A stretch of DNA of 64,000 nucleotides from Bryobacteraceae bacterium (GTDB lineage Bacteria > Acidobacteriota > Terriglobia > Bryobacterales > Bryobacteraceae). Both the position numbers and the translations under genes were made by a program. Positions within the stretch are counted from its first letter, which is position 1, and each line of letters opens with the position of its first letter. Where the stretch lies: contig JANWVY010000002.1 of assembly GCA_025056455.1 (NCBI GenBank), forward strand, positions 1-64,000. The letters are read 5' to 3'. Under the pieces are notes generated by a model. It did not search any database. It saw only the letters and a program-made list of their open reading frames with translations, and was not told where the DNA came from. Positions 1 through 64,000 of this stretch are shown here, piece by piece.

Positions 1-96
1 CCCTATGGCGGTCAAACAGCGACCAAGCAGACGACCGCCGCAGCGGATCAACTCGTTGACCGTTGCCTGGCGTTCTTCAAAGAAATCGCGTGCTAG
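1..96 (+). CDS. C-terminal tail of a cut-off protein, possibly a dienelactone-hydrolase-type enzyme
   Basis: An open frame enters from the left edge and ends at the TAG at 94-96, giving 31 residues that finish CLAFFKEIAC. A closing amphipathic helix of the form 'drtLaFFkeh' after an Ala-rich stretch is typical of the last helix of alpha/beta hydrolases of the dienelactone hydrolase family. That is a resemblance only: no catalytic residue is inside the window. It could be the end of another alpha/beta protein or a chance frame. Confidence 0.35.
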   Translation, partial: PYGGQTATKQTTAAADQLVDRCLAFFKEIAC

Positions 97-129
97 AAGT
101 CGGCCACCTGCGTTGTAGCGATGCCGCCG

Positions 130-476
130 TCCGACCCAGAAATCCCTTTTCTCCGACTCGGTCCACGGGAGTAAGCCACCGGTTGACCTTCAGTGCAGGA
201 GGGCCGGTGCTCATTCCGAAGATTTATAACGGGCGCAACCGCACGTTCTTCTTCTGGACAACGGAAATGGCCGCTGGCAGCCCTGGCAATGCGCTGATTC
301 AGCAGACGGCGCCTCTTGATCCGTGGCGCACGGGCGATTTCTCGAATTTACGAAACAACGAAGCGTCGCCGCTCATCATCGTGCGCGATCCAACGACCGA
401 ACAGCCGTTTCCCGGGAACGTGATTCCGCGCGCTCGCCTGAATCCAGTCTCGCTCCGGTTTCAAGAACTCTTCTAC
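130..476 (+). pseudogene. Fragment of an Oar-like TonB-dependent receptor (plug/early barrel part)
   Basis: The plus-strand frame encodes a segment with the hallmarks of acidobacterial Oar-like receptors: AGGPVLIPKIYNGRNRTFFFW, then FPGNVIPRARLNPVSLRFQELF. In intact relatives this lies roughly 250-400 residues after the start. Here there is no signal peptide, no N-terminal domain and no barrel. Homology stops near 476, where the sequence meets a fragment of the same family on the opposite strand. The open frame runs on to 659 only by chance, as antisense of that fragment. I read it as a relic of a rearranged receptor gene. Confidence 0.75.
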
Positions 477-483
477 GCACGCG

Positions 484-671
484 TTTTTCGCCTCGACGGA
501 GGCATTCACGATGACTGCACCGGTGGTATCCGTTACTTCCCCGACAATCGACGCAAAGGTAGACTGTGCAAACGAGGGTTGAGCTCCTCCTGCCCCAAGG
601 ACAAAAGCGAAACTCGCGATGGCCATCCACCTTGTGAGGGAAAAGTGGTCGAGGTTTAATTTGCGAGACAT
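484..671 (-). pseudogene. N-terminal fragment of an Oar-like TonB-dependent receptor
   Basis: On the minus strand, starting at the ATG at 671-669 (GGGAGG about 10 nt upstream), there is a signal peptide (basic start, hydrophobic core, FAQ) followed by ASIVGEVTDTTGAVIVNASVEAKN. This is the first strand pair of the carboxypeptidase-regulatory-like domain that opens Oar-like receptors. After AKN, near 484, the protein stops resembling the family because the frame runs into the antisense of the neighbouring plus-strand fragment. Promoter and start may still work, but the product would be nonsense. Confidence 0.75.
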
Positions 672-729
672 TCGACGGAGACCTCCCAAATTCGCGACTC
701 TCAAGCACCACACAGGGGCATCGAGCACT

Positions 730-1104
730 GCGGGCTGTATGGGATATTCCTGCTTCCGCCCCTGAAGGCGTTCAAGAATGACTACAGTTTAACTCCAAAC
801 AGTTTAAATTGACTCTAAGTTCTATAATTTTTTTATTTGTTCCATCATGCGGAACAAACTGTCCGAGCTCGTCTGCTGACACCGATGCGTGCGAGCAAAC
901 ATCAGCGCAGGGTGCCCGGCAAGGAGTCGACGCTGTTGCGCCGCGTTCTAGTGAGCCTGTCCTGAGTTGCATACAATACTGCCATTCCCAAATCGCGGTG
1001 CCCGTGCCGCTGGCTGAGCGGGAAAGTGGCCGTGTGCACCAATCATTGGTTCTTGTTCCGTCGTTGCGGCACAGAGATTACAATCACGAGCGGGATTAGC
1101 TAGA
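730..1104. other. Gene-free stretch with one inverted repeat
   Basis: No convincing gene. It holds a perfect 8-bp inverted repeat (TTTGTTCC 836-843, GGAACAAA 851-858, 7-nt loop) just after a run of T at 828-834, and a direct repeat of ACAGTTTAA at 784-792 and 799-807. The hairpin has no T tract on its 3' side on either strand, so it is more likely an operator or remnant than a terminator. A 96-codon plus-strand frame at 809-1099 has no family resemblance and is probably chance. Confidence 0.5.
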
Positions 1105-3612
1105 GTGACTCATCCGTTTCAGCTGTTCGTTTCTGGGTTGTGGCCTCCTAGTACACACCGGTGGGCTTGGTTCTTTGTGCTCTTGTTCACGCTCACCGGT
1201 CTGCTGAGCTTGTGGCGCCGGGGGCGAGTCTTGCTAGTCGCTAGTGTTGTAATTGGCCTGTCGGGAATCGTGGTCGTGCTCCTACGGACCGAAATATGGT
1301 CCTTCGCAGCGCTTGGATGGATGACTGTAGCAGCTTCCGTCCTGGGAAAATTCGTCTTGCGATGTGCGGGGCCGCCGCCAGCGGAACTTAAGCCGGCGGA
1401 GCGGATTGGCTTTGTTCTCCTGCTCGGCTTCGGAGGGTTATCGCTCTTGGCAGCGGCGCTGGCCTGGATCGGGATTCTAAAGCGTGGGGTCGTTGCTGGG
1501 TTGCTCGGCGCGCTGGCGGCAGCCGCCTTGACCTCCCGGCGGAATCTTCCGCCTGCCGTGAAGCGTTGGACCGATTGGGCGAGCTCGCAGTGGGGAGAGG
1601 CGAATCTCCAAGGCACGGCCCTATGCTTGGCTTGTCTTGGCGTTTGTTTCGCTTTCCCCTTCTTGTGGGCGGTGGCGCCCAGCGTTCACTGGGATGCGCT
1701 GGCTGTTCACCTCCCAGTGGCCGCCGCTCTGGTCTCTGAAGCTGGCTTTAGTTCGGTCTCGCACCTCTGGTATTCCTACCTGAGCGGCCAGCCCCAGCTG
1801 CTGTACTCGATGGCTTTGGCCCTAGCAGGGCAGCCCCTGCCGGCCCTCCTGCATTTTAGCTTCGCGTTGATTCTCACGGTTTTGGTTTTTTCGCTGGCGG
1901 ATCACCTCGCGGGACGCACGTCAGCCTGGCTTGCAGCGGTCGCGTTCGCTTCCATGCCCATGGTCAGTTGGGAGGCCGGTACGGCCTACATCGACCTGTT
2001 TGTCACGGCGTATGTGTTCGGGAGCATCTATGCGCTCATCCGCTGGCAAGAGAGTCACCGAGATGGCTGGGTGCTGATGGCCGGAATACTTGGCGGAATG
2101 GGGGTGGGCACGAAGCTCTCAGCGGGGCTTTATCTTGTGGCGCCAGCTGTTTATGTCTGCCTGTCCACGCTCCAGCTGAAGCCAGTCCGGAACATCGCTC
2201 AGGCGCTTCTCGCGTTTCACCTGCCGCTCATTTTGCTTCCTCTGCCTTGGCTACTGCGAAACTGGCTGTGGACAGGGAACCCAGTGTATCCCTTTCTCGG
2301 TACGTTTTTCAAAAACCCTGAAACCGACTATTTGAAATTTAACTGGCCGCTTTTTGGAGTGGGGAGAGGCGTGCTGTACTTTTTGCGGCTGCCCTACGAT
2401 TTCGTTGCGCATGGAAAAGCTTTCGATGAGACGGGCGTGTTTGCCTTTGGCTTGGTACCCCTGGCCGCGCTGGCCTCGCTTTTCCCAGTGGTCGGAAAGC
2501 AGCCGAGAGCCGCATGCCGGCTGATGTGGGGCTTTGCCGTTTCGGGATCAGCGCTGTGGTTTGCGGTAGCTCAAATCAGCCGGTATTTGCTGCCCGTGTT
2601 GCCCATGCTGGCGGTTCTCGCCGCCCTGCCTTTGGCCCGCGTATGCGATTTCCTCGCTCGCCACTTTCAGGCATCATTTGGCGTGGTTGGGTTTCTCGGA
2701 CTCTTCTACGTTTCATACACGCGTGGCGTTCACACCCTTTGGAATTACAACCTAGCGGAAGGTTATCCGTATCGCTACGCCCTCGGTCTTGAGAAAGCAG
2801 AACACTTCCTGCGTCGAGCACTGCGAGTGTATCCGGCGCAGCAGTATGTCAACGCGCACCGGGCAGCAAATTCTCGCATCTTTTCCCCAACCTCTCAGAT
2901 TCGCTTCTACAGTCAAGCGCCCCTGGATGACCCGGTTTACACCTTGCACACGGCCCGCCTAGGCCAATTGCCGAAGGGCAGAGCGCTAGCGGAAGAGATC
3001 CAAAAGATGGGCTATGACTATCTTCTCGTTGATCGCAGGGTTCTCCTAGCGGGACAGGCCGGCAGTCCCTTCGCCGACGAGGATTTCTTGAGAAGCTTTA
3101 CTCAGCTTGTTTTTTCGGCTCGGGAGGTTGCCCTTTACCGCGTCCGTGGATGGCAGCAGAGCTCAAGCGCAGCTGTGGATCTGGCCACAAATGGCAGTTT
3201 TCATGTCTTCGGAGAGCGGCACTTCCCGATCGCGTGGGAGAGCTTTGGGAGTCCGCAGATTGTAAGAGATGCTAGGCGCTGTCTTTCCCCTCCAGCCTGC
3301 GTCGCTGTCACCCAGGATGATGGCCTCTACCAACGGGTGGCGGCGAAACCGGATGCGGTCTATACGGTGTCGCTGTGGGCCCGCGCCGAAAAACCTGGAC
3401 AATCGGTCTGGCTTCAGGTGCTCTGGTTCGATTCTAGATTGCGAATCATCGACACGGACATCGTCTCGCGTCCCGCGGAGATGGCCTGGCGGCGTTATTC
3501 GGCTTCCTTTTCTCCGATTTACCGCGAAGCTGCTTTCGTTTCCTTCTACGCGCGGGCAGCTCGTGGCAGCCAGGTTCTCATCGATGACCTAAGCTTCGCG
3601 CTTGAGAAGTAA
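1105..3612 (+). CDS. GT-C fold membrane glycosyltransferase (ArnT/PMT-like) with C-terminal carbohydrate-binding-like domain
   Basis: An 835-residue protein starting at GTG. Its first 540 or so residues form about a dozen hydrophobic segments. The loop HWDALAVHLPVAA after the fifth helix or so matches the acidic loop of GT39/GT83-type glycosyltransferases, which move a sugar from a polyprenyl-phosphate carrier to a protein or lipid on the outer face of the inner membrane. The last 140 residues (VYTVSLWARAE to VLIDDLSF) look like a CenC-type beta-sandwich that binds carbohydrate. It stands alone, so the acceptor cannot be named. The weak start codon and lack of a clear ribosome site leave the exact N-terminus open. 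Confidence 0.7.
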   Translation: MTHPFQLFVSGLWPPSTHRWAWFFVLLFTLTGLLSLWRRGRVLLVASVVIGLSGIVVVLLRTEIWSFAALGWMTVAASVLGKFVLRCAGPPPAELKPAERIGFVLLLGFGGLSLLAAALAWIGILKRGVVAGLLGALAAAALTSRRNLPPAVKRWTDWASSQWGEANLQGTALCLACLGVCFAFPFLWAVAPSVHWDALAVHLPVAAALVSEAGFSSVSHLWYSYLSGQPQLLYSMALALAGQPLPALLHFSFALILTVLVFSLADHLAGRTSAWLAAVAFASMPMVSWEAGTAYIDLFVTAYVFGSIYALIRWQESHRDGWVLMAGILGGMGVGTKLSAGLYLVAPAVYVCLSTLQLKPVRNIAQALLAFHLPLILLPLPWLLRNWLWTGNPVYPFLGTFFKNPETDYLKFNWPLFGVGRGVLYFLRLPYDFVAHGKAFDETGVFAFGLVPLAALASLFPVVGKQPRAACRLMWGFAVSGSALWFAVAQISRYLLPVLPMLAVLAALPLARVCDFLARHFQASFGVVGFLGLFYVSYTRGVHTLWNYNLAEGYPYRYALGLEKAEHFLRRALRVYPAQQYVNAHRAANSRIFSPTSQIRFYSQAPLDDPVYTLHTARLGQLPKGRALAEEIQKMGYDYLLVDRRVLLAGQAGSPFADEDFLRSFTQLVFSAREVALYRVRGWQQSSSAAVDLATNGSFHVFGERHFPIAWESFGSPQIVRDARRCLSPPACVAVTQDDGLYQRVAAKPDAVYTVSLWARAEKPGQSVWLQVLWFDSRLRIIDTDIVSRPAEMAWRRYSASFSPIYREAAFVSFYARAARGSQVLIDDLSFALEK

Positions 3613-3729
3613 AACCCTAGGGTTTGGTGTCCGCTGGTTGGGAACTTCACTTGCTGCTGGCGTGACCAGGACATGATGAAAAGCTAGCCACCTCGTTGGT
3701 TCAACACTGCTTCCCTGCCATTCCAATCG

Positions 3730-3759
3730 TTGCGAAGCGCAGGTTTGGTTTAATATACT
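3730..3759 (+). promoter_or_regulatory. Candidate sigma70 promoter of the PEP-CTERM gene
   Basis: TTGCGA at 3730-3735 and TATACT at 3754-3759 are 18 bp apart, 22 bp before the ATG at 3782. The -10 box matches five of six consensus bases and the -35 box four of six. No competing element is visible in the 157-bp gap. Confidence 0.4.
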
Positions 3760-3781
3760 ATCGACGCTTGTGGTTGAGACT

Positions 3782-4528
3782 ATGTTGGGAATGTCAGTGC
3801 GAAAACTTACAACCGTTTTGTTTTTTGTTGCTTTACCAGTTCACTTACCAGCAAATGTAATTGTTCCGCCGGGTTTTGGGGCTGTTGAGGGAAATTCCGG
3901 CCAGATTACTGCCATCGCAACGGCCCCTCGAACGTTTCAGGCAGTTCTTAGTTCTTCGTTCTTTACAGGTTTCGTGGGTCAGTTCATCACGGGTATCCGT
4001 TACCGGTTAGAGACTGGAACTACAACCTGGCCCCCAGGAAATGTGACTTTTGCGAACTATGACATGGTTTTGAGTACTTCTCTGAACCCGCCAGGATCGT
4101 TGAGCAACGTGTTTGCGAACAACATCGGACCTGACGCTGTTACGGTCCGGTCGGGTCCGCTAACCATCCCAGCAGGTTCCTTTCCAGGAGGAACCGGGCC
4201 AAATCCCTTTGGCTTCCTGATCAATTTCACTCAACCCTACCTCTACCAGGGGGGGGACCTCCTCATTACGATCAGACACACCGGCCGGCCAGGCACCGAC
4301 GTTTTTCTGGACGCCGAGACTTCCGGTACGAACGTTCTTTATCAGACGATTGGGGCACAATCGTACAACGCTACGACCGTGGACTTGTCACTGAGAGCCA
4401 CCCCAATCATGCTGATCGAGTTCCAGCCGACCGGGGAGGTCATTCCGGAACCAGGAACCGTTTCGCTGATCAGTTTCGGTATTGTGGCTCTTCTCATGCT
4501 ATCGCGGCGCCGTTGGCGACTTAGCTGA
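3782..4528 (+). CDS. PEP-CTERM sorting domain protein
   Basis: About 248 residues. The N-terminus has a signal peptide (RKLTTVLFFVALPVHL), the middle is a beta-rich exported domain, and the C-terminus reads PEPGTVSLISFGIVALLMLSRRR: a PEP motif, one membrane helix and an Arg cluster, the signal recognised by exosortase (EpsH/XrtA family). It is probably trimmed at PEP and released or anchored at the surface, often together with exopolysaccharide. No exosortase gene lies in this window. A GTG 12 bp upstream and the ATG at 3791 are alternative starts. The body has no domain I recognise. Confidence 0.8.
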   Translation: MLGMSVRKLTTVLFFVALPVHLPANVIVPPGFGAVEGNSGQITAIATAPRTFQAVLSSSFFTGFVGQFITGIRYRLETGTTTWPPGNVTFANYDMVLSTSLNPPGSLSNVFANNIGPDAVTVRSGPLTIPAGSFPGGTGPNPFGFLINFTQPYLYQGGDLLITIRHTGRPGTDVFLDAETSGTNVLYQTIGAQSYNATTVDLSLRATPIMLIEFQPTGEVIPEPGTVSLISFGIVALLMLSRRRWRLS

Positions 4529-5001
4529 GCGACGAGGCGAGCCAGTTGCCGCATTTGCGGGGAATGGGGTCTTGGCGCCGCGAAGCGTCGTTTTTTGCCT
4601 GATAGACAAACAGCGAGTTGCGAAGAAGCGGGGAGTGCTCGCCTTCCATTTCCCATTCCACCGTTTCGGCCAGGCGGCAAGCGAAACTCTCCACTCGTTC
4701 GGTATCCGGCCCTTTCACCACGATACGGGCCAACTAAGCTTGTCGTGTACTGCTTCGAAAGGAAGCGCCAGATCGGTCATTCGGCCGCGCCGTTTTGAGC
4801 GTATACTCTAGATCCGAGCGTGCAAGGCCTCCGTGGAGCGCATAGACCAGCAGGCCTCTGCCTACACCGACCTTCTCGCTCTTCCGAAGAAGCTGCTTCA
4901 GGCGAAAGGGTTAGTAGAGCGTTTAGGGCCGTTGAGCTCTGAATAAAAATAAGGTCTTCAGGTATTCATGATCTGAGTGGAGATGGCCCACTCCGAGCTT
5001 G
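4529..5001. other. Gene-poor stretch between the PEP-CTERM and receptor genes
   Basis: Apart from the glmM-tail copy at about 4645-4733 (listed separately), nothing codes convincingly. Several short frames cross it but none has a ribosome site or a familiar motif. No clear T-tailed hairpin was found for either convergent neighbour. Confidence 0.5.
4645..4733 (-). pseudogene. Decayed copy of the glmM 3' end
   Basis: The minus strand translates to ARIVVKGPDTERVESFACRL, close to the C-terminus of the full glmM at 8729-10084 (ARVMVEGPDTERVERFARRI). The DNA of the two stretches (about 4645-4733 and 8742-8822) aligns with roughly 80% identity by eye and no large gaps, in the same orientation. The copy has lost the stop codon position and everything upstream of the last 30 codons, so it cannot encode an enzyme. 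With the real glmM tail it brackets the receptor gene as a direct repeat. Confidence 0.75.
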
Positions 5002-8000
5002 TCAGAACACGTAACTCAGCGAGAATTGCAGCTGGCGCGGAGGCCGGGTGGTGAGAATCCGTCCCGAGTTTACATTTCCAGACTCTAGCGTGCTATTGGA
5101 AGCTGGACCCCATTGCGTATGATTGAAGGCGTTGAACATCTCAAGCCGGAATTCAACTCGCGAGCTTTCGTTTGGAAAGGGAACCTTCACACGCTTCTGA
5201 AGCGAGAGGTTCCAGTTGTTAATGCCCGGATCCTCGTAAACACCAATCGGGGAGTTGCCCCAGGTCCCAAACGTCGGGTTGGCAAAACAGGATGTGTTGA
5301 ACCACTGGAAGCGGTTGCGGCCGCCAGGAACTTTGCGCGGGTCGCAAATGCGGTCTGGATGCACGCCGTAGCCGGTACCAGAAACGTCGTTGGTGGTCAC
5401 CCGCCGCCAAGCTCCGGTGGTGAAGTCGGCGATGCCGGCGATTGTCCATCCCCCAAGGATCGCGTTGCCTGCACCTCCGATGCCACCAGCAATTGGCTTC
5501 CCAGTTCCAACCGGCAGGGCATAGGAGAAAGCAGTCACGGATCGCAGTCGCGGAGTGAGCTCGGCTGAACCTTGCCAGATGTAGGGGTAGGCGCCGTGCT
5601 GGTTACCGATATCGCTGTTTCCAAGCAGAGAACTGACAATGTTCTTGGCGAACGTGAAGCTGGATTGAATTGTGAGTCCGCGCCAATCATTGTTGCGGAT
5701 GCTGGCAGCCAAGGCGTTATAGCGGCCATAGCCAATGGGCTTCCAGGAGCCCAGCACACCCCACTGGGGGAACGGCCGACGGTCATTGATTGGGACGTTG
5801 GCCCATTGGCCTTGGGGTAGCCGCGGCGCATTGACGTCGACAAACTGCGGCAAATGGATGGCGTGGGTCCCCTGATAGGAAATCTCCGCGCCCCAGCTAG
5901 CGCCGAGCCGCTGCTGGATGCTCGCAGACCACTCATGAACCTGAGACACAGGGTAGTAGGACGGCACAAAACGGAACGTCGCGCGCGGCGTAGCGTTCGG
6001 TTGCGGGATAGCAGTAGGGCCGGGCACGGGGAATTGTCCATTGACGCTGAGGCTCGGTACCGCCTCGTTGGTTGAGGCGACGGGCTCATAGCGAAGGCGG
6101 AACGGTCCCATCGCAGAGCTGATATCTGAGAATTGATTGGTGTTGCTGTTGCCGTCGTAGTAGATGCCGTAGCCGGCGCGAAACACCGTGCTGGCCGTAA
6201 TCTGATATGCCAAGCCGACCCGCGGCGCGAAGTCGCGAGTCGAAGTTCGATGCGCCTCACGGGGCACAGCTGGGTTTAACGGCGCCCGGCGGCCCATGCC
6301 CTTTGCCGGATCGAGATAGTCGAGCGGATTTTGAAGCGCATACAAAAGGACACCGTTGACCTCGTCGAACGTCGCCACGGTGTTCCGCGGCACCAGCCAG
6401 GGAGTCCAGTGTTCGTAGCGCAAGCCGATATTTAGCGTCAGAGCCTTTGAGACACGCCAGGAATCTTGGGCATAGAAACCGTAGTAGCGTTTATGGCCCC
6501 GATAGTTGGCGTTATTAAGCTGGAACAAAATGTTGGTGGGCGCGCCCAGGAGAAAACTCGCGAAAGCGTTGCCACCAAGGGGCAACCCTGCGGCGGTACG
6601 CGCGGCCGTGCAAGCGGCGTTGCCGTCCGGGCAGGCTGCCGTGTAAACAGGTGAGAAGGCGAAGCTCCCCTTATCGTTGGATTGGGTAGCGTAGTAGAAA
6701 CGTCGCTCGATGATCTGACCACCAAACTTGAAGTTGTGGCGTCCCCGGGTGACTGTGAGATCGTCGCCCACTTGGTAAATATTGTCGGTACCTTCAAGAT
6801 AGAAAGCCAGCGAGGCATTCATGTTGTAACCCGTGCCATTGAAAGCGGGGCTGCCACCCAGTCTGGATGTGTTCAGTAAGCCAATCGCGCTGGCTACATC
6901 CGGTGTGCTGAGATCCTTGCTGTAAAGCCAGTAGGGACGCGCGTAACCCACAAGAAAGTCGTTGACGATAGAGGGCGAGATCACGCGTGTCCAGTGCGCC
7001 GCCGCGTTCTGGTCCCGGCCGTTTTGCGAGAGACCGGCGAGGTTTTCAATCGGCTGATTCTTGCTCGGAGCGAAGGTTTTAGACCAGCGTCCCCAAATCC
7101 GGTCCTTTTCGCTCCGGGCCCAGTCAAAGCGCACAATCCCCTGATCGGAATCAATCATCTGCCGAGAGTCGCCCGCAAAACGGGGAATGCCATCAATGAT
7201 GGTGTTGGCGCGGGGAACGAATTCATTCAGGAACTTCAACGCGATTGGGTCCACGCAGCTGGGCCTTGGTGCACACAAACCGGTTGGACCGAGCGGGATC
7301 CGATTGCCTGGAAACGGCTCGCGTAGTCCGGTAACGGGATCGCGCCGATACGGGTTGTAGATGACGGGCGTCGGCAAAAGTGTCCCGCCCGGCCCCGGAG
7401 GACGAAACTGCGAAAAGTCTCCGGTGCGAATCTCGTCTGGCGGAACGGTTACAAACGAGAAGCTGGACTGGCGCACACGGAACGCCTCGTAGGCGCCAAA
7501 GAAGAAAATCTTATTGCGAACCAGCGGTCCACCCAACGCCGCGCCATACTGATTCTGCCGGAAAGGGTTTCGCCGGCGTCCGGCAAGATTGTTGAAAAAG
7601 TAATTGGCGTCGGTCTTTTCATTGCGCAGGAAGTGATACAACTCGCCATGGAATTCGTTGGCCCCCCCTTCGTGATCACGTTCACTGCCGCCACGCCATT
7701 GCCGAACTCGGCGTTCATTCCCGAGACATGGATCTTGACCTCTTGGATGGCGGACGGGGGTGTTTGTGGCGTGGCCTGGCGGTAAACCGAGCTCTGGATG
7801 TTAACACCGTCTAGCGAAACGTTGGTAGCGGAATCGCGGTTGCCTGCGGCGAAAATACCTGACTGGCGGAAGATGGGACTCGTTTGGTTGGCGCCAAACA
7901 CGGCGTTGGCGGAGAAGGCGGCAAACGAGGACTGCGGACTAAGGCTTTGGAGCGACACATGGGGCAGCGTTACGGCCAGATCGAAAAAGTTGCGTCCATT

Positions 8001-8432
8001 GAGAGGCAACTCAGTGACCAGGCGGTTCACGATCGTTCCCGCCACTTCGGCAGAGGTAGTGGAGAGCAGTTCCGCGCCGGCAGCCGACACCGTCACCGAT
8101 TCGGTTGTTTCGCCGACTTGGAGGACGACGTCCACCTGCGCCGGCTGAGTCACCTGAGCAACGCGGTTCCTGACCTCAGCGCGTTTAAACCCGACTTGCG
8201 ACACCAAGATGTCGTAGGTGCCAGGCACAACTGAGGGGAAAGAGTAAAACCCTGAGGAATCGCTCAACGTCGAACGTTCCTCGCCCGTAGCGACGTTGCG
8301 AATGTTGACGCGGGCGCCGGGCACGGCGGCGCCGGTCGGGTCGGTGATAAGTCCGCGGATGGAGGTGGAAGTCTCGACCTGGGCTAGCAGGAGAGGACTC
8401 AAGAAGACGGCAACCAAACTCCGAATCTGCAT
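5002..8432 (-). CDS. Oar-like TonB-dependent receptor, split by a -1 frameshift in a G tract
   Basis: Read as one gene it would give about 1143 residues. It has a signal peptide (MQIRSLVAVFLSPLLLAQ), a carboxypeptidase-regulatory-like domain at about 22-105 (RGLITDPTGAAVPGA), a plug region with ELPLNGRNFFDLA and SLDGVN, then GGPLVRNKIFFFGAYE and a long beta-barrel ending in an aromatic residue (LSYVF), as outer-membrane proteins do. The frame breaks at the C tract at 7662-7668: seven G on the coding strand give AAG GGG GGG CCA, while eight would restore KGGANEFHG, the family sequence. The cause may be a sequencing error, phase variation or a mutation. As written, the two frames end separately (7449-8432 and 5002-7641). 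Such receptors import TonB-dependent ligands, often glycans or peptides; the substrate is unknown. Confidence 0.85.
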
Positions 8433-8728
8433 ACGGTCAGCATTTATCGCGTCCGATAGGGAGAGTCAAAGGGGACTCGCTTCCATGGCTTGTCCTTGGC
8501 GGGTGGTGTGTTTCAGAAACTTGCGGCGGGTAGACGTTGCCGCGACCCCTCGGCCGGATTTTCAAGCTGCGACGCAGGTGCAGACTTGACAGGGCGAGGT
8601 TTTTGGCTCGAGGCAGGCGTCCCCAGCCTGCATTTCAGAAGCTAAGCGAAGACCAAGCAACAAGCGGGCTAGAAGACAAGTTGCCATGGCGGCGGCGGCT
8701 TCCCCTTGTCCAACCGCGCCGCTTGCCT
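8433..8728. other. Intergenic stretch between glmM and the receptor gene
   Basis: No gene. A hairpin-forming repeat GCAGGC-gtcccca-GCCTGC lies at 8613-8631; with no T tract on either side it is not a clear terminator and may be a dispersed repeat. On the minus strand TTGACT (8464-8469) and GATAAA (8443-8448) are only 15 bp apart, a weak candidate promoter very close to the receptor start. Confidence 0.4.
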
Positions 8729-10084
8729 CTACGCTCCAAGTTCCCTTCCCACCGCTTCGGCAATGCGGCGAGCGAAACGCTCGACTCGTTCGGTATCGGG
8801 CCCTTCCACCATGACACGAGCCACCGGCTCGGTGCCAGAAAATCGCACCAGCACCCGGCCCGCACCTGCAAACTCCTGCATTGCGGCGGCAATTTCTTGC
8901 TGAACGGGCGGAATTTCGTCGATGGGACGTTTCTGGCGGACCGGGACGTTGACGAGCGTTTGCGGATAAACCTTGAGATCTTGCGTGAGTTCATCCAAAG
9001 TTTGGCCCGTTTCCACCATGACTTCCAGCACCCGCAAGGCAGTGAGCAGCCCGTCGCCGGTTGTGGCGTACCGCCGGAAGATGACATGGCCCGATTGCTC
9101 GCCCCCCAATACGGCGCCCTGGCGAAGCATTTCTTCTAGAACATACTTGTCGCCTACCGAGGTTCGCAGCAAGCGGATTCCGAGCTGGTGGAGAGCTTGT
9201 TCTAGACCGTAATTGGACATCACCGTCGCCACGACGGTCGGCCTTCCCGACGAATCCCCAAGAAGGCCTTTGCTCAGGAGAGCCTTTGCGCTGAGCAGGA
9301 GGATTGCATCGCCATCGACGACTTTGCCGGATTCCGAGACCAACATGGCGCGGTCCGCATCGCCATCAAAGGCGATCCCAACGTTTGCCCGACTGCGGAT
9401 CACCTCGGCAACGAGCTGCTCAACATAGAGAGCGCCACAGTTCAAGTTAATATTTCGGCCATCGGGTTCGCAGGCGCGTGGTTCGACCTCTGCTCCCAGC
9501 CGGCGAAACAGCTCTGGCGCAAGATGGGATGCTGCCCCGTTGGCGCAATCCACCAACAGTCGCCTTCCTTGAAGCGAACCACAAAAGCTGTTGGCCAAAT
9601 AATCGACGTAGGCGCGGTCCAGCCCTTCGTCAACCGCGAGAGAAATTCGTGGCGCTTGCTCGCCTGGTGGAGAAACTTCGAAAATGATCTGCTCGAGCGA
9701 GTGTTCGACTTCGTCGGGAAGCTTGAAGCCCGAGTGGTCGAAAATTTTGATGCCATTGTCGCGGAACGGATTATGCGAGGCCGAAATCATGACGCCCGCC
9801 ACAAAGTCCATGGTTTTTGTCAGGAAGGCCACGCCAGGGGTGGTGATCACGCCGGCGAAGCGAATGCGTGCGCCCTGCTCGAGCAGGCCCGCAGCCAGCG
9901 TCTCGGCAATCCAGGGACTTGATTCGCGTGTATCGATTCCGAGTAGGACTTCCGAAGACGGGCCGTGCGCCGCGACAGCCCATTGGCCTAAAGCAAGTCC
10001 CACGCCAAAAACAGTAGGCGGATCGAGGGGCGGCTCGCCGGCTACACCCCGGATTCCGTCCGTACCAAATAACTGCCTCGCCAT
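8729..10084 (-). CDS. glmM: Phosphoglucosamine mutase
   Basis: Converts glucosamine-6-phosphate to glucosamine-1-phosphate for UDP-GlcNAc, and so for peptidoglycan and LPS. The 451 residues match family length. Seen here: N-terminal QLFGTDGIRG, the phospho-serine loop ISASHNP (Ser103), the metal loop DGDADR (240-245), sugar-binding GEQSGH, and the C-terminal phosphate loop RFSGTEP. The start at 10084 is chosen because GGGAGG stands just before it and the conserved N-terminus begins there; an in-frame start 33 bp upstream lacks support. It is the last gene of cdaA-cdaR-glmM, the arrangement known from Firmicutes, where CdaA and GlmM interact. Confidence 0.95.
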   Translation of the reverse strand: MARQLFGTDGIRGVAGEPPLDPPTVFGVGLALGQWAVAAHGPSSEVLLGIDTRESSPWIAETLAAGLLEQGARIRFAGVITTPGVAFLTKTMDFVAGVMISASHNPFRDNGIKIFDHSGFKLPDEVEHSLEQIIFEVSPPGEQAPRISLAVDEGLDRAYVDYLANSFCGSLQGRRLLVDCANGAASHLAPELFRRLGAEVEPRACEPDGRNINLNCGALYVEQLVAEVIRSRANVGIAFDGDADRAMLVSESGKVVDGDAILLLSAKALLSKGLLGDSSGRPTVVATVMSNYGLEQALHQLGIRLLRTSVGDKYVLEEMLRQGAVLGGEQSGHVIFRRYATTGDGLLTALRVLEVMVETGQTLDELTQDLKVYPQTLVNVPVRQKRPIDEIPPVQQEIAAAMQEFAGAGRVLVRFSGTEPVARVMVEGPDTERVERFARRIAEAVGRELGA

Positions 10085-10213
10085 AACCTCCCTTTCCCCC
10101 GTGAGGGCATCGTGCAACGAGGAGCATCAGCGTTTGAAGCAACGCGCTCGCAGCCGAAGCGCCTCAAGGAACACTCCCTTAGGATCACCGCCTCAAACAA
10201 CTCTCTCGCCCAA

Positions 10214-10285
10214 CCCTCTCTGTTTTCCTGCCCCTCTCTGTTTTCCTGCCCCTCTCTGTTTGCCCAACCCTCTCTGCTTGCCCGC
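10214..10285. repeat. Four tandem 18-bp repeats between cdaR and glmM
   Basis: Four head-to-tail copies of an 18-bp unit, plus-strand consensus CCCTCTCTGTTTTCCTGC: 10214-10231, 10232-10249, 10250-10267, 10268-10285. Copies 1 and 2 are identical; 3 and 4 diverge in the second half. The coding (minus) strand is therefore purine-rich. The repeats sit in a 211-bp gap inside an otherwise tightly packed operon. Confidence 0.9.
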
Positions 10286-10295
10286 CCCCCTTCTT

Positions 10296-10946
10296 CTATC
10301 GGTCTTTGTTGAGAACGACCTTAACGGTGATCAATAGGTCGGAACGTTCGAGGCGAACACGAGGGTCGCCAGCATAGGCGTGCACCCGTACTGTGTGTTC
10401 CCCTTCGGTCGCGTGGAGGAATTCCACCGGATCCGTCTGCACGTGATCGATTCGTTGGACGTTGCTTGCGGGGCCCACAATGCGAACTGCATCCGGATCC
10501 ACTTGCTGGCGTGCAATCTGAAGTCCCTGCGGAATCGAGGGGCCATAGCGGACCATAACGGGAACCTCCCGCATGATACGAGGCTCCAGGCGGAGCCGGA
10601 TTTGAGAGGGAATGGCCCGGAGAAACTCCACGCCTGGGGGCAAGTTGACATTGCTGCCGAGGATGGGAAAGGTTCTCTCGCCGGGCTGGGTTTGACCTGC
10701 TAAATCAATCACAACCACCGCGTTGCCGAGAGTGGCTAGTCTCGCCCTTGTTCCCCGCACTTCAACATAAGCGGAATGGACGAATTCGCTACTGATTTCA
10801 AGGTCTTTCGGAAGATTGTGGTATTGAACCGGGACGACAATGGCGCTCGTGGTGTTGGGTTCACCGACGAGAGCCAGCCACAGCAGTAACGCTACGGCGA
10901 GCGATAGGAGCTTGAGACCCAGATTTTCTGTGAACCATCCGGTCAT
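10296..10946 (-). CDS. cdaR: YbbR-domain protein, CdaR (regulator of the diadenylate cyclase)
   Basis: 216 residues with one N-terminal membrane helix (LGLKLLSLAVALLLWLALV, about 9-27) and then two YbbR-type beta domains outside the membrane (VVPVQYHNLPKDLEI; VPVMVRYGPSIPQGL; VRIVGPASNVQRI). In Firmicutes CdaR modulates CdaA. The start overlaps the cdaA stop by 4 bp (ATGA), so translation is probably coupled. It is shorter than Firmicute CdaR proteins, which carry three or four YbbR units. Confidence 0.88.
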   Translation of the reverse strand: MTGWFTENLGLKLLSLAVALLLWLALVGEPNTTSAIVVPVQYHNLPKDLEISSEFVHSAYVEVRGTRARLATLGNAVVVIDLAGQTQPGERTFPILGSNVNLPPGVEFLRAIPSQIRLRLEPRIMREVPVMVRYGPSIPQGLQIARQQVDPDAVRIVGPASNVQRIDHVQTDPVEFLHATEGEHTVRVHAYAGDPRVRLERSDLLITVKVVLNKDR

Positions 10947-11758
10947 GATCCCTCGGCGCGGACGGGCCGCTTCGCTGCCCGGCGCGCTTTCCGTTCTGAT
11001 GAGATTAGGCCAAATGCCTCCGAAAGCTGCTCCTGCACCTCTTCCGGCTTGATGGTACGAATGCTTCCTTTGGCGGCGACAGAGATCTTTCCAGTTTCTT
11101 CCGAAACGACAAACGCTACGCAGTCGGTCTCCTCAGTGACCCCGATGGCCGCGCGATGCCGCGTGCCAAGACCTCGCAAAACCGGATCCATGGTGAGAGG
11201 AAGGAAGCAGGCAGCGGCAGCGATTCGGTCGCCTTGAATAATGACCGCCCCATCGTGCAAAACCACTTCTTTGCGAAAGATGGACAGTAACAAATCCCGC
11301 GACACGATCGCATCGAGGAGCACACCGCTTTCGACAAAGGTCCGCAAGCCAATTTCACGCTCAACGACGATAATTGCCCCAGTTTTTTCTTGTGAAAGCT
11401 GGAGTAAGGCGAGGTGGATTTCTTCGACCAAGTCGCGCCTTTGAAGCCGCGAGCTCAAAAAGAACCAGTTCCGCCGCCCAAGGCCCGCCAGCACGCGGCG
11501 AATGTCCGACTGAAAAACGACAATCAGCGCAAATGCGGAGTAGGGAGCAAGCGTCGCAAGCAACGTTCGGAGCAACATCAGTTGTAACCAGTCCGCCACC
11601 AGATACACAAGCACCAAGATCCCCACGCCGGTCATGATGTGAACGGCGCGTCGACCACGGATGATCAGGATGGCTTGATAGACCAACACCGCCACGACAA
11701 AAATGTCCACCACTGAGGTAAGGGACAACCGTGGCAAGGTAGGCAGGTTTAACTGCAT
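10943..11758 (-). CDS. cdaA: Diadenylate cyclase CdaA (c-di-AMP synthase)
   Basis: 271 residues: three hydrophobic segments in the first 80, then a DisA_N/DAC domain. The two catalytic motifs are present, DGA at 169-171 and GTRHR at 198-202, so it should join two ATP into cyclic di-AMP. It is the membrane type (CdaA/DacA), not DisA. It is followed without a gap by cdaR and then glmM, the conserved c-di-AMP/cell-wall module. An 18-bp gap links it to the DUF362 gene upstream, so they may share a transcript. Confidence 0.95.
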   Translation of the reverse strand: MQLNLPTLPRLSLTSVVDIFVVAVLVYQAILIIRGRRAVHIMTGVGILVLVYLVADWLQLMLLRTLLATLAPYSAFALIVVFQSDIRRVLAGLGRRNWFFLSSRLQRRDLVEEIHLALLQLSQEKTGAIIVVEREIGLRTFVESGVLLDAIVSRDLLLSIFRKEVVLHDGAVIIQGDRIAAAACFLPLTMDPVLRGLGTRHRAAIGVTEETDCVAFVVSEETGKISVAAKGSIRTIKPEEVQEQLSEAFGLISSERKARRAAKRPVRAEGS

Positions 11759-11776
11759 GCGTAAACCATCCTGCGC

Positions 11777-12901
11777 TCAGCCTGGGAAAGGGTAACGGAC
11801 AGCAGCGATCGTTTCGCCTACGACCTCAATCTCGTCTACCTTGGCGGAGCCTAACCCCAACTGCTCTGCTAAGAGCAGCGTATTGTCGCAGTTTTGGAAT
11901 GGAGCCGAGCCACGGCCAGCACGTGGATTGTAGCCCATCACGGCCGTAGCCACCGCATCGGTGTTCACTGGGTTCGTTCCGAGAATCAGCACACCCGGCT
12001 TAACATGCCCTAGAGATTTCCGAATCCAAGGTCCCTCGCCACCGGTCATGGTCTCGATTCCGTCGATGAAAGAGATGTCGATGGGCCGGGCCGCAACAAG
12101 CTCAGCCGTAATTCTTGGCATGCGGTAGCCAGGGCTGCGGTCCGATGCTGGATTGAGCTCTCCAGGAGCAACTCGCGCGGGTTGGCGCCTGCCGAAGTGG
12201 CAGGTTTCGGCGCGGCCTTTGGTCGGATTTTCATTGGGTTCGTCAACCCCAGCGTCATCGCCGTAAATGGAAGCGGGCGTGATGCCGAAAATATTTTTCA
12301 TCGCTAGCGTCACGCCGCACGTATCGTGATTCTTGAGCTTGGCCATGGACACAAAGACGTCGGTGTCGTGGTAAGAGTGGTTCAGGTCGTAGGCGGGAAA
12401 AATCAAGCCGCCGCCTGGCACCCGGAACCGGTAATAGCGCTTGCCCTGACCTAACGCATTGGTATTTTCAAACTCAAGGTTCGGCGCCACCGCCATCAAT
12501 TGCCGGACATTCCACCCGGAATCGAGAAGATATTCCTCGAGCGGCCCCGCAGTGGCCCAGGCGCTTTCCACCAATCGGATTCGTCTAGCCCCTGCTTTTG
12601 ACAACACGTGCACCATCGCGGCTACCGTTTTGGGGTGGGTGTAGTGGGTGACTCCAAGCGGTTTGCCTTGAAACCGCAGCGCGGGACTGCCGGTCAGATT
12701 TAACTTAATGGTTACGGTCTTGTTTCGCACCAACCGGCCCGCGCCACCAATCTGGTCGAACATCTTCGTCAGGATCGAGGCGAGGTCGTCGGAGTAGGAT
12801 GGCGCCTTGGCGAGGGCTACTGGCGCCGTCGGAAGACGCTTGTCTTGTGCGCTCAGCGCCGGCACAAATCCGGCAGAAAAAAGCAGATCCCGGCGGGTCA
12901 T
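11777..12901 (-). CDS. DUF362 domain protein with Tat-like signal
   Basis: 374 residues from the ATG at 12901, chosen because the protein then begins MTRRDLLFSAGFVPALSAQ, a twin-arginine type export signal. DUF362 features follow: TVTIKLNLTGSP, YTHPKTVAAMVHVL, KAGARRIRLVES, KLKNHDTCGVTLAMKN and GTNPVNTDAVATAVMGY. The family occurs fused to or near ferredoxin domains, and its reaction is not known. No Cys cluster for an iron-sulfur centre is seen here. It lies 18 bp upstream of cdaA on the same strand, probably by operon packing rather than shared function. Confidence 0.75.
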   Translation of the reverse strand: MTRRDLLFSAGFVPALSAQDKRLPTAPVALAKAPSYSDDLASILTKMFDQIGGAGRLVRNKTVTIKLNLTGSPALRFQGKPLGVTHYTHPKTVAAMVHVLSKAGARRIRLVESAWATAGPLEEYLLDSGWNVRQLMAVAPNLEFENTNALGQGKRYYRFRVPGGGLIFPAYDLNHSYHDTDVFVSMAKLKNHDTCGVTLAMKNIFGITPASIYGDDAGVDEPNENPTKGRAETCHFGRRQPARVAPGELNPASDRSPGYRMPRITAELVAARPIDISFIDGIETMTGGEGPWIRKSLGHVKPGVLILGTNPVNTDAVATAVMGYNPRAGRGSAPFQNCDNTLLLAEQLGLGSAKVDEIEVVGETIAAVRYPFPG

Positions 12902-12955
12902 GCTAGTAGTGTATCGTGCATGCCGCGCCGGGAAAAACGCCTTGGCCAAAAAGAA

Positions 12956-14332
12956 TTATCTGGAAATGCGAAGGATATCGGAGGCTAGCGAAGCGAACGC
13001 CATTTGCAGCTGGCTAGCGTTTTCTGCGTAAATGTACATTCCTCGCGGCTTGGTGGGATCGTAGATATCACTTTCCGGTACGTTGGCAATCCGCTGCAAT
13101 AAGCGGTCCTCGGCTTGCCCGGGACCGCCAAGACCAATGCAATAGGTCACGACTTCAAGCCCGTTAGTGGCCGATTCCGAACGCACGCGCTGCGCCGCGT
13201 TGTCGAGAGCATTAATTCCAATATTTTCAATCGTTTCTTCATCATTGATGCGTATTCTTCCGGAGCTACGGCGGACGGGCGTTTTATAACCATTAAACGA
13301 GTTTCCGTTCACATCCACTTCGTTTGAGGTCCCTGTTCTCATTCGGAGATCACTCTCAACATTGGAGGGGTTAGATGCAGCAGCGCATCCACTCATCGAG
13401 GAAGCCACGGTTGTGTCGGGATCCGGCACCGGTGGAGCGGTGGAGGCAATGATCTGATAGAGTCCCGAGCCCGCGTTGCCCGGCGCCAACACGCCGCGCC
13501 GAAGGGTATTATTTCCGCCACAGCGTCCGGGGATGACTTCTAAGTCCAGGGTGATGGTATTTGGCTGTCCGTCCGTGAAGAAGAGCAAGACGTTCAGCGT
13601 ACCGGGTTCGTTAATTGCCCGAAGTCGTTGATAGCCCTCCCAGTAGGCAGCAGCCGAATTCGTCCACCCAGCACAATTTAAGTTATTAATGTGGGTGATC
13701 ACGTTCGGGTTTGCGGTGCGAAAATTCATCGCGGGGGCAAAGTCCACTCGGTAGGAGGTTCCGAACGTAATTAACCCGATTCGGTCGCGTCCGTCCACAA
13801 AGGCTTCCACGAAAGCTTTCGCTGACTCGCGGAGATCATCGCAGGCGCCTGCGGTGTCCAGCGAATTCGACCGGTCGACCACCATGACGATGTTGACGTC
13901 ACGCCTCGTGGCGCTACCCACAGCCGTCACTCGTAGCGAGTTCACGCCCAAGATGCGCATGAAATACGTGGGTGCTTGGACTTCTGCCGTAATGTCGATG
14001 ATTTTCGTCTTAGGCGGAGCGGGCGGAAAGGTGATCTGGGCCTGCGGATTCGACATACCCAAGTAGCCGTTATAGACATTGGCCTGAAAAAAGCGCTGCG
14101 CCGTCGCGGCTGCGGCCGCATCTTGAGAAGATAGCGTTAGCCCGCGGCTCAAACCTCGAGCCGCCGCCAAAGCTGCACCATCGACGGCGGTCTGGAGCTT
14201 TGCTTTGATCGCATATACGACGCCGACATCAATCGCCAGGCCGACCGTGGGGATGATGATGAAGGTCAGCATCAGCCCGCTGAACATGAGAACGAAGCCT
14301 TTTTGCCTTTTTCGGTCTCGAGTTACGTTCAC
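12956..14332 (-). CDS. TadG-like protein with von Willebrand factor A domain
   Basis: About 458 residues. The N-terminus has KGFVLMFSGLMLTFIIIPTVGLAIDVG, the Flp-pilus TadE/TadG anchor, followed by a Tad-type AVDGAALAAARG stretch. A vWA domain starts at VNIVMVVDRSNS, with the metal-binding DxSxS intact. It is probably anchored in the inner membrane facing out. I chose the GTG at 14332, which has GGAGG 10 nt upstream; a GTG at 14359 directly after the previous stop has no ribosome site. Third gene of a leftward set with two TadE-like proteins; no TadA ATPase or TadBC is in the window. Confidence 0.75.
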   Translation of the reverse strand: MNVTRDRKRQKGFVLMFSGLMLTFIIIPTVGLAIDVGVVYAIKAKLQTAVDGAALAAARGLSRGLTLSSQDAAAAATAQRFFQANVYNGYLGMSNPQAQITFPPAPPKTKIIDITAEVQAPTYFMRILGVNSLRVTAVGSATRRDVNIVMVVDRSNSLDTAGACDDLRESAKAFVEAFVDGRDRIGLITFGTSYRVDFAPAMNFRTANPNVITHINNLNCAGWTNSAAAYWEGYQRLRAINEPGTLNVLLFFTDGQPNTITLDLEVIPGRCGGNNTLRRGVLAPGNAGSGLYQIIASTAPPVPDPDTTVASSMSGCAAASNPSNVESDLRMRTGTSNEVDVNGNSFNGYKTPVRRSSGRIRINDEETIENIGINALDNAAQRVRSESATNGLEVVTYCIGLGGPGQAEDRLLQRIANVPESDIYDPTKPRGMYIYAENASQLQMAFASLASDILRISR

Positions 14333-14360
14333 GATAATGAATCCTCCGCTTTTATCCACG

Positions 14361-14963
14361 TTAGAAAACAGCTCTCATATAATTGCCAATCCCGTTGCTG
14401 AAGCCGGCGAACGCCAGATCGGGAGCGGAAAAGAAAGTTTCCACGACATATGCAAACTCGTTTTCATACAGCTGGATGTCGCTGAAGTTGGCCACAGCGG
14501 TTGGCTCGGTCATGTAGTCCCGCACTAAGCCCTTGCTGTCAATTAGAAGCGGGTTGGGGGTTCCAATTAAACTAGACCTGAGATTCGGGTTGCCAACCAC
14601 GATCCGTTGCGTGATGACATGTTTATTTCCATTACAGTTGGGCAAGCCGAGCGTGTTGCACGTTGACTGAGAAATGTAAGTCACCTTGGAAAGGATTACG
14701 ACCCCCCGGCCCGATCCATTCGCCATGCCTAGCTTTTCACCCAAGCGAATGAGAATGGCTTGGTTGCCCGGATGTGAGAAATCGACGCCCCGAACATACA
14801 TCGAGCTGGCATCCCGGCAGACTTGAGCCACTTGGACGGCGCGCCCTAAATTAAAACCGATCGAGGTCACGCCGAGCAAAAACGTGATCAGAGGCATCGC
14901 CATGAGAGCAAACTCCATAATGGCGTGCCCAGATTGAGTCGATTTTCGGTTTTGTTTTCTCAT
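14361..14963 (-). CDS. TadE-like pilus assembly/pseudopilin protein
   Basis: 200 residues. The start SGHAIMEFALMAMPLITFLLG is the TadE-type hydrophobic helix with the conserved Glu shortly after Gly, the site processed by prepilin peptidase in related proteins. The rest is a beta-rich exported part with a Cys pair (CNTLGLPNC). It follows another TadE-like gene after 31 bp and is followed by the vWA-TadG gene, so the three are probably one transcript making minor pilins or secretion-related surface proteins. Confidence 0.75.
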   Translation of the reverse strand: MRKQNRKSTQSGHAIMEFALMAMPLITFLLGVTSIGFNLGRAVQVAQVCRDASSMYVRGVDFSHPGNQAILIRLGEKLGMANGSGRGVVILSKVTYISQSTCNTLGLPNCNGNKHVITQRIVVGNPNLRSSLIGTPNPLLIDSKGLVRDYMTEPTAVANFSDIQLYENEFAYVVETFFSAPDLAFAGFSNGIGNYMRAVF

Positions 14964-14994
14964 TCTACCCTCTGATCAAGCTTTCCAAGTCTCA

Positions 14995-15483
14995 TCAAAA
15001 CGGGGCTGGGGCAACGACACCGCGAGGTAAGGTTTCGAGTCGATCCGATGAAATCGCACTAATTCTGACGGGGAGCGCACTGCGCCAGATGGGCACAATT
15101 TGGTTCCATTCATAGTCGTTGACCGAAACCTCGAGAATATTTCCACTGGCGTTTGCCGTCGGTCCGGTCACTTCATTGAACGTAATGGGCGAATAAAATT
15201 TCACCTGGATCCGCGCCAAGCCCGCAGAACCCCCAAGAAATCCCATGGCGTGGTTCTGCACTACTCGCTTGATCGATTCCGCGTGGCTCAAACCAGCCTC
15301 GGTGCGGTAGGTGATCCCATAACGCACCCCCTCTCGCACGGCATGGACAAACGTTGCCCGCAAAAATACTGGCATCGAGTAATCGATGATGGCCATCATG
15401 AGCGCCATGAGTGGCGTGAAGACAAGCGCAAACTCCAACATCGCATGCCCAGCTTGCTTCCCTCTGTTGGGCAGGCTTTGCAT
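14995..15483 (-). CDS. TadE-like pilus assembly/pseudopilin protein
   Basis: 162 residues beginning MQSLPNRGKQAGHAMLEFAL, then a hydrophobic helix; Gly-x-x-x-x-Glu fits the TadE class III prepilin motif. A strong ribosome site (GAGGAGG) lies 6 nt before the ATG. It is the first gene of the three-gene TadE/TadE/TadG set. The remainder has no recognised domain. Confidence 0.75.
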   Translation of the reverse strand: MQSLPNRGKQAGHAMLEFALVFTPLMALMMAIIDYSMPVFLRATFVHAVREGVRYGITYRTEAGLSHAESIKRVVQNHAMGFLGGSAGLARIQVKFYSPITFNEVTGPTANASGNILEVSVNDYEWNQIVPIWRSALPVRISAISSDRLETLPRGVVAPAPF

Positions 15484-15782
15484 GGAAACCTCCTCGAGAT
15501 GTTGCTACTCTGCTCAACATCCTACGGCGGCAAAACCCAAAAGACTAGATGTTTTGGTTACTTAGGGTATTTCCGTGGAGCGGCTAAGCGTCCGGATGAG
15601 AAGTCTGTATTTCGTTCGAGCTAGGGAGTGATGGGGAAGGACACTTAGAACCAGTTCTAGACCCCTCGGTTCGCTCCCGCTCGTCCCTGACCGACGCCTG
15701 ATTCTCGGGGCAAAACCGGCGCCGTATTTTCGAGGCAAAACCACGGTGAATCTTCCCCGGGCTTCGCCAGCAGGCTTTTTCT
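15484..15782. other. Intergenic stretch between recA and the TadE operon
   Basis: About 300 bp without a credible gene. It must hold the promoter of the leftward TadE operon and the 3' end of recA, but I see no clear -35/-10 pair and no T-tailed hairpin. Confidence 0.5.
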
Positions 15783-16835
15783 TCAGCCGGCCACGCCGAC
15801 CGCGCCTGCTTTAAGGGCCAGGGCGTTCGATGGGGGCATGAGCCCCAGCCGCCGGCGCAGCTCGGTGTCTAGTGCTGTAAAGACGTCGCGCCGCTCCTTG
15901 AGGAAATTTCTTGCATTCTCGCGACCCTGCCCCATTCGTTCCCCCCGGAAGCTATACCAGGCCCCCGTCTTCTCGATGAGCTGGTGAGCGGCCGCGAGAT
16001 CGAGTAAGTCCCCTTCCTGCGAGACACCTTCTCCGTAGAGGAGGTCGAACTCTGCCTCGCGGAACGGAGGGGCGAGCTTGTTTTTCACGACTTTGACCTT
16101 CGTGCGGTGACCGATGACCGTCTCGCCGTCTTTGATCGCAGCGAGTTTCCTCACTTCTAGGCGCATGCTGGCGTAGAACTTCAAAGCCCTTCCGCCAGTT
16201 GTTGTTTCCGGACTTCCGAATAAGACGCCGATTTTCTCGCGAATTTGGTTCAGGAACATCAAGCAGGTTTGCGTGCGCGCTGTGACGCCGGTCAGTTTCC
16301 GCAACGCTTGAGACATGAGCCGGGCCTGCAAGCCCACGTGGCTGTCGCCCATCTCGCCTTCAAGCTCTGCCCGGGGCACGAGTGCCGCGACCGAGTCCAC
16401 GACCGCGGCGTCAACAGCTCCCGACGCAACCAGCGCAGCCGTAATCTCGAGGGCTTGCTCGCCATGGTCAGGCTGCGATACAAGCAAGTTATCCGTGTCA
16501 ACACCAAGCTGGCGAGCGTAGCCCGGATCCAGGGCGTGCTCGGCGTCGATGAAGGCTACGGCGCCTCCAGCAAGCTGAGCTTGTGCAATCATTTGCAACG
16601 CCAACGTGGTTTTTCCAGAGGATTCCGGTCCAAACACTTCTACCACTCTTCCCCGCGGAAACCCGCCGGTACCAAGCGCGTAGTCGAGCGAAATCGAGCC
16701 GCTCGGAATCACCGGAATCGAGACCGCCTCCCGGCTTCCTAGACGTTGCACTGACCCTTTGCCGAATTGCTTCTCCAGCGTGGCAATCGTCGCGTCGAGA
16801 TTGCGCTGTCGGTCCTTGCGATCCAAGTCCTGCAT
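15783..16835 (-). CDS. recA: Recombinase RecA
   Basis: 350 residues, normal length. Walker [10 protein letters not shown] at 69-77, the catalytic and DNA-binding region ([20 protein letters not shown]), the [11 protein letters not shown] segment, loop L2 with [17 protein letters not shown] and the C-terminal domain are all intact. It drives strand exchange in homologous recombination and the SOS response. It sits 128 bp downstream of recX on the same strand, the reverse of the common recA-recX order. No LexA box of a familiar type was recognised in the gap. Confidence 0.98.
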
Positions 16836-16963
16836 CGAGACCTCACAGATTCGGCCCCTCGAATCGGATTCAGTGAAAGGCCGCTGTGATCTTGTGCCCG
16901 AAAACAGGCGGAGTTCTCACGCAGAGTGGCACTCCGAAGAGTCACCACGTTTCGGGCTCTGCA

Positions 16964-17506
16964 TCAGGGGTCTGCTGACCCCTCCGACTCATAGGCTTCG
17001 AAGGCTTCGAGCTGCTCTCCTGACTTCAAGTGCGCCTTCAAGGACTCTAGGATCACCCGGTGAGAGAACCCAGCCGCCCGCAATTTTCTGTATAGGGAAG
17101 CTAGGCCCTTGGGATTTCCTGTGAGATCACAAATCGCCGCGTTGCGAAATTTCCGGGCCAGGAATCGCTGCGCCAGCTCGAGCTCATCGACACCGTGATA
17201 GACCTCGCCGACGGCCTGGTCGGCGATGGAGCCAGCAACCTGCCGTCCCCGCAATTCAGCCAGTACGCGCCACTTCCCAAAGTTGTCGTTTTCCAAGCGC
17301 CGGGCGGCGAAATACTCGGCGAATTTGCGGTCATCCAAGGCGCCCGCCTCCTTCAGGCGCGCCAGCACGGCTTCGACGTCCTCGCCTTTCTCGGCCCGCC
17401 GCAGTAGTTTTTGACGCAATTCCCCAACGGCCTGCGCGCGGCTGGCCAACTGTTTCACGGCATATTCCCACAACTCATTCTGCGAGAGCCGCTTTGGCCT
17501 TTTCAT
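16964..17506 (-). CDS. recX: Regulatory protein RecX
   Basis: 180 residues built of three-helix repeats typical of RecX: YAVKQLASRAQAVGELRQKLLRR, VLARLKEAGALDDRKFAEYFAARR, and a final YRKLRAAGFSHRVILESLK. RecX binds and restrains RecA filaments. It lies directly upstream of recA in the same direction, which supports the call. Confidence 0.88.
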   Translation of the reverse strand: MKRPKRLSQNELWEYAVKQLASRAQAVGELRQKLLRRAEKGEDVEAVLARLKEAGALDDRKFAEYFAARRLENDNFGKWRVLAELRGRQVAGSIADQAVGEVYHGVDELELAQRFLARKFRNAAICDLTGNPKGLASLYRKLRAAGFSHRVILESLKAHLKSGEQLEAFEAYESEGSADP

Positions 17507-17561
17507 TTCTCTGTTCGCCTATCGCTCCTGATGGTACACTAAGGGCAGCAAAGGAAGTGCC

Positions 17562-17867
17562 ATGGACGAAGAACGGCGTTTATCCTATTTCTTTTTAGGC
17601 CTCGGCATCGGCGTTGCCGTGGGCATCTTGTTCGCCCCGAAGTCTGGAGAAGAAACGCGGGAGATCATTCGCAGCAAGGCGGAAGAAGGTACCGAATACC
17701 TACGCCGTCGCGGCAGTGAACTGCGCGAGTCCGCCTCGGAGCTGATTGAGCGGGGTAAATCCGCGGTGGCGCGCCAAAAGGAGCAGATCGCCGCTGCCGT
17801 TGATGCTGGCCGTCAGGCCTATCGCGAGTCGGTCGCAAGCGCCGCGGGAGAAACGTCAGGCTCCTAA
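17562..17867 (+). CDS. YtxH-domain small membrane protein
   Basis: 101 residues. A short N-terminal membrane helix (FFLGLGIGVAVGILFAPKSG) is followed by EETREIIRSKAEEG and a charged helical tail, the YtxH (general stress/gas-vesicle-like) pattern. The precise function is not known. It starts a rightward set: 18 bp later comes a membrane coiled-coil protein, which overlaps a PHP phosphatase gene. Divergent from recX. Confidence 0.75.
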   Translation: MDEERRLSYFFLGLGIGVAVGILFAPKSGEETREIIRSKAEEGTEYLRRRGSELRESASELIERGKSAVARQKEQIAAAVDAGRQAYRESVASAAGETSGS

Positions 17868-17885
17868 AATCAGAGAAGATTCTTC

Positions 17886-18392
17886 ATGCCCCAGAGCGAA
17901 CTGATCACGATTCTGACGGTTTTCGTGGGACTCGTGGCGATCAGCCAGCTGGTACAGATGGCAGCGCTTGTTCTGCTGCAAAGAAGAGCTAAGGCCCTTC
18001 AAGAACAAGTGGCTGCCTTCACGCCACGCGCCGAGCAGTTGCTAAAAACCGCGCAGGAAACCCTCGAGCAAAGCCGTCGTCAGATTGCAGAAGTAACCAC
18101 GCGAGCCAGCGCGATTTTGGACTCCACCCGTACTCAAATCCAGTGCGTGGAGTCGCTCCTGCAAGATGTCAGCGGCCGCGCTCGGTCTCAAATGGACCGG
18201 GCGGAACTGGTGCTTGATGATACGCTAAACCGGGTGCAAGAGGCGGTTACCTTAGTGCACCGGGGCCTGACGCGCCCCCTTCGCGAAATCCAGGGTGTAT
18301 CGGCGGGCATTCGGGCGGCCGTCGGGCACTTACTAAAGGGGGGCCGGCCAAGCGTTGCTCAGGCGACTCAGGACGAGGAGATGTTCATCTGA
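17886..18392 (+). CDS. Membrane-anchored coiled-coil protein (DUF948-like), unknown function
   Basis: 168 residues: one N-terminal membrane helix (LITILTVFVGLVAISQLVQMAAL region), then a long amphipathic helical stretch (QVAAFTPRAEQLLKTAQETL to LVHRGLTRPLREIQGVSAGI) resembling DUF948/YtxG partners of YtxH proteins. It probably forms a coiled coil in the cytoplasm. The stop TGA at 18390-18392 overlaps the proposed CTG start of the next gene. Confidence 0.65.
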   Translation: MPQSELITILTVFVGLVAISQLVQMAALVLLQRRAKALQEQVAAFTPRAEQLLKTAQETLEQSRRQIAEVTTRASAILDSTRTQIQCVESLLQDVSGRARSQMDRAELVLDDTLNRVQEAVTLVHRGLTRPLREIQGVSAGIRAAVGHLLKGGRPSVAQATQDEEMFI

Positions 18393-19156
18393 TCGATATC
18401 CACAGCCATATTTTGTATGGCCTGGATGATGGACCGAAAACGCTCGAAGAGAGCTTGGCCATGCTCCGGCTGGCCGCAGCCAACGGCACCACCGACATCG
18501 TCGCGACTCCCCACGCAAACCTCCAGTTCGCCTTCCAGCCGGATTTGATCAACCAGCGCTTAGAAGAACTCCAGAGAGTTTGCAACGGCTCGCCCCGAAT
18601 ATACTCGGGCTGCGACTTTCATCTCACCTGGGATAATTTGCAAGACGCCCTCGCCCACCCCAACAAATACACCATCAATCATCACAATTATTTACTCGTG
18701 GAATTTTCAGACATGTGGATTTTCCATAACACGGAGGAAATCTTCGCCTCGCTGCGAAGTCGAGGGATCATACCCGTAATCACGCATCCCGAGCGAAACA
18801 GCTTGCTGCAACGGAGGCTTCCGTCGCTGACCCGCTGGATCGAACAAGGGGCACTGATTCAAGTCACGGCGCAATCCTATCTCGGACGCTTCGGCCGGTC
18901 GGCGCAGAAATTTAGCCGCCAGCTGATGCAACTCGGGTTGGTCCATTTCGTAGCCAGCGACGCCCATGATACACAACACCGGCCCCCCGACTTAGGCGAG
19001 GCCTTCACCTGGGTCGCCAAACACTACGGCCAACCTACCGCGCAGAGACTTTTTGTGGACAACCCGAAGGCAGCGCTGGAGGGTCGGCCGCTGCCGCCAG
19101 TGACCCAGAGTTCCCTACCCCAGCCTCGCCGGTGGTTTGAATTCTGGAAACGCTAG
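18389..19156 (+). CDS. PHP-family tyrosine phosphatase, CpsB/YwqE type, probable CTG start
   Basis: Metal-dependent protein tyrosine phosphatase of the PHP fold, usually acting on the BY-kinase that controls capsule or exopolysaccharide synthesis. Visible motifs: IDIHSHIL (first HxH), GLDDGP, ATPH, THPERN and the last metal ligands ASDAHD. A TTG start at 18413 would cut off the HxH metal ligands. The family starts M-I-D-I-H-S-H, which points to CTG at 18389 (or ATC at 18392), with GAGGAG at 18375-18380 ideally spaced. The CTG overlaps the previous stop (CTGA). About 255 residues. No BY-kinase gene is in the window. Confidence 0.85.
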   Translation: MIDIHSHILYGLDDGPKTLEESLAMLRLAAANGTTDIVATPHANLQFAFQPDLINQRLEELQRVCNGSPRIYSGCDFHLTWDNLQDALAHPNKYTINHHNYLLVEFSDMWIFHNTEEIFASLRSRGIIPVITHPERNSLLQRRLPSLTRWIEQGALIQVTAQSYLGRFGRSAQKFSRQLMQLGLVHFVASDAHDTQHRPPDLGEAFTWVAKHYGQPTAQRLFVDNPKAALEGRPLPPVTQSSLPQPRRWFEFWKR

Positions 19157-19199
19157 CTTGGTTGAGCGATGCGAGAGGCCAGGCGTTAGAATACGCTAA

Positions 19200-20414
19200 G
19201 TGACTCCTTCCGTGCCCCCGCAAACGCCTGCGACCGGCATGACGGGCACCGTGCTGTCCGGTTTCTTTCTGCTCGGTATGTTGCTAGCGTTCTTAGGTGC
19301 CGTGATGCCAAGCTGGGGTTACCATTTATCTTCCGATTACCTCGAAGTTGGCAACTACTATTTAAGCTTGGTTGGGGGCATCTTATTGTCGGCCCCGGTG
19401 GGACAGCGGTTTCTCTCCACGCGCCGGGTACGGTTACCTTTGGTGCTGACGGCCGTGCTTGCAGCAGGCTCGCTGTTTTACTTGGGGGCGGTCGGTCCAC
19501 CGTGGCCTGCAAGCTGGCGCATGGCTGGCCTGGGCGCCTGCGGTTTCAGCGCAGGTATCCTCCACAGTGGCCTTTTTACGGCCATCTCCCCCCTCTACCG
19601 GAGAGATCCAGCAGCTACGGTAAATCTTTCTGGGCTCCTGTTTGGTTTAGGGGCCCTGACCACCGCTTTATTCGTAGCTACCACGTTCTACGTTTATAAA
19701 ACCAGCGCTATTCTATTTTTTCTCGGCGTAATTCCAGCCTTGCTCGCAGGACAGTTCAGCCGAATGCAGTTGCCAGAAGGTGACGACTGGCCCTTGACTC
19801 GGGAAATCGATGCCGATCTTCAAAGTCCAGCGGTCTATTTATTTTCCTTTCTGCTGTTTTTCCAGTTTGGCAATGAATGGGCCATCGCGGGGTGGCTGCC
19901 GTTGTTTTTAGTGCAGCGGCTTGGCATCAGTCCCTCTCGTTCGTTAATGCTGCTGGCGCTGTTCTGGTTTGCCTTGATTCTGGGGCGGTTTGTCGTGCTG
20001 GCCATCCTTCCAAAGGTTAGTCACGGCCGCTTGCTGCTAGCCAGCGTCACGGCAGCCATGCTCGGCTGCATCATTCTCACCTTCACCAACAATATGTTTG
20101 GAGCCAGTGTGGCCTTGGCGTTCACGGGTTGCGGCTTCGCCGCCATCTATCCGATCGTTGTGGAAAAGATCGGATCCCGTTTCCGTTCTTACCATCCAGG
20201 CCATTTCAACGGCTTATTTTCCTTCGCCGTCACCGGGGGACTGCTGGCGAGCGCCTCGCTTGGTTATTTTGCCCACTGGCTCGGCATCCAGGTGATTATG
20301 GGTTTGCCCTTTCTCGGCAGCATCGCCGTGTTCGTCTTGGTCATCCTCATCTGGCTTGAAACCAAATTGCATGAGCCAGATAACTTTCCCCCCTCATCCA
20401 ACATGTTACAGTGA
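19200..20414 (+). CDS. Major facilitator superfamily transporter
   Basis: 404 residues from a GTG start, with about 12 hydrophobic segments split by a central cytoplasmic stretch (FSRMQLPEGDDWPLTREID), the usual MFS layout. The arrangement resembles the FucP/NarK-like or 'YfkF' branches, but no substrate-specific motif can be named. It lies 43 bp after the PHP phosphatase and 10 bp before the sulfite-oxidase-like gene, so it may be part of that operon. Confidence 0.75.
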   Translation: MTPSVPPQTPATGMTGTVLSGFFLLGMLLAFLGAVMPSWGYHLSSDYLEVGNYYLSLVGGILLSAPVGQRFLSTRRVRLPLVLTAVLAAGSLFYLGAVGPPWPASWRMAGLGACGFSAGILHSGLFTAISPLYRRDPAATVNLSGLLFGLGALTTALFVATTFYVYKTSAILFFLGVIPALLAGQFSRMQLPEGDDWPLTREIDADLQSPAVYLFSFLLFFQFGNEWAIAGWLPLFLVQRLGISPSRSLMLLALFWFALILGRFVVLAILPKVSHGRLLLASVTAAMLGCIILTFTNNMFGASVALAFTGCGFAAIYPIVVEKIGSRFRSYHPGHFNGLFSFAVTGGLLASASLGYFAHWLGIQVIMGLPFLGSIAVFVLVILIWLETKLHEPDNFPPSSNMLQ

Positions 20415-20424
20415 TCGAAAGCCA

Positions 20425-21564
20425 ATGATTTCCCGACGCACATGGGTGCCGCTTGCCGCCATCGGTTTTGCCAAGACCTTGCGCGCCCAGAAGGAGCTAA
20501 CGGTTGCGGGCAAGAAACCGCTTTTGGTGTTGAATGATTTCCCTGAGGATCTAGAAACTCCCGCAGAATACTTTGACCGCTGGATTACACCCAATGATGT
20601 TTTCTTTGTGCGCCAGCATCTGCCGCGGCCAAAGATGGATCCGTCAAGCTACCGGTTAGAGATTTCCGGAATGGTCGGCTCGCCCGTGCAATTAAGCTTA
20701 GAGGAGCTGAGGAAGCTGCCGCAAACCACGGTGGTGGCAACCCTGGAATGCGCTGGCAATGGCCGGAGCTACTACCGGCCGCGCATGCCCGGGCTGCCGT
20801 GGTCCAAAGGCGCCATTGGCAATGCCGAGTGGCGGGGCCCCCGGATTTCCGATCTACTAAAAAAGGCTGGCGGCGTGGCTTCCGGCGCGCAGTACGGCAC
20901 GTTTGACGGCGCGGACGTGGGCCTTGCCCAGACACCTGACTTTATCCGTTCGGTTCCGGTTCGCAAACTCTTGCACCCAGCCACCATTCTGGCCCTCGAG
21001 ATGAACGGCGAGCCGCTTCCCGAGCTGCACGGCTTTCCTGCCCGATTAGTTGTTCCCGGATGGGATGGCGCAAGCTGGGTGAAATGGGTGACGAAGATCG
21101 TCCTCAGCGAAAAACCTGATTCTGGCTTTTATATGGCGACTGCCTACAAATATCCCCGGCGCCTCACGCCGCCCGGCGTCCCGCCCAGGCCGGAAGAGAT
21201 GGAGAGTATCGAAGGCATGGCCGTGAAATCCTTTTTCACCAAGCCCGCGCGCGAGGCCAAATTTAAGCTCGGTCCCGTACTTTTGCAAGGGGTGGCCTGG
21301 GCCGGCGAGCACCGTGTGCTGCGCGTCGAAGTCTCTGTCGACGGCGGCGCCAGCTGGCGACAGGCCCGGCTTTCACCACAAAATCTGCCGTTCGCCTGGC
21401 GACTGTGGAGTTTTGAATGGACTCCCAGGGCGCCCGGTTATTACCTTGCCTGCGTTCGAGCCACAGACTCCGCAGGCCGCACCCAGCCGATTGAAGCACC
21501 CTGGAATCCTTCAGGCTATCTGTGGAATTCCATTGAGCGCATCGGCCTGCTGGTTGAGGCTTAG
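20425..21564 (+). CDS. Sulfite oxidase-type molybdopterin enzyme (SorA/SoxC-like)
   Basis: 379 residues. The start at 20425 gives MISRRTWVPLAAIG, a twin-arginine export signal, so the protein is periplasmic. The molybdopterin domain carries ATLECAGNGRS, whose Cys109 is the expected Mo ligand, then GLPWSKGAIGNAEWRG and PARLVVPGWDGASWVKW. A C-terminal dimerisation domain (VLRVEVSVDGGASWRQA, LWSFEWTP) completes the family layout. It probably oxidises sulfite and passes electrons to the cytochrome c encoded right after it. No sulfite-specific assay residue can be proved by eye; related enzymes act on other oxyanions. Confidence 0.85.
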   Translation: MISRRTWVPLAAIGFAKTLRAQKELTVAGKKPLLVLNDFPEDLETPAEYFDRWITPNDVFFVRQHLPRPKMDPSSYRLEISGMVGSPVQLSLEELRKLPQTTVVATLECAGNGRSYYRPRMPGLPWSKGAIGNAEWRGPRISDLLKKAGGVASGAQYGTFDGADVGLAQTPDFIRSVPVRKLLHPATILALEMNGEPLPELHGFPARLVVPGWDGASWVKWVTKIVLSEKPDSGFYMATAYKYPRRLTPPGVPPRPEEMESIEGMAVKSFFTKPAREAKFKLGPVLLQGVAWAGEHRVLRVEVSVDGGASWRQARLSPQNLPFAWRLWSFEWTPRAPGYYLACVRATDSAGRTQPIEAPWNPSGYLWNSIERIGLLVEA

Positions 21565-21565
21565 C

Positions 21566-21880
21566 ATGCCAGTGCCAAACATGAGAGTACTATTTTGTTT
21601 CACCATCTTGCTTGTAGCCGGCCTTGCGGCCGACCCCTCGTTGATTGAGAAGGGAAAAGCCGAAGAAAGACGAGCCTGTGTCGGTTGCCACGGGCTCCAA
21701 ATCATCCATGTGCAGCGTTTGTCCCGCGCCGTCTGGGACCGCGAGCTCACGAAAATGGTGAACTGGGGTGCTCAAATTCGCGAGCGCGAAGCTCTGCTAG
21801 AGTACTTGGCGACGAGCTTCAGCGAGGATAAGCCCCCGGCGGAATTGCGGCTCTCCGCTGAGGGCACTGCTCGAAAGTGA
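21566..21880 (+). CDS. Small monoheme c-type cytochrome (SorB-like electron acceptor)
   Basis: 104 residues: a signal peptide (RVLFCFTILLVAGLAA), one heme motif CVGCH (38-42) and the pattern R-S-x-x-x-W-D-x-x-x-x-x-M-V-x-W-G-A that follows the heme in sulfite dehydrogenase cytochromes. It begins 1 bp after the stop of the molybdopterin enzyme, so the two are translated together and probably form a periplasmic SorAB-like pair. An ATG 15 bp downstream (21581) is the other possible start. Confidence 0.8.
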   Translation: MPVPNMRVLFCFTILLVAGLAADPSLIEKGKAEERRACVGCHGLQIIHVQRLSRAVWDRELTKMVNWGAQIREREALLEYLATSFSEDKPPAELRLSAEGTARK

Positions 21881-21886
21881 CCCTCC

Positions 21887-22858
21887 ATGAGCATCGCGGT
21901 CCAGGCTGCAGCGCCGAATCTGAAACTTGTCGATCTGCGCGAAATTAGCGGCAGCAGCTTGGTTCCGTTGCTCGAAGAAGAGATTGACTGGTGGCGCCGG
22001 ACACTGTTCTGGGACATGCGGTCTTCCGCGGAACTCGTTGTCAAATTCGTCAATCTCGGTTCCCTCCAGGGCGGCGCCCTGCTTCACCAAGAGCGGGTCG
22101 TCGGCTACACCTATTATGTTCTTGAGGGCAGCAAGGGACTCATCGGCGATGTCTACATGTTGCGCGAGTTTCGCGATATTTTCTGGGAAAATCGGCTAAT
22201 TCAGCACGCACTCGATGATCTCCGCGCCAAGCATGGCATTCGTCGAGTGGAATCGCAACTCCTGCTGATTGAAGCACCACTGGCTCACGTCATGCCGCGA
22301 GCCGAGCATGTGCGCGCCTACCATCGCATGTTCTTAATGCGGAGCATCAAACCGCTCGGGCTATCGCCGGTGGAGGTAGGTCCTAGCCTTTTGTTTGAGC
22401 CTTGGCGGGAGGAATGCATGGACGAGGCCGCACGCCTCATTGCGGAAAGCTATGCTGGCCATGTTGACAGTGAGATTAATGACCAGTATCAAAGCCCGCA
22501 TGGCGCGCGAAAATTCTTGGACACGATGATTCACTATCCCGGTTGCGGAGAATTTTGCCAGCCTGCCTCCTGGGTCGCTTTTCAGAAAGACACAGGTTTG
22601 GTGTGCGGTCTGGTTCTAGCCAGCGTGGTGGCTCCAGGCGTGGGACACATCACTCAAGTTTGTGTCGCTAAGGCTTGGCGCGGCATGGCCATTGGATACG
22701 AGCTACTGCGGCGTGCAATGGCCTCGTTTGACGATCTTGGCTGCCACCGGGTCGGGCTTACCGTGACAGCATCCAATCATGAGGCGGTCCGGTTGTATCA
22801 GAGGATGGGGTTCGTTAACATTCGCGACTTCGCGGCTCATGTTTGGACTGGGCTGTAG
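21887..22858 (+). CDS. GNAT-family N-acetyltransferase (two GNAT halves)
   Basis: 323 residues. The C-terminal half has a clear GNAT acetyl-CoA site: ITQVCVAKAWRGMAIGYELLRRAM, then GLTVTASNHEAVRLYQRMGF. The N-terminal half (VVGYTYYVLEGSKGLIGDVYML) looks like a second, weaker GNAT fold. The substrate is unknown. It starts 6 bp after the cytochrome gene, but this is probably operon packing. Convergent with recJ. Confidence 0.75.
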   Translation: MSIAVQAAAPNLKLVDLREISGSSLVPLLEEEIDWWRRTLFWDMRSSAELVVKFVNLGSLQGGALLHQERVVGYTYYVLEGSKGLIGDVYMLREFRDIFWENRLIQHALDDLRAKHGIRRVESQLLLIEAPLAHVMPRAEHVRAYHRMFLMRSIKPLGLSPVEVGPSLLFEPWREECMDEAARLIAESYAGHVDSEINDQYQSPHGARKFLDTMIHYPGCGEFCQPASWVAFQKDTGLVCGLVLASVVAPGVGHITQVCVAKAWRGMAIGYELLRRAMASFDDLGCHRVGLTVTASNHEAVRLYQRMGFVNIRDFAAHVWTGL

Positions 22859-22953
22859 GGTATCCGACGCGAAGAGGGTACCTACGGTTTTCGACTTTTC
22901 GCACCGCTTGAGGAAGGTTCAAACTGGCCGCTCGAAGAAAGCTAGGGCGCGTC

Positions 22954-24678
22954 TTAGCGGAGCGGCCGGATATCCTTTAGCTGGATGCTCCAGCCGGGAT
23001 AGCCACGCGCCTTGCCATAAGGGTCCTCCTCAAAATAGACGACGGCGTCCAGGCGTGCGCCCGGTACGAGCGCCTCTGCCTTATCGGCGAAATTCCAAGC
23101 TTTAAGAAAAAGCGTGCGGGCGCCTTGGCGCAAGCCGATCTGCAAGTGCCTGTCCTTCACGATGGCTGGTGCCTGGCAGACCTCGAGCTGGCGCACCAAA
23201 AACTGGGGCGAGGGATTTCCGGCGCCGAACGGCGCCAGCGCGAGCACCTGCCCCACGCTCACATCGTTCACCTCCTCAAAACTAAGCTCGGCGTCGATCT
23301 CCAGTTGGGGTCGAAGATCCTCCGGTTGAAGATACTGCTTGGCGTAGTCGTTCAGGCGCTGGCGCAATTCATTTACGCGCTCAGCGGGAAGCGTCACGCC
23401 TGCCGCCATGCGATGTCCTCCGAAGCGCGTGAACAGATCCGACATTGATTCCAGGGCCTCGAGTAGATGAAAAGAGGGGACGCTCCTCCCGGAGCCATGG
23501 GCCTCGCCATTCTCCTCCCCAAGAACCAAAGTGGGACGGCAAAAGCGATCGACCAACCGGCTGGCAACAATTCCCAAGACGCCTCGGTGCCACTGCCGGC
23601 CGCAGAAAACCAGAGCTGCTTGATCGTCGGTGATGGGTGTGCGTTCACACTCTTCGAGGATTGCCGCCACGATATCGGCCTCAGTTTGCTGGCGCTCTTG
23701 ATTTAGTCCTTGCAGGCGTTCAGCGAAAGCTTGTGCTGCTGTGTCATCCTCGGCCAGGAACAATTGGATGACAGCTTCAGCATGAGCCATGCGGCCCGCT
23801 GCATTGAGACGCGGGGCGAGGCGAAACGCCAGCTGGCTGGCTGATGGCAACTCTCCAGACTGAAAACCCGCCACCCGCATCAAGGCTCGCAGGCCAGCGT
23901 TTTTGATCGATCGAAAGCCTTCCAATCCATACTTGACGATGATCCGGTTCTCGCCCTGAAGGGGCACCACGTCCGCCACCGTCGCCAGAGCCACAATTTT
24001 GAGAAAAGATTCCTCCAAGCGCCTAATTTTCCCCGCGGGCCAGTTCAATTCCCGAAACAGCGCCTGCACCAGCTTGAAAGCCACTGCGGCCCCACACAGG
24101 TTTTTGTCCGGGTAGGGACAATCCGGACGGTTCGGATTGAGGACAGCTACAGCACGGGGGATCTCCAGATCCGGCAAGTGATGATCGGTGATGATAACGT
24201 CCAAGTTGAGTTCGCGTGCCCGCTCGACAACCTGGCTGGCACGGATGCCCGTATCCACACTGACAACGAGGGTGACTCCTTGATTCGCAGCCTGTTCCAG
24301 CACACTGGTCCGCATGCCGTAGCCCTCTTTGAGCCGGTCAGGAATGTAGAAGGTGGCCCGGCCACCGGCGATTTCGATCGCTTTTTTGAGAATCACGATC
24401 GAACAGGTTCCATCCACATCGTAGTCACCATAGAGCAAAACGCTTTCCTGCCGCTCCACGGCCTGCCGTAAACGCCGCGCTGCTGCGCGCATATCGGCCA
24501 AGCAATACGGGTCGAGCAAATCCTCGAGGCGGGGCCACAGAAATTGGCGCGCGGCCGCCGGGTCGGCGTAGCCGCGCCGCACTAAGACCCTGGCTGCTGG
24601 AGCTTGAATACCCAGTACTCGACACAGCCGCCGCACAAGGCCTTCATCCACATCCGGGAGTAGCCAGCGGGCCATCAT
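22954..24678 (-). CDS. recJ: Single-stranded-DNA-specific exonuclease RecJ
   Basis: 574 residues, normal length. DHH phosphoesterase motifs are present: LLYGDYDVDGTCS (Asp85, Asp87, Asp89), SVDTGI, DVIITDHHLPD (DHH at 165-167), AAVAFKL and ALATVADVVPL; then DHHA1 with FGGHRMAAG and an OB-like end. It degrades single-stranded DNA 5' to 3' in recombination and base-excision repair. It is the last gene of a leftward operon that begins with a microcompartment shell gene, and starts 4 bp after the preceding stop. Confidence 0.95.
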   Translation of the reverse strand: MMARWLLPDVDEGLVRRLCRVLGIQAPAARVLVRRGYADPAAARQFLWPRLEDLLDPYCLADMRAAARRLRQAVERQESVLLYGDYDVDGTCSIVILKKAIEIAGGRATFYIPDRLKEGYGMRTSVLEQAANQGVTLVVSVDTGIRASQVVERARELNLDVIITDHHLPDLEIPRAVAVLNPNRPDCPYPDKNLCGAAVAFKLVQALFRELNWPAGKIRRLEESFLKIVALATVADVVPLQGENRIIVKYGLEGFRSIKNAGLRALMRVAGFQSGELPSASQLAFRLAPRLNAAGRMAHAEAVIQLFLAEDDTAAQAFAERLQGLNQERQQTEADIVAAILEECERTPITDDQAALVFCGRQWHRGVLGIVASRLVDRFCRPTLVLGEENGEAHGSGRSVPSFHLLEALESMSDLFTRFGGHRMAAGVTLPAERVNELRQRLNDYAKQYLQPEDLRPQLEIDAELSFEEVNDVSVGQVLALAPFGAGNPSPQFLVRQLEVCQAPAIVKDRHLQIGLRQGARTLFLKAWNFADKAEALVPGARLDAVVYFEEDPYGKARGYPGWSIQLKDIRPLR

Positions 24679-24682
24679 GCGC

Positions 24683-25177
24683 TCAGTTGCGGGAGAAGTA
24701 CATGCTGTCGTCGTCGCTTTCCTCTTCCGTTTCGCCGTCGCTCACCGCCATATCGATCTGGTCGACGATCTCGAGCAGTTCCTCGTACCATTCAGTGCGC
24801 ATGTCAAACAGGTAGAAGCGGTTGTGGTATTCGAAAGTAAGCTCGACCGAGCAGGTGAAACCGGCAAATGGTTTGAGCTCCTTGAGCCGGCGTTCGAGGG
24901 CCCGCCGTTCTTGGGGGCTCAGATCGGTCTCTGGCAACCGCTCGAGCGCATCATCAATCACACTAGGATCGAGCTCGCCGTGACTGAGCAGCATCATTTT
25001 GACGCCGAGCTGAAGGGCACAGTCAATGAACTTGCGAAAATCGGGCTCCCGGCGGACATCCCATAAAACAAGCCCTTGACGGCGAAAGTCAGCGACCATG
25101 CCCTGAAAAACGGCGATGTTCCGGCTGGTGAGATAGGCGTGCATCTCTTGTTTCAAGGTATCGAGGTTCGGCTTCAT
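24683..25177 (-). CDS. Conserved-looking protein of unknown function
   Basis: 164 residues, soluble, no signal or membrane helix. It opens with a helical part (LDTLKQEMHAYLTSRNIAVFQGM), has a mid-section VLWDVRREPDFRKFIDCALQLGVKMMLLSH, and ends in a strongly acidic tail (DGETEEESDDD). I do not recognise the family. The ATG overlaps the aldehyde dehydrogenase stop (ATGA) and its stop lies 4 bp from recJ, so it is translated as part of that operon and is surely a real gene. Confidence 0.7.
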   Translation of the reverse strand: MKPNLDTLKQEMHAYLTSRNIAVFQGMVADFRRQGLVLWDVRREPDFRKFIDCALQLGVKMMLLSHGELDPSVIDDALERLPETDLSPQERRALERRLKELKPFAGFTCSVELTFEYHNRFYLFDMRTEWYEELLEIVDQIDMAVSDGETEEESDDDSMYFSRN

Positions 25178-27027
25178 GAACGTTGTGCGAGCACTAGAAT
25201 ATCGTGGCCCGCGGCTGCATCGCGAGCCGAAGGCGTGATGATCGTGCGTGGCCCAATAAAGATCTTGCGCTTCTCCTGGAGGGCCTGGCGCACGTCCGCC
25301 TCACAAACAAAGTCAGCAATGGGAGGCGGAGCTGGAGCAACTGCCGGAGCATTTGTGGGGTTGCGTTGCGGCGAGCATTCTCCTTGCGGGGAAGCCTGCG
25401 CGGAGCTGGGCTCGCAACCACAGGCGGAGGCGCTGACAGCTGGCTCGGCTACAGAGCCAGCAGTTCGCCGGGTGGATAAGAAGCGATCGACGACCGAAGC
25501 GGCAAGCGAAGTTGCGGAGTTTGAGCCGGCGCTCTCCGCTCTCACCGGCCCGGCAACGGCCGTTCGGGGCGCAAGGGCAATTCCCCGCTGGGTGAGATAT
25601 TTTTCCACGGCCGCCACCACTTGGCCCGGGTCGAGAGGACTCTGCGTACCCGCCGGCTGCTCAAATGCCTCGGCCGCGGTCCGCACCTCCCAAGCAATGC
25701 GTTTGATGTTGAACAAATGTTGTGGGCCGACATTATCAGAGGTGATGTTGCCAGCAATCGCACCGCAGCCCAAGGTCATGGAAGGTTGCAAGTTGGTGGT
25801 GATGCCGGTAGAACCTTGTGGCGCCGGCGTATTCACCAGGACGCGAAATGCTGGCATACGCCGCGCGTAAGCCATAATGCGCTCCTGGTTTTGGGAGTGG
25901 ATCACGCAGGTATGCCCTAAACCGCCAAACTTCAAAATTGCTTCGCAAGCCTCAAGCGCCGCTGCAAAATCCCGAACGAAGTATACCGAGAGCACAGGCG
26001 ACAACTTCTCGGCCGAAAGCGGGTGCGCTTTGCCGATACCGTGGATTTCCGCCACGAGAATCGACGTCCCCTCAGGCACTGTAAAACCGGCCATCTTGGC
26101 GATGGTTTGCGGCGGCTGGCCCACGCAGTCCGGATTCACCAGCAACCGATCGTTCAGCAAGACCTTGGCCAGCGCCTGGCTCTGCTCTTCCGTGCAAAGA
26201 TGGGCTCGGTGAGCCTTAAGCTCTGCGAGGATACGGTCTCGTAGAGCCAGAGGAGCAACAATGGTCTGTTCGCTCGAACACACCGTACCGTAGTCGAACG
26301 ATTTGCCTTCGACAACCTTCGCCACGGCGGCGCGAAGCTCAGCGGTTTCATCGATCAAAACCGGAACGTTACCTGGTCCTACGCCAAAGGCGGGCTTGCC
26401 ACTCGAATAAGCGGCTCGGACGATCCCCGCCCCGCCCGTGGAAAGAATCACGCCCGTACGGGGATGCCGCATGAGCGCCTGCGTTCCTTCCAAAGTGGCG
26501 TTTTGAATGCACTGGATCAGGCCCGAGGGCGCACCTGCGCTTAAGGCCGCCCGCAACAAAACATCTACCGTGGCGCAGGTACATCGCTTGGCCCTCGGAT
26601 GGGGGCTCAGGACAATGGCGTTGCCAGCTTTGAGCGAGATGATTGTCTTGTAGATGGCGGTTGAGGTGGGATTGGTTGTTGGCAGAATCGCAGCAACCAC
26701 ACCCACGGGCTCAGCGATTTCCACCATCTTCTCATCTCTGAGTTCGCGAATCACACCGATGGTTTTCATGCCGCGAATCCGCCGCACCAACAAATCGGCG
26801 TTGAGCAGATTTTTCGCGACTTTTCCCGCCACGTTGCCATAACCCGTTTCCTCCACCGCCAGCTCTGCTAAGCGGCGGGCTTCGCTCCGGGCGGCGGCGG
26901 CCATGGCCTCGACGACCTGATCTACTTGTTGCTGGTTGAAGTTTCGGTATTCCTGAAAAGCCTGGTAGGCGCTATCGACCTTGGTACGAACCTCTTGGAT
27001 GGAAAGCAGGTCATGATCTTGCAGCAT
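25174..27027 (-). CDS. Microcompartment-type CoA-acylating aldehyde dehydrogenase with long C-terminal extension
   Basis: 617 residues. Residues 1-455 are a PduP/EutE-like aldehyde dehydrogenase (ILPTTNPTSTAIYK, VILSTGGAGIVRAAYSSGKP, GVGPGNVPV, catalytic Cys250 in SFDYGTVCSSEQ, FGGLGHTCVIHS) that turns an aldehyde into acyl-CoA with NAD and CoA. Residues 456-617 are extra: amphipathic helices at about 466-483 (DPGQVVAAVEKYLTQRGI) and 506-521 (SLAASVVDRFLSTRR) look like encapsulation peptides, then a Pro/Ala/Ser linker with four Cys (including ACGC at 535-538) and a final segment FVCEADVRQALQEKRKIFI / TIITPSARDAA. It follows the shell gene after 49 bp, which supports a microcompartment role. 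The aldehyde is unknown. Confidence 0.88.
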   Translation of the reverse strand: MLQDHDLLSIQEVRTKVDSAYQAFQEYRNFNQQQVDQVVEAMAAAARSEARRLAELAVEETGYGNVAGKVAKNLLNADLLVRRIRGMKTIGVIRELRDEKMVEIAEPVGVVAAILPTTNPTSTAIYKTIISLKAGNAIVLSPHPRAKRCTCATVDVLLRAALSAGAPSGLIQCIQNATLEGTQALMRHPRTGVILSTGGAGIVRAAYSSGKPAFGVGPGNVPVLIDETAELRAAVAKVVEGKSFDYGTVCSSEQTIVAPLALRDRILAELKAHRAHLCTEEQSQALAKVLLNDRLLVNPDCVGQPPQTIAKMAGFTVPEGTSILVAEIHGIGKAHPLSAEKLSPVLSVYFVRDFAAALEACEAILKFGGLGHTCVIHSQNQERIMAYARRMPAFRVLVNTPAPQGSTGITTNLQPSMTLGCGAIAGNITSDNVGPQHLFNIKRIAWEVRTAAEAFEQPAGTQSPLDPGQVVAAVEKYLTQRGIALAPRTAVAGPVRAESAGSNSATSLAASVVDRFLSTRRTAGSVAEPAVSASACGCEPSSAQASPQGECSPQRNPTNAPAVAPAPPPIADFVCEADVRQALQEKRKIFIGPRTIITPSARDAAAGHDILVLAQRS

Positions 27028-27076
27028 CGCTTTTCGCCGCGCGCCGGGCTATCCCGGGTGATTCCTTCGTGATTCC

Positions 27077-27370
27077 TTACCCGATCGACTTCTCATTCTT
27101 TTTTGCGCCCGGTAAGATCTTCTCAACTTCCTCGTGGGGATTTGGAATGACGTGCACAGAGACGAGCTCGCCCACCCGGCGTGCGGCGGCCGCACCCGCG
27201 TCGGTCGCTGCTTTGACCGCGCCAACGTCGCCTCGCACGGTGACGGTGACATATCCGGCCCCGATAAATTCCTTTCCCGTCAACACCACGTTGGCGGTCT
27301 TCACCATCGCGTCAGCCGCTTCAATCGCCCCGACTAGTCCTTTGGTCTCAACCATCCCTAGGGCTTCCAT
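27077..27370 (-). CDS. BMC-H bacterial microcompartment shell protein (PduA/EutM type)
   Basis: 97 residues from the ATG at 27370 (GAGGGTGAAGAG just before it), giving [20 protein letters not shown], the classic start of hexameric BMC-domain shell proteins. The pattern continues with [32 protein letters not shown] and [15 protein letters not shown]. Such hexamers tile the shell facets and their central pore passes metabolites. It is the first gene of the operon, divergent (74 bp) from an enolase-superfamily gene. No other shell genes (BMC-T, BMC-P) are in the window, so this would be a satellite locus or a reduced compartment. Confidence 0.95.
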
Positions 27371-27444
27371 CTCTTCACCCTCTATTTGGCAAGATTTTGA
27401 ATTCTCCACCGTAGCACAATTGCTGCGGGATATACTGGGGACTC

Positions 27445-28680
27445 ATGCGCATCTCGAAGGTCGAGGCATTCTTGCTGTCCTATCCTTTACCGCAACCACT
27501 CGAATTGGACTACTACGGGGGACGGAGAACGATTGTCAAACGCGATGCCATGCTCGTCCGCATTCAGGCCGATAACGGGCTGGTAGGCTATGGTCCGGCA
27601 GCCGCCAGTGAGCGGTGGAAGGAGCGAATCGAACAGGAGATCGCGGCTTTTCTGCATGGCCGCGTGCTAGCCGACCCGGACGCTCTTCGCGTGCGCTTCG
27701 TCGATCAGCACGGCGGCGACGCCGAATTATTGAAAATTTATTCTTGCCTCGAAATCGCTCTCTACGACCTTGCGGGCAAGGCCCGAGGCCTACCCGTGAG
27801 CGAGTTTCTCGGCGGCCGCATCCGCGACACCATCCGGCTGTACGGCAGTGCGGGAATGTACATGGAGCCAGAAGGTTATGCCGCGGAGGCGAAGCTCTGC
27901 CAGCAGCTGGGCTTTAGCGCTTACAAAATGCGTCCTGCTCTGGGTCCGGAGACCGATCTCGAGACGGTGCGCAAGATGCGAAAAGCGACTGGACCTGGTT
28001 TCGGCCTCATGGTAGACGCCCACACTTGGTGGCGCATGGGGGATCGCAGCTACAGCCAAGATGTCGTGGAACAGCTCGCTAGCAAGATGAGCGAATATGA
28101 CCTGGTGTGGCTCGAAGAGCCGCTCGACCCGCACCAGCATGAAGCCTACCGCAAGCTCAAAGCCCGTGATCTGGTTCCCCTCGCCTCGGGTGAACACGAG
28201 CCAGACGAAGAGGGCTTTCTCGACCTTTTAAACGGCCCGTGTGTGGACTACGTGCAAATGGACCTGGTTTGCCAGGGCGGATTTAGCTGGGGGCGCAGGT
28301 TGTTTGGCGCCGTGCAGGCTGCCGGGTTACGATTTGCGTTCCACAGCTGGGGGACAGCGCTGGAGCTCATTGCTGCCGCGCAGCTGGGAATTTGCTGGCC
28401 GGAGCAAGTTGTTGAGTGGCTAGAATACCCGTGTTACAGCACTCCCGAGAAAAAATTCATGTATCCTTGGCCACTGGCAGAGGAAATTCTCGCTCAGCCT
28501 CTGGAAATTGTGGATGGCCACCTTGTCGTTCCGGCGAAGCCTGGCCTCGGAGTGGAAGTGAATGAGTCGGTGATCGAAAAATACCCATGGATTCCCGGTC
28601 CGTGGTCGTACTTCAGCCTGACCTCGCCCAAACAGACGTTTGCTGTCACTGCGGATCACAGCGTGAAAATGGTGTTTTAA
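27445..28680 (+). CDS. Enolase-superfamily enzyme (mandelate racemase/muconate lactonizing type)
   Basis: 411 residues. N-terminal capping domain, then the barrel with catalytic pattern YKMR (Lys161, Arg163 replacing the second Lys of KxK), metal ligands Asp191 (VDAHTWW), Glu224 (WLEEPLD) and Glu250 (SGEHE), and His300 in FAFHSWGT. This fits acid-sugar dehydratases or racemases of the mandelate racemase subgroup; the exact substrate cannot be read off. Divergent from the microcompartment operon and 12 bp upstream of the deacetylase gene. Confidence 0.85.
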   Translation: MRISKVEAFLLSYPLPQPLELDYYGGRRTIVKRDAMLVRIQADNGLVGYGPAAASERWKERIEQEIAAFLHGRVLADPDALRVRFVDQHGGDAELLKIYSCLEIALYDLAGKARGLPVSEFLGGRIRDTIRLYGSAGMYMEPEGYAAEAKLCQQLGFSAYKMRPALGPETDLETVRKMRKATGPGFGLMVDAHTWWRMGDRSYSQDVVEQLASKMSEYDLVWLEEPLDPHQHEAYRKLKARDLVPLASGEHEPDEEGFLDLLNGPCVDYVQMDLVCQGGFSWGRRLFGAVQAAGLRFAFHSWGTALELIAAAQLGICWPEQVVEWLEYPCYSTPEKKFMYPWPLAEEILAQPLEIVDGHLVVPAKPGLGVEVNESVIEKYPWIPGPWSYFSLTSPKQTFAVTADHSVKMVF

Positions 28681-28692
28681 TAGAGGGGGAAG

Positions 28693-29424
28693 ATGTCGGC
28701 GGGATGGTGGATCCCGGACCTGTTGACTGGGGGGGCGGCAGTTGCCGCGGCGGGCCTCTTTTATGCGGTGCGATACCCCGGCGCAAGCTGGCTCGCTCCT
28801 TCGATCACAAGCGGCTCTAAGCGGCGCAAGGCAATCGCCATCACTTTTGATGACGGACCCAGCGAATCCACACCCGACTTGTTGCAACTCCTCGAGGCGC
28901 ATCAGGCGCGATGCACCTTCTTTCAATGTGGCTACCACGTCGAGCGGTTACCGGATATCGCAAAACAGGTTCTAGCGGCTGGTCATGAAATCGGCAATCA
29001 CACTTATTCTCATGCCGCGCTTTATTTCCGGCCGGCGCAATTCATCGCTGATGAGATTTATCTCGCTCAAGAAGCCATTTCACGCGTCTGCGGCGTTGTT
29101 CCGAAGTTTTTCCGGCCGCCTTATGGCGCGCGCTGGTTTGGATTAAGGCGTGCCCTCACCCACTTTGAACTGAAGTGCGTCATGTGGTCAGGTCTCGGCT
29201 TGGATTGGAAACTGAACGCCGAGGGAATCTACCAGCGCCTTCGGAAATGCATCCGCCCTGGCGCGATTTTCTGCTTGCATGATGGCCGAGAGCTTGCCGA
29301 GCGCCCGGATATCCGCCCTACGATCGAAGCCGTCCGGCGCTTGCTGCCCGAGTTGCGGGAACAGGGATTTGAACTCATTCCAGTCAGCGACTTACTATGT
29401 CAGACGACATCACCCAGCGCGTGA
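28693..29424 (+). CDS. NodB-type polysaccharide deacetylase
   Basis: 243 residues with an N-terminal membrane helix or uncleaved signal (LTGGAAVAAAGLFYAV). The carbohydrate esterase 4 motifs are complete: TFDDGP (Asp53 catalytic base, Asp54 metal), HEIGNHTYSH (His103, His107), FFRPPYGAR, and a final CLHDG. It would remove N-acetyl groups from a GlcNAc-type glycan at the outer face of the membrane. A good ribosome site (GAGGGGGAAG) precedes the ATG. Its 3' end overlaps the ACP gene by 28 bp, pointing to coupled expression. Confidence 0.88.
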   Translation: MSAGWWIPDLLTGGAAVAAAGLFYAVRYPGASWLAPSITSGSKRRKAIAITFDDGPSESTPDLLQLLEAHQARCTFFQCGYHVERLPDIAKQVLAAGHEIGNHTYSHAALYFRPAQFIADEIYLAQEAISRVCGVVPKFFRPPYGARWFGLRRALTHFELKCVMWSGLGLDWKLNAEGIYQRLRKCIRPGAIFCLHDGRELAERPDIRPTIEAVRRLLPELREQGFELIPVSDLLCQTTSPSA

Positions 29425-29651
29425 TCCAGGTCATTGCAAAAACTCAGCACTTGTCGCCGGAGCAAATCCGACCTACCAGCTCGTTTGAAGAACTCAACAT
29501 TGACTCGCTGGACGGCATCAATATCGTTTTCAATCTGGAGAACGAATTTGACGTGTCAATCCCTGACGAGGCCGCCAAATCGATCCGGAGCGTAGCCGAT
29601 GTGGTTGAAGGCATCCGAAGACTGCTGGCGGAGAAGGCATCCGGCGCATGA
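29397..29651 (+). CDS. Acyl carrier protein (dedicated, NodF-like context)
   Basis: 84 residues, acidic helical bundle with the 4'-phosphopantetheine attachment site NIDSLDGI (Ser37) where the usual fatty-acid ACP has DSLD; the second helix is FNLENEFDVSIPDEAA. It overlaps the end of the deacetylase gene and the start of the ketosynthase gene (ATGA), so it is probably a specialised carrier for that synthase rather than the housekeeping AcpP, which normally sits with fabD/fabG/fabF. Confidence 0.9.
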   Translation: MSDDITQRVIQVIAKTQHLSPEQIRPTSSFEELNIDSLDGINIVFNLENEFDVSIPDEAAKSIRSVADVVEGIRRLLAEKASGA

Positions 29652-30853
29652 ACCGCCGCGTGGTGATAACCGGATTAGGCGTCATCTCAGCGTGCGGTAA
29701 AAACGCCGCCGAATTTTGGGATTCCGTTCGCCAAGGTCGAGATGGCGCTTCTAAACTGGAGGAATTCCCCGGCCTGCGGTTTTCAAATGGCGGGCGCGTT
29801 CGTGGCTACCAGCCCCAGCTTTACTTTACGGAGCGCGAGCTCGATCACTTCGATCTTGCCGCGCAGTTTGGGGTGCTGGCAGCTCGCCAGGCGATTTCCT
29901 GCTCGGGACTTGAATTCACCTCCGCGCTGCGCGAGTCCACGGGCGTGATTACCGGCTGCTGCGTAGGCGGGAAATTGACCGAAGACAGCGCCTTCCGCGA
30001 GTTATATGAGGAGAAGAAGACGCGCTTCAATCCGATGATTGTCCCGCGCACCATGGCCAATGCCGGCGCGAGCGCGATTAGTATGGAGCACGGCTTTCAG
30101 GGAGCCTGTCTTACTTTTTCCACGGCCTGCTCCTCGTCCAACCACGCCCTCGCTCAGGCTTTCTGGATGGTGCGGCAGGGCAGTCTGGAAGTCGCGATTG
30201 CAGGTGGCCACGAAGCGCCCTTTAGCCTTGGCCATTTAAAGGCCTGGGAGGCGCTGCGCGTTGTTTCGCCCGATGTCTGCCGGCCATTTTGCAAGGAGCG
30301 CCGGGGGATGATTTTGGGCGAAGGCGGGGCCATGTTTGTGCTGGAACCGTTGGAGCATGCCCGCGCCCGGGGCGCAACCATCTATGCAGAGATCGTAGGC
30401 GCTGGAATGAACGCCGATGCCCATCACCTCACCCAGCCATCGGCTGACGGCGCCGCCCGCGCCATACGTCTGGCGCTCCAAGATGCTGGTGTTGCTCCCG
30501 AAGCCATCGGCTACGCCAACGCCCACGGCACTGGAACCCAAGCCAACGACGCCACCGAGGCGCAAGCTCTGCGTATGGTTTTTGGCCGGCACTGCGATCG
30601 CCTTGCGGTCAGCTCGACAAAGTCGGTGCACGGCCACGCCCTAGGAGCGGCAGGTGCACTTGAGGCTGCAGCCACAGTCTTGGGTTTACACCACCGGCTG
30701 TTGCCACCCACAGCGCATTTCGGTTCGCCCGATCCCGACTGCCCGCTGGACGTCATCGCAAACCAGGCTCGAGTGGCAGACCCTGAGTACGCCATCTCGA
30801 ATTCGTTCGCTTTTGGCGGACTCAACGCGGTGATCGTTTTTCGCCGCTGGTAA
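29648..30853 (+). CDS. Beta-ketoacyl-ACP synthase, FabF/NodE type
   Basis: 401 residues. The condensing-enzyme triad is intact: Cys161 in FSTACSSSNHA, His293 in NAHGTGT and His330 in KSVHGHALGAAGA, with Lys325. It elongates acyl-ACP by two carbons from malonyl-ACP. It differs from housekeeping FabF at several places (GRVRGYQPQ region, VITGCCVGG), and lies in one overlapping unit with an ACP and a deacetylase, so it probably builds a special acyl chain. Confidence 0.9.
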   Translation: MNRRVVITGLGVISACGKNAAEFWDSVRQGRDGASKLEEFPGLRFSNGGRVRGYQPQLYFTERELDHFDLAAQFGVLAARQAISCSGLEFTSALRESTGVITGCCVGGKLTEDSAFRELYEEKKTRFNPMIVPRTMANAGASAISMEHGFQGACLTFSTACSSSNHALAQAFWMVRQGSLEVAIAGGHEAPFSLGHLKAWEALRVVSPDVCRPFCKERRGMILGEGGAMFVLEPLEHARARGATIYAEIVGAGMNADAHHLTQPSADGAARAIRLALQDAGVAPEAIGYANAHGTGTQANDATEAQALRMVFGRHCDRLAVSSTKSVHGHALGAAGALEAAATVLGLHHRLLPPTAHFGSPDPDCPLDVIANQARVADPEYAISNSFAFGGLNAVIVFRRW

Positions 30854-30947
30854 TTAAAGAGAACGCGGGTGAGCCGCAGATCACGCTCGCTGGCCCGTCA
30901 CTGCGCCGATCGGAAAGCCAGTTCCGCTCGGATCAAACGGGCGGGCA

Positions 30948-31023
30948 TGGTGGCCAGGGACGGAATCGAACCGCCGACGCCAGCCTTTTCAGGGCTGCGC
31001 TCTACCAACTGAGCTACCTGGCC
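30948..31023 (-). tRNA. tRNA-Phe (GAA)
   Basis: Minus-strand cloverleaf of 76 nt: acceptor GGCCAGG pairs with CCTGGCC, D arm GCTC-AGTTGGTA-GAGC, anticodon stem CAGCC/GGCTG with loop CTGAAAA (anticodon GAA), T arm GGCGG-TTCGATT-CCGTC, discriminator A and an encoded CCA at 30948-30950. Confidence 0.97.
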
Positions 31024-31074
31024 GAAAGTTTTAGTCTAACAAAAGCCTTCCCCGAAAAGCTATTTTCGGGATCG

Positions 31075-31103
31075 AAAAAAGATCGCCTCCCGGATGGGAG
31101 GCG
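31075..31103 (-). terminator. Rho-independent terminator downstream of the PDZ gene
   Basis: Read on the minus strand: an 8-bp GC-rich stem (31096-31103 with 31084-31091, GCCTCCC/GGGAGGC core, 4-nt loop) followed after three bases by six T (31080-31075). A second perfect hairpin (CCCGAAAA 31051-31058 / TTTTCGGG 31063-31070) follows. They lie between the PDZ gene and tRNA-Phe. Confidence 0.65.
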
Positions 31104-31229
31104 CTCCACAGCGAGGGTTTCCACACAAGAGATGAAACCTTTCCTGTCGAGTCTCGTCGGTCGAGCCAAAGCGAACCAGGAAGCCTGCTTGCGAGGACAA
31201 GCGACCGGCCGCGGCTAGAAACGGGCCGC

Positions 31230-32105
31230 TCAGAAGTTGTATTCCCTCGCGCGCACTGTTCGACCAACGGGACGGCGCACTTCGTCTTCCAGGCTCACGC
31301 TGACGCTCATTTCCTTCTTCTCGCGCACCACAGCCAGAGTGTGTGTCGAGCCCTCCTTATTCCGCAGAGCCTTGGTTACCTCCGAAGGCGAATTTACTGT
31401 GACGTCGTTGACCTTTACAATCACGTCCCCGGCTTTGATACCGGCCTTTTCCGCCGCCGACCCCTTGGTGACCGACCGCACTAAGACTCCTTCTTTGACG
31501 CCGAAAAATTCGGCCAGCTGGCTGGATAACGACTCTGCCTCGATCCCTAAGATCGGATAGGCCCAGGCCATGCTCATCCGGGGACGAGGCGGCATTCGAA
31601 ACACTCTCGTTTGAAACTCCTCCAGATAAGGAACCGCAACTCGAACGTCTCCGGTGTCGATGAACCGCATCTTGCGCGAGGCGATGGTGGCAGTCACGGT
31701 CATGCTCTGACCGCCTCGAATGACTTGAAGTTTTACCTCGCGTCCGGGCGGTGTTTCGCGCACATAACGGATGAACTGCTCTGTTCCTTCGACCCGCTGG
31801 CCGTTGTACTCAACCACGACGTCCTCTTTTTTTAAGCCGGCTTTGGCCGCCGGGCTGTCCTCTTCCACACGCGTGATCTCCACGCCGCGCTCTTCTTTAA
31901 GCTTTAGGGCCTTGGCCCGCTCGGCGTTGATTTCCGCCACACCGACACCAAGAAAACTTCGGTTGCCAGTTAGACTCATCAACACTTCCCGCGGGCGGCG
32001 GCCATGGTCGCCGTGCTGGGCCTGCGCCGCCCAGCAGGCCATCAAACTGAGAAACAGAATCTGCAACCCAGTGGAAAGAGCAAAACTTTTCTGAAGCATT
32101 CTCAT
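31230..32105 (-). CDS. Exported protein with two PDZ domains, no protease domain
   Basis: 291 residues: a signal peptide (ILFLSLMACWAAQAQ), PDZ1 at about 50-145 (SFLGVGVAEI, GVEITRVEEDSPAAKAGLKKEDVVVEYNGQ) and PDZ2 at about 185-280 (GVLVRSVTKGSAAEKAGIKAGDVIVKVNDV). The trypsin-like domain found in HtrA/DegP is missing, so it probably binds peptides in the periplasm without cutting. It is transcribed leftward 260 bp after an ECF sigma/anti-sigma pair, which suggests a role in envelope stress sensing. A hairpin terminator follows it. Confidence 0.85.
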   Translation of the reverse strand: MRMLQKSFALSTGLQILFLSLMACWAAQAQHGDHGRRPREVLMSLTGNRSFLGVGVAEINAERAKALKLKEERGVEITRVEEDSPAAKAGLKKEDVVVEYNGQRVEGTEQFIRYVRETPPGREVKLQVIRGGQSMTVTATIASRKMRFIDTGDVRVAVPYLEEFQTRVFRMPPRPRMSMAWAYPILGIEAESLSSQLAEFFGVKEGVLVRSVTKGSAAEKAGIKAGDVIVKVNDVTVNSPSEVTKALRNKEGSTHTLAVVREKKEMSVSVSLEDEVRRPVGRTVRAREYNF

Positions 32106-32365
32106 CCTTCACCTCGAAAAGCAGATCTCCGAGCGCCAGAGCGCAATGTGCGCCGCGTTCCATCGTGCGATGGAAGCTTGGGCGGCTCTCTGGCAGGGGT
32201 CAAAATTTCCGGCAGCTCATTTCGCTACGCCTGCTCTTGAGGGAAGCGGGGCGGTGTCTGCCTCTCGCTCTCAGCCAGGCATCCCGGAACGAGCTTTGCC
32301 GCCACTTCTATAGACGGAGCAGGCTGGAATGTGTCACCTCGCCGGCAGGAGCTCAACGCCGCAGC

Positions 32366-33262
32366 CTAAAATGTCTCGACCGAGGCGTTGATCTCGCGTA
32401 GCGCTTTGACGCTCTTGCTGCGGATGTCGGGGTGTTCATCGCGAATGATCAACTCTTGTAAAAGCCCGATCGCTTCTGTGTTCATGTGCTGCACCAACAA
32501 ATCGATCGCTCGCATCCGAAGGGCTGGATCCTGGTCTGTGAGCAGAATCTGCGACAGGACTTGGCGAGTTTCGGGATCGGCAGCAAAGGGCCGAAGCGCT
32601 TCTATGGCTAGGAGCCGGACGCTAGCGTTCTCATCGGACTTCAGCGCTTGTAGCAGCGCGCGGCGAACCTCCACCCGGTCGCAGCGGTCTTTCAAAACCT
32701 CCAAGCTACGCGCACGCAGAACCGGATCTGACGGATCGGCGGCGGCAGCCAGCACCAGACGGCGAATGTGATCTTCCTCCAAGCGCCCGCGGATGGTTCG
32801 CTGGCGCACCTCCTCCACCACTAAACGCAGGCCCTCCTCCCCCGCGCTCAGGCCGCGGACGCGCGTGACGGCAGGCCGGCTTGCGGCAAGACTCGAATCC
32901 CAGTATCGCCCTGTGAGAAAACCTGCAACTAGCAAAGCCAAAGCAGCTGCGGCACGCCAGGCGTAAGCGGAAAAGAAATCCACTTTCCAAGCCCTCAGCC
33001 CGGCTAACCACTGAGGTTTGCCGCCGGCCGGCGCCTGCGCTTGAAGCCGGAAGTGCAGCTCGCGCCGGCAAGCGTGCAATAGGTCCGCTGGCGCTGCTCG
33101 CTCCGCATCATCGAGCGCGCGGAACAGCGCTTTCTCTCTTTCAAGCTGCTGCCGGCAGTCGGCGCAGGCCCCGAGATGCTGCTCCAGGGCCTCTTCTTGG
33201 GCGAAATCTAATTCGCCATAGAAATACAGAGCAAAGTCCTGGCGAGCCGTTTCACAATTCAT
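32366..33262 (-). CDS. Zinc-finger anti-sigma factor with periplasmic HEAT repeats
   Basis: 298 residues. An N-terminal zf-HC2/ZAS domain has the metal pattern His29-x3-Cys33-x2-Cys36 (HLGACADC), a single membrane helix spans about 101-119, and residues 140-298 are HEAT-like helical repeats (LEVLKDRCDRVEVRRALLQAL, VRLLAIEALRPFA, RMRAIDLLVQHM, IRSKSVKALREI). It should hold the neighbouring sigma factor at the membrane; the HEAT part would be the sensor outside. The start overlaps the sigma gene stop by 4 bp. Confidence 0.85.
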   Translation of the reverse strand: MNCETARQDFALYFYGELDFAQEEALEQHLGACADCRQQLEREKALFRALDDAERAAPADLLHACRRELHFRLQAQAPAGGKPQWLAGLRAWKVDFFSAYAWRAAAALALLVAGFLTGRYWDSSLAASRPAVTRVRGLSAGEEGLRLVVEEVRQRTIRGRLEEDHIRRLVLAAAADPSDPVLRARSLEVLKDRCDRVEVRRALLQALKSDENASVRLLAIEALRPFAADPETRQVLSQILLTDQDPALRMRAIDLLVQHMNTEAIGLLQELIIRDEHPDIRSKSVKALREINASVETF

Positions 33263-33885
33263 CGGAAATCTCCCAAAGCAGCCCTCATCTTTTGCGTGGC
33301 GCGAAACAAACAGTTCTTGGTCGCCTCTTCGCTCGCGCCCAGTATCTCGCCGATGGCCCGCAATCGCATGCCGTGGAAGTGGCGTAATTCAAAGACCATC
33401 CGCTCGCGGGGCGTCAGTTGCGAAAGCGCGCGATCGATCCGCTCGCCGAGCTCTTGGCTCGTCAACTTGCGTTGCGGATCGCTGGCGGGATGGTCGGCGG
33501 GCAGCGAGGAAGTCCGGTCGACAAGCCCGTCCTCGGTTTCCAAGCAAACGGGCTCTTCTTTGCGCACCTTACGTTTCCGCAACCAGTCCAAGCAAAGGTT
33601 CGTGACAATCCGAAACAGCCAGCTGCGAAAGCTGCAATCAAAACGGAAATTTCGGATGTTTCTGTGAACGCGAAGAAAGGTCTCCTGATAGACGTCAAAG
33701 GCATCCTCTTCATTTCGCAAGAGGTTGAAGGCCAGCCGGAGCACAGCTTGGTCGTAAGCTTGGACAAGAGCTTCAAAGGCAGCGGCATCGCCCTTTTGCG
33801 CCGCGCGAATGAGCTCTCCCTCTTCAGCTGAGCTTGGAACCTCGACCTGCGCTAAGACTGGTATCGCTTGGCCCTCTCCGCTCAC
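33259..33885 (-). CDS. ECF RNA polymerase sigma factor (RpoE-like)
   Basis: 208 residues. Region 2 is clear (FEALVQAYDQAVLRLAFNLLRN, DVYQETFLRVHRNIRNFRF, FRSWLFRIVTNLCLDWLRKRK), followed by an unusually long acidic linker and region 4 (LSQLTPRERMVFELRHFHGM, IGEILGASEEATKNCLFRA). It starts from GTG with no ideal ribosome site. Coupled with the anti-sigma gene (ATGA overlap), so activity is released by a membrane or periplasmic signal. Confidence 0.9.
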   Translation of the reverse strand: MSGEGQAIPVLAQVEVPSSAEEGELIRAAQKGDAAAFEALVQAYDQAVLRLAFNLLRNEEDAFDVYQETFLRVHRNIRNFRFDCSFRSWLFRIVTNLCLDWLRKRKVRKEEPVCLETEDGLVDRTSSLPADHPASDPQRKLTSQELGERIDRALSQLTPRERMVFELRHFHGMRLRAIGEILGASEEATKNCLFRATQKMRAALGDFR

Positions 33886-33991
33886 TCACCGTGTATAGAC
33901 GTATGTGGGGGAAAAACGTCACCCTCCGGCGACCCGTTTGAAAGCCTCCGCCGCACTGAGAGCAGCCAGACGCCCGTTCGGCGGTTTGGCG

Positions 33992-35698
33992 CTAAGCCTC
34001 CAGCGCGAGATCAATGGTTTTCCGCGCCGGATCGAGCTTCGTGATTCTAAAAGTTCTTACCTCGCCGGGCCGAAGCTTCGGAGGACCTTCTTGCTTGGGC
34101 TCTGGCGCCCCTTGCTTCCAACGCGCCGCGAGCATGGCGGTGAGGGAAGCAACGTCGGCTTTGCCGGTTTGGGAAGGAGGCGGGGCAGCAGCCGGCTCGT
34201 TTTTTGGGAACCGGTAAACGCCGGTCACTCCTTCAGCCAGCTCCACTTTGGCCATAACCGCGTCCACGGACACCACACGTCCGCTGATCGTTTCTCCGAC
34301 CTGATGGCTTGCTAAAAACTCATCCAGTACGGTCGGCTCCAGTTGTTTCATGCCCAAACGGATGCGGCGTTTTTGTTTGTCGACCTCTAGCACCAGAGCG
34401 CGCACCTTTTGCCCAGGGGAGAGAACTTCTTTGGGGTGCTCCAGCCGCCGCTCGCGCGTGATATCAGCAATGTGAATTAAACCTTCAAGTCCTCCGCCAA
34501 GATCGACGAAGGCGCCGAATTTGGCGATATTCGTGATGGGCACATCTTCGACCAAGCTTCCGACGGGGAAGCGTTTGTCCGCTTCTTCCCACGGATCTCC
34601 GAGGGCCTCTTTCAAACCAAGCGAAATGCGTTTTTCGGCCGGCTTGATATCAAGCACCACCACCTCTACGGCATCGCCGACTTGGACCACCTCCGAAGGT
34701 TTTTTGATGCGGCGGCCCCAGGCAAGCGAAGACAAATGCACGAGGCCATCGACACCCGGGCTAATTTCCACGAAGGCGCCGAAGTCGGCCAAGCGCACCA
34801 CCTTGCCCCTCACGCGATCGCCGACCTTCAGGTTTTGAGTCGTGACAGTCCAAGGGTCAGGCGTGAGCTGCTTCATGCCAAGCGAGATGCGCTTGGATTC
34901 TGGATCCACTTTGAGGACTTTGACTTCCACCGAATCCCCAACAGAAACCAGGTCCCCAGGCTTGGCTGCGCGGTTCCAAGACATGTCGGCCACATGGAGC
35001 AGACCGTCGATGCCGCCGAGATCGACAAACGCGCCGTACTCGGTGACTGTGCGCACAGTGCCGTGAAGCACAGCGCCCTCGCGGATGCTGGCAAAGGCTC
35101 GCTCTTTTGCGAGCGCAGCTTCTTCTTCTAACAGCGAGCGGCGGTCCACCACAACATCTTCGGTGGCGGTGTCCAACTTGGTAATGAGGCAGCGGATCTC
35201 CTGCCCCACCAAGCTCTCCATCTCCATCGGATCGCGGGCGCCGCTGCGCGAGGCGGGCAGAAAAGCCCGGACGCCAACATCAACCCGTAAACCACCCTTC
35301 ACGACTTCCACCACGCGACCCGCGACGGGCGTTTTTTCTTCAAACGCCTTTTCAAGTTGGGACCAGTCGAAGACGCGTTTGGCGCGCAGCATCGACAGCT
35401 CATAGTAGCCTTCTTCGTTGCGGCCAGTGATTACCACCGGCAGCAGGTCACCCGGCTTGATTTCACTCGCAGCGGTCAGCTCTGGCAAGCGGCTGCGGTC
35501 GATTACGCCCTCCATTTTCCGGCCAATGTCGACCAGAATTTGTTCCTGGCTCACCTTGATGACGGTGCCTTGAAGCGTTTCACCTTGGCCTTCGTTGGAA
35601 TGCTCGTGTTCAAACTGCAAGAGGATGTCGCCGAAGGTCGACTCAGTGGCTTGAGCCTGCTCCTGGGGCGATGGATCCGTTGGATTTGCGAGACTCAT
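33992..35698 (-). CDS. rpsA: 30S ribosomal protein S1
   Basis: 568 residues with six S1/OB RNA-binding units: TLQGTVIKVSQEQILVDIG, VAGRVVEVVKGGLRVDVG, LHGTVRTVTEYGAFVDLGG, VRGKVVRLADFGAFVEI, VEDVPITNIAKFGAFVDLGG, and a less regular last one (ISGRVVSVDAVMAKVELAEG). S1 brings mRNA to the 30S subunit. A Pro/Ala-rich linker near 495-530 and a short C-terminal piece replace part of the final repeat. The start lies only 40 bp from the divergent histidine kinase gene. Confidence 0.93.
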   Translation of the reverse strand: MSLANPTDPSPQEQAQATESTFGDILLQFEHEHSNEGQGETLQGTVIKVSQEQILVDIGRKMEGVIDRSRLPELTAASEIKPGDLLPVVITGRNEEGYYELSMLRAKRVFDWSQLEKAFEEKTPVAGRVVEVVKGGLRVDVGVRAFLPASRSGARDPMEMESLVGQEIRCLITKLDTATEDVVVDRRSLLEEEAALAKERAFASIREGAVLHGTVRTVTEYGAFVDLGGIDGLLHVADMSWNRAAKPGDLVSVGDSVEVKVLKVDPESKRISLGMKQLTPDPWTVTTQNLKVGDRVRGKVVRLADFGAFVEISPGVDGLVHLSSLAWGRRIKKPSEVVQVGDAVEVVVLDIKPAEKRISLGLKEALGDPWEEADKRFPVGSLVEDVPITNIAKFGAFVDLGGGLEGLIHIADITRERRLEHPKEVLSPGQKVRALVLEVDKQKRRIRLGMKQLEPTVLDEFLASHQVGETISGRVVSVDAVMAKVELAEGVTGVYRFPKNEPAAAPPPSQTGKADVASLTAMLAARWKQGAPEPKQEGPPKLRPGEVRTFRITKLDPARKTIDLALEA

Positions 35699-35738
35699 GG
35701 GGAAAGTAAACCTTCATTTTGGCACAATCAGGGTGGAG

Positions 35739-36992
35739 ATGTCGGAAAGCGCAAAGCCTTGGGTGAGGCCCCAGGACTTTGTGTGGATCCTGCTTTTTGG
35801 CGGGCTCGCGCTTGCAAGTCCAGACCGCTCTGCTTACGAGATTGAACTGCTGTTGGCCCTGGCCGCGTTGCAGCTGGCCGAACCACGTCTTCGTTTTTTT
35901 GAAACCGACCGGGGAAAGATTTTGCTGGTCTTGCTGAAGCTGGTTGCCGGTTTCCTGCTGATTGGCTTCACCGGTGGAATCACCAGCAGCTACCATCTGA
36001 TCTTGCTCTTGCCAGTGGTTTCAGCGGCAACCTCCTTTGGGCTGGTGGGTACGATGCTTTGTACGGCGCTGGCCTGCGCCAGCTATCTGATTTTTCTTCA
36101 TCCGGTGTTTCTTGATCCGCAAAGATGGGAGCTGACGCGCGAGGGAGTGAGTGTGGTCAGCTTGCGGGTGATGTTTTTACCGGTGGTCGCGTTTTTGACC
36201 AATGAGCTGGCCCGCGCCAACCGCGAAGCCGCTAAGCGTTATCAGGCTGCGGCGGCAGAACTGGCTGCCGCCAATCAAAGCCTCCAGCAGGCAACCGAGG
36301 CCATGCGTCGCTCGGAGCGTCTAGCGGCGCTCGGACAGATGAGCGCAGGACTGGCTCACGAGCTTCGAAACCCGCTCGGCACGGTCAAGGCTTCGGCGGA
36401 ATTGCTGGCGCAGAAGCTGGCAACGGCGGATGAGCTGAGCCGGGAACTAGCTGGCTTCATCACGACCGAAGTCGACCGCGCCAACGCCCTCGTGACCAAA
36501 TTCCTCGATTTCGCCCGGCCGTTGCGGCTGCAGCGCAGCCTAGCAGAGTTGAGTAACGCTCTCGATCAAGCAGTGGAGAGGTTCAAACGGCACGTTCCGC
36601 CCTTCCCAGTAACTGTCTATAAAAATTACTCTCCCGACATCCCTCCCTTCGCCATGGATGTGCAACTTGTCGAGCAGGTGGTCTATAACCTGCTCGTGAA
36701 CGCTGCGGAGGCTAGCCCCCCAGGCGCCGCTGTAACCCTGAAAACCCGTCCCGTAAACAACTCTGCCGAAATTTCGGTGATCGACCGTGGAAGCGGCATC
36801 GACCCGGCGCACCTCGAAGCGATTTTTAACCCGTTCTTTACGACAAAGCGCCAGGGCATTGGCATGGGACTACCCATCGTTGCGAAGATAGTGGACGAGC
36901 ACGGGGGAAAGATTTCGCTAGAAAGTCAACTCGGTGTGGGCAGCACGTTTCGGGTTCTGCTTCCCTTGGATGCTCCGCAAACGAGTCCATGA
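35739..36992 (+). CDS. Membrane sensor histidine kinase (NtrB/AtoS-like)
   Basis: About 417 residues from the ATG at 35739 (GGTGGAG before it). Five or six membrane helices fill residues 12-155, then a coiled-coil linker, the phospho-acceptor His207 in AGLAHELRNPLG, the N box VVYNLLVNAAEA, and ATP-lid motifs DRGSGID, FFTTKRQGIGMGL. No PAS or large periplasmic loop, so the signal is probably sensed within the membrane. Its stop overlaps the start of the response regulator by 4 bp; the two are a cognate pair. Confidence 0.9.
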   Translation: MSESAKPWVRPQDFVWILLFGGLALASPDRSAYEIELLLALAALQLAEPRLRFFETDRGKILLVLLKLVAGFLLIGFTGGITSSYHLILLLPVVSAATSFGLVGTMLCTALACASYLIFLHPVFLDPQRWELTREGVSVVSLRVMFLPVVAFLTNELARANREAAKRYQAAAAELAAANQSLQQATEAMRRSERLAALGQMSAGLAHELRNPLGTVKASAELLAQKLATADELSRELAGFITTEVDRANALVTKFLDFARPLRLQRSLAELSNALDQAVERFKRHVPPFPVTVYKNYSPDIPPFAMDVQLVEQVVYNLLVNAAEASPPGAAVTLKTRPVNNSAEISVIDRGSGIDPAHLEAIFNPFFTTKRQGIGMGLPIVAKIVDEHGGKISLESQLGVGSTFRVLLPLDAPQTSP

Positions 36993-38362
36993 AAACGCGC
37001 ATCCTGGTGGTTGAGGACGAAGAAAAGCTCCGCCGAGTCCTGGAGCTTCATTTTCAATCCTCGGGCTACGAGGTGGATCTAGCGGGCTCGGCCGAGGAGG
37101 CGCTAGCGCTCTCTGACCGCGCCCACGTCGTGTTAACGGACTTGAAGCTTCCCGGTGCAAGTGGCCAAGAACTGTTGCTTTCGCTCCAGCGCCAAAACCC
37201 TTCACTTCCCGTCATCGTGATGACCGCCTTTGGCACGGTGGAAACAGCCGTTGAGGCGATGAAAAACGGCGCCTACGATTTCGTGCTGAAGCCGTTTTCG
37301 CTTGACCATCTCCGCCGGGTGATCGAAAAGGCGCTCGAGGTCAGCACCTTGCGCGAGGAGAACCGGAAACTGAAAGAGGAGCTCGGTCAGCGGTATGAGT
37401 TCGACAATCTGGTGGGCTCCTCGCGCGCCATGCAGGAAATCTTCGCAGTTGTGGCTCGTGTGGCTCCCACGCGGGCGACGGTCCTGCTGTGCGGGGAAAG
37501 CGGCGTCGGCAAAGACATGATTGCCCGCGCAATTCACCATCACTCCCCCCGCCGCGACCGTCCTTTTGTGAAGATTAACTGCACGGCAATTCCCGAGAAC
37601 CTACTCGAAAGCGAGCTGTTTGGCTATGAGAAAGGCGCTTTCACCGGCGCGCACACAAACAAGCCTGGCAAATTCGAACAAGCCGATTCCGGCACCGTGT
37701 TTCTCGACGAAATTGGCGATGTTCCTCCGTCGATCCAGGTCAAGCTTTTGCGCGTCCTCCAAGAGCGGGAGTTTGAAAGGCTCGGTGGCAACCGAACGCT
37801 CAAAATTGACGTGCGTGTGATTGCCGCCACCAACGTCGACCTTCGCGAGGCGCTTGAGCAAGGCACGTTTCGAGAAGACCTCTACTACCGTTTGAATGTC
37901 GTCCCCATCAATATTCCTCCCTTGCGCGAGCGCAAGGAAGATATTCCCGCCTTGGCGCGGCATTTCCTGCGCAAACACGCTGCTGATCTCGGCAGCGCAG
38001 TGGAGGAGATTTCCGAGCAGGCCATGGCCAAGCTCATGGATTATCACTGGCCGGGCAATGTACGGGAGCTGGAAAACGTGATCGAGCGGAGTCTTGTGCT
38101 GTGCTCGCGGACGAAGCTGGAAGCAGGCGACATCCGCTTGGATACCGTTCCGCGTTCCAAAGCGGCGGTCAGTAGTTCTTTCCTGCCAGAAGGCATGTCG
38201 CTGGAAGAGTACGAACAATCTTTGATTCGCGAGGCTTTGCGTCGCAGCGGGGGAAACAAGAGCCAAGCCGCGCGGCTGCTTGGACTGACACGGAATGCCC
38301 TGCGCTACAGGCTCTCGCAAATGGGACTTGAACAGGACAAAGACTCGGCCGAAAAGGATTAG
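36989..38362 (+). CDS. Sigma54-dependent response regulator (NtrC family)
   Basis: 457 residues: receiver domain with Asp51 (VLTDLKLPG), AAA+ domain with Walker A GESGVGKD (169-176), the sigma54-contact loop GAFTGA (216-221), Walker B VFLDEIG (Asp240, Glu241), the arginine-finger stretch LYYRLNVVP, and a C-terminal Fis-type helix-turn-helix (NKSQAARLLGLTRNALRYRL). All functional motifs are intact, so it should activate sigma54 promoters after phosphorylation by the kinase in front of it. Its target genes are not shown by the window. Confidence 0.95.
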   Translation: MKTRILVVEDEEKLRRVLELHFQSSGYEVDLAGSAEEALALSDRAHVVLTDLKLPGASGQELLLSLQRQNPSLPVIVMTAFGTVETAVEAMKNGAYDFVLKPFSLDHLRRVIEKALEVSTLREENRKLKEELGQRYEFDNLVGSSRAMQEIFAVVARVAPTRATVLLCGESGVGKDMIARAIHHHSPRRDRPFVKINCTAIPENLLESELFGYEKGAFTGAHTNKPGKFEQADSGTVFLDEIGDVPPSIQVKLLRVLQEREFERLGGNRTLKIDVRVIAATNVDLREALEQGTFREDLYYRLNVVPINIPPLRERKEDIPALARHFLRKHAADLGSAVEEISEQAMAKLMDYHWPGNVRELENVIERSLVLCSRTKLEAGDIRLDTVPRSKAAVSSSFLPEGMSLEEYEQSLIREALRRSGGNKSQAARLLGLTRNALRYRLSQMGLEQDKDSAEKD

Positions 38363-38379
38363 GCTGGCATGGATTTCGC

Positions 38380-38398
38380 GCTGGCTAGGAAGGCCAGC
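38380..38398. terminator. Candidate bidirectional terminator hairpin
   Basis: GCTGGC (38380-38385) and GCCAGC (38393-38398) form a 6-bp stem with a 7-nt loop in the 54-bp gap between two convergent genes. There is no T tract on either side, so it is only a weak candidate. Confidence 0.3.
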
Positions 38399-38416
38399 AC
38401 CAGAACCGCGCGAACC

Positions 38417-39763
38417 TCAACCCGTAGCCGCATAGCGCTTGAGCTTGGCATACAAGGTGGAGCGATCGATGCCAAGCAAGCGCGCGGTCTTGGAATGGTT
38501 TCCGCCGCACTGCCGGAGCGTCGTGAGAATATGCTGTTTTTCCAGTTCTTTGAGGCTCTGTCCGCAACCCGGCCGCAGGGCCAACTCGGGGCCGAAAACA
38601 TGGGCCAAAGCGCTCTCATCCAGCATTTGGCCAGGTGAGAGGATCAAGGCTCGTTCAAGGACATTCTTGAGCTCTCGCAAGTTCCCCGGCCAGGGGTAGC
38701 GAGTAAGAAGTTGGAGGGCGGCTGAGCTCAGCTCCGGAGTGGTGGAGCGGTTCAAATCGGCAGACAGTTGACGCAGGAAGAAGTGTACCCAGCTCGGAAT
38801 GTCAGCTTGCCGTTCCCGTAAGGGAGGCACTTCGAGGCAGCAGCGAGCCAATTGCAGCCGCAGCTCAGCCAGAAAAGCGCCCTGGCGGACTTGCTCCTCG
38901 AGTCGCTCGCCGGTGCTGGCAATCACCCGGCAGTCGACTGCAACCGGTGCCCCTCCCCCGAGGCGCACAATTTCTTTTTTTTGGATGGCGCACAGCAGCT
39001 TGGCCTGAACGCTCATGGCCACCTGTTCAATCCCATCGAGAAACAGCGTACCGCCCTCAGCAAGTTCGAACACTCCCTTTTTGCGCGGAGCCGGCCAAGC
39101 GAAGGCGTCTTCTTCAGAACCAAAAAGCTCGCTTTCCAGAGAACTGGCCGGCGCGGCGCAAGAGACACGGACAAACGGCCGGTGCCTTCGCGGGCTGCGC
39201 TGGTGAATGGCCCGCGCCAGAAACTCTTTGCCCGTAGCCTCTTCTCCCACGATGAGCACCGGGGCATCGCTGAAGGCTGCCAGTTCCACGAATTCGTGCA
39301 TGCGCTTACTCGCCGGGCTGTCGCCGATCCGCTCCGCAAGGGGGAGGATCGTCTGTATGAATTCACGCAGTTGGGTGATTTCACGCTGCGCCCTGGTGTA
39401 GACCACACATCGGGAGAGGGCTTGCAGTAAGGACTGCGGGTTTACCGGCTCCAGGAGAATGTCGCTGGCTCCCGGCTTGAATCCCTCTCTTAGAGAGCCT
39501 TCAGAAACGGGGTCTGCAATCAAAATGATCGATATCTCCGGCTCGTTCCGCCGGACCTTCGCCAGCCCCTCCATGGCCCGCACCGCGAGCTTCGCGTCCG
39601 CAAGAATCACATCGAATCGCCGCCGCCGCAGAAGCGTTTGCGCTTGTTCGATTGTGGAAGCCGTTTCGACAAAGTAGTCCCTCTGTTGAAGCCATCGGAC
39701 AAGAGATTCACCTCGGTCAACGATCCCGTTGAGAATCAAAACGTTTCCACTGTCACCGCACAT
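38417..39763 (-). CDS. Degenerate NtrC-like regulator lacking the sigma54-contact motif
   Basis: 448 residues with the NtrC layout: receiver-like domain, AAA+ domain, Fis-type helix-turn-helix (NHSKTARLLGIDRSTLYAKL). The receiver keeps an Asp (ILADAKL) but lacks the acidic pair near the N-terminus. In the AAA+ domain Walker A is present (GEEATGKE 173-180), but GAFTGA is replaced by DAFAWP (219-224) and the Walker B Glu by Gly (FLDGI). It should therefore not be able to remodel sigma54 holoenzyme and may act as a DNA-binding repressor or modulator. Divergent (211 bp) from the multiheme cytochrome gene. Confidence 0.85.
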   Translation of the reverse strand: MCGDSGNVLILNGIVDRGESLVRWLQQRDYFVETASTIEQAQTLLRRRRFDVILADAKLAVRAMEGLAKVRRNEPEISIILIADPVSEGSLREGFKPGASDILLEPVNPQSLLQALSRCVVYTRAQREITQLREFIQTILPLAERIGDSPASKRMHEFVELAAFSDAPVLIVGEEATGKEFLARAIHQRSPRRHRPFVRVSCAAPASSLESELFGSEEDAFAWPAPRKKGVFELAEGGTLFLDGIEQVAMSVQAKLLCAIQKKEIVRLGGGAPVAVDCRVIASTGERLEEQVRQGAFLAELRLQLARCCLEVPPLRERQADIPSWVHFFLRQLSADLNRSTTPELSSAALQLLTRYPWPGNLRELKNVLERALILSPGQMLDESALAHVFGPELALRPGCGQSLKELEKQHILTTLRQCGGNHSKTARLLGIDRSTLYAKLKRYAATG

Positions 39764-39974
39764 GTGCGAGAACCTCTCTGGCGCCGACAGCAGTTAGCCT
39801 CTTGGTTGTCACTCTCAGTGAGCAGAAAGCACAACCCGCCAACCAACTTCGTCACTGCGATTGCAAGCTGGCTTCCACTTCGGAGGAAAGAGACCGGAAC
39901 AGGCTCTTTGATGACTCCCGCTCCGCGTGATTGGGCCGAGTTTTGGAAAATAATCTGCAGGAAGGGGAAGTGTG

Positions 39975-41675
39975 ATGAGGGTCCATTGCCTCGCCCGAGC
40001 GGTTCTTTTTGTCCTACTCCCGGCTATCTTACTAGCTCAGGCACGGGAAGCAGACTGTAAGTCTTGCCACGATGCAGAGGCGAAGGTCTCCGCTTCTGCC
40101 CACGCTTCGCTTTCGTGTGACACCTGCCACGATCAGCACACGACCTATCCGCATCCTCAAGGGGTCGAGAAACCGGCCTGCGCAACCTGTCACAGCCAGC
40201 AAGCGGAAGCCACGTCGAAGAATGTTCACGGACTGGCGCTCAAGGCTGGCAACACGGGAGCTCCGGATTGTGCGACCTGCCACGGCGGCGGGCATGAGGT
40301 AGCGAAGGTGTCGGTTCCGCAATTTCGACAAACCTTGGCGGACACCTGTGGCATGTGTCACACCGAAGCAGCCGAAAAATTCAAAGCAAGCGTCCACGGA
40401 CAGGCGGTTGCTAAGGGGTTGAGGGGTGCTCCCACCTGCACGGATTGCCACGGCGAGCACACCATCCTGGCTAAGGATCAGATTGCTAGTCCGGTTCATC
40501 GCCGCAACATTCGCGACACCTGCGGTCGATGCCACGGCGATGTGCGGCTGGCCAGCCGGTTCGGTCTTCCTACAGACCGCGTCACCAGCTTCGACGCATC
40601 TTTTCATGGTCTCGCCGCCAAGGGTGGAGCTCAATCGGTCGCCAACTGCGCTTCTTGCCATGGCTTTCATGACGTACTGCCCTCGAGCGACCCGAAGTCG
40701 ATGATCCATCCCAGCAACCTGCCTCAAACTTGCGGGCAATGTCACCCCGGCGCAGGCACCCGCTTCTCACTCGGCACCATTCATTTCACGGAGGGCGGAA
40801 ACGAACCAGGTCCAGTCCGCTGGGTACGACTTGCTTATTGGATCCTCATTCCCTTCACCGTGGGTTTAATGTTTCTGCATCAAGCTGGCGACTGGATTCG
40901 CAAGCTCCTCACCTTGCGATTCCGCCCTGCATCGCCAGCTGCCGCCCCTCGGCCCAATGGCGAGCTGCGAATGTATCCCTTTGAACGAATTCAGCATGCG
41001 CTGCTAGCCGTCTCTTTCGTGGTGCTCGCTTGGACAGGCTTCGCCCTCAAGTGGCCCGATGCTTGGTGGGCCAAGCCGCTGGTCGCCTGGGAGTCTGTCT
41101 GGCCCGTCCGCGGCACTGTCCACCGGATCGCGGCTGTCGTCTTCATGATCTGTGGCGTGATGCATCTCGCTTCTCTGGTCTTGAGCCCGCGCCTGCGTCG
41201 TCACTGGATGGAGCTCATTCCTCACCGTCGCGATTTCCGGGAAGGACTGGCGATGCTCGCCTATAACCTCGGTCTGCGCAAAACGAAGCCGCAAGTTTCC
41301 CCCCACGGCTACGTCGAGAAGGTTGAATACTGGGCGGTGGTGTGGGGTGCGGTCATCATGGGCATTAGTGGCCTTCTCCTGTGGTTTAACACCTGGTCGC
41401 TACAGCAGTTCCCGAAGATTTGGCTAGATGTGGCCACCGCGGTCCACTATTACGAGGCGGTTTTAGCCTGCTTGGCAATCCTCGTGTGGCACTTCTACAC
41501 AGTGATCTTTGATCCAGAAGTCTATCCGATGGACCCAGCCTGGCTGACGGGACGAAGCGTCCGCAGACGGCAAGCCGGGCCTCATTCCCCGGAAGCCTCC
41601 CCGTTGTCAGAACCCGCTCCGGGTCTGGCTTCGGCTAGCCCCGCCCCAACCGCGGCCTCGCCATCGGCAGACTGA
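39975..41675 (+). CDS. Nine-heme cytochrome c fused to a membrane cytochrome b domain
   Basis: 566 residues. After a signal peptide come nine CxxCH heme motifs in residues 25-260 (CKSCH, CDTCH, CATCH twice, CGMCH, CTDCH, CGRCH, CASCH, CGQCH). One helix follows (AYWILIPFTVGLMFLHQAG), then a cytochrome b561/FdnI-like part with helices and His residues (RIQHALLAVSF, GTVHRIAAVVFMI, VHYYEAVLACLAILVWH). The C-terminus is a Pro/Ala/Ser tail. It probably moves electrons between the quinone pool and periplasmic carriers. The start at ATG 39975 is favoured by GGAAGGGGAAG just upstream. The partner enzyme is not nearby. Confidence 0.9.
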   Translation: MRVHCLARAVLFVLLPAILLAQAREADCKSCHDAEAKVSASAHASLSCDTCHDQHTTYPHPQGVEKPACATCHSQQAEATSKNVHGLALKAGNTGAPDCATCHGGGHEVAKVSVPQFRQTLADTCGMCHTEAAEKFKASVHGQAVAKGLRGAPTCTDCHGEHTILAKDQIASPVHRRNIRDTCGRCHGDVRLASRFGLPTDRVTSFDASFHGLAAKGGAQSVANCASCHGFHDVLPSSDPKSMIHPSNLPQTCGQCHPGAGTRFSLGTIHFTEGGNEPGPVRWVRLAYWILIPFTVGLMFLHQAGDWIRKLLTLRFRPASPAAAPRPNGELRMYPFERIQHALLAVSFVVLAWTGFALKWPDAWWAKPLVAWESVWPVRGTVHRIAAVVFMICGVMHLASLVLSPRLRRHWMELIPHRRDFREGLAMLAYNLGLRKTKPQVSPHGYVEKVEYWAVVWGAVIMGISGLLLWFNTWSLQQFPKIWLDVATAVHYYEAVLACLAILVWHFYTVIFDPEVYPMDPAWLTGRSVRRRQAGPHSPEASPLSEPAPGLASASPAPTAASPSAD

Positions 41676-41744
41676 AGGGCTCGGACTTTTTTTGGGCAGA
41701 TCGATCCCCACCAAGCCAACATCAACTTTTCAGTGCGCCTCCCG

Positions 41745-41773
41745 TTGACAGCGGGCCGAGGACGCCGCACAAT
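41745..41773 (+). promoter_or_regulatory. Sigma70 promoter of the GntR-ABC operon
   Basis: A perfect TTGACA at 41745-41750 and CACAAT at 41768-41773 (four of six matches) are 17 bp apart. The expected start of transcription, near 41780, falls immediately before the inverted repeat proposed as operator. Confidence 0.55.
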
Positions 41774-41782
41774 GATACTGTA

Positions 41783-41807
41783 CTAGTTCACTAGCTCAGT
41801 AATACTG
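41783..41807 (+). promoter_or_regulatory. Candidate GntR/YtrA operator
   Basis: CTAGT-TC-ACTAG (41783-41794) is a perfect inverted repeat and CAGTA-A-TACTG (41797-41807) a second one beside it, between the promoter and the ATG at 41822. Position and symmetry fit autoregulation by the GntR protein encoded next. Confidence 0.5.
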
Positions 41808-41821
41808 AAAGGCCTCGGGAA

Positions 41822-42256
41822 ATGATTCTCAGCCTCAATCCCAACTCTGGCGTACCGGTCTATCTCCAGCTCATGGAACAGATCAAGCACGCCATCGGCA
41901 CCGGCATCTTGCGCCCAGGGGATCAATTGCCTGGCCTGCGCAAGCTAGCCGAATCGCTAGTGATCAACCCGAATACAGTGGCGCGAGCCTACCGGGAATT
42001 GGAGCACGAGGGAGTGATCGAGTTGCGCCAAGGATCGGGAGCGTTTGTGAGGCAACGCGCTGCTGGATCCACGACCACTCAATTGATGAAAAAGGGGGAA
42101 CGTATGGTCAAGGATTTGGTTCGCACTCTTTTGGAAGCCGGCTTGAGTGAAGAAGAGATCCGCCGGCTGGTGGAAGCCACGCTGCTGGAGCTTTGCGGAG
42201 CTTCGAAAAGCGGAGAGAGGAGAAGGCAGACTCATGCAGGGCGAACTGGCGGTTGA
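41822..42256 (+). CDS. GntR-family regulator, YtrA subfamily
   Basis: 144 residues. The winged helix-turn-helix is clear: VPVYLQLMEQIKHAIGTGILRPGDQLP, LRKLAESLVINPNTVARAYRELEHEGVIELRQGSGAFV. After it only about 60 residues remain, the short C-terminal end typical of YtrA-type regulators that control ABC transporters. Its gene overlaps the ATPase gene by 23 bp, so it very likely represses this operon. Confidence 0.92.
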   Translation: MILSLNPNSGVPVYLQLMEQIKHAIGTGILRPGDQLPGLRKLAESLVINPNTVARAYRELEHEGVIELRQGSGAFVRQRAAGSTTTQLMKKGERMVKDLVRTLLEAGLSEEEIRRLVEATLLELCGASKSGERRRQTHAGRTGG

Positions 42257-43130
42257 AATTCGCGGCTTGCGCAAAAGCTTTGGCCAATACCACGCCCTGT
42301 GCGGTTTGGATTTGAGTGTTCCCAAGGGCTCCATCTGTGGCTTCCTGGGCCGGAATGGAGCCGGCAAAACAACTACGTTCAAGGTGTTGCTGGGAGCGAT
42401 CCGGGCTGATGCCGGTCAGGCGCGTGTTTTTGGTCTTTCTTGCAGCGAGCGCTGGGAGTCTCTGGAAATCCGTCGCCGGACGGGCTTCGTGAGCGAGCAG
42501 AAGTGCCTGTATCCTTACATGACGGTCGAAGAGGTGCTGCGCTTCACGCGTCCCTTTTTTCCCCACTGGGACTTGGAGCTCGAAAAGAGCTATCTTGAGC
42601 GCTTTGAGATCGACTCCAAGTTAAAAATTCCGAAGCTCTCAAAGGGCTACCTCACCAAGCTCAACCTGGTGCTGGCGCTGTGCCGCCGGGCCGACCTGTT
42701 GCTGCTGGACGAGCCAACCGAGGGTCTGGACCCAGCAGTGGTCGAAGACGTGCTTCAAGCCCTGGTGAACGTGAATGCCGAGTTCGGAACCACCATCTTT
42801 TTCTCTTCCCACCAGCTTCACGAAATTGAGCAAATAGCTGACCGCGTGGTGATCATCGATGGCGGTCGAACTCTGCTTGAGGATTCTCTGGATGATCTTC
42901 GCGCCGCATACCGCCGCTTAAACTTTGTGTTTGACGAAAATCCCCGACAAGCGGAATCCCGGTTGCGCTGTTACGGACCTTTGTTGTGTGAGGGCCGCAG
43001 TGTGTCCCTGTTGGTGAAAGCCGACTGGGAGGCGGCGGCAGCCGAGGCGAGGGCCCTGGGCGCTCGGTTGCTCGATGCACAGCCGGTGAGTTTGAAAGAG
43101 ATCTTTCTTCGCTCGCTGAAAGGCAAATAG
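42234..43130 (+). CDS. ABC transporter ATP-binding protein
   Basis: 298 residues from the ATG at 42234 (GGAGAGAGGAGAAGG upstream). Walker A GRNGAGKTT, Q-loop VSEQKCLYPYM, signature LSKGYLTKL in place of LSGGQ, Walker B LLLLDEPTEGLD and H-loop SSHQL are present. The DrrA/YtrB-like layout and the partner permease point to export or a membrane-stress role; the substrate is unknown. The signature motif (SKGYL) is of the kind seen in YtrB-like ATPases. Confidence 0.9.
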   Translation: MQGELAVEIRGLRKSFGQYHALCGLDLSVPKGSICGFLGRNGAGKTTTFKVLLGAIRADAGQARVFGLSCSERWESLEIRRRTGFVSEQKCLYPYMTVEEVLRFTRPFFPHWDLELEKSYLERFEIDSKLKIPKLSKGYLTKLNLVLALCRRADLLLLDEPTEGLDPAVVEDVLQALVNVNAEFGTTIFFSSHQLHEIEQIADRVVIIDGGRTLLEDSLDDLRAAYRRLNFVFDENPRQAESRLRCYGPLLCEGRSVSLLVKADWEAAAAEARALGARLLDAQPVSLKEIFLRSLKGK

Positions 43131-43143
43131 AAAGAGGGGTGGC

Positions 43144-43914
43144 ATGCTTTGGTATAAATCGTGGCTGGAACTACGATTCCGCCTTTTCTGGTTACTTTTT
43201 CTGCTGCTCGCCCTAGCCTGCTTTCTTGTGGTTTGGTCGCAGGAACTCGCTTCAGGCAACTGGGAAGCGGCGCAGATGTTTGGCCTCGAGCCGGGAAAAC
43301 TGGGCGCGGCTGGGCTTCCCGCCGAGCAGGTGGTGGCGCTTGCTTCAGGCCTTTTTGTCCTGGCTCTCATTCTCGCTCCCGTGGGGGCGCTGATGTTAGC
43401 CGGATCGGGCATGAACACGCAGACCAACTATGGCATGACGCCTGGCTTTCACGGATCGATGCTCTACACGCTTTCGCTCCCTGTCACCCGGCGGCAACTG
43501 TTGTGGACCCGAGCAGCCCTCGGCGGGCTCTGCTATTTGGCCTTTGTCCTGCTTTGTCTTGCCTTCCTGCTGGGGTTTTACCGTTTGTCAGGTATTTCGC
43601 TGTCTTGGTCAACCATCCTGGCATTCCTTCCAGGCTTGCTCGTTGGAAGCCTGTTTTATTACTCGCTGGCCGTGTTCCTCAGCGCTGTTTTCGATGAGTT
43701 CTGGAGCAGCATGATCGGTTTCTTCCTCGTTGGTTTGCTCGGCGGCTACTCGATCGCGAGCGGCGCTACAACGATGGAAATCACCTCTTTGATGCGCGGG
43801 GTGAGCCTGCTGCGGGGCCAGGAATGGCCCTATCTGGCGGCCGCCTTGTGGATCGCAGCGGCGATTGTGCTGATTTTGGCAGCCTCCTGGTGGGTGGAAA
43901 GGAGAGAGATATGA
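43144..43914 (+). CDS. ABC transporter permease
   Basis: 256 residues with six hydrophobic segments (LLFLLLALACFLVVW; VVALASGLFVLALILAPVGAL; ALGGLCYLAFVLLCLAFLLGFY; ILAFLPGLLVGSLFYYSLAVF; MIGFFLVGLLGGYSIA; AALWIAAAIVLILAASWW). The sequence SLPVTRRQLLWTR between helices 2 and 3 is typical of ABC-2-type permeases. It is the membrane partner of the ATPase upstream. Confidence 0.85.
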   Translation: MLWYKSWLELRFRLFWLLFLLLALACFLVVWSQELASGNWEAAQMFGLEPGKLGAAGLPAEQVVALASGLFVLALILAPVGALMLAGSGMNTQTNYGMTPGFHGSMLYTLSLPVTRRQLLWTRAALGGLCYLAFVLLCLAFLLGFYRLSGISLSWSTILAFLPGLLVGSLFYYSLAVFLSAVFDEFWSSMIGFFLVGLLGGYSIASGATTMEITSLMRGVSLLRGQEWPYLAAALWIAAAIVLILAASWWVERREI

Positions 43915-44960
43915 AAGCCAAGCTGAGGAAAGCCGCTGCCTACAGCCTGCCCCCGTTGCTTGGCTTGATTGTTGGCGCCACGGTCGGGAAATTGAATCTT
44001 TTTCCCGAAGTGACCCGGCAGCAAGCCTTGTCTGCTCTCGCATGGCTTCCGGTAGTCCTCTTCCTGGTGATCGCAATCCACGAGGTCGGGCATCTGTTGG
44101 GCGGGATGTGGTTTGGGCTCCGGTTCTGCCTGCTCGCCGTTGGCCCGTTGCTCGTCTTGCGGGAACAGAACCGCATCCGGATCAAGTTTAACCGCGCCTT
44201 TTCGCTGTGGGGCGGCCTTGCTGCTGCCTTGCCTGAGCGTTTTCAAAATCTCGAACGGGCGATGCTGGCGTTCACAGCCGGTGGTCCGCTTGCCTCACTT
44301 CTGGCAGCCGTCGCGTTGTGGCAGGCGCCGGGTGTTGCCGCCCGTTTGGCAAGTCTTTGTTCGCTGCTCATCGGATGCGTCACACTCGTTCCCCTGCGCT
44401 CGAGTGGCTTCGTTTCCGATGGTGGACGTATTCTCATGTTTCTCCGCCAAGCTGAGCAAGCCAAGCGCTGGTCGGCTTTAGCCCTGCTTTCTTCCTATAG
44501 TTTGGCGATGGTGCGACCAAGAGAGTGGCCCGAGGAAGTGATCCAACAGGCTCGGGCCGTACCCGATGGATCGCCGGACGACCTTGCGGCAGCCTGGCTG
44601 GAGCATAAAGCAGCGCTCGACCGGGGAGAAATCGAGCGTGCCCGCGCGGCGCTGGATTATGTGCAAGCCCATCTCGATCAGCTTCCAAAAGTGACGGCCA
44701 GTGTCGTTCTGTTGGACATTGCCGTTTTTGACGGCCTCTATCGCCATCTTCCCGTGCAGCTGCCCGCAGCAAAGCCCTTGTTTGCTCCCTTGATGGACTT
44801 TGAACTTGCTCGGGCAGCTAGCTTACTGAGTCAAGGGGATTGTGAGGGGGCGGCGCAGACGGCGCGCCGTGCGTTAGACCGGTTTCCGCCAGCCACTTCT
44901 GGCGCTTGCTATTTGACGCGGGATTTGCTGGAAGAAGTGGTCCGCCAGGCCACCCGCTAA
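43911..44960 (+). CDS. M50-type membrane metallopeptidase homologue
   Basis: 349 residues. After a first helix the second carries the zinc motif HEVGH (57-61, IAIHEVGHLLGG), as in site-2 protease-related M50 peptidases; a later segment SSGFVSDGGRILMFL has the Asp expected as third ligand (SDGGRI). Four or so membrane helices lie in the first 190 residues; the C-terminal half is soluble and helical (TPR-like). The start overlaps the permease stop (ATGA), so it belongs to the GntR-ABC operon. Substrate unknown. Confidence 0.75.
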   Translation: MKAKLRKAAAYSLPPLLGLIVGATVGKLNLFPEVTRQQALSALAWLPVVLFLVIAIHEVGHLLGGMWFGLRFCLLAVGPLLVLREQNRIRIKFNRAFSLWGGLAAALPERFQNLERAMLAFTAGGPLASLLAAVALWQAPGVAARLASLCSLLIGCVTLVPLRSSGFVSDGGRILMFLRQAEQAKRWSALALLSSYSLAMVRPREWPEEVIQQARAVPDGSPDDLAAAWLEHKAALDRGEIERARAALDYVQAHLDQLPKVTASVVLLDIAVFDGLYRHLPVQLPAAKPLFAPLMDFELARAASLLSQGDCEGAAQTARRALDRFPPATSGACYLTRDLLEEVVRQATR

Positions 44961-45106
44961 TTCCGGACCCAGTGCTCGGCTGCCTTCCCTGCTCTGCGAG
45001 CTTGTTCGATTTTTAGAAGGTTTGGATTCACTGTTGGGAGCCTGTGCGCCGCTAGTGGTTCGCCCCGTCAATCGGCGACAATGAAGAGTCGCCACAGACT
45101 CTCTTC

Positions 45107-46909
45107 ATGCAAACCATCCGTAACGAAAACCTCCGGAATATCGCTATCATTGCCCACGTCGACCATGGCAAGACAACGCTCGTAGACGCGCTGCTCCATC
45201 AAAGCGGAATTTTTCGCGGCAATGAGACGGTGGTCGAACGCGTTCTCGATTCCAACGTTCTCGAGCGCGAGCGGGGCATCACGATTCTTGCGAAAATCAC
45301 GGGGGTTCATTACCGAGGCGTCAAAATAAACATCGTGGACACGCCCGGCCACAGCGACTTTGGCGGCGAAGTCGAGCGCGCCTTGTTGATGGTCGACGGC
45401 GTGCTGCTGCTGGTTGACGCCAGTGAGGGCCCCTTGCCGCAGACTCGCTATGTCTTGATGAAGGCTCTCGAAGCAGGCTTGCCGCAAATTGTCGTCATCA
45501 ACAAAATTGACCGCCCGGATGCGCGTCCTCAGGAGGTCATCAATGAGATCTACGATCTTTTCATCGATCTCGACGCCAGCGAAGAGCAGCTGAATTTTCC
45601 GATTCTGTACACGGACGCCAAAAGGGGCATCGCGAAAACGTCGTTGCAAGACAGCTCGATGGACCTCCGGCCGTTATTTGAGGCGATTCTGAAGCACATT
45701 CCTGGCCCTGCGGGCGATCCCCGAGCAGTCTTACAGATGCAGGTGACGAATTTGGATTACAGCGAGTATCTGGGCCGGCTGGCCATCGGCCGGGTGTTTC
45801 ATGGCCAGCTGCGCCATGGCGACGAGGTGAGTATCTGTAAACTCGATGGCAGCGTTCAGAAGACCCGAATTACGAAGCTTTATTCCTTTGAAGGCTTAAA
45901 GCGCGTGGATGAAACGGAAGCTGGTCCCGGCGCCATTATCGCCATCGCAGGAGTCGAAGGAATCACAATTGGGGAAACCGTTTCAAGCCTAGAGACGCCC
46001 CGTGCGATGTCTCCCATTCAGGTCGACGAACCGACGATCGCCATGACATTTACCGTCAACACCTCGCCTTTTGCGGGCAAAGAGGGCCAGTTTGTCACCT
46101 CGCGCCACCTACGCGAGCGGCTCGAGCGCGAGCTTTTGACCAACGTATCTCTCAAGGTGGAGCAAGCCGGCGGGCCTGATTCTTTCAAGGTGATGGGACG
46201 CGGGGAGCTGCAACTCGCAATTCTCATTGAAATGATGCGCCGCGAGGGTTATGAGCTGATGGTGGGAAAGCCCGAAATTCTAACCAAGACGATCGACGGT
46301 AAGCTCTGCGAGCCACTCGAGCTCCTGACCGTGGATGTGCCCGAAGTTTATATCGGCGCAGTGATGGAGAAGATGGGAACGCGAAAGGGCAGGATGACCA
46401 AGATGATCAACCACGGCTCCGGGCGCGCGCGGCTGGAATTTGAAATTCCCTCTCGAGGTTTAATTGGATTACGCAGTGAGATGCTCACCGACACCAAGGG
46501 CACGGCGATCATGAACTCCCTGTTTAAGGGCTATATCGAGTGGCAGGGCGAAATTCCCATGCGCCCAACCGGCTCGCTGGTGGCCGACCGGCCCGGTGTT
46601 GCCACTGCCTATGCCATCTACAACCTACAGGAACGGGGAGAAATCTTCATCACGCCCGGAACAGAGGTCTACGAGGGAATGATCGTGGGTGAGAATTCGC
46701 GCAACGCTGATCTCAATGTGAATATCGTCAAGGAAAAAAAGCTCACCAATATGCGCTCCTCAACGGCCGATGAAGCCATTCGCTTAGTGCCTCCACGGCT
46801 GCTCAACTTAGAAAACGCCCTGGAATTCATTCGAGAGGATGAATTTGTTGAAGTAACCCCGAAGTCAATCCGGCTTCGCAAGAAAGTTCTCAAGGCCAAC
46901 CAGCGGTAG
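45107..46909 (+). CDS. typA: Ribosome-associated GTPase TypA/BipA
   Basis: 600 residues, standard length. G1 AHVDHGKTT, switch I RGITI, G3 DTPGHSD and G4 NKID define the GTPase; domains II, III and V and the TypA-specific C-terminal region ([24 protein letters not shown]) follow. It binds the ribosome under stress and at low temperature. The CDF gene begins 4 bp later, so the two are probably co-transcribed. Confidence 0.97.
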
Positions 46910-46913
46910 GGGT

Positions 46914-47858
46914 ATGAAGACAAAACCCAGCGCTCGATCGGTCGCAGTGCTTAGCATCGGTGTCAGCTCGCTGCTGGCTGCGCTCAAGATGACGGCTGGT
47001 TGGCTGGCTGGTTCAACCTCGGTCCTCGCCGATGGCGTCGAGTCGGCAAGCGACGTAGCCGCATCGAGCGTTGTTCTCTTCGGTTTGACCATGGCCTTGC
47101 GCCCGCCGGATCACAACCACCCTTACGGCCATGGACGGCTGGAAACACTGAGCGGCTTTGCGCTGGGATGGCTGCTCGCGGCGACGGGAGCGGGCATCTG
47201 CGTGAGCTCGGTGCAACGTCTCTATGAGCAACACGAGGCTCCGGCCGCTTATGCCGCCTGGGTCCTTGTCTTCTCGATCGTCACGAAATCGACGCTCGCG
47301 TGGTGGAAACTACGGCATGCGCGGAGAACCCGCAGCTCCGGGCTGCTGGCCGACGCCTACAACGATATGGTTGACATCGTCTCGGGTTTGGTCGCCTTGC
47401 TAGCGCTCAGTCTTACTCTTTATGACCCGCAGCGCTTTCTCGCAGCCGATCATTTTGGCGGACTGGTGGTCGGATTCATCGTCATCTTTCTTGGCCTGCG
47501 CGTCGTTCGCGAAACAACCATGCAGTTGATCGACACCATGCCGGACAACGCTGTGATCGAAGAAATACGCGCAATCACGGTAACCGTCCCAGGAGCGCTG
47601 GGCGTAGAAAAATGCTTTGCTCGAAAAACTGGTTTGCAGTACCACGTGGACCTGCATCTCGAGGTGGATCCGGAACTCACCGTGCGCCAGAGTCATGACA
47701 TCGCCACAGAAGTCCGGGCCAGGCTCAAGCAGAAGCTGGACTGGGTGGCGGACGTACTGGTGCATGTGGAACCTTATGGCGAGGCGGAGCGGCAACCACC
47801 AAACGAGCGCCGGGAGCCAGCACCGCAGGACGGCCCGGAGAGAATCGCACCCTCGTGA
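46914..47858 (+). CDS. Cation diffusion facilitator (Zn/Mn/Fe-type efflux)
   Basis: 314 residues: five to six membrane helices, a metal site SVLADGVESASDV in helix 2 with DHNHPYGHGRLE after it, a second site LLADAYNDMVDI in helix 5 (the usual HxxxD is here Asp/Asp-type), and a C-terminal cytoplasmic domain (HVDLHLEVDPELTV). CDF proteins expel divalent metals by proton exchange. Asn/Asp at the second site rather than His/Asp suggests Mn or Fe over Zn, which is only an inference. Confidence 0.88.
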   Translation: MKTKPSARSVAVLSIGVSSLLAALKMTAGWLAGSTSVLADGVESASDVAASSVVLFGLTMALRPPDHNHPYGHGRLETLSGFALGWLLAATGAGICVSSVQRLYEQHEAPAAYAAWVLVFSIVTKSTLAWWKLRHARRTRSSGLLADAYNDMVDIVSGLVALLALSLTLYDPQRFLAADHFGGLVVGFIVIFLGLRVVRETTMQLIDTMPDNAVIEEIRAITVTVPGALGVEKCFARKTGLQYHVDLHLEVDPELTVRQSHDIATEVRARLKQKLDWVADVLVHVEPYGEAERQPPNERREPAPQDGPERIAPS

Positions 47859-47939
47859 GCCGCGTGAGCGGAAGGGCGGCATCATCCGATCTCGGACTGC
47901 AGGATTTGCCCGCGGTTAGATCAGTAACGAGCAGATCCT

Positions 47940-48563
47940 TTATCCGAGGGCGCGAATCGTTTGTTCAAGCTGTTCTAGGGCGTGCGCAAAAAAGTGGTCT
48001 GCCCCGTCAATCCAAAAGAATTGTTTCTCGCAGGCCAGCGACTCATAAAACCGGTAGGCGGCTTCCGGAGGACAAACCACATCTTGTCTGCTGTGTATGA
48101 ACACACAAGGAATAGAACAGGGGCGGACGGTTTCCTCCTTGAGATTCTGGGCCGGAAAACCAACCAAAATGGCGCGTCGCGCCCAGGGGTGGCGCTCGGA
48201 GAGGCGCAGGGCGATGCGAGAACCGAAGCTGAAACCTGCCAGCGAATAAGGTAGTGCGGGGTAGCGCTGGCGAAGCAGCCGGAGCGCTGCCTCTGCATCT
48301 TCCACCTCACCTTGGCCGCCATCGTGTACACCTTCGCTGCGGTTCACACCGCGAAAATTGAAGCGCAGTACGACGTGGCCCGACTGTCGCAAGCCGCGGG
48401 CGAGCCGGTATACCACCTTATTGTGCATGGTTCCTCCGTGCAGGGGGTGGGGATGGCATACAAGCGCTGCTTGGCGCGGTTCACCCTGCTCGGGCTCTTC
48501 CAGTAACGCCTCGAGCCGGCCTGCTGGACCGGGAATAAAAAGCGTCTCGATGCGGCGGGACAA
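47940..48563 (-). CDS. Alpha/beta hydrolase, COG2945 type
   Basis: 207 residues with VCHPHPLHGGTMHNKVV, LRFNFRGVNRSEG, nucleophile elbow AGFSFGS (catalytic Ser), Asp in HSRQDVV and His in DGADHFF. This matches the small COG2945 alpha/beta hydrolases, whose natural substrate is unknown. Last gene of the seven-gene leftward operon, 18 bp after yajQ. Confidence 0.88.
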   Translation of the reverse strand: MSRRIETLFIPGPAGRLEALLEEPEQGEPRQAALVCHPHPLHGGTMHNKVVYRLARGLRQSGHVVLRFNFRGVNRSEGVHDGGQGEVEDAEAALRLLRQRYPALPYSLAGFSFGSRIALRLSERHPWARRAILVGFPAQNLKEETVRPCSIPCVFIHSRQDVVCPPEAAYRFYESLACEKQFFWIDGADHFFAHALEQLEQTIRALG

Positions 48564-48581
48564 GCGGTCTCCAGCGAACTT

Positions 48582-49082
48582 TTAATTGCTTCGATAGTTG
48601 GTAAATTGCATGTCGATGCCAAAGTCCTTACTTCGTAGTGCGGCAATCACCTCTTGCAGAGTATCCCGGTCTTTGCCGCTGACCCGGACAAAATCTCCTT
48701 GGATGGAGGCCTGCACCTTCTTTTTGGTTTCTTTGATGAACTTCACAATTTCCTTGGCTTTATCCGTGGCGATGCCTTGTTGGAGGGTCACTTCCTGGCG
48801 GACCGTCGAACCGGCAGCCGGCACGATGGGACCGTAGGTAAGAGCTTTTAAGGGAACTTTGCGTTTCACCAGTTTTTGTTCCAAGAGCTCGGTCACGGCT
48901 TTCAACTTGAATTCATCTTGGCTGACCAGAGTGATCTTTTTTTCTTTCTCGTTGAGAGTTATCGAGCTTTTGGAGTCTTTCAAGTCATAGCGGGTGGTGA
49001 TCTCCTTCATCGCCTGTTGAATCGCGTTGACCACCTCAGGCATTTCGACAACGGACACAATATCGAACGAATTCTCGGGCAT
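48582..49082 (-). CDS. yajQ: YajQ-family nucleotide-binding protein
   Basis: 166 residues that match the family end to end: [75 protein letters not shown] and the end [10 protein letters not shown]. Some members bind cyclic di-GMP and act with transcription factors. It lies 4 bp after the response regulator, which may be a functional link. Confidence 0.95.
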
Positions 49083-49086
49083 TCTT

Positions 49087-49623
49087 TTACTTTTTTAGCT
49101 GATTGAGGATTCGCGAGCTGATTTCTTCCACCAAGCTCGGCAAGGCGCGGTCGAGGGCGACGGTTACGGCGGCGCGGATGCGTTCCGGATCGAGAGGGTC
49201 TTCCTCGATCCCCTGGGCCTGGGCAGCGCGCCGCAATTCGGCCTCGCGGTCGAGCTTTGAGGCCTCGAGCAAAGGCTTGATAGTATCCAGCACGATCGAA
49301 GCTTCGAAAGGCTTTTTGATCCATCCATCGCTGCCCGCCTCCGCCGCTTTCTGTTCATCGAAAGGCTCCAGCACGCCCGCTGTTAACACCACGCGCACAT
49401 GCTTGAAACGGGTGTTGCGCTTGACTTCGCGGCAGATGTCAAATCCCGAACGGCCGGGCAAGAAGGCATCGGCCAAGATGAGATCGGGATCCACGTCCGC
49501 CAGGCGGATCAACGCGGTTTCCCCATCGGTGACCGAAACGACTTCATAGCCCTCCTCTTGCAAGATGCGCTCGCCCATGCGCTGTGCATGCGGGCTATCA
49601 TCAGCAAGCAAAATTCGGGTCAT
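49087..49623 (-). CDS. Response regulator (receiver domain plus short C-terminal helix)
   Basis: 178 residues. The receiver has the acidic pair (LLADDSP), phospho-acceptor Asp in [10 protein letters not shown], Thr/Ser in VVLTAG and Lys in IKKPFE. The remaining 55 residues hold no DNA-binding domain, only a helical, charged tail, so output is likely through protein contact. Its start overlaps the bamD stop (ATGA). Confidence 0.88.
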
Positions 49624-50810
49624 TTTTTGGATTTCTTCTTACCTTTCTTGGCCTCCGGCGCGCGGTTTTGCGGTAAAGGTAGCTGCGATTCGGCTTCGGA
49701 GTTTGCGGCTCCGGCTTGGGGAGGATTGGCCCGTGCATCGGGCTGCGTGTCAAGCGCTGTGGTCTCAGCGTTGGTGCTAAGAGTGACGTCAGTGACCCCG
49801 GCTCCAGCAGCAGCCGTTGCCGGCACGCTAACCGGGATCGTGGGCTGGTTACGCGTCATGGCCGGAGTACCGGATTTGGCTGCCTGAGACGTGTCAGGGC
49901 TCTTCCGGAAGATGCCGAACGCCTTACTGGCTAAACCCTTTTTGACCCGATTTTCTTGCTCATACTTCATGCGGGCCAGCGCGACCGGATCAGGCTCCGG
50001 AATTTCCATTTCCATTTCGCGCAACTTTTTCTTGGCTTCTTCGACGTAGGGGCTCAAAGGGTAGTCGCGGACAATCCGCGAATAGGCCATTCCAGTTTTG
50101 TCGCGGAAGCGGGGGCCCATCCGGCTATAGGAGTCCCCCAGCAGCCACAGCGCCTCATCGGCCCCGCTGTAGAGCGGATATTGATCCACGAGCGCCTGAA
50201 GACGGTTAGCTGCTGCCGGATGGCTACCCTTTTGATGGTAAAAATTCCCCACGCGGAACTCGCCTTCGGCGATCACTTCCTGGATGTTGCGCAACAGCTG
50301 CTGCACCCGGGGGACAAACTTGCTATTGGGGAATTGCAGAAGCAGCTGCCGACATTCATCCTCGGCTCGCAACATGTGTGTGGTGTCGCGGTCCGGTTTT
50401 TCCATCTGCTTGTAGTGGATCATGCACACTTTTTCTTGCGCTTCGGCCGCCTCTTCTAAGGCTGGGTAGAACAGAATGAAATCCTTGTATTCGGCCTCAG
50501 CTTGCGCAAGCGCGTGCGAGCCTCCTTCGCGAAACCAGCTATCGGCGATGGCCAGTTTCGCCTTGGCGAGATACTCGCTCGTGTCGTAGGTGTTGATCAG
50601 GGTTTGAAGAGTGAGACGCGCCACTTCGAAGCGGTTTTTTTCAAGGTCCCGAATGGCTTTGTCAAAGAGCACTTTATCTGGCTGCAAGGTATCTTTGGTG
50701 ATCGGATTCTCATATTTGCGCCGGCGAAAGCCGCAGCCAGCCAACACTGCCAAGATAAGCGTCACAGTTAGTGCCTTGGTGATCCATTGCCGGTTGGTCA
50801 TTCGATCCAC
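49620..50810 (-). CDS. bamD: Outer-membrane assembly lipoprotein BamD with long C-terminal extension
   Basis: 396 residues. Lipobox LAGC (Cys26) after a signal peptide, then TPR repeats (FDKAIRDLEKNRFEVARLTLQTLI, AEAEYKDFILFYPA, AEDECRQLLLQFPNSKF, AANRLQALVDQYPLYSGADEALWLLGDSY). BamD is the essential partner of BamA in beta-barrel insertion. Canonical BamD is about 245 residues; here about 120 Ala/Pro/Thr-rich residues ending in a Lys-rich tail (KKGKKKSKK) are added. The second ATG (50801) is an alternative start. Confidence 0.88.
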   Translation of the reverse strand: MDRMTNRQWITKALTVTLILAVLAGCGFRRRKYENPITKDTLQPDKVLFDKAIRDLEKNRFEVARLTLQTLINTYDTSEYLAKAKLAIADSWFREGGSHALAQAEAEYKDFILFYPALEEAAEAQEKVCMIHYKQMEKPDRDTTHMLRAEDECRQLLLQFPNSKFVPRVQQLLRNIQEVIAEGEFRVGNFYHQKGSHPAAANRLQALVDQYPLYSGADEALWLLGDSYSRMGPRFRDKTGMAYSRIVRDYPLSPYVEEAKKKLREMEMEIPEPDPVALARMKYEQENRVKKGLASKAFGIFRKSPDTSQAAKSGTPAMTRNQPTIPVSVPATAAAGAGVTDVTLSTNAETTALDTQPDARANPPQAGAANSEAESQLPLPQNRAPEAKKGKKKSKK

Positions 50811-50820
50811 TCCAAATCAT

Positions 50821-51495
50821 TCAGGCCCGAATTGCGGTTGCCTCCCGGGCCAACTGTTGCATCTTCTTCACGGTCGTTTCCGGATCGTCACTCTGAAAGA
50901 TGCTCGATCCAGCCACCACCCAATCACAGCCAGCCCGCACGACATCAGCCACATTATCCGGACCGAGCCCGCCATCCATTTCCAGCTTAAAACTCAAGCC
51001 TCGTTCACGCCGTCGCTGATCAAGCTCCATTAACTTGCGCATCGTCCTAGGAATGAAGCGCTGGGCCCCGAAACCCGGGTTGACGCTCATGACAAGCACG
51101 TAATCGGCCAGTTCCAGGACTTCGTCAAGCGTCGAGACCGGTGTTGAGGGATTGATCACCACGCCCGCCAGCGCGCCTTCGGCTTTAATCAGCCGTAGGG
51201 TACGATCAAGGTGCGGGCAAACCTCCTGGTGGACCGAAATCTGATCCGCACCCGATTCGACAAAGGTCGCGATGTAGCGATCCGGATCGGTAATCATGAG
51301 ATGGACATCGAAAGTCAGTCGGCAAATGCTGCGGATCGACCGGATTACCGGCGGGCCGAGACTGATATTGGGGACGAAATGGCCGTCCATCACATCAATA
51401 TGAAGCATGGAAACTCCCGCCCGCTCGACACTGGCGATCTGTTCGCCAAGACGCGCAAAATCGGCGGCCAAAATCGATGGCAGGATTTCCACCAT
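50821..51495 (-). CDS. rpe: Ribulose-phosphate 3-epimerase
   Basis: 224 residues, normal length. Family signatures: PSILAADFARLGEQI, the metal-site HIDVMDGHFVPNISLGPPV, HLMITDPDRYI, NPSTPVSTLDEVLELAD and VMSVNPGFGAQRFIP, then EMDGGLGPDNV. It interconverts ribulose-5-phosphate and xylulose-5-phosphate in the pentose phosphate pathway. 10 bp upstream of bamD in the same direction. Confidence 0.97.
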   Translation of the reverse strand: MVEILPSILAADFARLGEQIASVERAGVSMLHIDVMDGHFVPNISLGPPVIRSIRSICRLTFDVHLMITDPDRYIATFVESGADQISVHQEVCPHLDRTLRLIKAEGALAGVVINPSTPVSTLDEVLELADYVLVMSVNPGFGAQRFIPRTMRKLMELDQRRRERGLSFKLEMDGGLGPDNVADVVRAGCDWVVAGSSIFQSDDPETTVKKMQQLAREATAIRA

Positions 51496-51510
51496 GCGGC
51501 GTTTGGAAAG

Positions 51511-52614
51511 CTAACTTGATCGTATCACAGCAGCGAAGAAGCCATCCCCGGCATGAACGCCAGGAAGTCGCTGGAAAGTTTCGGCTAGACCGCCGGCCAG
51601 TGCCACAACCTCTTCATTTTCCTCGCGCTCGAGAGAACAAGTGCTGTACACTAGCCTGCCGCCCGGCGCTAGAGCCTCCCTGGCCTGCCGCAAGATGGCT
51701 ACTTGCCGCCGTTGTAAATCCATCAAATCCTCTGGCCTGAGACGCCATTTGATTTCCGGATTTCGAGCCAGCGTCCCAGTGCCCGAGCACGGTGCGTCGA
51801 CGAGAATTCGGTCGAATTTCTGCCGGAACGGCAGCGGTCGCGTGGCATCCAGTACGACCCTTGGGCAAGCGGCCAGAAAATCGCGTAGGCGGTGAAGATG
51901 GAGATCGCAAGCAAATACCTCGGCCCCCAACTCGAGGGCGGTCGCTGTTTTGTTACCAGGCGCAGCGCACAGGTCCAATAACCGCACTCCCGGCTTTATT
52001 TCGAGCAGCGTCACTACCCATTGCGACCCAATATCCTGCTGGCGGTAGGGCTGTGGCAGGGATAGCGCCCGGTAACAGCCGGGCACCTCGGTTGGCTCAA
52101 GACCCGGGGCGGCTCCGGGCGCACGAACGAAGACTTCGGGCGGACGCAGGCTAGCTTCGGCCATCTGCGCCGCGGTCTGCTCGCCATATTGTGCCACCCA
52201 CCGCACCCACAACCATTCGGGCAAGGAATAACGCGTGGCGGGATCGGGCCAATCGTGATCCCCGGGCTCAAGCCGGCGTAAAACAGCATTCACAAGGCCC
52301 GCAGCAGATTTCTTCTTTGCCCGCTTCACTAGTTCGACGCTTTCGGAAACGGCTGCGTGTTTCGGAATCCGGTCGAGATAGAGAATCTGATAAGCGCCTA
52401 ACCGGAGCGCAAGGCGCACTTCGAGGTCAAGCCGCGGTTTTCCAACGCGGTAGTCAAGCTGTGCCTGGCGGCGCAGTACCCCGTAAACGAGCTCTGAGGC
52501 TAACCTCGCATCGCGCTCGTCCAAGTCCAGGTTTCGCAGCAGCTCCGAGGCCCAAGCCCCTCTGGCTACACGCAAGAGAATGTCGAAGGCCGCTGCGCGC
52601 GCCGGCGAAATCAT
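51511..52614 (-). CDS. rsmB: 16S rRNA (cytosine-C5)-methyltransferase, RsmB type
   Basis: 367 residues: an N-terminal NusB-like domain (ELVYGVLRRQAQLDYRV, AVSESVELVKRA), then the methyltransferase with SAM motif LLDLCAAPGNKT, catalytic DAPCSGTG (Cys276) and STCSLE (Cys326). It methylates C967 in E. coli. The C-terminus is shorter than in E. coli. Overlaps the nuclease gene by 4 bp upstream and is followed by rpe after 15 bp. Confidence 0.93.
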   Translation of the reverse strand: MISPARAAAFDILLRVARGAWASELLRNLDLDERDARLASELVYGVLRRQAQLDYRVGKPRLDLEVRLALRLGAYQILYLDRIPKHAAVSESVELVKRAKKKSAAGLVNAVLRRLEPGDHDWPDPATRYSLPEWLWVRWVAQYGEQTAAQMAEASLRPPEVFVRAPGAAPGLEPTEVPGCYRALSLPQPYRQQDIGSQWVVTLLEIKPGVRLLDLCAAPGNKTATALELGAEVFACDLHLHRLRDFLAACPRVVLDATRPLPFRQKFDRILVDAPCSGTGTLARNPEIKWRLRPEDLMDLQRRQVAILRQAREALAPGGRLVYSTCSLEREENEEVVALAGGLAETFQRLPGVHAGDGFFAAVIRSS

Positions 52615-54179
52615 TGCAGCACGATGTAGGGTGCGTCGTGATCCGAGACGCGGAGGGCCGTCCCACCCCGGTCGGCTAGAGACGCCGGGAAGTCCGCGTT
52701 GAAGTGCGCAATACCGGACCAGCGAACCATCCCCAACAGCGCGGGACTCACGAAAATGTGGTCGAGCACCTGAGAGATGCCCCCAAACACAAAGCTATAA
52801 CGATTCATCTCGGGAACGCTCCAGGTCAGGTTGGCCATTCCTGTCCGATCACTCAGAATCAGCAAGGAGGGGGAGTCTTCGGTGTCGTTGAAGTCTCCCA
52901 GCACAATCAGATTCTCTCGTCCCAATCTTTGGATCTCGCTAGACAAATACTCAGCCGAGGCGATGCGCTCTGCTTCGTTGCCTCCAATCCGAGAGCGCCA
53001 GTGGTTGACAATCACCGTAAGCAGCATTTCCCCCCAGGCGAAATCAACAAGCAAGGGCGGACGGTCATAGAGAAACTGGCGAAATGCGCGGCCATCGGGC
53101 AGGGTGCAGGCTCCGTTTCGAAACTCAGGCGCTTCGGCTTGCAACTGGAATTCGCCCAGCTTTCGCAGGCGGTCTTGGCGGTAAAGCACCCCCACGTTAA
53201 TGTTGCTAAAGTCACAGCCTTTGAGCAGGACGGCTTGGTAGGGACCAGCGCGAGCGCCTAACGCTTCGAGCAGCTGCTGATCTTCTACCTCTGCAACGGC
53301 GACAATTTCTGGCAAACGCAAGTGATCGCGGATGGCTAGGGCTAGCTTTTCCAGCTTCCGTTCCAGGGCTACGGCAGGAAGCTGCCAGACCACTCTCTGG
53401 CAATTGAGAAACGCCACTCGCAGCAGCTGACCAGGGGACCCGGCCGAGACCGCAGTGGCGGCAGTTGGCCGGAAGCCTGCGTCGCGAACGTCATAATCGG
53501 CCACCGGCTCCAAACGGAAACTGCCGAAATCGAAGTGGAGGACACCAACTAGATCGGGCACGAGATCAAAGACCTGGACCTCCTTGCGGAAGGCCCCTCC
53601 CGATTGATCGATCATGAGTGGCACAACATCGGGTCTCGTCCACGGGAACAGTCGCACAGTTGCTGGGAGCCGGTCCCAGCGCACCGCAAAATACTCCCCA
53701 AAGCGCGTGCTTGGACTCACGGCGACACTGGCAGGGTAGGCTGCTAGCATCCCTTCAAATGGCTCCAAGGCTGCTGGCTCGGAACTCAAAGGGTTTAAAA
53801 TCACGGCTTGAGGCAAAGGGGATGAGCCGATGACTTCAAACGACCCACCGTTGCGGAGGTCGATCTCCGTGACGCTTCCCGCATAGCCCGCCCGCGCAAA
53901 TTCGATCACCCGCCCGGTTACCCGCACTAGTGAGCTAGGTAGGGGTAGGTTGGTCGATACGCCAAAAACGAAAATTCCGTCCGATGTTTCGGCCCTTCCG
54001 TCCCCCGCGGGATCTTGAAGAAAAAATCCCTGCATTCCGGCAAAGGCGGCCGTCACCACACCGCTCAAGGTGACCGTCCGGTCCACGCAAGGCGACCTTG
54101 GACCGTCGCCTTGTACGGCGGGAACCGTCGAACACTGCGCCGCGAGAACGGCCGGACACAACAACCAGAGCAGCTTCAT
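52611..54179 (-). CDS. Exported endonuclease/exonuclease/phosphatase-family protein
   Basis: 522 residues: a signal peptide (LLWLLCPAVLAAQ), an OB-like N-terminal domain (TVTLSGVVTAAFAGMQGFFLQDP, as in ExeM/large secreted nucleases) and a C-terminal EEP domain with LRVAFLNCQ, VAVAEVED (catalytic Glu), VIVNHWRSR, VLGDFNDTEDS and a closing RVSDHDAPY (catalytic Asp-His). It probably cuts DNA outside the cell or in the periplasm. The start codon shares bases with the divergent ttcA start (CATG at 54177-54180). Confidence 0.85.
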   Translation of the reverse strand: MKLLWLLCPAVLAAQCSTVPAVQGDGPRSPCVDRTVTLSGVVTAAFAGMQGFFLQDPAGDGRAETSDGIFVFGVSTNLPLPSSLVRVTGRVIEFARAGYAGSVTEIDLRNGGSFEVIGSSPLPQAVILNPLSSEPAALEPFEGMLAAYPASVAVSPSTRFGEYFAVRWDRLPATVRLFPWTRPDVVPLMIDQSGGAFRKEVQVFDLVPDLVGVLHFDFGSFRLEPVADYDVRDAGFRPTAATAVSAGSPGQLLRVAFLNCQRVVWQLPAVALERKLEKLALAIRDHLRLPEIVAVAEVEDQQLLEALGARAGPYQAVLLKGCDFSNINVGVLYRQDRLRKLGEFQLQAEAPEFRNGACTLPDGRAFRQFLYDRPPLLVDFAWGEMLLTVIVNHWRSRIGGNEAERIASAEYLSSEIQRLGRENLIVLGDFNDTEDSPSLLILSDRTGMANLTWSVPEMNRYSFVFGGISQVLDHIFVSPALLGMVRWSGIAHFNADFPASLADRGGTALRVSDHDAPYIVLQ

Positions 54180-54987
54180 GAGCCTTACTCCCTATAATAG
54201 AAACTTGGACCTCGAAAAGACGCTGTTGCGCAAAGTGGGCGACGCCATCGGGCGGTTCAACATGATCCGCGAGGGTGACCGTGTCGCTGTGGGGCTGTCC
54301 GGCGGCAAGGACTCTGTAACCTTACTCGAGGCTCTGCTCCTGCTTCAAAAACGCTCGCCTGTGAAATTCCGCGTCGAGGCTTTCACCGTCGAACAGGGTA
54401 AGTTCTTGGCGCCCATTCAGCCGCTGGGCGACTGGCTCCGGTCGCGCGGGATTGGTTGGACTTACTTTGAAGACACGCCTTCACTCCGGCTGCTCGAAGA
54501 GCAACCTGAACATGGCTGTGATCTGTGTAGCCGCTTCCGACGGCGCGCGGTGTACGAAATCGCCCGGAAACTCGGCGCCAACGTGATCGCGCTTGGACAT
54601 ACCGCGGATGACTTCTGTGAAGCTTTCCTCCGCAATACGCTTTTCACCGGCCGGCTGAGCGCTCTGCCTCCTGTCACCTACTCGCGAAAGAAGGAATTTC
54701 GGCTCATCCGCCCGCTCGTGTTCGTGAGCGAGGATTTAACCGCCCGCTATGCTGCTTCCACGGGCGCCCCGGTAATCCCCTGCGGATGTTCTCAGCGAAC
54801 GGGCACCGTGCGCCGGAATTTGCGCGACTTCTTTGCGGAACTGGAACGCGACTACCCTCATCTCAAAGACAATATGCTGGCCGCCATGGGCAACATTGAT
54901 CCGCGACGGCTGCTCGACGTGCGCTACTTCGAGGCGGAAGTCGAAGGAGCCGCCACGGAGGCCTTCCCCATCTTGCAGCAGATCTAG
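54178..54987 (+). CDS. ttcA: tRNA 2-thiocytidine(32) synthetase, TtcA family
   Basis: 269 residues from the ATG at 54178. PP-loop AVGLSGGKDSVTLL (41-46), cluster Cys pair CDLC (114, 117) and a third Cys near PCGCS (202/204), plus ALGHTADD and NTLFTGRLSALPP are family features. It thiolates C32 of some tRNAs using a 4Fe-4S cluster. PCGCS differs from the common PCxxC motif, so substrate preference could differ. No clear ribosome site precedes the start; divergent from the nuclease gene with overlapping starts. Confidence 0.88.
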   Translation: MSLTPYNRNLDLEKTLLRKVGDAIGRFNMIREGDRVAVGLSGGKDSVTLLEALLLLQKRSPVKFRVEAFTVEQGKFLAPIQPLGDWLRSRGIGWTYFEDTPSLRLLEEQPEHGCDLCSRFRRRAVYEIARKLGANVIALGHTADDFCEAFLRNTLFTGRLSALPPVTYSRKKEFRLIRPLVFVSEDLTARYAASTGAPVIPCGCSQRTGTVRRNLRDFFAELERDYPHLKDNMLAAMGNIDPRRLLDVRYFEAEVEGAATEAFPILQQI

Positions 54988-54996
54988 CCTGTGGGA

Positions 54997-56127
54997 TCAG
55001 CGGTTGTCGATCTCAACAACGTAGACCTGGGGATGCCCGCTGCGGTCGCTGGCAAACACCACCAAGCGCTCATCGGGTGAAAACGACGGGTGTGGGTGGG
55101 TCCACTGCGGGCCGTAAACGGTGTCCGTAGGCACCTCCATCCAGCTCAAGGCGCCTGTTTTTGCCTCACTACGGGCGAGCTCAAAATCTTCCTTCAAGGC
55201 ATACCGAGAGGTCTTCCATTGCGAGCCGCCGTTAGAGGCTTCACTGAGACAGACAAGCTCGCGCGAACCAGTCGCTACGTCGACGAGTTGAATGCCGATG
55301 TCTGGGTGATTGGTATCACACAGAATCTTTGTGCCCGAGCGATTAGGCGTGATATGCCAAGCGTTGAACTCAGCCACGATTGTCCTGGCGCGCGTGGTCC
55401 AATCCATGCGCCACAGGGCTTTTGGCCATACCGTATAGACAAGGTCGCCAGTGTCACCCAGGAAGGTCTCGTGGACAACAAATTCGTCGTTGCCGTGTTC
55501 ATAGAGGCACTCAAGCCCCGTGCCGTCTCGCCGTACGCGGTGCATTCTCGGGGCCGGGTCGCCGGCAAATTCAATCCATTCCGGCTCAAGCGGATGAAAT
55601 TGCGGGTGAATGACCGTGCGAGGAAACGGGATGAATCGCCAGTCTGTTCCGTCGGTCCGCCCTACGACCAGGCCACTTTGCGCGCCAGATTTCGCGGCAG
55701 CCGTAATCCACTCCCCCTGTCGATCCAAAGAACACTCGCCGAGCTGGGCGCCTTCCCAGGAAACTACAGCTCGCTCGCACAGCGACTTCCGGTCGAGCTC
55801 CACAATCGTTCCGCCACGTACAAAAAAAATACTTTGTCCTGAAGGATGGATGGCCGCCGAAAAAGGGTGGATGGCCCCATCGCCCGCCCCATCCGAACCG
55901 CCGGTGAGCTGGCGAATCTCACCATCCGGGAATTCCACTTCGTACAACTCCGCTACGCCGCTACGGTAGGACACAAACAACAAATTTTTACCATCCGGTG
56001 TGAACGAGCTTTGCAGAAAGTAAGTGGCGTGGTTGATCGTCGGATGCGAGGTCATTTGATGGACCCTGCGGCCCGTAGCTCGGTCGAGGAAGCTCGAATG
56101 TTCAGACGGAAATCTTGCGCCGCGCAT
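54997..56127 (-). CDS. Beta-propeller protein resembling oligogalacturonate lyase (PL22-like)
   Basis: 376 residues with repeated propeller blades (FTPDGKNLLFVSYRSG, IHPSGQSIFFVRGG, THPHPSFSPDERLVVFASDRSG) and the opening TGRRVHQMTSHPTINHATYF seen in PL22 oligogalacturonate lyases; His-rich spots HPQFHPLE and VVHETFLG fit the metal site. No signal peptide, so cytoplasmic unless exported otherwise. It would act on short unsaturated uronates. TolB-like WD40 propellers are the alternative. Its start overlaps the methyltransferase stop (TAATG), so the two are co-translated. Confidence 0.7.
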   Translation of the reverse strand: MRGARFPSEHSSFLDRATGRRVHQMTSHPTINHATYFLQSSFTPDGKNLLFVSYRSGVAELYEVEFPDGEIRQLTGGSDGAGDGAIHPFSAAIHPSGQSIFFVRGGTIVELDRKSLCERAVVSWEGAQLGECSLDRQGEWITAAAKSGAQSGLVVGRTDGTDWRFIPFPRTVIHPQFHPLEPEWIEFAGDPAPRMHRVRRDGTGLECLYEHGNDEFVVHETFLGDTGDLVYTVWPKALWRMDWTTRARTIVAEFNAWHITPNRSGTKILCDTNHPDIGIQLVDVATGSRELVCLSEASNGGSQWKTSRYALKEDFELARSEAKTGALSWMEVPTDTVYGPQWTHPHPSFSPDERLVVFASDRSGHPQVYVVEIDNR

Positions 56128-56819
56128 TAGTTCACCTTCCTCGCCCCGGGCTTAAAAATCAGGATATGCTGCCGGGGCAGACTACTAATGACCTTTACGA
56201 GCTTGAAGCCTTCCGCTTCCACTTCGACACGGGCCTCCTCGATGCTCATCTTGTGTTCGAAGCGGATGGGCACGGCGGGATCCTCTTTTTTGAACTCGAG
56301 CAACACGAGGCGTCCCTCTGGCTTTAGCGCCTCGCGCAACTTGCGCAACATCAGTTGCGGATAGGCGAATTCATGATAAACATCCACCATGAGAATCAAA
56401 TCGATCTCTCCGCGGGGAAGCATCGGATCGTCTTCTTTGCTGACGATCGCTTCTACGTTGGTTAAGTTTTCGCGGGCGACAGACTTTTTGAGGGCCTCGA
56501 TCATCCGCGGCTGGATGTCGACTGCATACACCTTTCCCGTAGGACCGGTTCGTTTGGCCAAGCGGCGCGTAAAGTAGCCGGTGCCGGCTCCGACGTCAGC
56601 GATCACCGTCCCTGGTTCGATGCCGATGAGCTCGAGGGCGCGTTGAGGAGCCTCCTCTTGCTCCCGCTCCGGACGTTCCAGCCAGGGCGCGCCGCCAAAC
56701 CCCATCACGTCGGCAATCGGCCGGTTCGTCGCGGGATGACGCTGCTGGCTGAGCAACAACGAGCTAGCCAGCAAGAGGGCTGCCGTCGCACTTTGCATTC
56801 GAGACAAAAAAAGCTTCAT
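56127..56819 (-). CDS. SAM-dependent methyltransferase with export signal
   Basis: About 230 residues from the ATG at 56819. The first 27 residues form a signal peptide (ATAALLLASSLLLSQQ), then a class I methyltransferase: VIADVGAGTGYFTRRLA, YAVDIQPRMIEALKK, DLILMVDVYHEFAYPQ, LRKLREALKPEGRLVLLEF. This fits UbiE/COQ5-like enzymes, but a predicted export signal is odd because SAM is cytoplasmic; the helix may instead anchor it. Several ATGs lie upstream, but this start gives the clearest N-terminus. Confidence 0.75.
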   Translation of the reverse strand: MKLFLSRMQSATAALLLASSLLLSQQRHPATNRPIADVMGFGGAPWLERPEREQEEAPQRALELIGIEPGTVIADVGAGTGYFTRRLAKRTGPTGKVYAVDIQPRMIEALKKSVARENLTNVEAIVSKEDDPMLPRGEIDLILMVDVYHEFAYPQLMLRKLREALKPEGRLVLLEFKKEDPAVPIRFEHKMSIEEARVEVEAEGFKLVKVISSLPRQHILIFKPGARKVN

Positions 56820-56840
56820 AATCACGAGTGAAATCTCAGA

Positions 56841-57401
56841 ATGAAACACGTTGCTTGCGCAGTTCAACTACGCTCCAGGCGGTGGATGCTCGGCATGCTG
56901 CTTGGCCTGCTTGTGGGCACCATACAGTGCAAGTCCAGGAAGGTCACACCGGGAATTCTCACCTACCGCATGGGGGAGCGCGTCACCGTGGGGAACGTCA
57001 TTTACAACGTTTTGCACGCCGAGTGGAAGCCCACACTTGGAGAGGGCGCCAACAGCCGCACCCCCGAGCACCGTTTTCTGGTCCTGCGCCTGTCGATGAC
57101 TAATAGCGGTCCCAAGGAGATTGGAATTCCGCTATTAAGCATCTTTGATCCCCAGGGCAAACAGTACCGCGAGTTGGACGATGCGGAGAACGTCCCAGGG
57201 TGGTTGGGCCTGTACCGGATCCTCAGGCAGGTCGAAACACAGCAGGGTACGATTGTGTTTGACGCCCCGCCTGGGGCCTATAAATTACAGGTGACCGACG
57301 GGGGAGAGCCCGGAAGCGAAGTGATTGCCTACGTGGATATTCCGCTCAATCTCGAAGCAGATCCGGTGCTGTCTGAGCCCCCCGCGCTGCCTAAGAAGTA
57401 A
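56841..57401 (+). CDS. DUF4352-like exported protein
   Basis: 186 residues with an N-terminal hydrophobic segment (WMLGMLLGLLVGTIQC) and a beta-sandwich: YRMGERVTVGNVIYNVLHAEW, FLVLRLSMTNSGPKEIGIPLLSIFDPQGKQY. This is the pattern of DUF4352/'telomeric repeat-like' Ig-fold domains found in lipoproteins. TIQC might be a poor lipobox. Function unknown. Followed by another exported protein after 11 bp. Confidence 0.65.
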   Translation: MKHVACAVQLRSRRWMLGMLLGLLVGTIQCKSRKVTPGILTYRMGERVTVGNVIYNVLHAEWKPTLGEGANSRTPEHRFLVLRLSMTNSGPKEIGIPLLSIFDPQGKQYRELDDAENVPGWLGLYRILRQVETQQGTIVFDAPPGAYKLQVTDGGEPGSEVIAYVDIPLNLEADPVLSEPPALPKK

Positions 57402-57412
57402 GGCGTTTCAAG

Positions 57413-58243
57413 GTGAAGCTGCTCGCTGTAGTCCTCGCTCTGGTTGCTGGTCCTGCCGCTGGCCAGCCGAAATTGAAGATTGTTCAGACCGCGTTTCATC
57501 AGTTTGATGGCGGCCCAGCGATGCGTGCTCCGGTTGAGTTTCAGACGACGGAAACACTCTTCTTTTCAGCAAAAATTGCGGGCTACACGAAATCCAACAA
57601 AGATACGATTTCGCTGGAGTGGATGGTAGAGACCTTCGACGATGACCGTGTGCGCCTCGCGCCGGGGGAAAAAAACACCATCCAAGTCGAGCTCTCCGAA
57701 GAAGACAAAAACTGGCAACCTTTGATCCGGTATCAGGTGGAACTGCCACAAACGGCCACCTGCCAGAAGTGCCTGTTGCAGTTGACCGTGCGCGACAAGC
57801 TCGCGAACGCGGAAACCCAGCTTGAGCTGCCCTTCGCCATTCGTGGTTTGACCCTAAAGCCTTCGCCCTCGGTCACGGTGCACAATTTTCGCTTTCTCCG
57901 CTCGGAGAACGACTTTACGCCACTGGCCATACCCGCCTATCGGCCTGGAGATGAACTCTGGGCTCGATTTGAAATCAACGGGTTTCGCTATGGCGAAAAA
58001 AATCGCGTTCAAGTCGAGTACGGGCTTGCCGTGTACCGACCTTCGGGCAAACTTCTCTATCAGGAGCCCCGGGCTGCCGTCGCCGATGAGACATCTTTTT
58101 ATCCGCGCAAATATCTGCCGGGTGTTCTCAATCTCCGCTTGGAGAACTTGCCGCCTGGGGAATATCCGCTCGTGGTTGAGGTGCGAGACCTGCAAAGCGG
58201 AGAGAAGTACGAGCACCGTGCTGCTTTCCGGGTTGAGCCGTGA
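57413..58243 (+). CDS. Exported beta-rich protein of unknown function
   Basis: 276 residues from a GTG start that gives MKLLAVVLALVAGPAAGQ, a good signal peptide. Two Ig-like beta domains follow (QTTETLFFSAKIAGYTK; ELWARFEINGFRYGEKNRVQVEY), with a CQKC pair. I do not recognise the family. It is coupled to the DUF4352-like gene upstream and convergent with an esterase. Confidence 0.6.
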   Translation: MKLLAVVLALVAGPAAGQPKLKIVQTAFHQFDGGPAMRAPVEFQTTETLFFSAKIAGYTKSNKDTISLEWMVETFDDDRVRLAPGEKNTIQVELSEEDKNWQPLIRYQVELPQTATCQKCLLQLTVRDKLANAETQLELPFAIRGLTLKPSPSVTVHNFRFLRSENDFTPLAIPAYRPGDELWARFEINGFRYGEKNRVQVEYGLAVYRPSGKLLYQEPRAAVADETSFYPRKYLPGVLNLRLENLPPGEYPLVVEVRDLQSGEKYEHRAAFRVEP

Positions 58244-58250
58244 GGCGGAA

Positions 58251-58904
58251 TTAGCGCTCCGCGGAGCGCGCTGATGGAAGAAATTCGCTCACCCGGGCCC
58301 AGATGTCTTCCACCACGTTTAACAGCTCGTGATCCGAATCGACGATCTGTAATTCGACATTTGGTTTTCCACGCGCAAAGGTTTCCGACACCTGAAGGGG
58401 CACGACAGCGTCGTGTTTACCGTGGAAAATCAGGCAGGGTTGCTGGACTTCCGGGTAGCTCTCATAGTTTTGGGCGTCTTCGATCAATCCCCAATCAAGC
58501 AGCATGTCTCGTTTTTCGCCGTAATGGTAGACCCATAGTTTCCCGGTGCGCCGCCAAGCGGCCACTTTTTCCGCGCCCAACGATTCAGGCCAGCGTTGAG
58601 GAAAGCCAAATCCTGGCGCCAGCAAAACGAGCCTGGTCACCTCCTCAGGGTGGCGGCTGGCGTAAAGAGCTGCGAGGTAGCCCCCAAGGCTCGATCCAAT
58701 GAACGAGGCTTGTCGTCCAGACACCACCCGTTGGATCACGCCGAGCTGTCCACTTAGCGTGAGGTGTTCGAAGTCGCCGCCCGCCAGATCGGGAATTTCG
58801 AGCTTCTCCCCGAGGCTTTCAAATTTCTCCCGAAAGAACCGTGCTTTTTTGGAAGACGGTCCGGAAGCAAAGCCGTGGAGGTAGATCCAAGCTGTTGGGG
58901 TCAT
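58251..58904 (-). CDS. Small esterase, YqiA/YcfP-like alpha/beta hydrolase
   Basis: 217 residues: IYLHGFASGPSSKKARFF, the nucleophile elbow IGSSLGGYLA and the late Asp/His (HGKHDAVVP; DSDHELL) match the YqiA/UPF0227 esterase group. It probably hydrolyses short esters in the cytoplasm. Overlaps the start end of its upstream neighbour by 4 bp (ATGA). Confidence 0.85.
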   Translation of the reverse strand: MTPTAWIYLHGFASGPSSKKARFFREKFESLGEKLEIPDLAGGDFEHLTLSGQLGVIQRVVSGRQASFIGSSLGGYLAALYASRHPEEVTRLVLLAPGFGFPQRWPESLGAEKVAAWRRTGKLWVYHYGEKRDMLLDWGLIEDAQNYESYPEVQQPCLIFHGKHDAVVPLQVSETFARGKPNVELQIVDSDHELLNVVEDIWARVSEFLPSARSAER

Positions 58905-59797
58905 TTTTTGGGAGGCTCCTCCTCCAGATTGAACTTAAGTTCCGACGACGCCCCGAAGACTTTGAAATCGGAATACTGGCAGCGGTTTTCTACTAGCATT
59001 TTGCCGCTGACCGATTCGGAGTAAACCACCGAGGCTGGAAGAAGGAAGCCGTGCGCGCTCGGCTGGTAATCGACCATGGCGTAACGGCGCAACGGCAGGC
59101 GATCCTTCTGGTCTGTGAAATCGAGTGTGATACGAAGCGGAAGCCCATCGTGGGAACGTAAGAAGAGCTCACCGCGAAGAGGAACCCGCGTCACGTTGCG
59201 ACCCTCAAACACCGTCATGGCAGGCTGACCCGTCTTTTGTTCAAAGGCAAAGACGAGAGCTGGTTCTGCGCCGACGTTTTCCTGGCGGGCGAAGCGGAAG
59301 GTGAAATCGCTTTGCGCTTGAGACGTGAACAAGAGCACGAGCTGGCCAAAATCCGTGGCTGCCTCCCGCAAGCCGTAGCTTTCAAATTCCTTGAGCATTC
59401 GCTTCTTGGCCTTATCGGCCTCGGTCTTCTGCCCGAGCGTGAGGGTTTCGCGCAGCTTGCCGGGCGCCCGGACAGCTTTTCCATCTACGGTCAAAACTTG
59501 GCGCAGTTCGTGCAGGTTTCCCGGATCGTCGGGCAAGGTCGAAAAGGCGTATTCCGAGACAAGCCACCTGGTGCGGTACGAAGGTTGGGGCTGAGTGCCG
59601 CGGGCCCGAAAGCGCGGAGGGGGATCCGCGGCGACTTGTTCCAGCTTTTCCAAGCCCACTACCTTGGTAGCCATGCGCGCAAAGGTCTCTGCTTCTTCCG
59701 CTAGGCGTCGAAAGAAACGTTCGTAGCCGGAGGGGGGTTGGGCGAAAACCTGACCGGAACCAAGGACTACGATGGCGAACCACAACATCGAATCCAT
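58901..59797 (-). CDS. Exported protein of unknown function
   Basis: 298 residues with a signal peptide (MLWFAIVVLGSGQVFAQ) and a beta-rich body (LHELRQVLTVDGKAV, LVFAFEQKTGQPAMTVFEGRN, FLLPASVVYSE). I do not recognise the family. The pattern recalls outer-membrane lipoprotein-carrier-like (LolA/LppX) folds, but without motif support. Coupled to the esterase gene (ATGA overlap). Confidence 0.6.
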   Translation of the reverse strand: MDSMLWFAIVVLGSGQVFAQPPSGYERFFRRLAEEAETFARMATKVVGLEKLEQVAADPPPRFRARGTQPQPSYRTRWLVSEYAFSTLPDDPGNLHELRQVLTVDGKAVRAPGKLRETLTLGQKTEADKAKKRMLKEFESYGLREAATDFGQLVLLFTSQAQSDFTFRFARQENVGAEPALVFAFEQKTGQPAMTVFEGRNVTRVPLRGELFLRSHDGLPLRITLDFTDQKDRLPLRRYAMVDYQPSAHGFLLPASVVYSESVSGKMLVENRCQYSDFKVFGASSELKFNLEEEPPKK

Positions 59798-59888
59798 TCT
59801 AAGGGCTGGTTTCAGGCCGGCGTTGCGCCAGCTGCTGGAAAAATGTGTCCGGCTACCCCGATTTGTTCCGTCAATCCGAGCTCGCCGT

Positions 59889-59894
59889 TATAAT
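59889..59894 (+). promoter_or_regulatory. TATAAT -10 box just before a GTG start
   Basis: A perfect TATAAT lies 6 bp upstream of the GTG at 59901, so the expected transcript start coincides with the codon. The -35 region (TTCCGT at 59866-59871, 17 bp) is weak. Confidence 0.4.
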
Positions 59895-59900
59895 CGGAGT

Positions 59901-60347
59901 GTGCCAACCCACAACCGCCTTCCCTTTGCCATCACGTTGCCTCTGATCGCTTTCCTTGGCTGTTCTTCGGGACCCAAGCAAACCAAAGAAGCAGTCCGAC
60001 AAGGTGTGATTGAGTATTTGAAAAACCGCAAGGGGATCAATGTCGACTCGATGGATGTGCAAGTGGGATCGGTCTCTTTCCGGGGAAACGAAGCCGATGC
60101 GACGGTCACCATGAGTGCCAAGGGCTCCACAGATCACTCCAACTCGATGCAGATCAAGTACGTATTAGAGGCTAAGGATGGCAAGTGGACGGTGAAAGCC
60201 CGCTCTAGCCTCTCCGATCACGGTGGCGGAATGGAGTCCTTGGGTCCCATGAACGCTCCCTCTGAATCCGGTTCGGAAGGCAGACCAACTGGCGCTTTAC
60301 CCCCCGGCCACCCGCCGACTAGTTCGGCCGGCGGAGAAAAGAAGTGA
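59901..60347 (+). CDS. Small lipoprotein of unknown function, possibly leaderless mRNA
   Basis: About 148 residues from GTG 59901. The start is chosen because it yields a short signal (NRLPFAITLPLIAFLGC) ending in a lipobox-like FLGC; no closer start exists. The mature part has a cystatin/DUF4878-like shape (KEAVRQGVIEYLKNRKGINVDSMDVQVGSVSFRGNEADATVTM) and a Gly/Ser/Pro-rich tail. The start of the next gene overlaps its stop (GTGA), so it belongs to the flavoprotein operon. Confidence 0.65.
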   Translation: MPTHNRLPFAITLPLIAFLGCSSGPKQTKEAVRQGVIEYLKNRKGINVDSMDVQVGSVSFRGNEADATVTMSAKGSTDHSNSMQIKYVLEAKDGKWTVKARSSLSDHGGGMESLGPMNAPSESGSEGRPTGALPPGHPPTSSAGGEKK

Positions 60348-61528
60348 AGCGAGTCGCAGTGATTGGTGGCGGGCCTGCGGGCTCGACTGCGGCGGAACGG
60401 CTGGCGCGCTCGGGTCTGGAGACGTGGCTGCTCGATGAGAAGCTAGCTTGGGAAAAACCCTGCGGCGGGGGCGTCACCTTCAAAGCCTACCAGCAGTATC
60501 CCTTCCTTCTGAGTGGCGGTGCGCCAAAACGTTTGGTCTCGGGTGCGGTGTTAGAGGCCCCCGGCGAGCGGCCCGCACGGCTGGATGGTCTCGAACCGAT
60601 CTGCATCTTTGCGCGGCGAGATCTCAACCAAATGTTGCTCCAGCGCGCTGCGGCCGCGGGGGCGCGGATTCTCAAATCCCGTGCCATCGGCCTACACCGC
60701 CACCATACGGGTTGGCGGGTCAAAACCCGGGATGGCGAGCTCGAGGTGGATTTTGTAATTCTCGCCACGGGGGCGCGGAATTCGTTTCGAGAGCTTGGCA
60801 CACAGCTGCGGCCGGCCGACACCATGACAGCTCTGGGATACTATGTCGACGGCAAACAGGAAGACCTCGAAATCGTTTTCTTAGGCGACGTGGAAGGTTA
60901 CATTTGGGTGTTTCCCCGGTCCGATCATCTTTCCGTGGGCATTTGTGGCAAAGGGCTTCCGGCGCAGGTCTTGCGGAGACGTTTAGAGAATTACATGCAG
61001 CGGAAAGGCTACGAGGCACACCCAGCGCGCTTTTACAGCCACCTGCTTCCCTGTCTCGAGTCCCCGGCCTGGCGCGCCAACCGGATTGCAGGCCCCGGCT
61101 GGATCGCTGCGGGAGATGCGGCAGGATTTGTGGATCCCATCACGGGCGAGGGGATTTACTACGCCATTCGCAGTGGTGATCTGGCCGGATCACTGCTGGC
61201 AGCAGACCAGTATTCATCTGACCAGATCGGGCTAGCTTATTCCCGCCTGGTGGCAAGCGACTTTGGCGAGGACCTCGCCTTTGCTGCCACCCTGGCCCGC
61301 CGTTTTTATCTGGGAAAGTTCCTTGGGGTGCAGATTCCGAGCCGCACCGTCCGATTTGTTCCCCGTAGCGCCAGCTTTGCGGAGATCCTGCGGGACATTT
61401 TCGCTGGAATTCAGCCCTATCGCACCTTAAAAAAACGTCTCCTGTCGCGCTTCTGGATCATCCACAAAGAAGCGATTTTCCAATTCTGGTGGCGCCGGCT
61501 GGCGCACCTTGGCGAAGAGTACGCTTGA
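60344..61528 (+). CDS. FAD-dependent reductase, geranylgeranyl reductase family (copy 1)
   Basis: 394 residues. FAD-binding VAVIGGGPAGSTAAERLARSG at the start, CGGGVTFKAYQQYP (family 'CGGG' loop), VILATGARNS and GDAAGFVDPITGEGIYYAI give the geranylgeranyl reductase-related fold, which reduces isoprenoid double bonds or acts as other oxygenases. Substrate unknown. GTG start overlapping the lipoprotein stop. A second family member follows within 2 bp. Confidence 0.85.
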   Translation: MKRVAVIGGGPAGSTAAERLARSGLETWLLDEKLAWEKPCGGGVTFKAYQQYPFLLSGGAPKRLVSGAVLEAPGERPARLDGLEPICIFARRDLNQMLLQRAAAAGARILKSRAIGLHRHHTGWRVKTRDGELEVDFVILATGARNSFRELGTQLRPADTMTALGYYVDGKQEDLEIVFLGDVEGYIWVFPRSDHLSVGICGKGLPAQVLRRRLENYMQRKGYEAHPARFYSHLLPCLESPAWRANRIAGPGWIAAGDAAGFVDPITGEGIYYAIRSGDLAGSLLAADQYSSDQIGLAYSRLVASDFGEDLAFAATLARRFYLGKFLGVQIPSRTVRFVPRSASFAEILRDIFAGIQPYRTLKKRLLSRFWIIHKEAIFQFWWRRLAHLGEEYA

Positions 61529-61529
61529 A

Positions 61530-62747
61530 ATGGCTCCGACGTGCTGGGATGTACTGGTTGCGGGGGGCGGCCCGGCCGGGTCGCTGACCGCCTACCACCT
61601 GGCCAAAGCCGGTCTGCGCGTGGCGGTATTTGACCTCGGCAAATTCCCACGTACGAAGGCCTGTGGTGGCGGAGTCCAAGTGCGGACCCAGGAGGCGATC
61701 CCTTTTGACTGGCGCTCCGTGATTCGAGCTTCGATCTCCTCGGCAGAATTTACCTGTAATTTTGGACGACGGTTTGTCCGGGGCTATCGCGACCCTCTAG
61801 TGCATTGCGTCCTACGTTCCGAATTCGACAACTTTTTGATGGAGCGCGCCGTAGAGGCCGGGGCGAAATTGTTCGAAGGGGTGCGCGTGCTACACGCTGA
61901 GCAGGATGCCCTCGGCGCACGCGTCGAGACATCAGCTGGCCGCTTCAGCGCCCGGTACGTCATTGGCGCTGATGGCGCCAATAGTATCGTCTCACGCGCC
62001 TTAAATGCGCGGTCGGATTTCTTTTGGCAAGCCGCCGTATACGTAGAATTGCCGATCGATTGCATCCGTTTGGAGCGCGTGCGGCTGGATCGGTTACGCG
62101 TTGACTGGGGGACGCTCACATCGGGTTACGCCTGGGTATTCCCAAAAGGCGATATGGTGAACATTGGCGCAGGCTGCCCGGCGCAACTGGCGCGAAGCCT
62201 CAAGTCGTATCTAAAAACATTTCTTGAGACGGAAGGGCTTCTGAGCCAACCCGTGAGAGAAACGCTTCGAGTACAGGGGCACCAGCTTCCTACGATGACG
62301 CCCCGCACCACGGTAGCTCGCGGCCATGTCCTGTTGGTGGGCGATGCCGCGGGTTTTGTCGAGCCCCTCACCGGAGAGGGCATTTCCTATGCCTGCCATG
62401 GAGCACGGCTACTGGCGCGAACCTTATTAAATAAATTCGGAGATCACACCCTCGCCGAGTGTTACCGTGAAGCGGTCCGCGCTACCATTGGCCATGAACT
62501 GCGTTGGGCAAGGCGCTTGTTGAGTTTCGGAACCAGTTTTCCCAACCTGTTTTACTGGGCGTTCGAGCACAGTGAAGAGGTGTGGCACACCTTCTGTCGC
62601 GTGCTCCGGGGTGAGGACACTTTCGAGGGGCTGCGAAAGAAGATTCTGGGCCCGTTCGCGTTTCTGGGTGCGCCACTGGATTTTTTGGTGCGCCGCATTG
62701 AACGCAGCCGCTTGATCCAGCCGCAGCCCTCTGCGCCGTGGAGTTAG
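61530..62747 (+). CDS. FAD-dependent reductase, geranylgeranyl reductase family (copy 2)
   Basis: 405 residues from the ATG at 61530. VLVAGGGPAGSLTAYHLAKAGL, ACGGGVQVRTQEAIP, VIGADGANSIVSRAL and GDAAGFVEPLTGEGISYA show the same family as the preceding gene, but the two diverge widely outside the motifs, so they are not a recent duplication. The two may act on the same lipid or quinone. It ends 115 bp before hemL. Confidence 0.85.
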   Translation: MAPTCWDVLVAGGGPAGSLTAYHLAKAGLRVAVFDLGKFPRTKACGGGVQVRTQEAIPFDWRSVIRASISSAEFTCNFGRRFVRGYRDPLVHCVLRSEFDNFLMERAVEAGAKLFEGVRVLHAEQDALGARVETSAGRFSARYVIGADGANSIVSRALNARSDFFWQAAVYVELPIDCIRLERVRLDRLRVDWGTLTSGYAWVFPKGDMVNIGAGCPAQLARSLKSYLKTFLETEGLLSQPVRETLRVQGHQLPTMTPRTTVARGHVLLVGDAAGFVEPLTGEGISYACHGARLLARTLLNKFGDHTLAECYREAVRATIGHELRWARRLLSFGTSFPNLFYWAFEHSEEVWHTFCRVLRGEDTFEGLRKKILGPFAFLGAPLDFLVRRIERSRLIQPQPSAPWS

Positions 62748-62862
62748 CTGGTCCCGCCGTGGCGGAGTGGACCGGGTGGCCGTACAATGTCTCGCGTTTT
62801 GGTAGAAGCGATGAGTCTTGCGATAATCCACGCTTGGCGCTTAAGCGCGCCCGCCGAGTTCC

Positions 62863-64000
62863 ATGTCTCATACCAAGCGATCTGAATCTCTGTTTGAACG
62901 CGCCCGGCGGATCATTCCGGGCGGCGTCAATTCACCGGTACGGGCCTTCCGCGCAGTAGGCGGAGTGCCGCGATTTATTCAGCGCGGCGAAGGAGCCTAT
63001 CTCGTGGACGAAGACGGCAACCGTTACATCGACTATATCGGCTCTTGGGGCCCACTTTTGCTGGGCCACCGACCGGGCCCAGTGGTCGAGGCGCTGCGAG
63101 AAATCCTCGAAATTGGCACCAGTTTCGGAGCACCGACGGAACGCGAGATTGAGCTCGCGGAGTTAATCCGCGAGGCGGTGCCCTCCATGGAAATGGTGCG
63201 GCTGGTCAATTCTGGGACCGAGGCCACAATGAGCGCTCTGCGCTTGGCCCGGGGATTCACTGGCCGCGAGCTCACCATTAAGTTCGTGGGCTGCTATCAC
63301 GGCCACGTGGACAGCTTACTGGTCAAAGCTGGATCCGGAATGGCTACGCTCGCCATATCCGACACCGTCGGTGTGCCCAATAGTTTCGCCGCAACGACGA
63401 TTGCCCTGCCCTTCAATTCGTTTGAGGCTGTCGAGCAAGCCTTCGCCACACATGGCGACAAGATTGCCGCCCTCATTGTGGAACCGGTGGTGGGTAACAT
63501 GGGCTGTGTGCCGCCTCTGCCGGGCTTTTTGCCGTTTCTGCGCGAGATCACCGAGCGGCACGGCGCACTGCTGATCTTTGATGAAGTGATGACAGGCTTT
63601 CGGCTAGCCTATGGCGGTGCACAAGCACTCTACGGTGTACGCCCAGACCTCACGACGCTCGGCAAAGTCATCGGCGGCGGATTACCCATTGCCGCCTATG
63701 GCGGGCGCAAAGACGTGATGGAGAAGGTGGCGCCCGTAGGCCCTGTCTACCAGGCTGGCACCCTGTCGGGCAATCCGCTGGCTGTGGCGGCGGGGCTCGC
63801 CATGTTGCGCTACTTGAAAGCGAATCCCGGGATCTACGCGTATCTCGAAAAGCTGAGCGCGATGCTCACCGCCAATCCACCTCAAGGCGTCACGGTGAAC
63901 CGTGTCGGCTCCATGTTTACGTTCTTCTTTACGTCCGAAGGACCAGTGGTCGACTGGGAGACAGCCAGCAAGTCCGACACCAAGGCTTATGCCAGTTTCT
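62863..64000 (+). CDS. hemL: Glutamate-1-semialdehyde 2,1-aminomutase (3' end outside window)
   Basis: 379 residues visible of about 430. Class III aminotransferase with [75 protein letters not shown] and PLP Lys268 in [12 protein letters not shown]. It makes 5-aminolevulinate from glutamate-1-semialdehyde in the C5 route to heme. The frame is open at the right edge. Confidence 0.97.

Follow-up and report, generated by a model that had tools for sequence, protein, structure and literature searches.

The locus raises the question of what a member of the Bryobacteraceae could make with a NodB-domain deacetylase, an acyl carrier protein (ACP) and a NodE-class ketosynthase encoded side by side. 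The window, that is, the whole stretch of 64,000 nt that was analysed, belongs to a genome of 4.98 Mb in 29 contigs. The three genes form one overlapping unit exactly as the original prediction had placed them, with the same coordinates (Table 1) and with overlaps of 28 bp between the deacetylase and ACP frames and of 4 bp between the ACP and ketosynthase frames.

Layout of the gene unit and its surroundings

Table 1. Positions of the genes of the unit and of its downstream boundary in the window.
Feature	Position	Strand	Basis
Enolase-superfamily protein (mandelate racemase / sugar-acid dehydratase-like), 411 aa	27445..28680	+	PF13378 and PF02746
CE4 (NodB-domain) N-deacetylase, 243 aa	28693..29424	+	PF01522, motifs, predicted structure, charge pattern
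Dedicated acyl carrier protein (ACP), 84 aa, Ser in ..NIDSLDG..	29397..29651	+	PF00550, alignment
NodE-class beta-ketoacyl-ACP synthase, 401 aa	29648..30853	+	PF00109/PF02801, trees, class residues
tRNA-Phe (GAA); downstream boundary, outside the system	30948..31023	-	ARAGORN, Rfam RF00005

A gene for an enolase-superfamily protein, which does not appear in the original prediction's description of the unit, ends 12 bp before the deacetylase. All four genes lie on the plus strand, and the enolase-superfamily gene is probably the first gene of the unit; we infer the co-transcription from the spacing. The closest solved structure to the encoded protein was galactonate dehydratase (E 2.5e-40). Thirty close loci, the window included, were examined with 1.5-kb flanks, and the gene was found in 18 of them, with the window counted. 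It also preceded the deacetylase at loci without the ACP–ketosynthase pair (L045–L047, L049, L050 and L056), and no role in a pathway could be argued for it.

Promoter-like sites were not enriched (1, against a shuffle mean of 1.6), and terminator-like sites occurred at about the shuffle frequency (7, against a mean of 5.2). Twenty proteins encoded between 17.9 and 41.7 kb of the window were scanned with Pfam. Among them there was no glycosyltransferase, no FabZ or LpxXL-type acyltransferase neighbour, and no other acyltransferase except one GNAT protein, which was encoded 5.8 kb before the deacetylase and had no shown link to the trio. In addition, a CpsB/CapC capsule-type protein was located at 18413–19153.

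Class assignment of the three proteins

Besides its two Pfam domains, PF00109 and PF02801, the ketosynthase had an intact Cys-His-His triad (C161, H293 and H330). Its best matches in plasmid records were from Xanthomonas sacchari (51%), Paracoccus (48–49%) and rhizobia (43–46%). Of the three rhizobial ketosynthases inspected, two had an ACP gene next to them and nodABC and nodD in the vicinity; the remaining NodE row (NXC14), with no nod gene in its 5-kb flanks, was named by its 81% identity to another NodE row. In a tree of 63 ketosynthases, a branch supported at 100/98 united the window type, the sampled acidobacterial copies, the plasmid matches and rhizobial NodE, with FabF, FabB and another ketosynthase of the window genome on the opposite side. 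A second tree added ketosynthases of other phyla and 9 of 13 other ketosynthase matches (from Rhizobium, two alphaproteobacteria and one acidobacterium). The class was again supported at 100/98, save that one near-empty row (10% filled) fell inside it, and the value was the same after removal of that row. Furthermore, a placement of NodE inside FabF was rejected by AU tests with four FabF rows (p 3.2e-5) and with eight (p 0.0012). On the rows sampled in these trees, which exclude aryl polyene and type II polyketide ketosynthases, the ketosynthase is assigned by sequence to the NodE class, apart from FabF and FabB.

Seven residues (M136, A139, W200, C211, N300, A388 and A394) were the same in all 52 class rows, NodE included, and different in three FabF rows, in an alignment from which four rows were left out; two of the seven were present in E. 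coli FabB and two in the ketosynthase on contig C11 of the window genome. The window ketosynthase was about 40% identical to the FabF on contig C23 of its own genome. The original prediction had called the protein a FabF/NodE-type synthase, and the NodE part of that name is stronger than the prediction could know, the clade being shared with rhizobial NodE and not with housekeeping FabF.

The FabF on C23 had an adjacent ACP, so the window pair is not the only fatty-acid set of the cell, a possibility that had been raised against the original prediction. The housekeeping FabF–AcpP set resembles the window pair in having the ACP before the ketosynthase, but it falls in a separate clade, lies at a separate locus and carries other residues at the diagnostic positions.

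The ACP matched PF00550 at 40.9 bits and had the DSL serine. In the alignment it lacked one residue found in housekeeping AcpP, and NodF lacked one AcpP residue too. Pairwise BLASTP gave no direct match between the ACP and NodF. When NodF of S. mexicanum was searched with composition adjustment and filtering off, the matches other than NodF were led by ACPs of this class, the window ACP giving no direct match.

The deacetylase matched PF01522 at 112.6 bits and contained the motifs TFDDG, HTYSH, RPPYG, DW and LHDG. An alignment of 19 deacetylase rows had 31 invariant columns, and D53, D54, H103, H107, R141, D171, W172, H196 and D197 were invariant in it. The predicted structure (pLDDT 88.6, pTM 0.85) had an N-terminal membrane helix at about residues 7–27, and its fold matched those of CE4 proteins, among them Bc1960, a deacetylase (TM-score 0.76). 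From the motifs and the model, the protein is classed as a complete CE4 enzyme with motifs MT1–MT5, an Asp-His-His metal site and the CE4 fold. As the catalytic residues are present, the deacetylase, the ACP and the ketosynthase all look functional.

This deacetylase is not NodB proper. It scored 125.8 bits with the NodB equivalog TIGR04243, below the cut-off of 240, and in the deacetylase tree the 19 acidobacterial rows and 3 rhizobial NodB rows were separate, each group being supported at 100/99. Of the NodB-like and NodF-like genes that had been proposed, the first therefore keeps its NodB domain (PF01522, CE4) without being NodB, and the second keeps a class-level relation without a direct match to NodF; judged by sequence, the two labels are valid no further than the domain or the class.

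The likeness to rhizobial nodF–nodE with nodB–nodA consists of an ACP gene that immediately precedes the gene of a same-clade ketosynthase, the seven shared class residues and a partner with a NodB domain. In contrast, the window deacetylase belongs to another CE4 clade and lies inside the same unit, no NodA or NodC was seen beside the window trio, and the ACP did not match NodF directly. A NodE-class ketosynthase and a NodB-domain deacetylase in one unit might still be taken as genes for a lipo-chitooligosaccharide (Nod-factor-like) signal. However, the deacetylase stands outside the NodB clade, no glycosyltransferase was among the 20 window proteins scanned, and PF02474 (NodA) had no match in the window genome, in a search that had no positive control, the control genomes giving no match either. 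A Nod factor as the product of the unit is very unlikely, and the acylated amino sugar or envelope lipid that the original prediction had preferred fits better.

The side of the membrane on which the deacetylase acts was considered from the charges around its helix. In 47 of the 55 deacetylases scored, the stretch following the helix was richer in lysine and arginine than the one preceding it; longest-frame starts were used, three short rows and one without TFDD were unscored, and some loci were counted twice. The positive-inside rule relates the charges flanking a membrane helix to the cytoplasmic side, and by this rule the excess suggests a cytoplasmic catalytic domain. A homologue from Priestia, used as a control, was not clean, with RR before the helix and KK after it. 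The predicted cytoplasmic face is where NodB-type and acyl-ACP chemistry could meet.

The deacetylase might instead be an ordinary extracytoplasmic enzyme acting on peptidoglycan or exopolysaccharide, with the pair making a separate envelope fatty acid. This would suit its closest solved relatives, which by both sequence and fold include peptidoglycan deacetylases, but the charges point the other way in most scored rows, albeit against an unclean control, and in some relatives the gene lies beside a lipid-type glycosyltransferase. We regard such an extracytoplasmic role as unlikely. In another family of the class (f6), the deacetylase adjoined a GT28/diglucosyl-diacylglycerol-synthase-like glycosyltransferase, in an overlapping (L072), 45-bp (L067) or divergent (L065) arrangement. 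A relative of this glycosyltransferase in L110 had diglucosyl-diacylglycerol synthase as its best match, at 183.9 bits with a cut-off of 500.

Conservation and genomic contexts

The conservation of the trio, which the original prediction had proposed to follow across relatives, was studied in 151 genomes, namely the window genome plus 150 others related to it at class level or closer, and the main counts rest on profile searches. Deacetylase matches were present in 127 of the 151 genomes at E ≤ 1e-15. For co-occurrence, the counts used those listed matches that passed a threshold, namely E 2.8e-25 or better for the deacetylase (123 genomes) and an identity of 46% or more for the ketosynthase, where two rows were partial; the other listed ketosynthase rows, which reach at most 44% identity, were taken as housekeeping FabF. 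Accordingly, this ketosynthase type was found at 90 listed places in 89 genomes.

At 54 of the 90 listed places, the ketosynthase was preceded on its own strand by a deacetylase at a distance of 227–1069 bp. The spacing was 227–334 bp at 52 of these, which leaves room for one ACP between the two genes, and 787 and 1069 bp at the other two. The 3 kb upstream of the remaining 36 listed places contained no deacetylase; a few of these places were at contig ends (e.g. L084 and L103), and one of them, G041, had a deacetylase 3.6 kb upstream. The scattering that had been named as evidence against the prediction was thus seen at those 36 places, while the genes stayed together at the other 54. The trio was together in 9 of the 12 genomes of the genus, and outside the family the trio, with or without a response regulator between its genes, was found in G098, G147 and L206.

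Among the 30 close loci, the ACP was found in 22, of which 21 also had the ketosynthase within the 1.5-kb flanks. The ACP profile started 9–39 nt before the deacetylase stop in all 22 loci with an ACP, and the ACP frame began inside the deacetylase gene in each of them. Given an overlap that is never missing in these 22 loci, and neighbouring genes at 54 of the 90 listed places, the gene arrangement is more than chance. Moreover, in the listed rows 85 of the 89 ketosynthase-bearing genomes had the deacetylase as well, against 38 of the 62 that lacked the ketosynthase (Fisher p 1.5e-7, kinship ignored).

The contexts of the pair elsewhere were surveyed in the best 80 of at least 578 loci carrying the ketosynthase. 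The ketosynthase was paired with an adjacent ACP in the window and in 78 of these best 80 loci. Upstream of the pair was a deacetylase in 22 of the best 80 loci, all from Acidobacteriota, and an LpxD-family N-acyltransferase in another 22, all from Pseudomonadota. Within the same best 80, a lipid A-type acyltransferase directly followed the pair in 2 loci, a GT28 protein did so in 2, and a type III polyketide synthase-like gene was near the pair in 4. The pair also lay beside a type III polyketide synthase with an FAD monooxygenase, in Novosphingobium too, and its other contexts unrelated to amino sugars included arginine-type genes and an aminotransferase/HAD group. In L206 and L068, the deacetylase, a response regulator, the ACP, the ketosynthase and a GT28-like glycosyltransferase stood in one row.

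These contexts bear on the main rival to a joint pathway, which is independent use of the acyl pair. The pair would then be a self-contained acyl-supply module, placed behind the deacetylase only for its promoter and translational coupling, and the two would serve unrelated substrates. The variety of partners that the pair joins (arginine-type genes, type III polyketide synthase, response regulators, GT28 proteins, LpxD and lipid A acyltransferases) agrees with this, as do the 38 listed genomes with the deacetylase and without this ketosynthase. With 36 of the 90 listed places lacking the deacetylase, and some of these lying within clusters for type III polyketide synthase, a link between the pair and amino sugars does not hold throughout. 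On the other hand, the frame overlap is conserved wherever the close loci have the ACP, nearly all listed genomes with the ketosynthase also have the deacetylase, and the two genes occur together outside the family too. Independent use is a serious possibility, though not a probable one.

For a joint pathway, the partners that could complete it were sought in the window genome. There, LpxD was encoded twice, on contig C26 next to an LpxA-like gene and separately on C23. Of the 89 genomes with the ketosynthase, 79 had at least two LpxD matches, as had 46 of the 62 others (p 0.028); in genomes at least 90% complete the figures were 70 of 75 and 41 of 47 (p 0.33), so copy number gives no clear support for a second LpxD as the missing acyltransferase. 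The GT28 homologue of the window genome was a 32% partial match at C22:613510, beside an aldo/keto reductase, with a weaker one on C26; being weak, remote and unlinked to the trio, it was rejected as a part of the system in this genome.

Possible route to an N-acylated amino-sugar lipid

Our preferred reading, held tentatively and at a little less than an even chance, is that the unit encodes part of a route to an N-acylated amino-sugar envelope lipid, with the deacetylase and the pair in a joint pathway. The membrane-anchored CE4 deacetylase, with its putative cytoplasmic active site, would take the acetyl group off a GlcNAc-type sugar carried on a lipid or a nucleotide. On the dedicated ACP, the NodE-class ketosynthase would elongate a chain, the reduction steps being borrowed from the housekeeping synthase, and the resulting acyl-ACP would stay separate from the common pool. 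The chain might then be transferred to the freed amine, or to the same glycolipid, by an acyltransferase whose gene lies elsewhere. The joint pathway is something that we infer, because no acyltransferase or glycosyltransferase is adjacent, the LpxD count is unclear and other copies of the pair are in polyketide-type clusters. A literature search, mostly of titles and abstract openings, gave no description of the deacetylase–ACP–ketosynthase combination. The finding suggests that a phylum common in soil has an amino-sugar lipid yet to be characterised.

In the usual naming, NodF is the carrier protein and NodE the synthase. According to excerpts of a study of Nod factors (PMC5080398), which label NodE as the carrier protein and NodF as the synthase, Nod factors lost their polyunsaturated acyl chains and those of >C18 when nodE was deleted. 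By analogy with NodFE, the window pair may make an acyl-ACP distinct from the common pool. In the AcpXL–LpxXL system of rhizobia and Agrobacterium, too, a single acyl chain of a glucosamine lipid depends on a dedicated ACP with ketosynthases, as described in excerpts of PMC11901934. This cluster for very-long-chain lipid A acyl groups (acpXL-fabZXL-fabF2XL-fabF1XL-adhlA2XL-lpxXL) resembles the window unit in that a dedicated ACP and ketosynthase feed one such chain. It differs in holding, as given in those excerpts, a dehydratase, two ketosynthases, a dehydrogenase and an acyltransferase, and in being without a CE4 deacetylase (PMC11901934).

The pair linked to LpxD in Rhodobacterales and relatives offers a second comparison. 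It has a ketosynthase of the same class, an ACP immediately upstream and a partner family that acts on glucosamine, but the partner is the N-acyltransferase LpxD and not a deacetylase. The assignment of the pair-linked LpxD was made by a curated cut-off (279.5 bits, against 242.5), and this protein was the sole one over the LpxD cut-off in all four alphaproteobacterial genomes tested, for which completeness was not stated.

It is conceivable, though rather doubtful, that NodF–NodE is a branch of an old and widespread ACP–ketosynthase class that originally supplied acyl chains for N-acylated glucosamine lipids. The pair would work with the only LpxD in alphaproteobacteria; in Bryobacteraceae its partner would be a CE4 deacetylase facing the cytoplasm, in a so far undescribed route of deacetylation and re-acylation that resembles lipid A synthesis; and in rhizobia it would have been co-opted from envelope lipids for the Nod factor. 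NodE has a part in legume host range. The present trees place it inside a broad bacterial class that includes Acidobacteriota, Rhodobacterales, Bacteroidota and other groups, and in which LpxD-linked ketosynthases are the closest to it among the rows sampled; the origin of Nod factor acylation thus becomes testable. The sister group of NodE consisted of three ketosynthases from Paracoccaceae/Roseobacteraceae (97/90, and 97/87 without the near-empty row), and three of the four LpxD-linked ketosynthases in the tree were nearer to NodE than to the window ketosynthase. The LpxD-linked ketosynthase L179 grouped elsewhere, so the LpxD-linked ketosynthases are not one clade, and NodE as the first branch of the class was compatible with the AU test (p 0.25, not rejected).

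Genes accompanying the ACP–ketosynthase pair

The pair formed by the acyl carrier protein (ACP) and the ketosynthase was accompanied by a protein resembling type III polyketide synthases at the compared loci L101, L102, L111, L113 and L099, and also at L127 and L155. FAD monooxygenase, YceI or TPR proteins were present as well at some of the type III polyketide synthase loci carrying the pair. Taken together, these neighbours suggest that the loci in which the pair stands with the type III polyketide synthase-like protein encode a phenolic-lipid-like pathway.

The ACP–ketosynthase pair of the NodE class (the clade uniting the ketosynthase of the window and rhizobial NodE, apart from the FabF and FabB rows sampled) was immediately preceded by an LpxD-family gene in 22 of the best 80 of at least 578 named loci with ketosynthase matches. 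In the four genomes tested (those of L187, L189, L205 and L213), the pair-linked LpxD was in every case the sole protein above the LpxD cut-off. In addition, the gene before the pair-linked LpxD gene often coded for an L,D-transpeptidase-like protein (cluster D5, 15 loci).

Rhizobium multihospitium and cluster C7

A ketosynthase of Rhizobium multihospitium (L166/L219; genome G151) shared 55% identity with that of the window, and in the tree it was placed with the Bryobacteraceae and Pyrinomonadaceae rows, not with NodE. The ACP of this locus was divergently transcribed, and the gene next in the locus had no Pfam match.

Cluster C7 comprises a conserved protein, approximately 323 aa long, that was encoded at L087:6616-7584 and at 12 other loci; the scan of one member gave no Pfam or NCBIfam match. 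At many of its loci, the gene lay between argC-argB-GNAT-type genes on one side and MLE, deacetylase, ACP and ketosynthase genes on the other.

Other genes and genome size

Features recorded in the window and at the compared loci
Feature	Location	Strand	Remark
LpxD-linked pairs	L168, L179, L182-L213		named alphaproteobacterial loci
GNAT-family protein, 323 aa	window 21887-22858	+	Pfam matches, residues 168-312
Acylating aldehyde dehydrogenase-like protein	window 25174-27027	-	TIGR02518, 554 bits, below cut-off
Histidine kinase, sigma-54 response regulator and second sigma-54 activator (opposite strand), adjoining	window 35697-39763

Residues 1-167 of the GNAT-family protein were without any Pfam family match. 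The TIGR02518 alignment of the aldehyde dehydrogenase-like protein ended at residue 454, leaving about 160 additional C-terminal residues, and its overlapping neighbour (24683-25177) gave zero matches in Pfam and NCBIfam scans. The genome of the window (4.98 Mb, 98.9% complete) was about half as large as four other genomes of its genus (G001-G004, 8.7-11 Mb).
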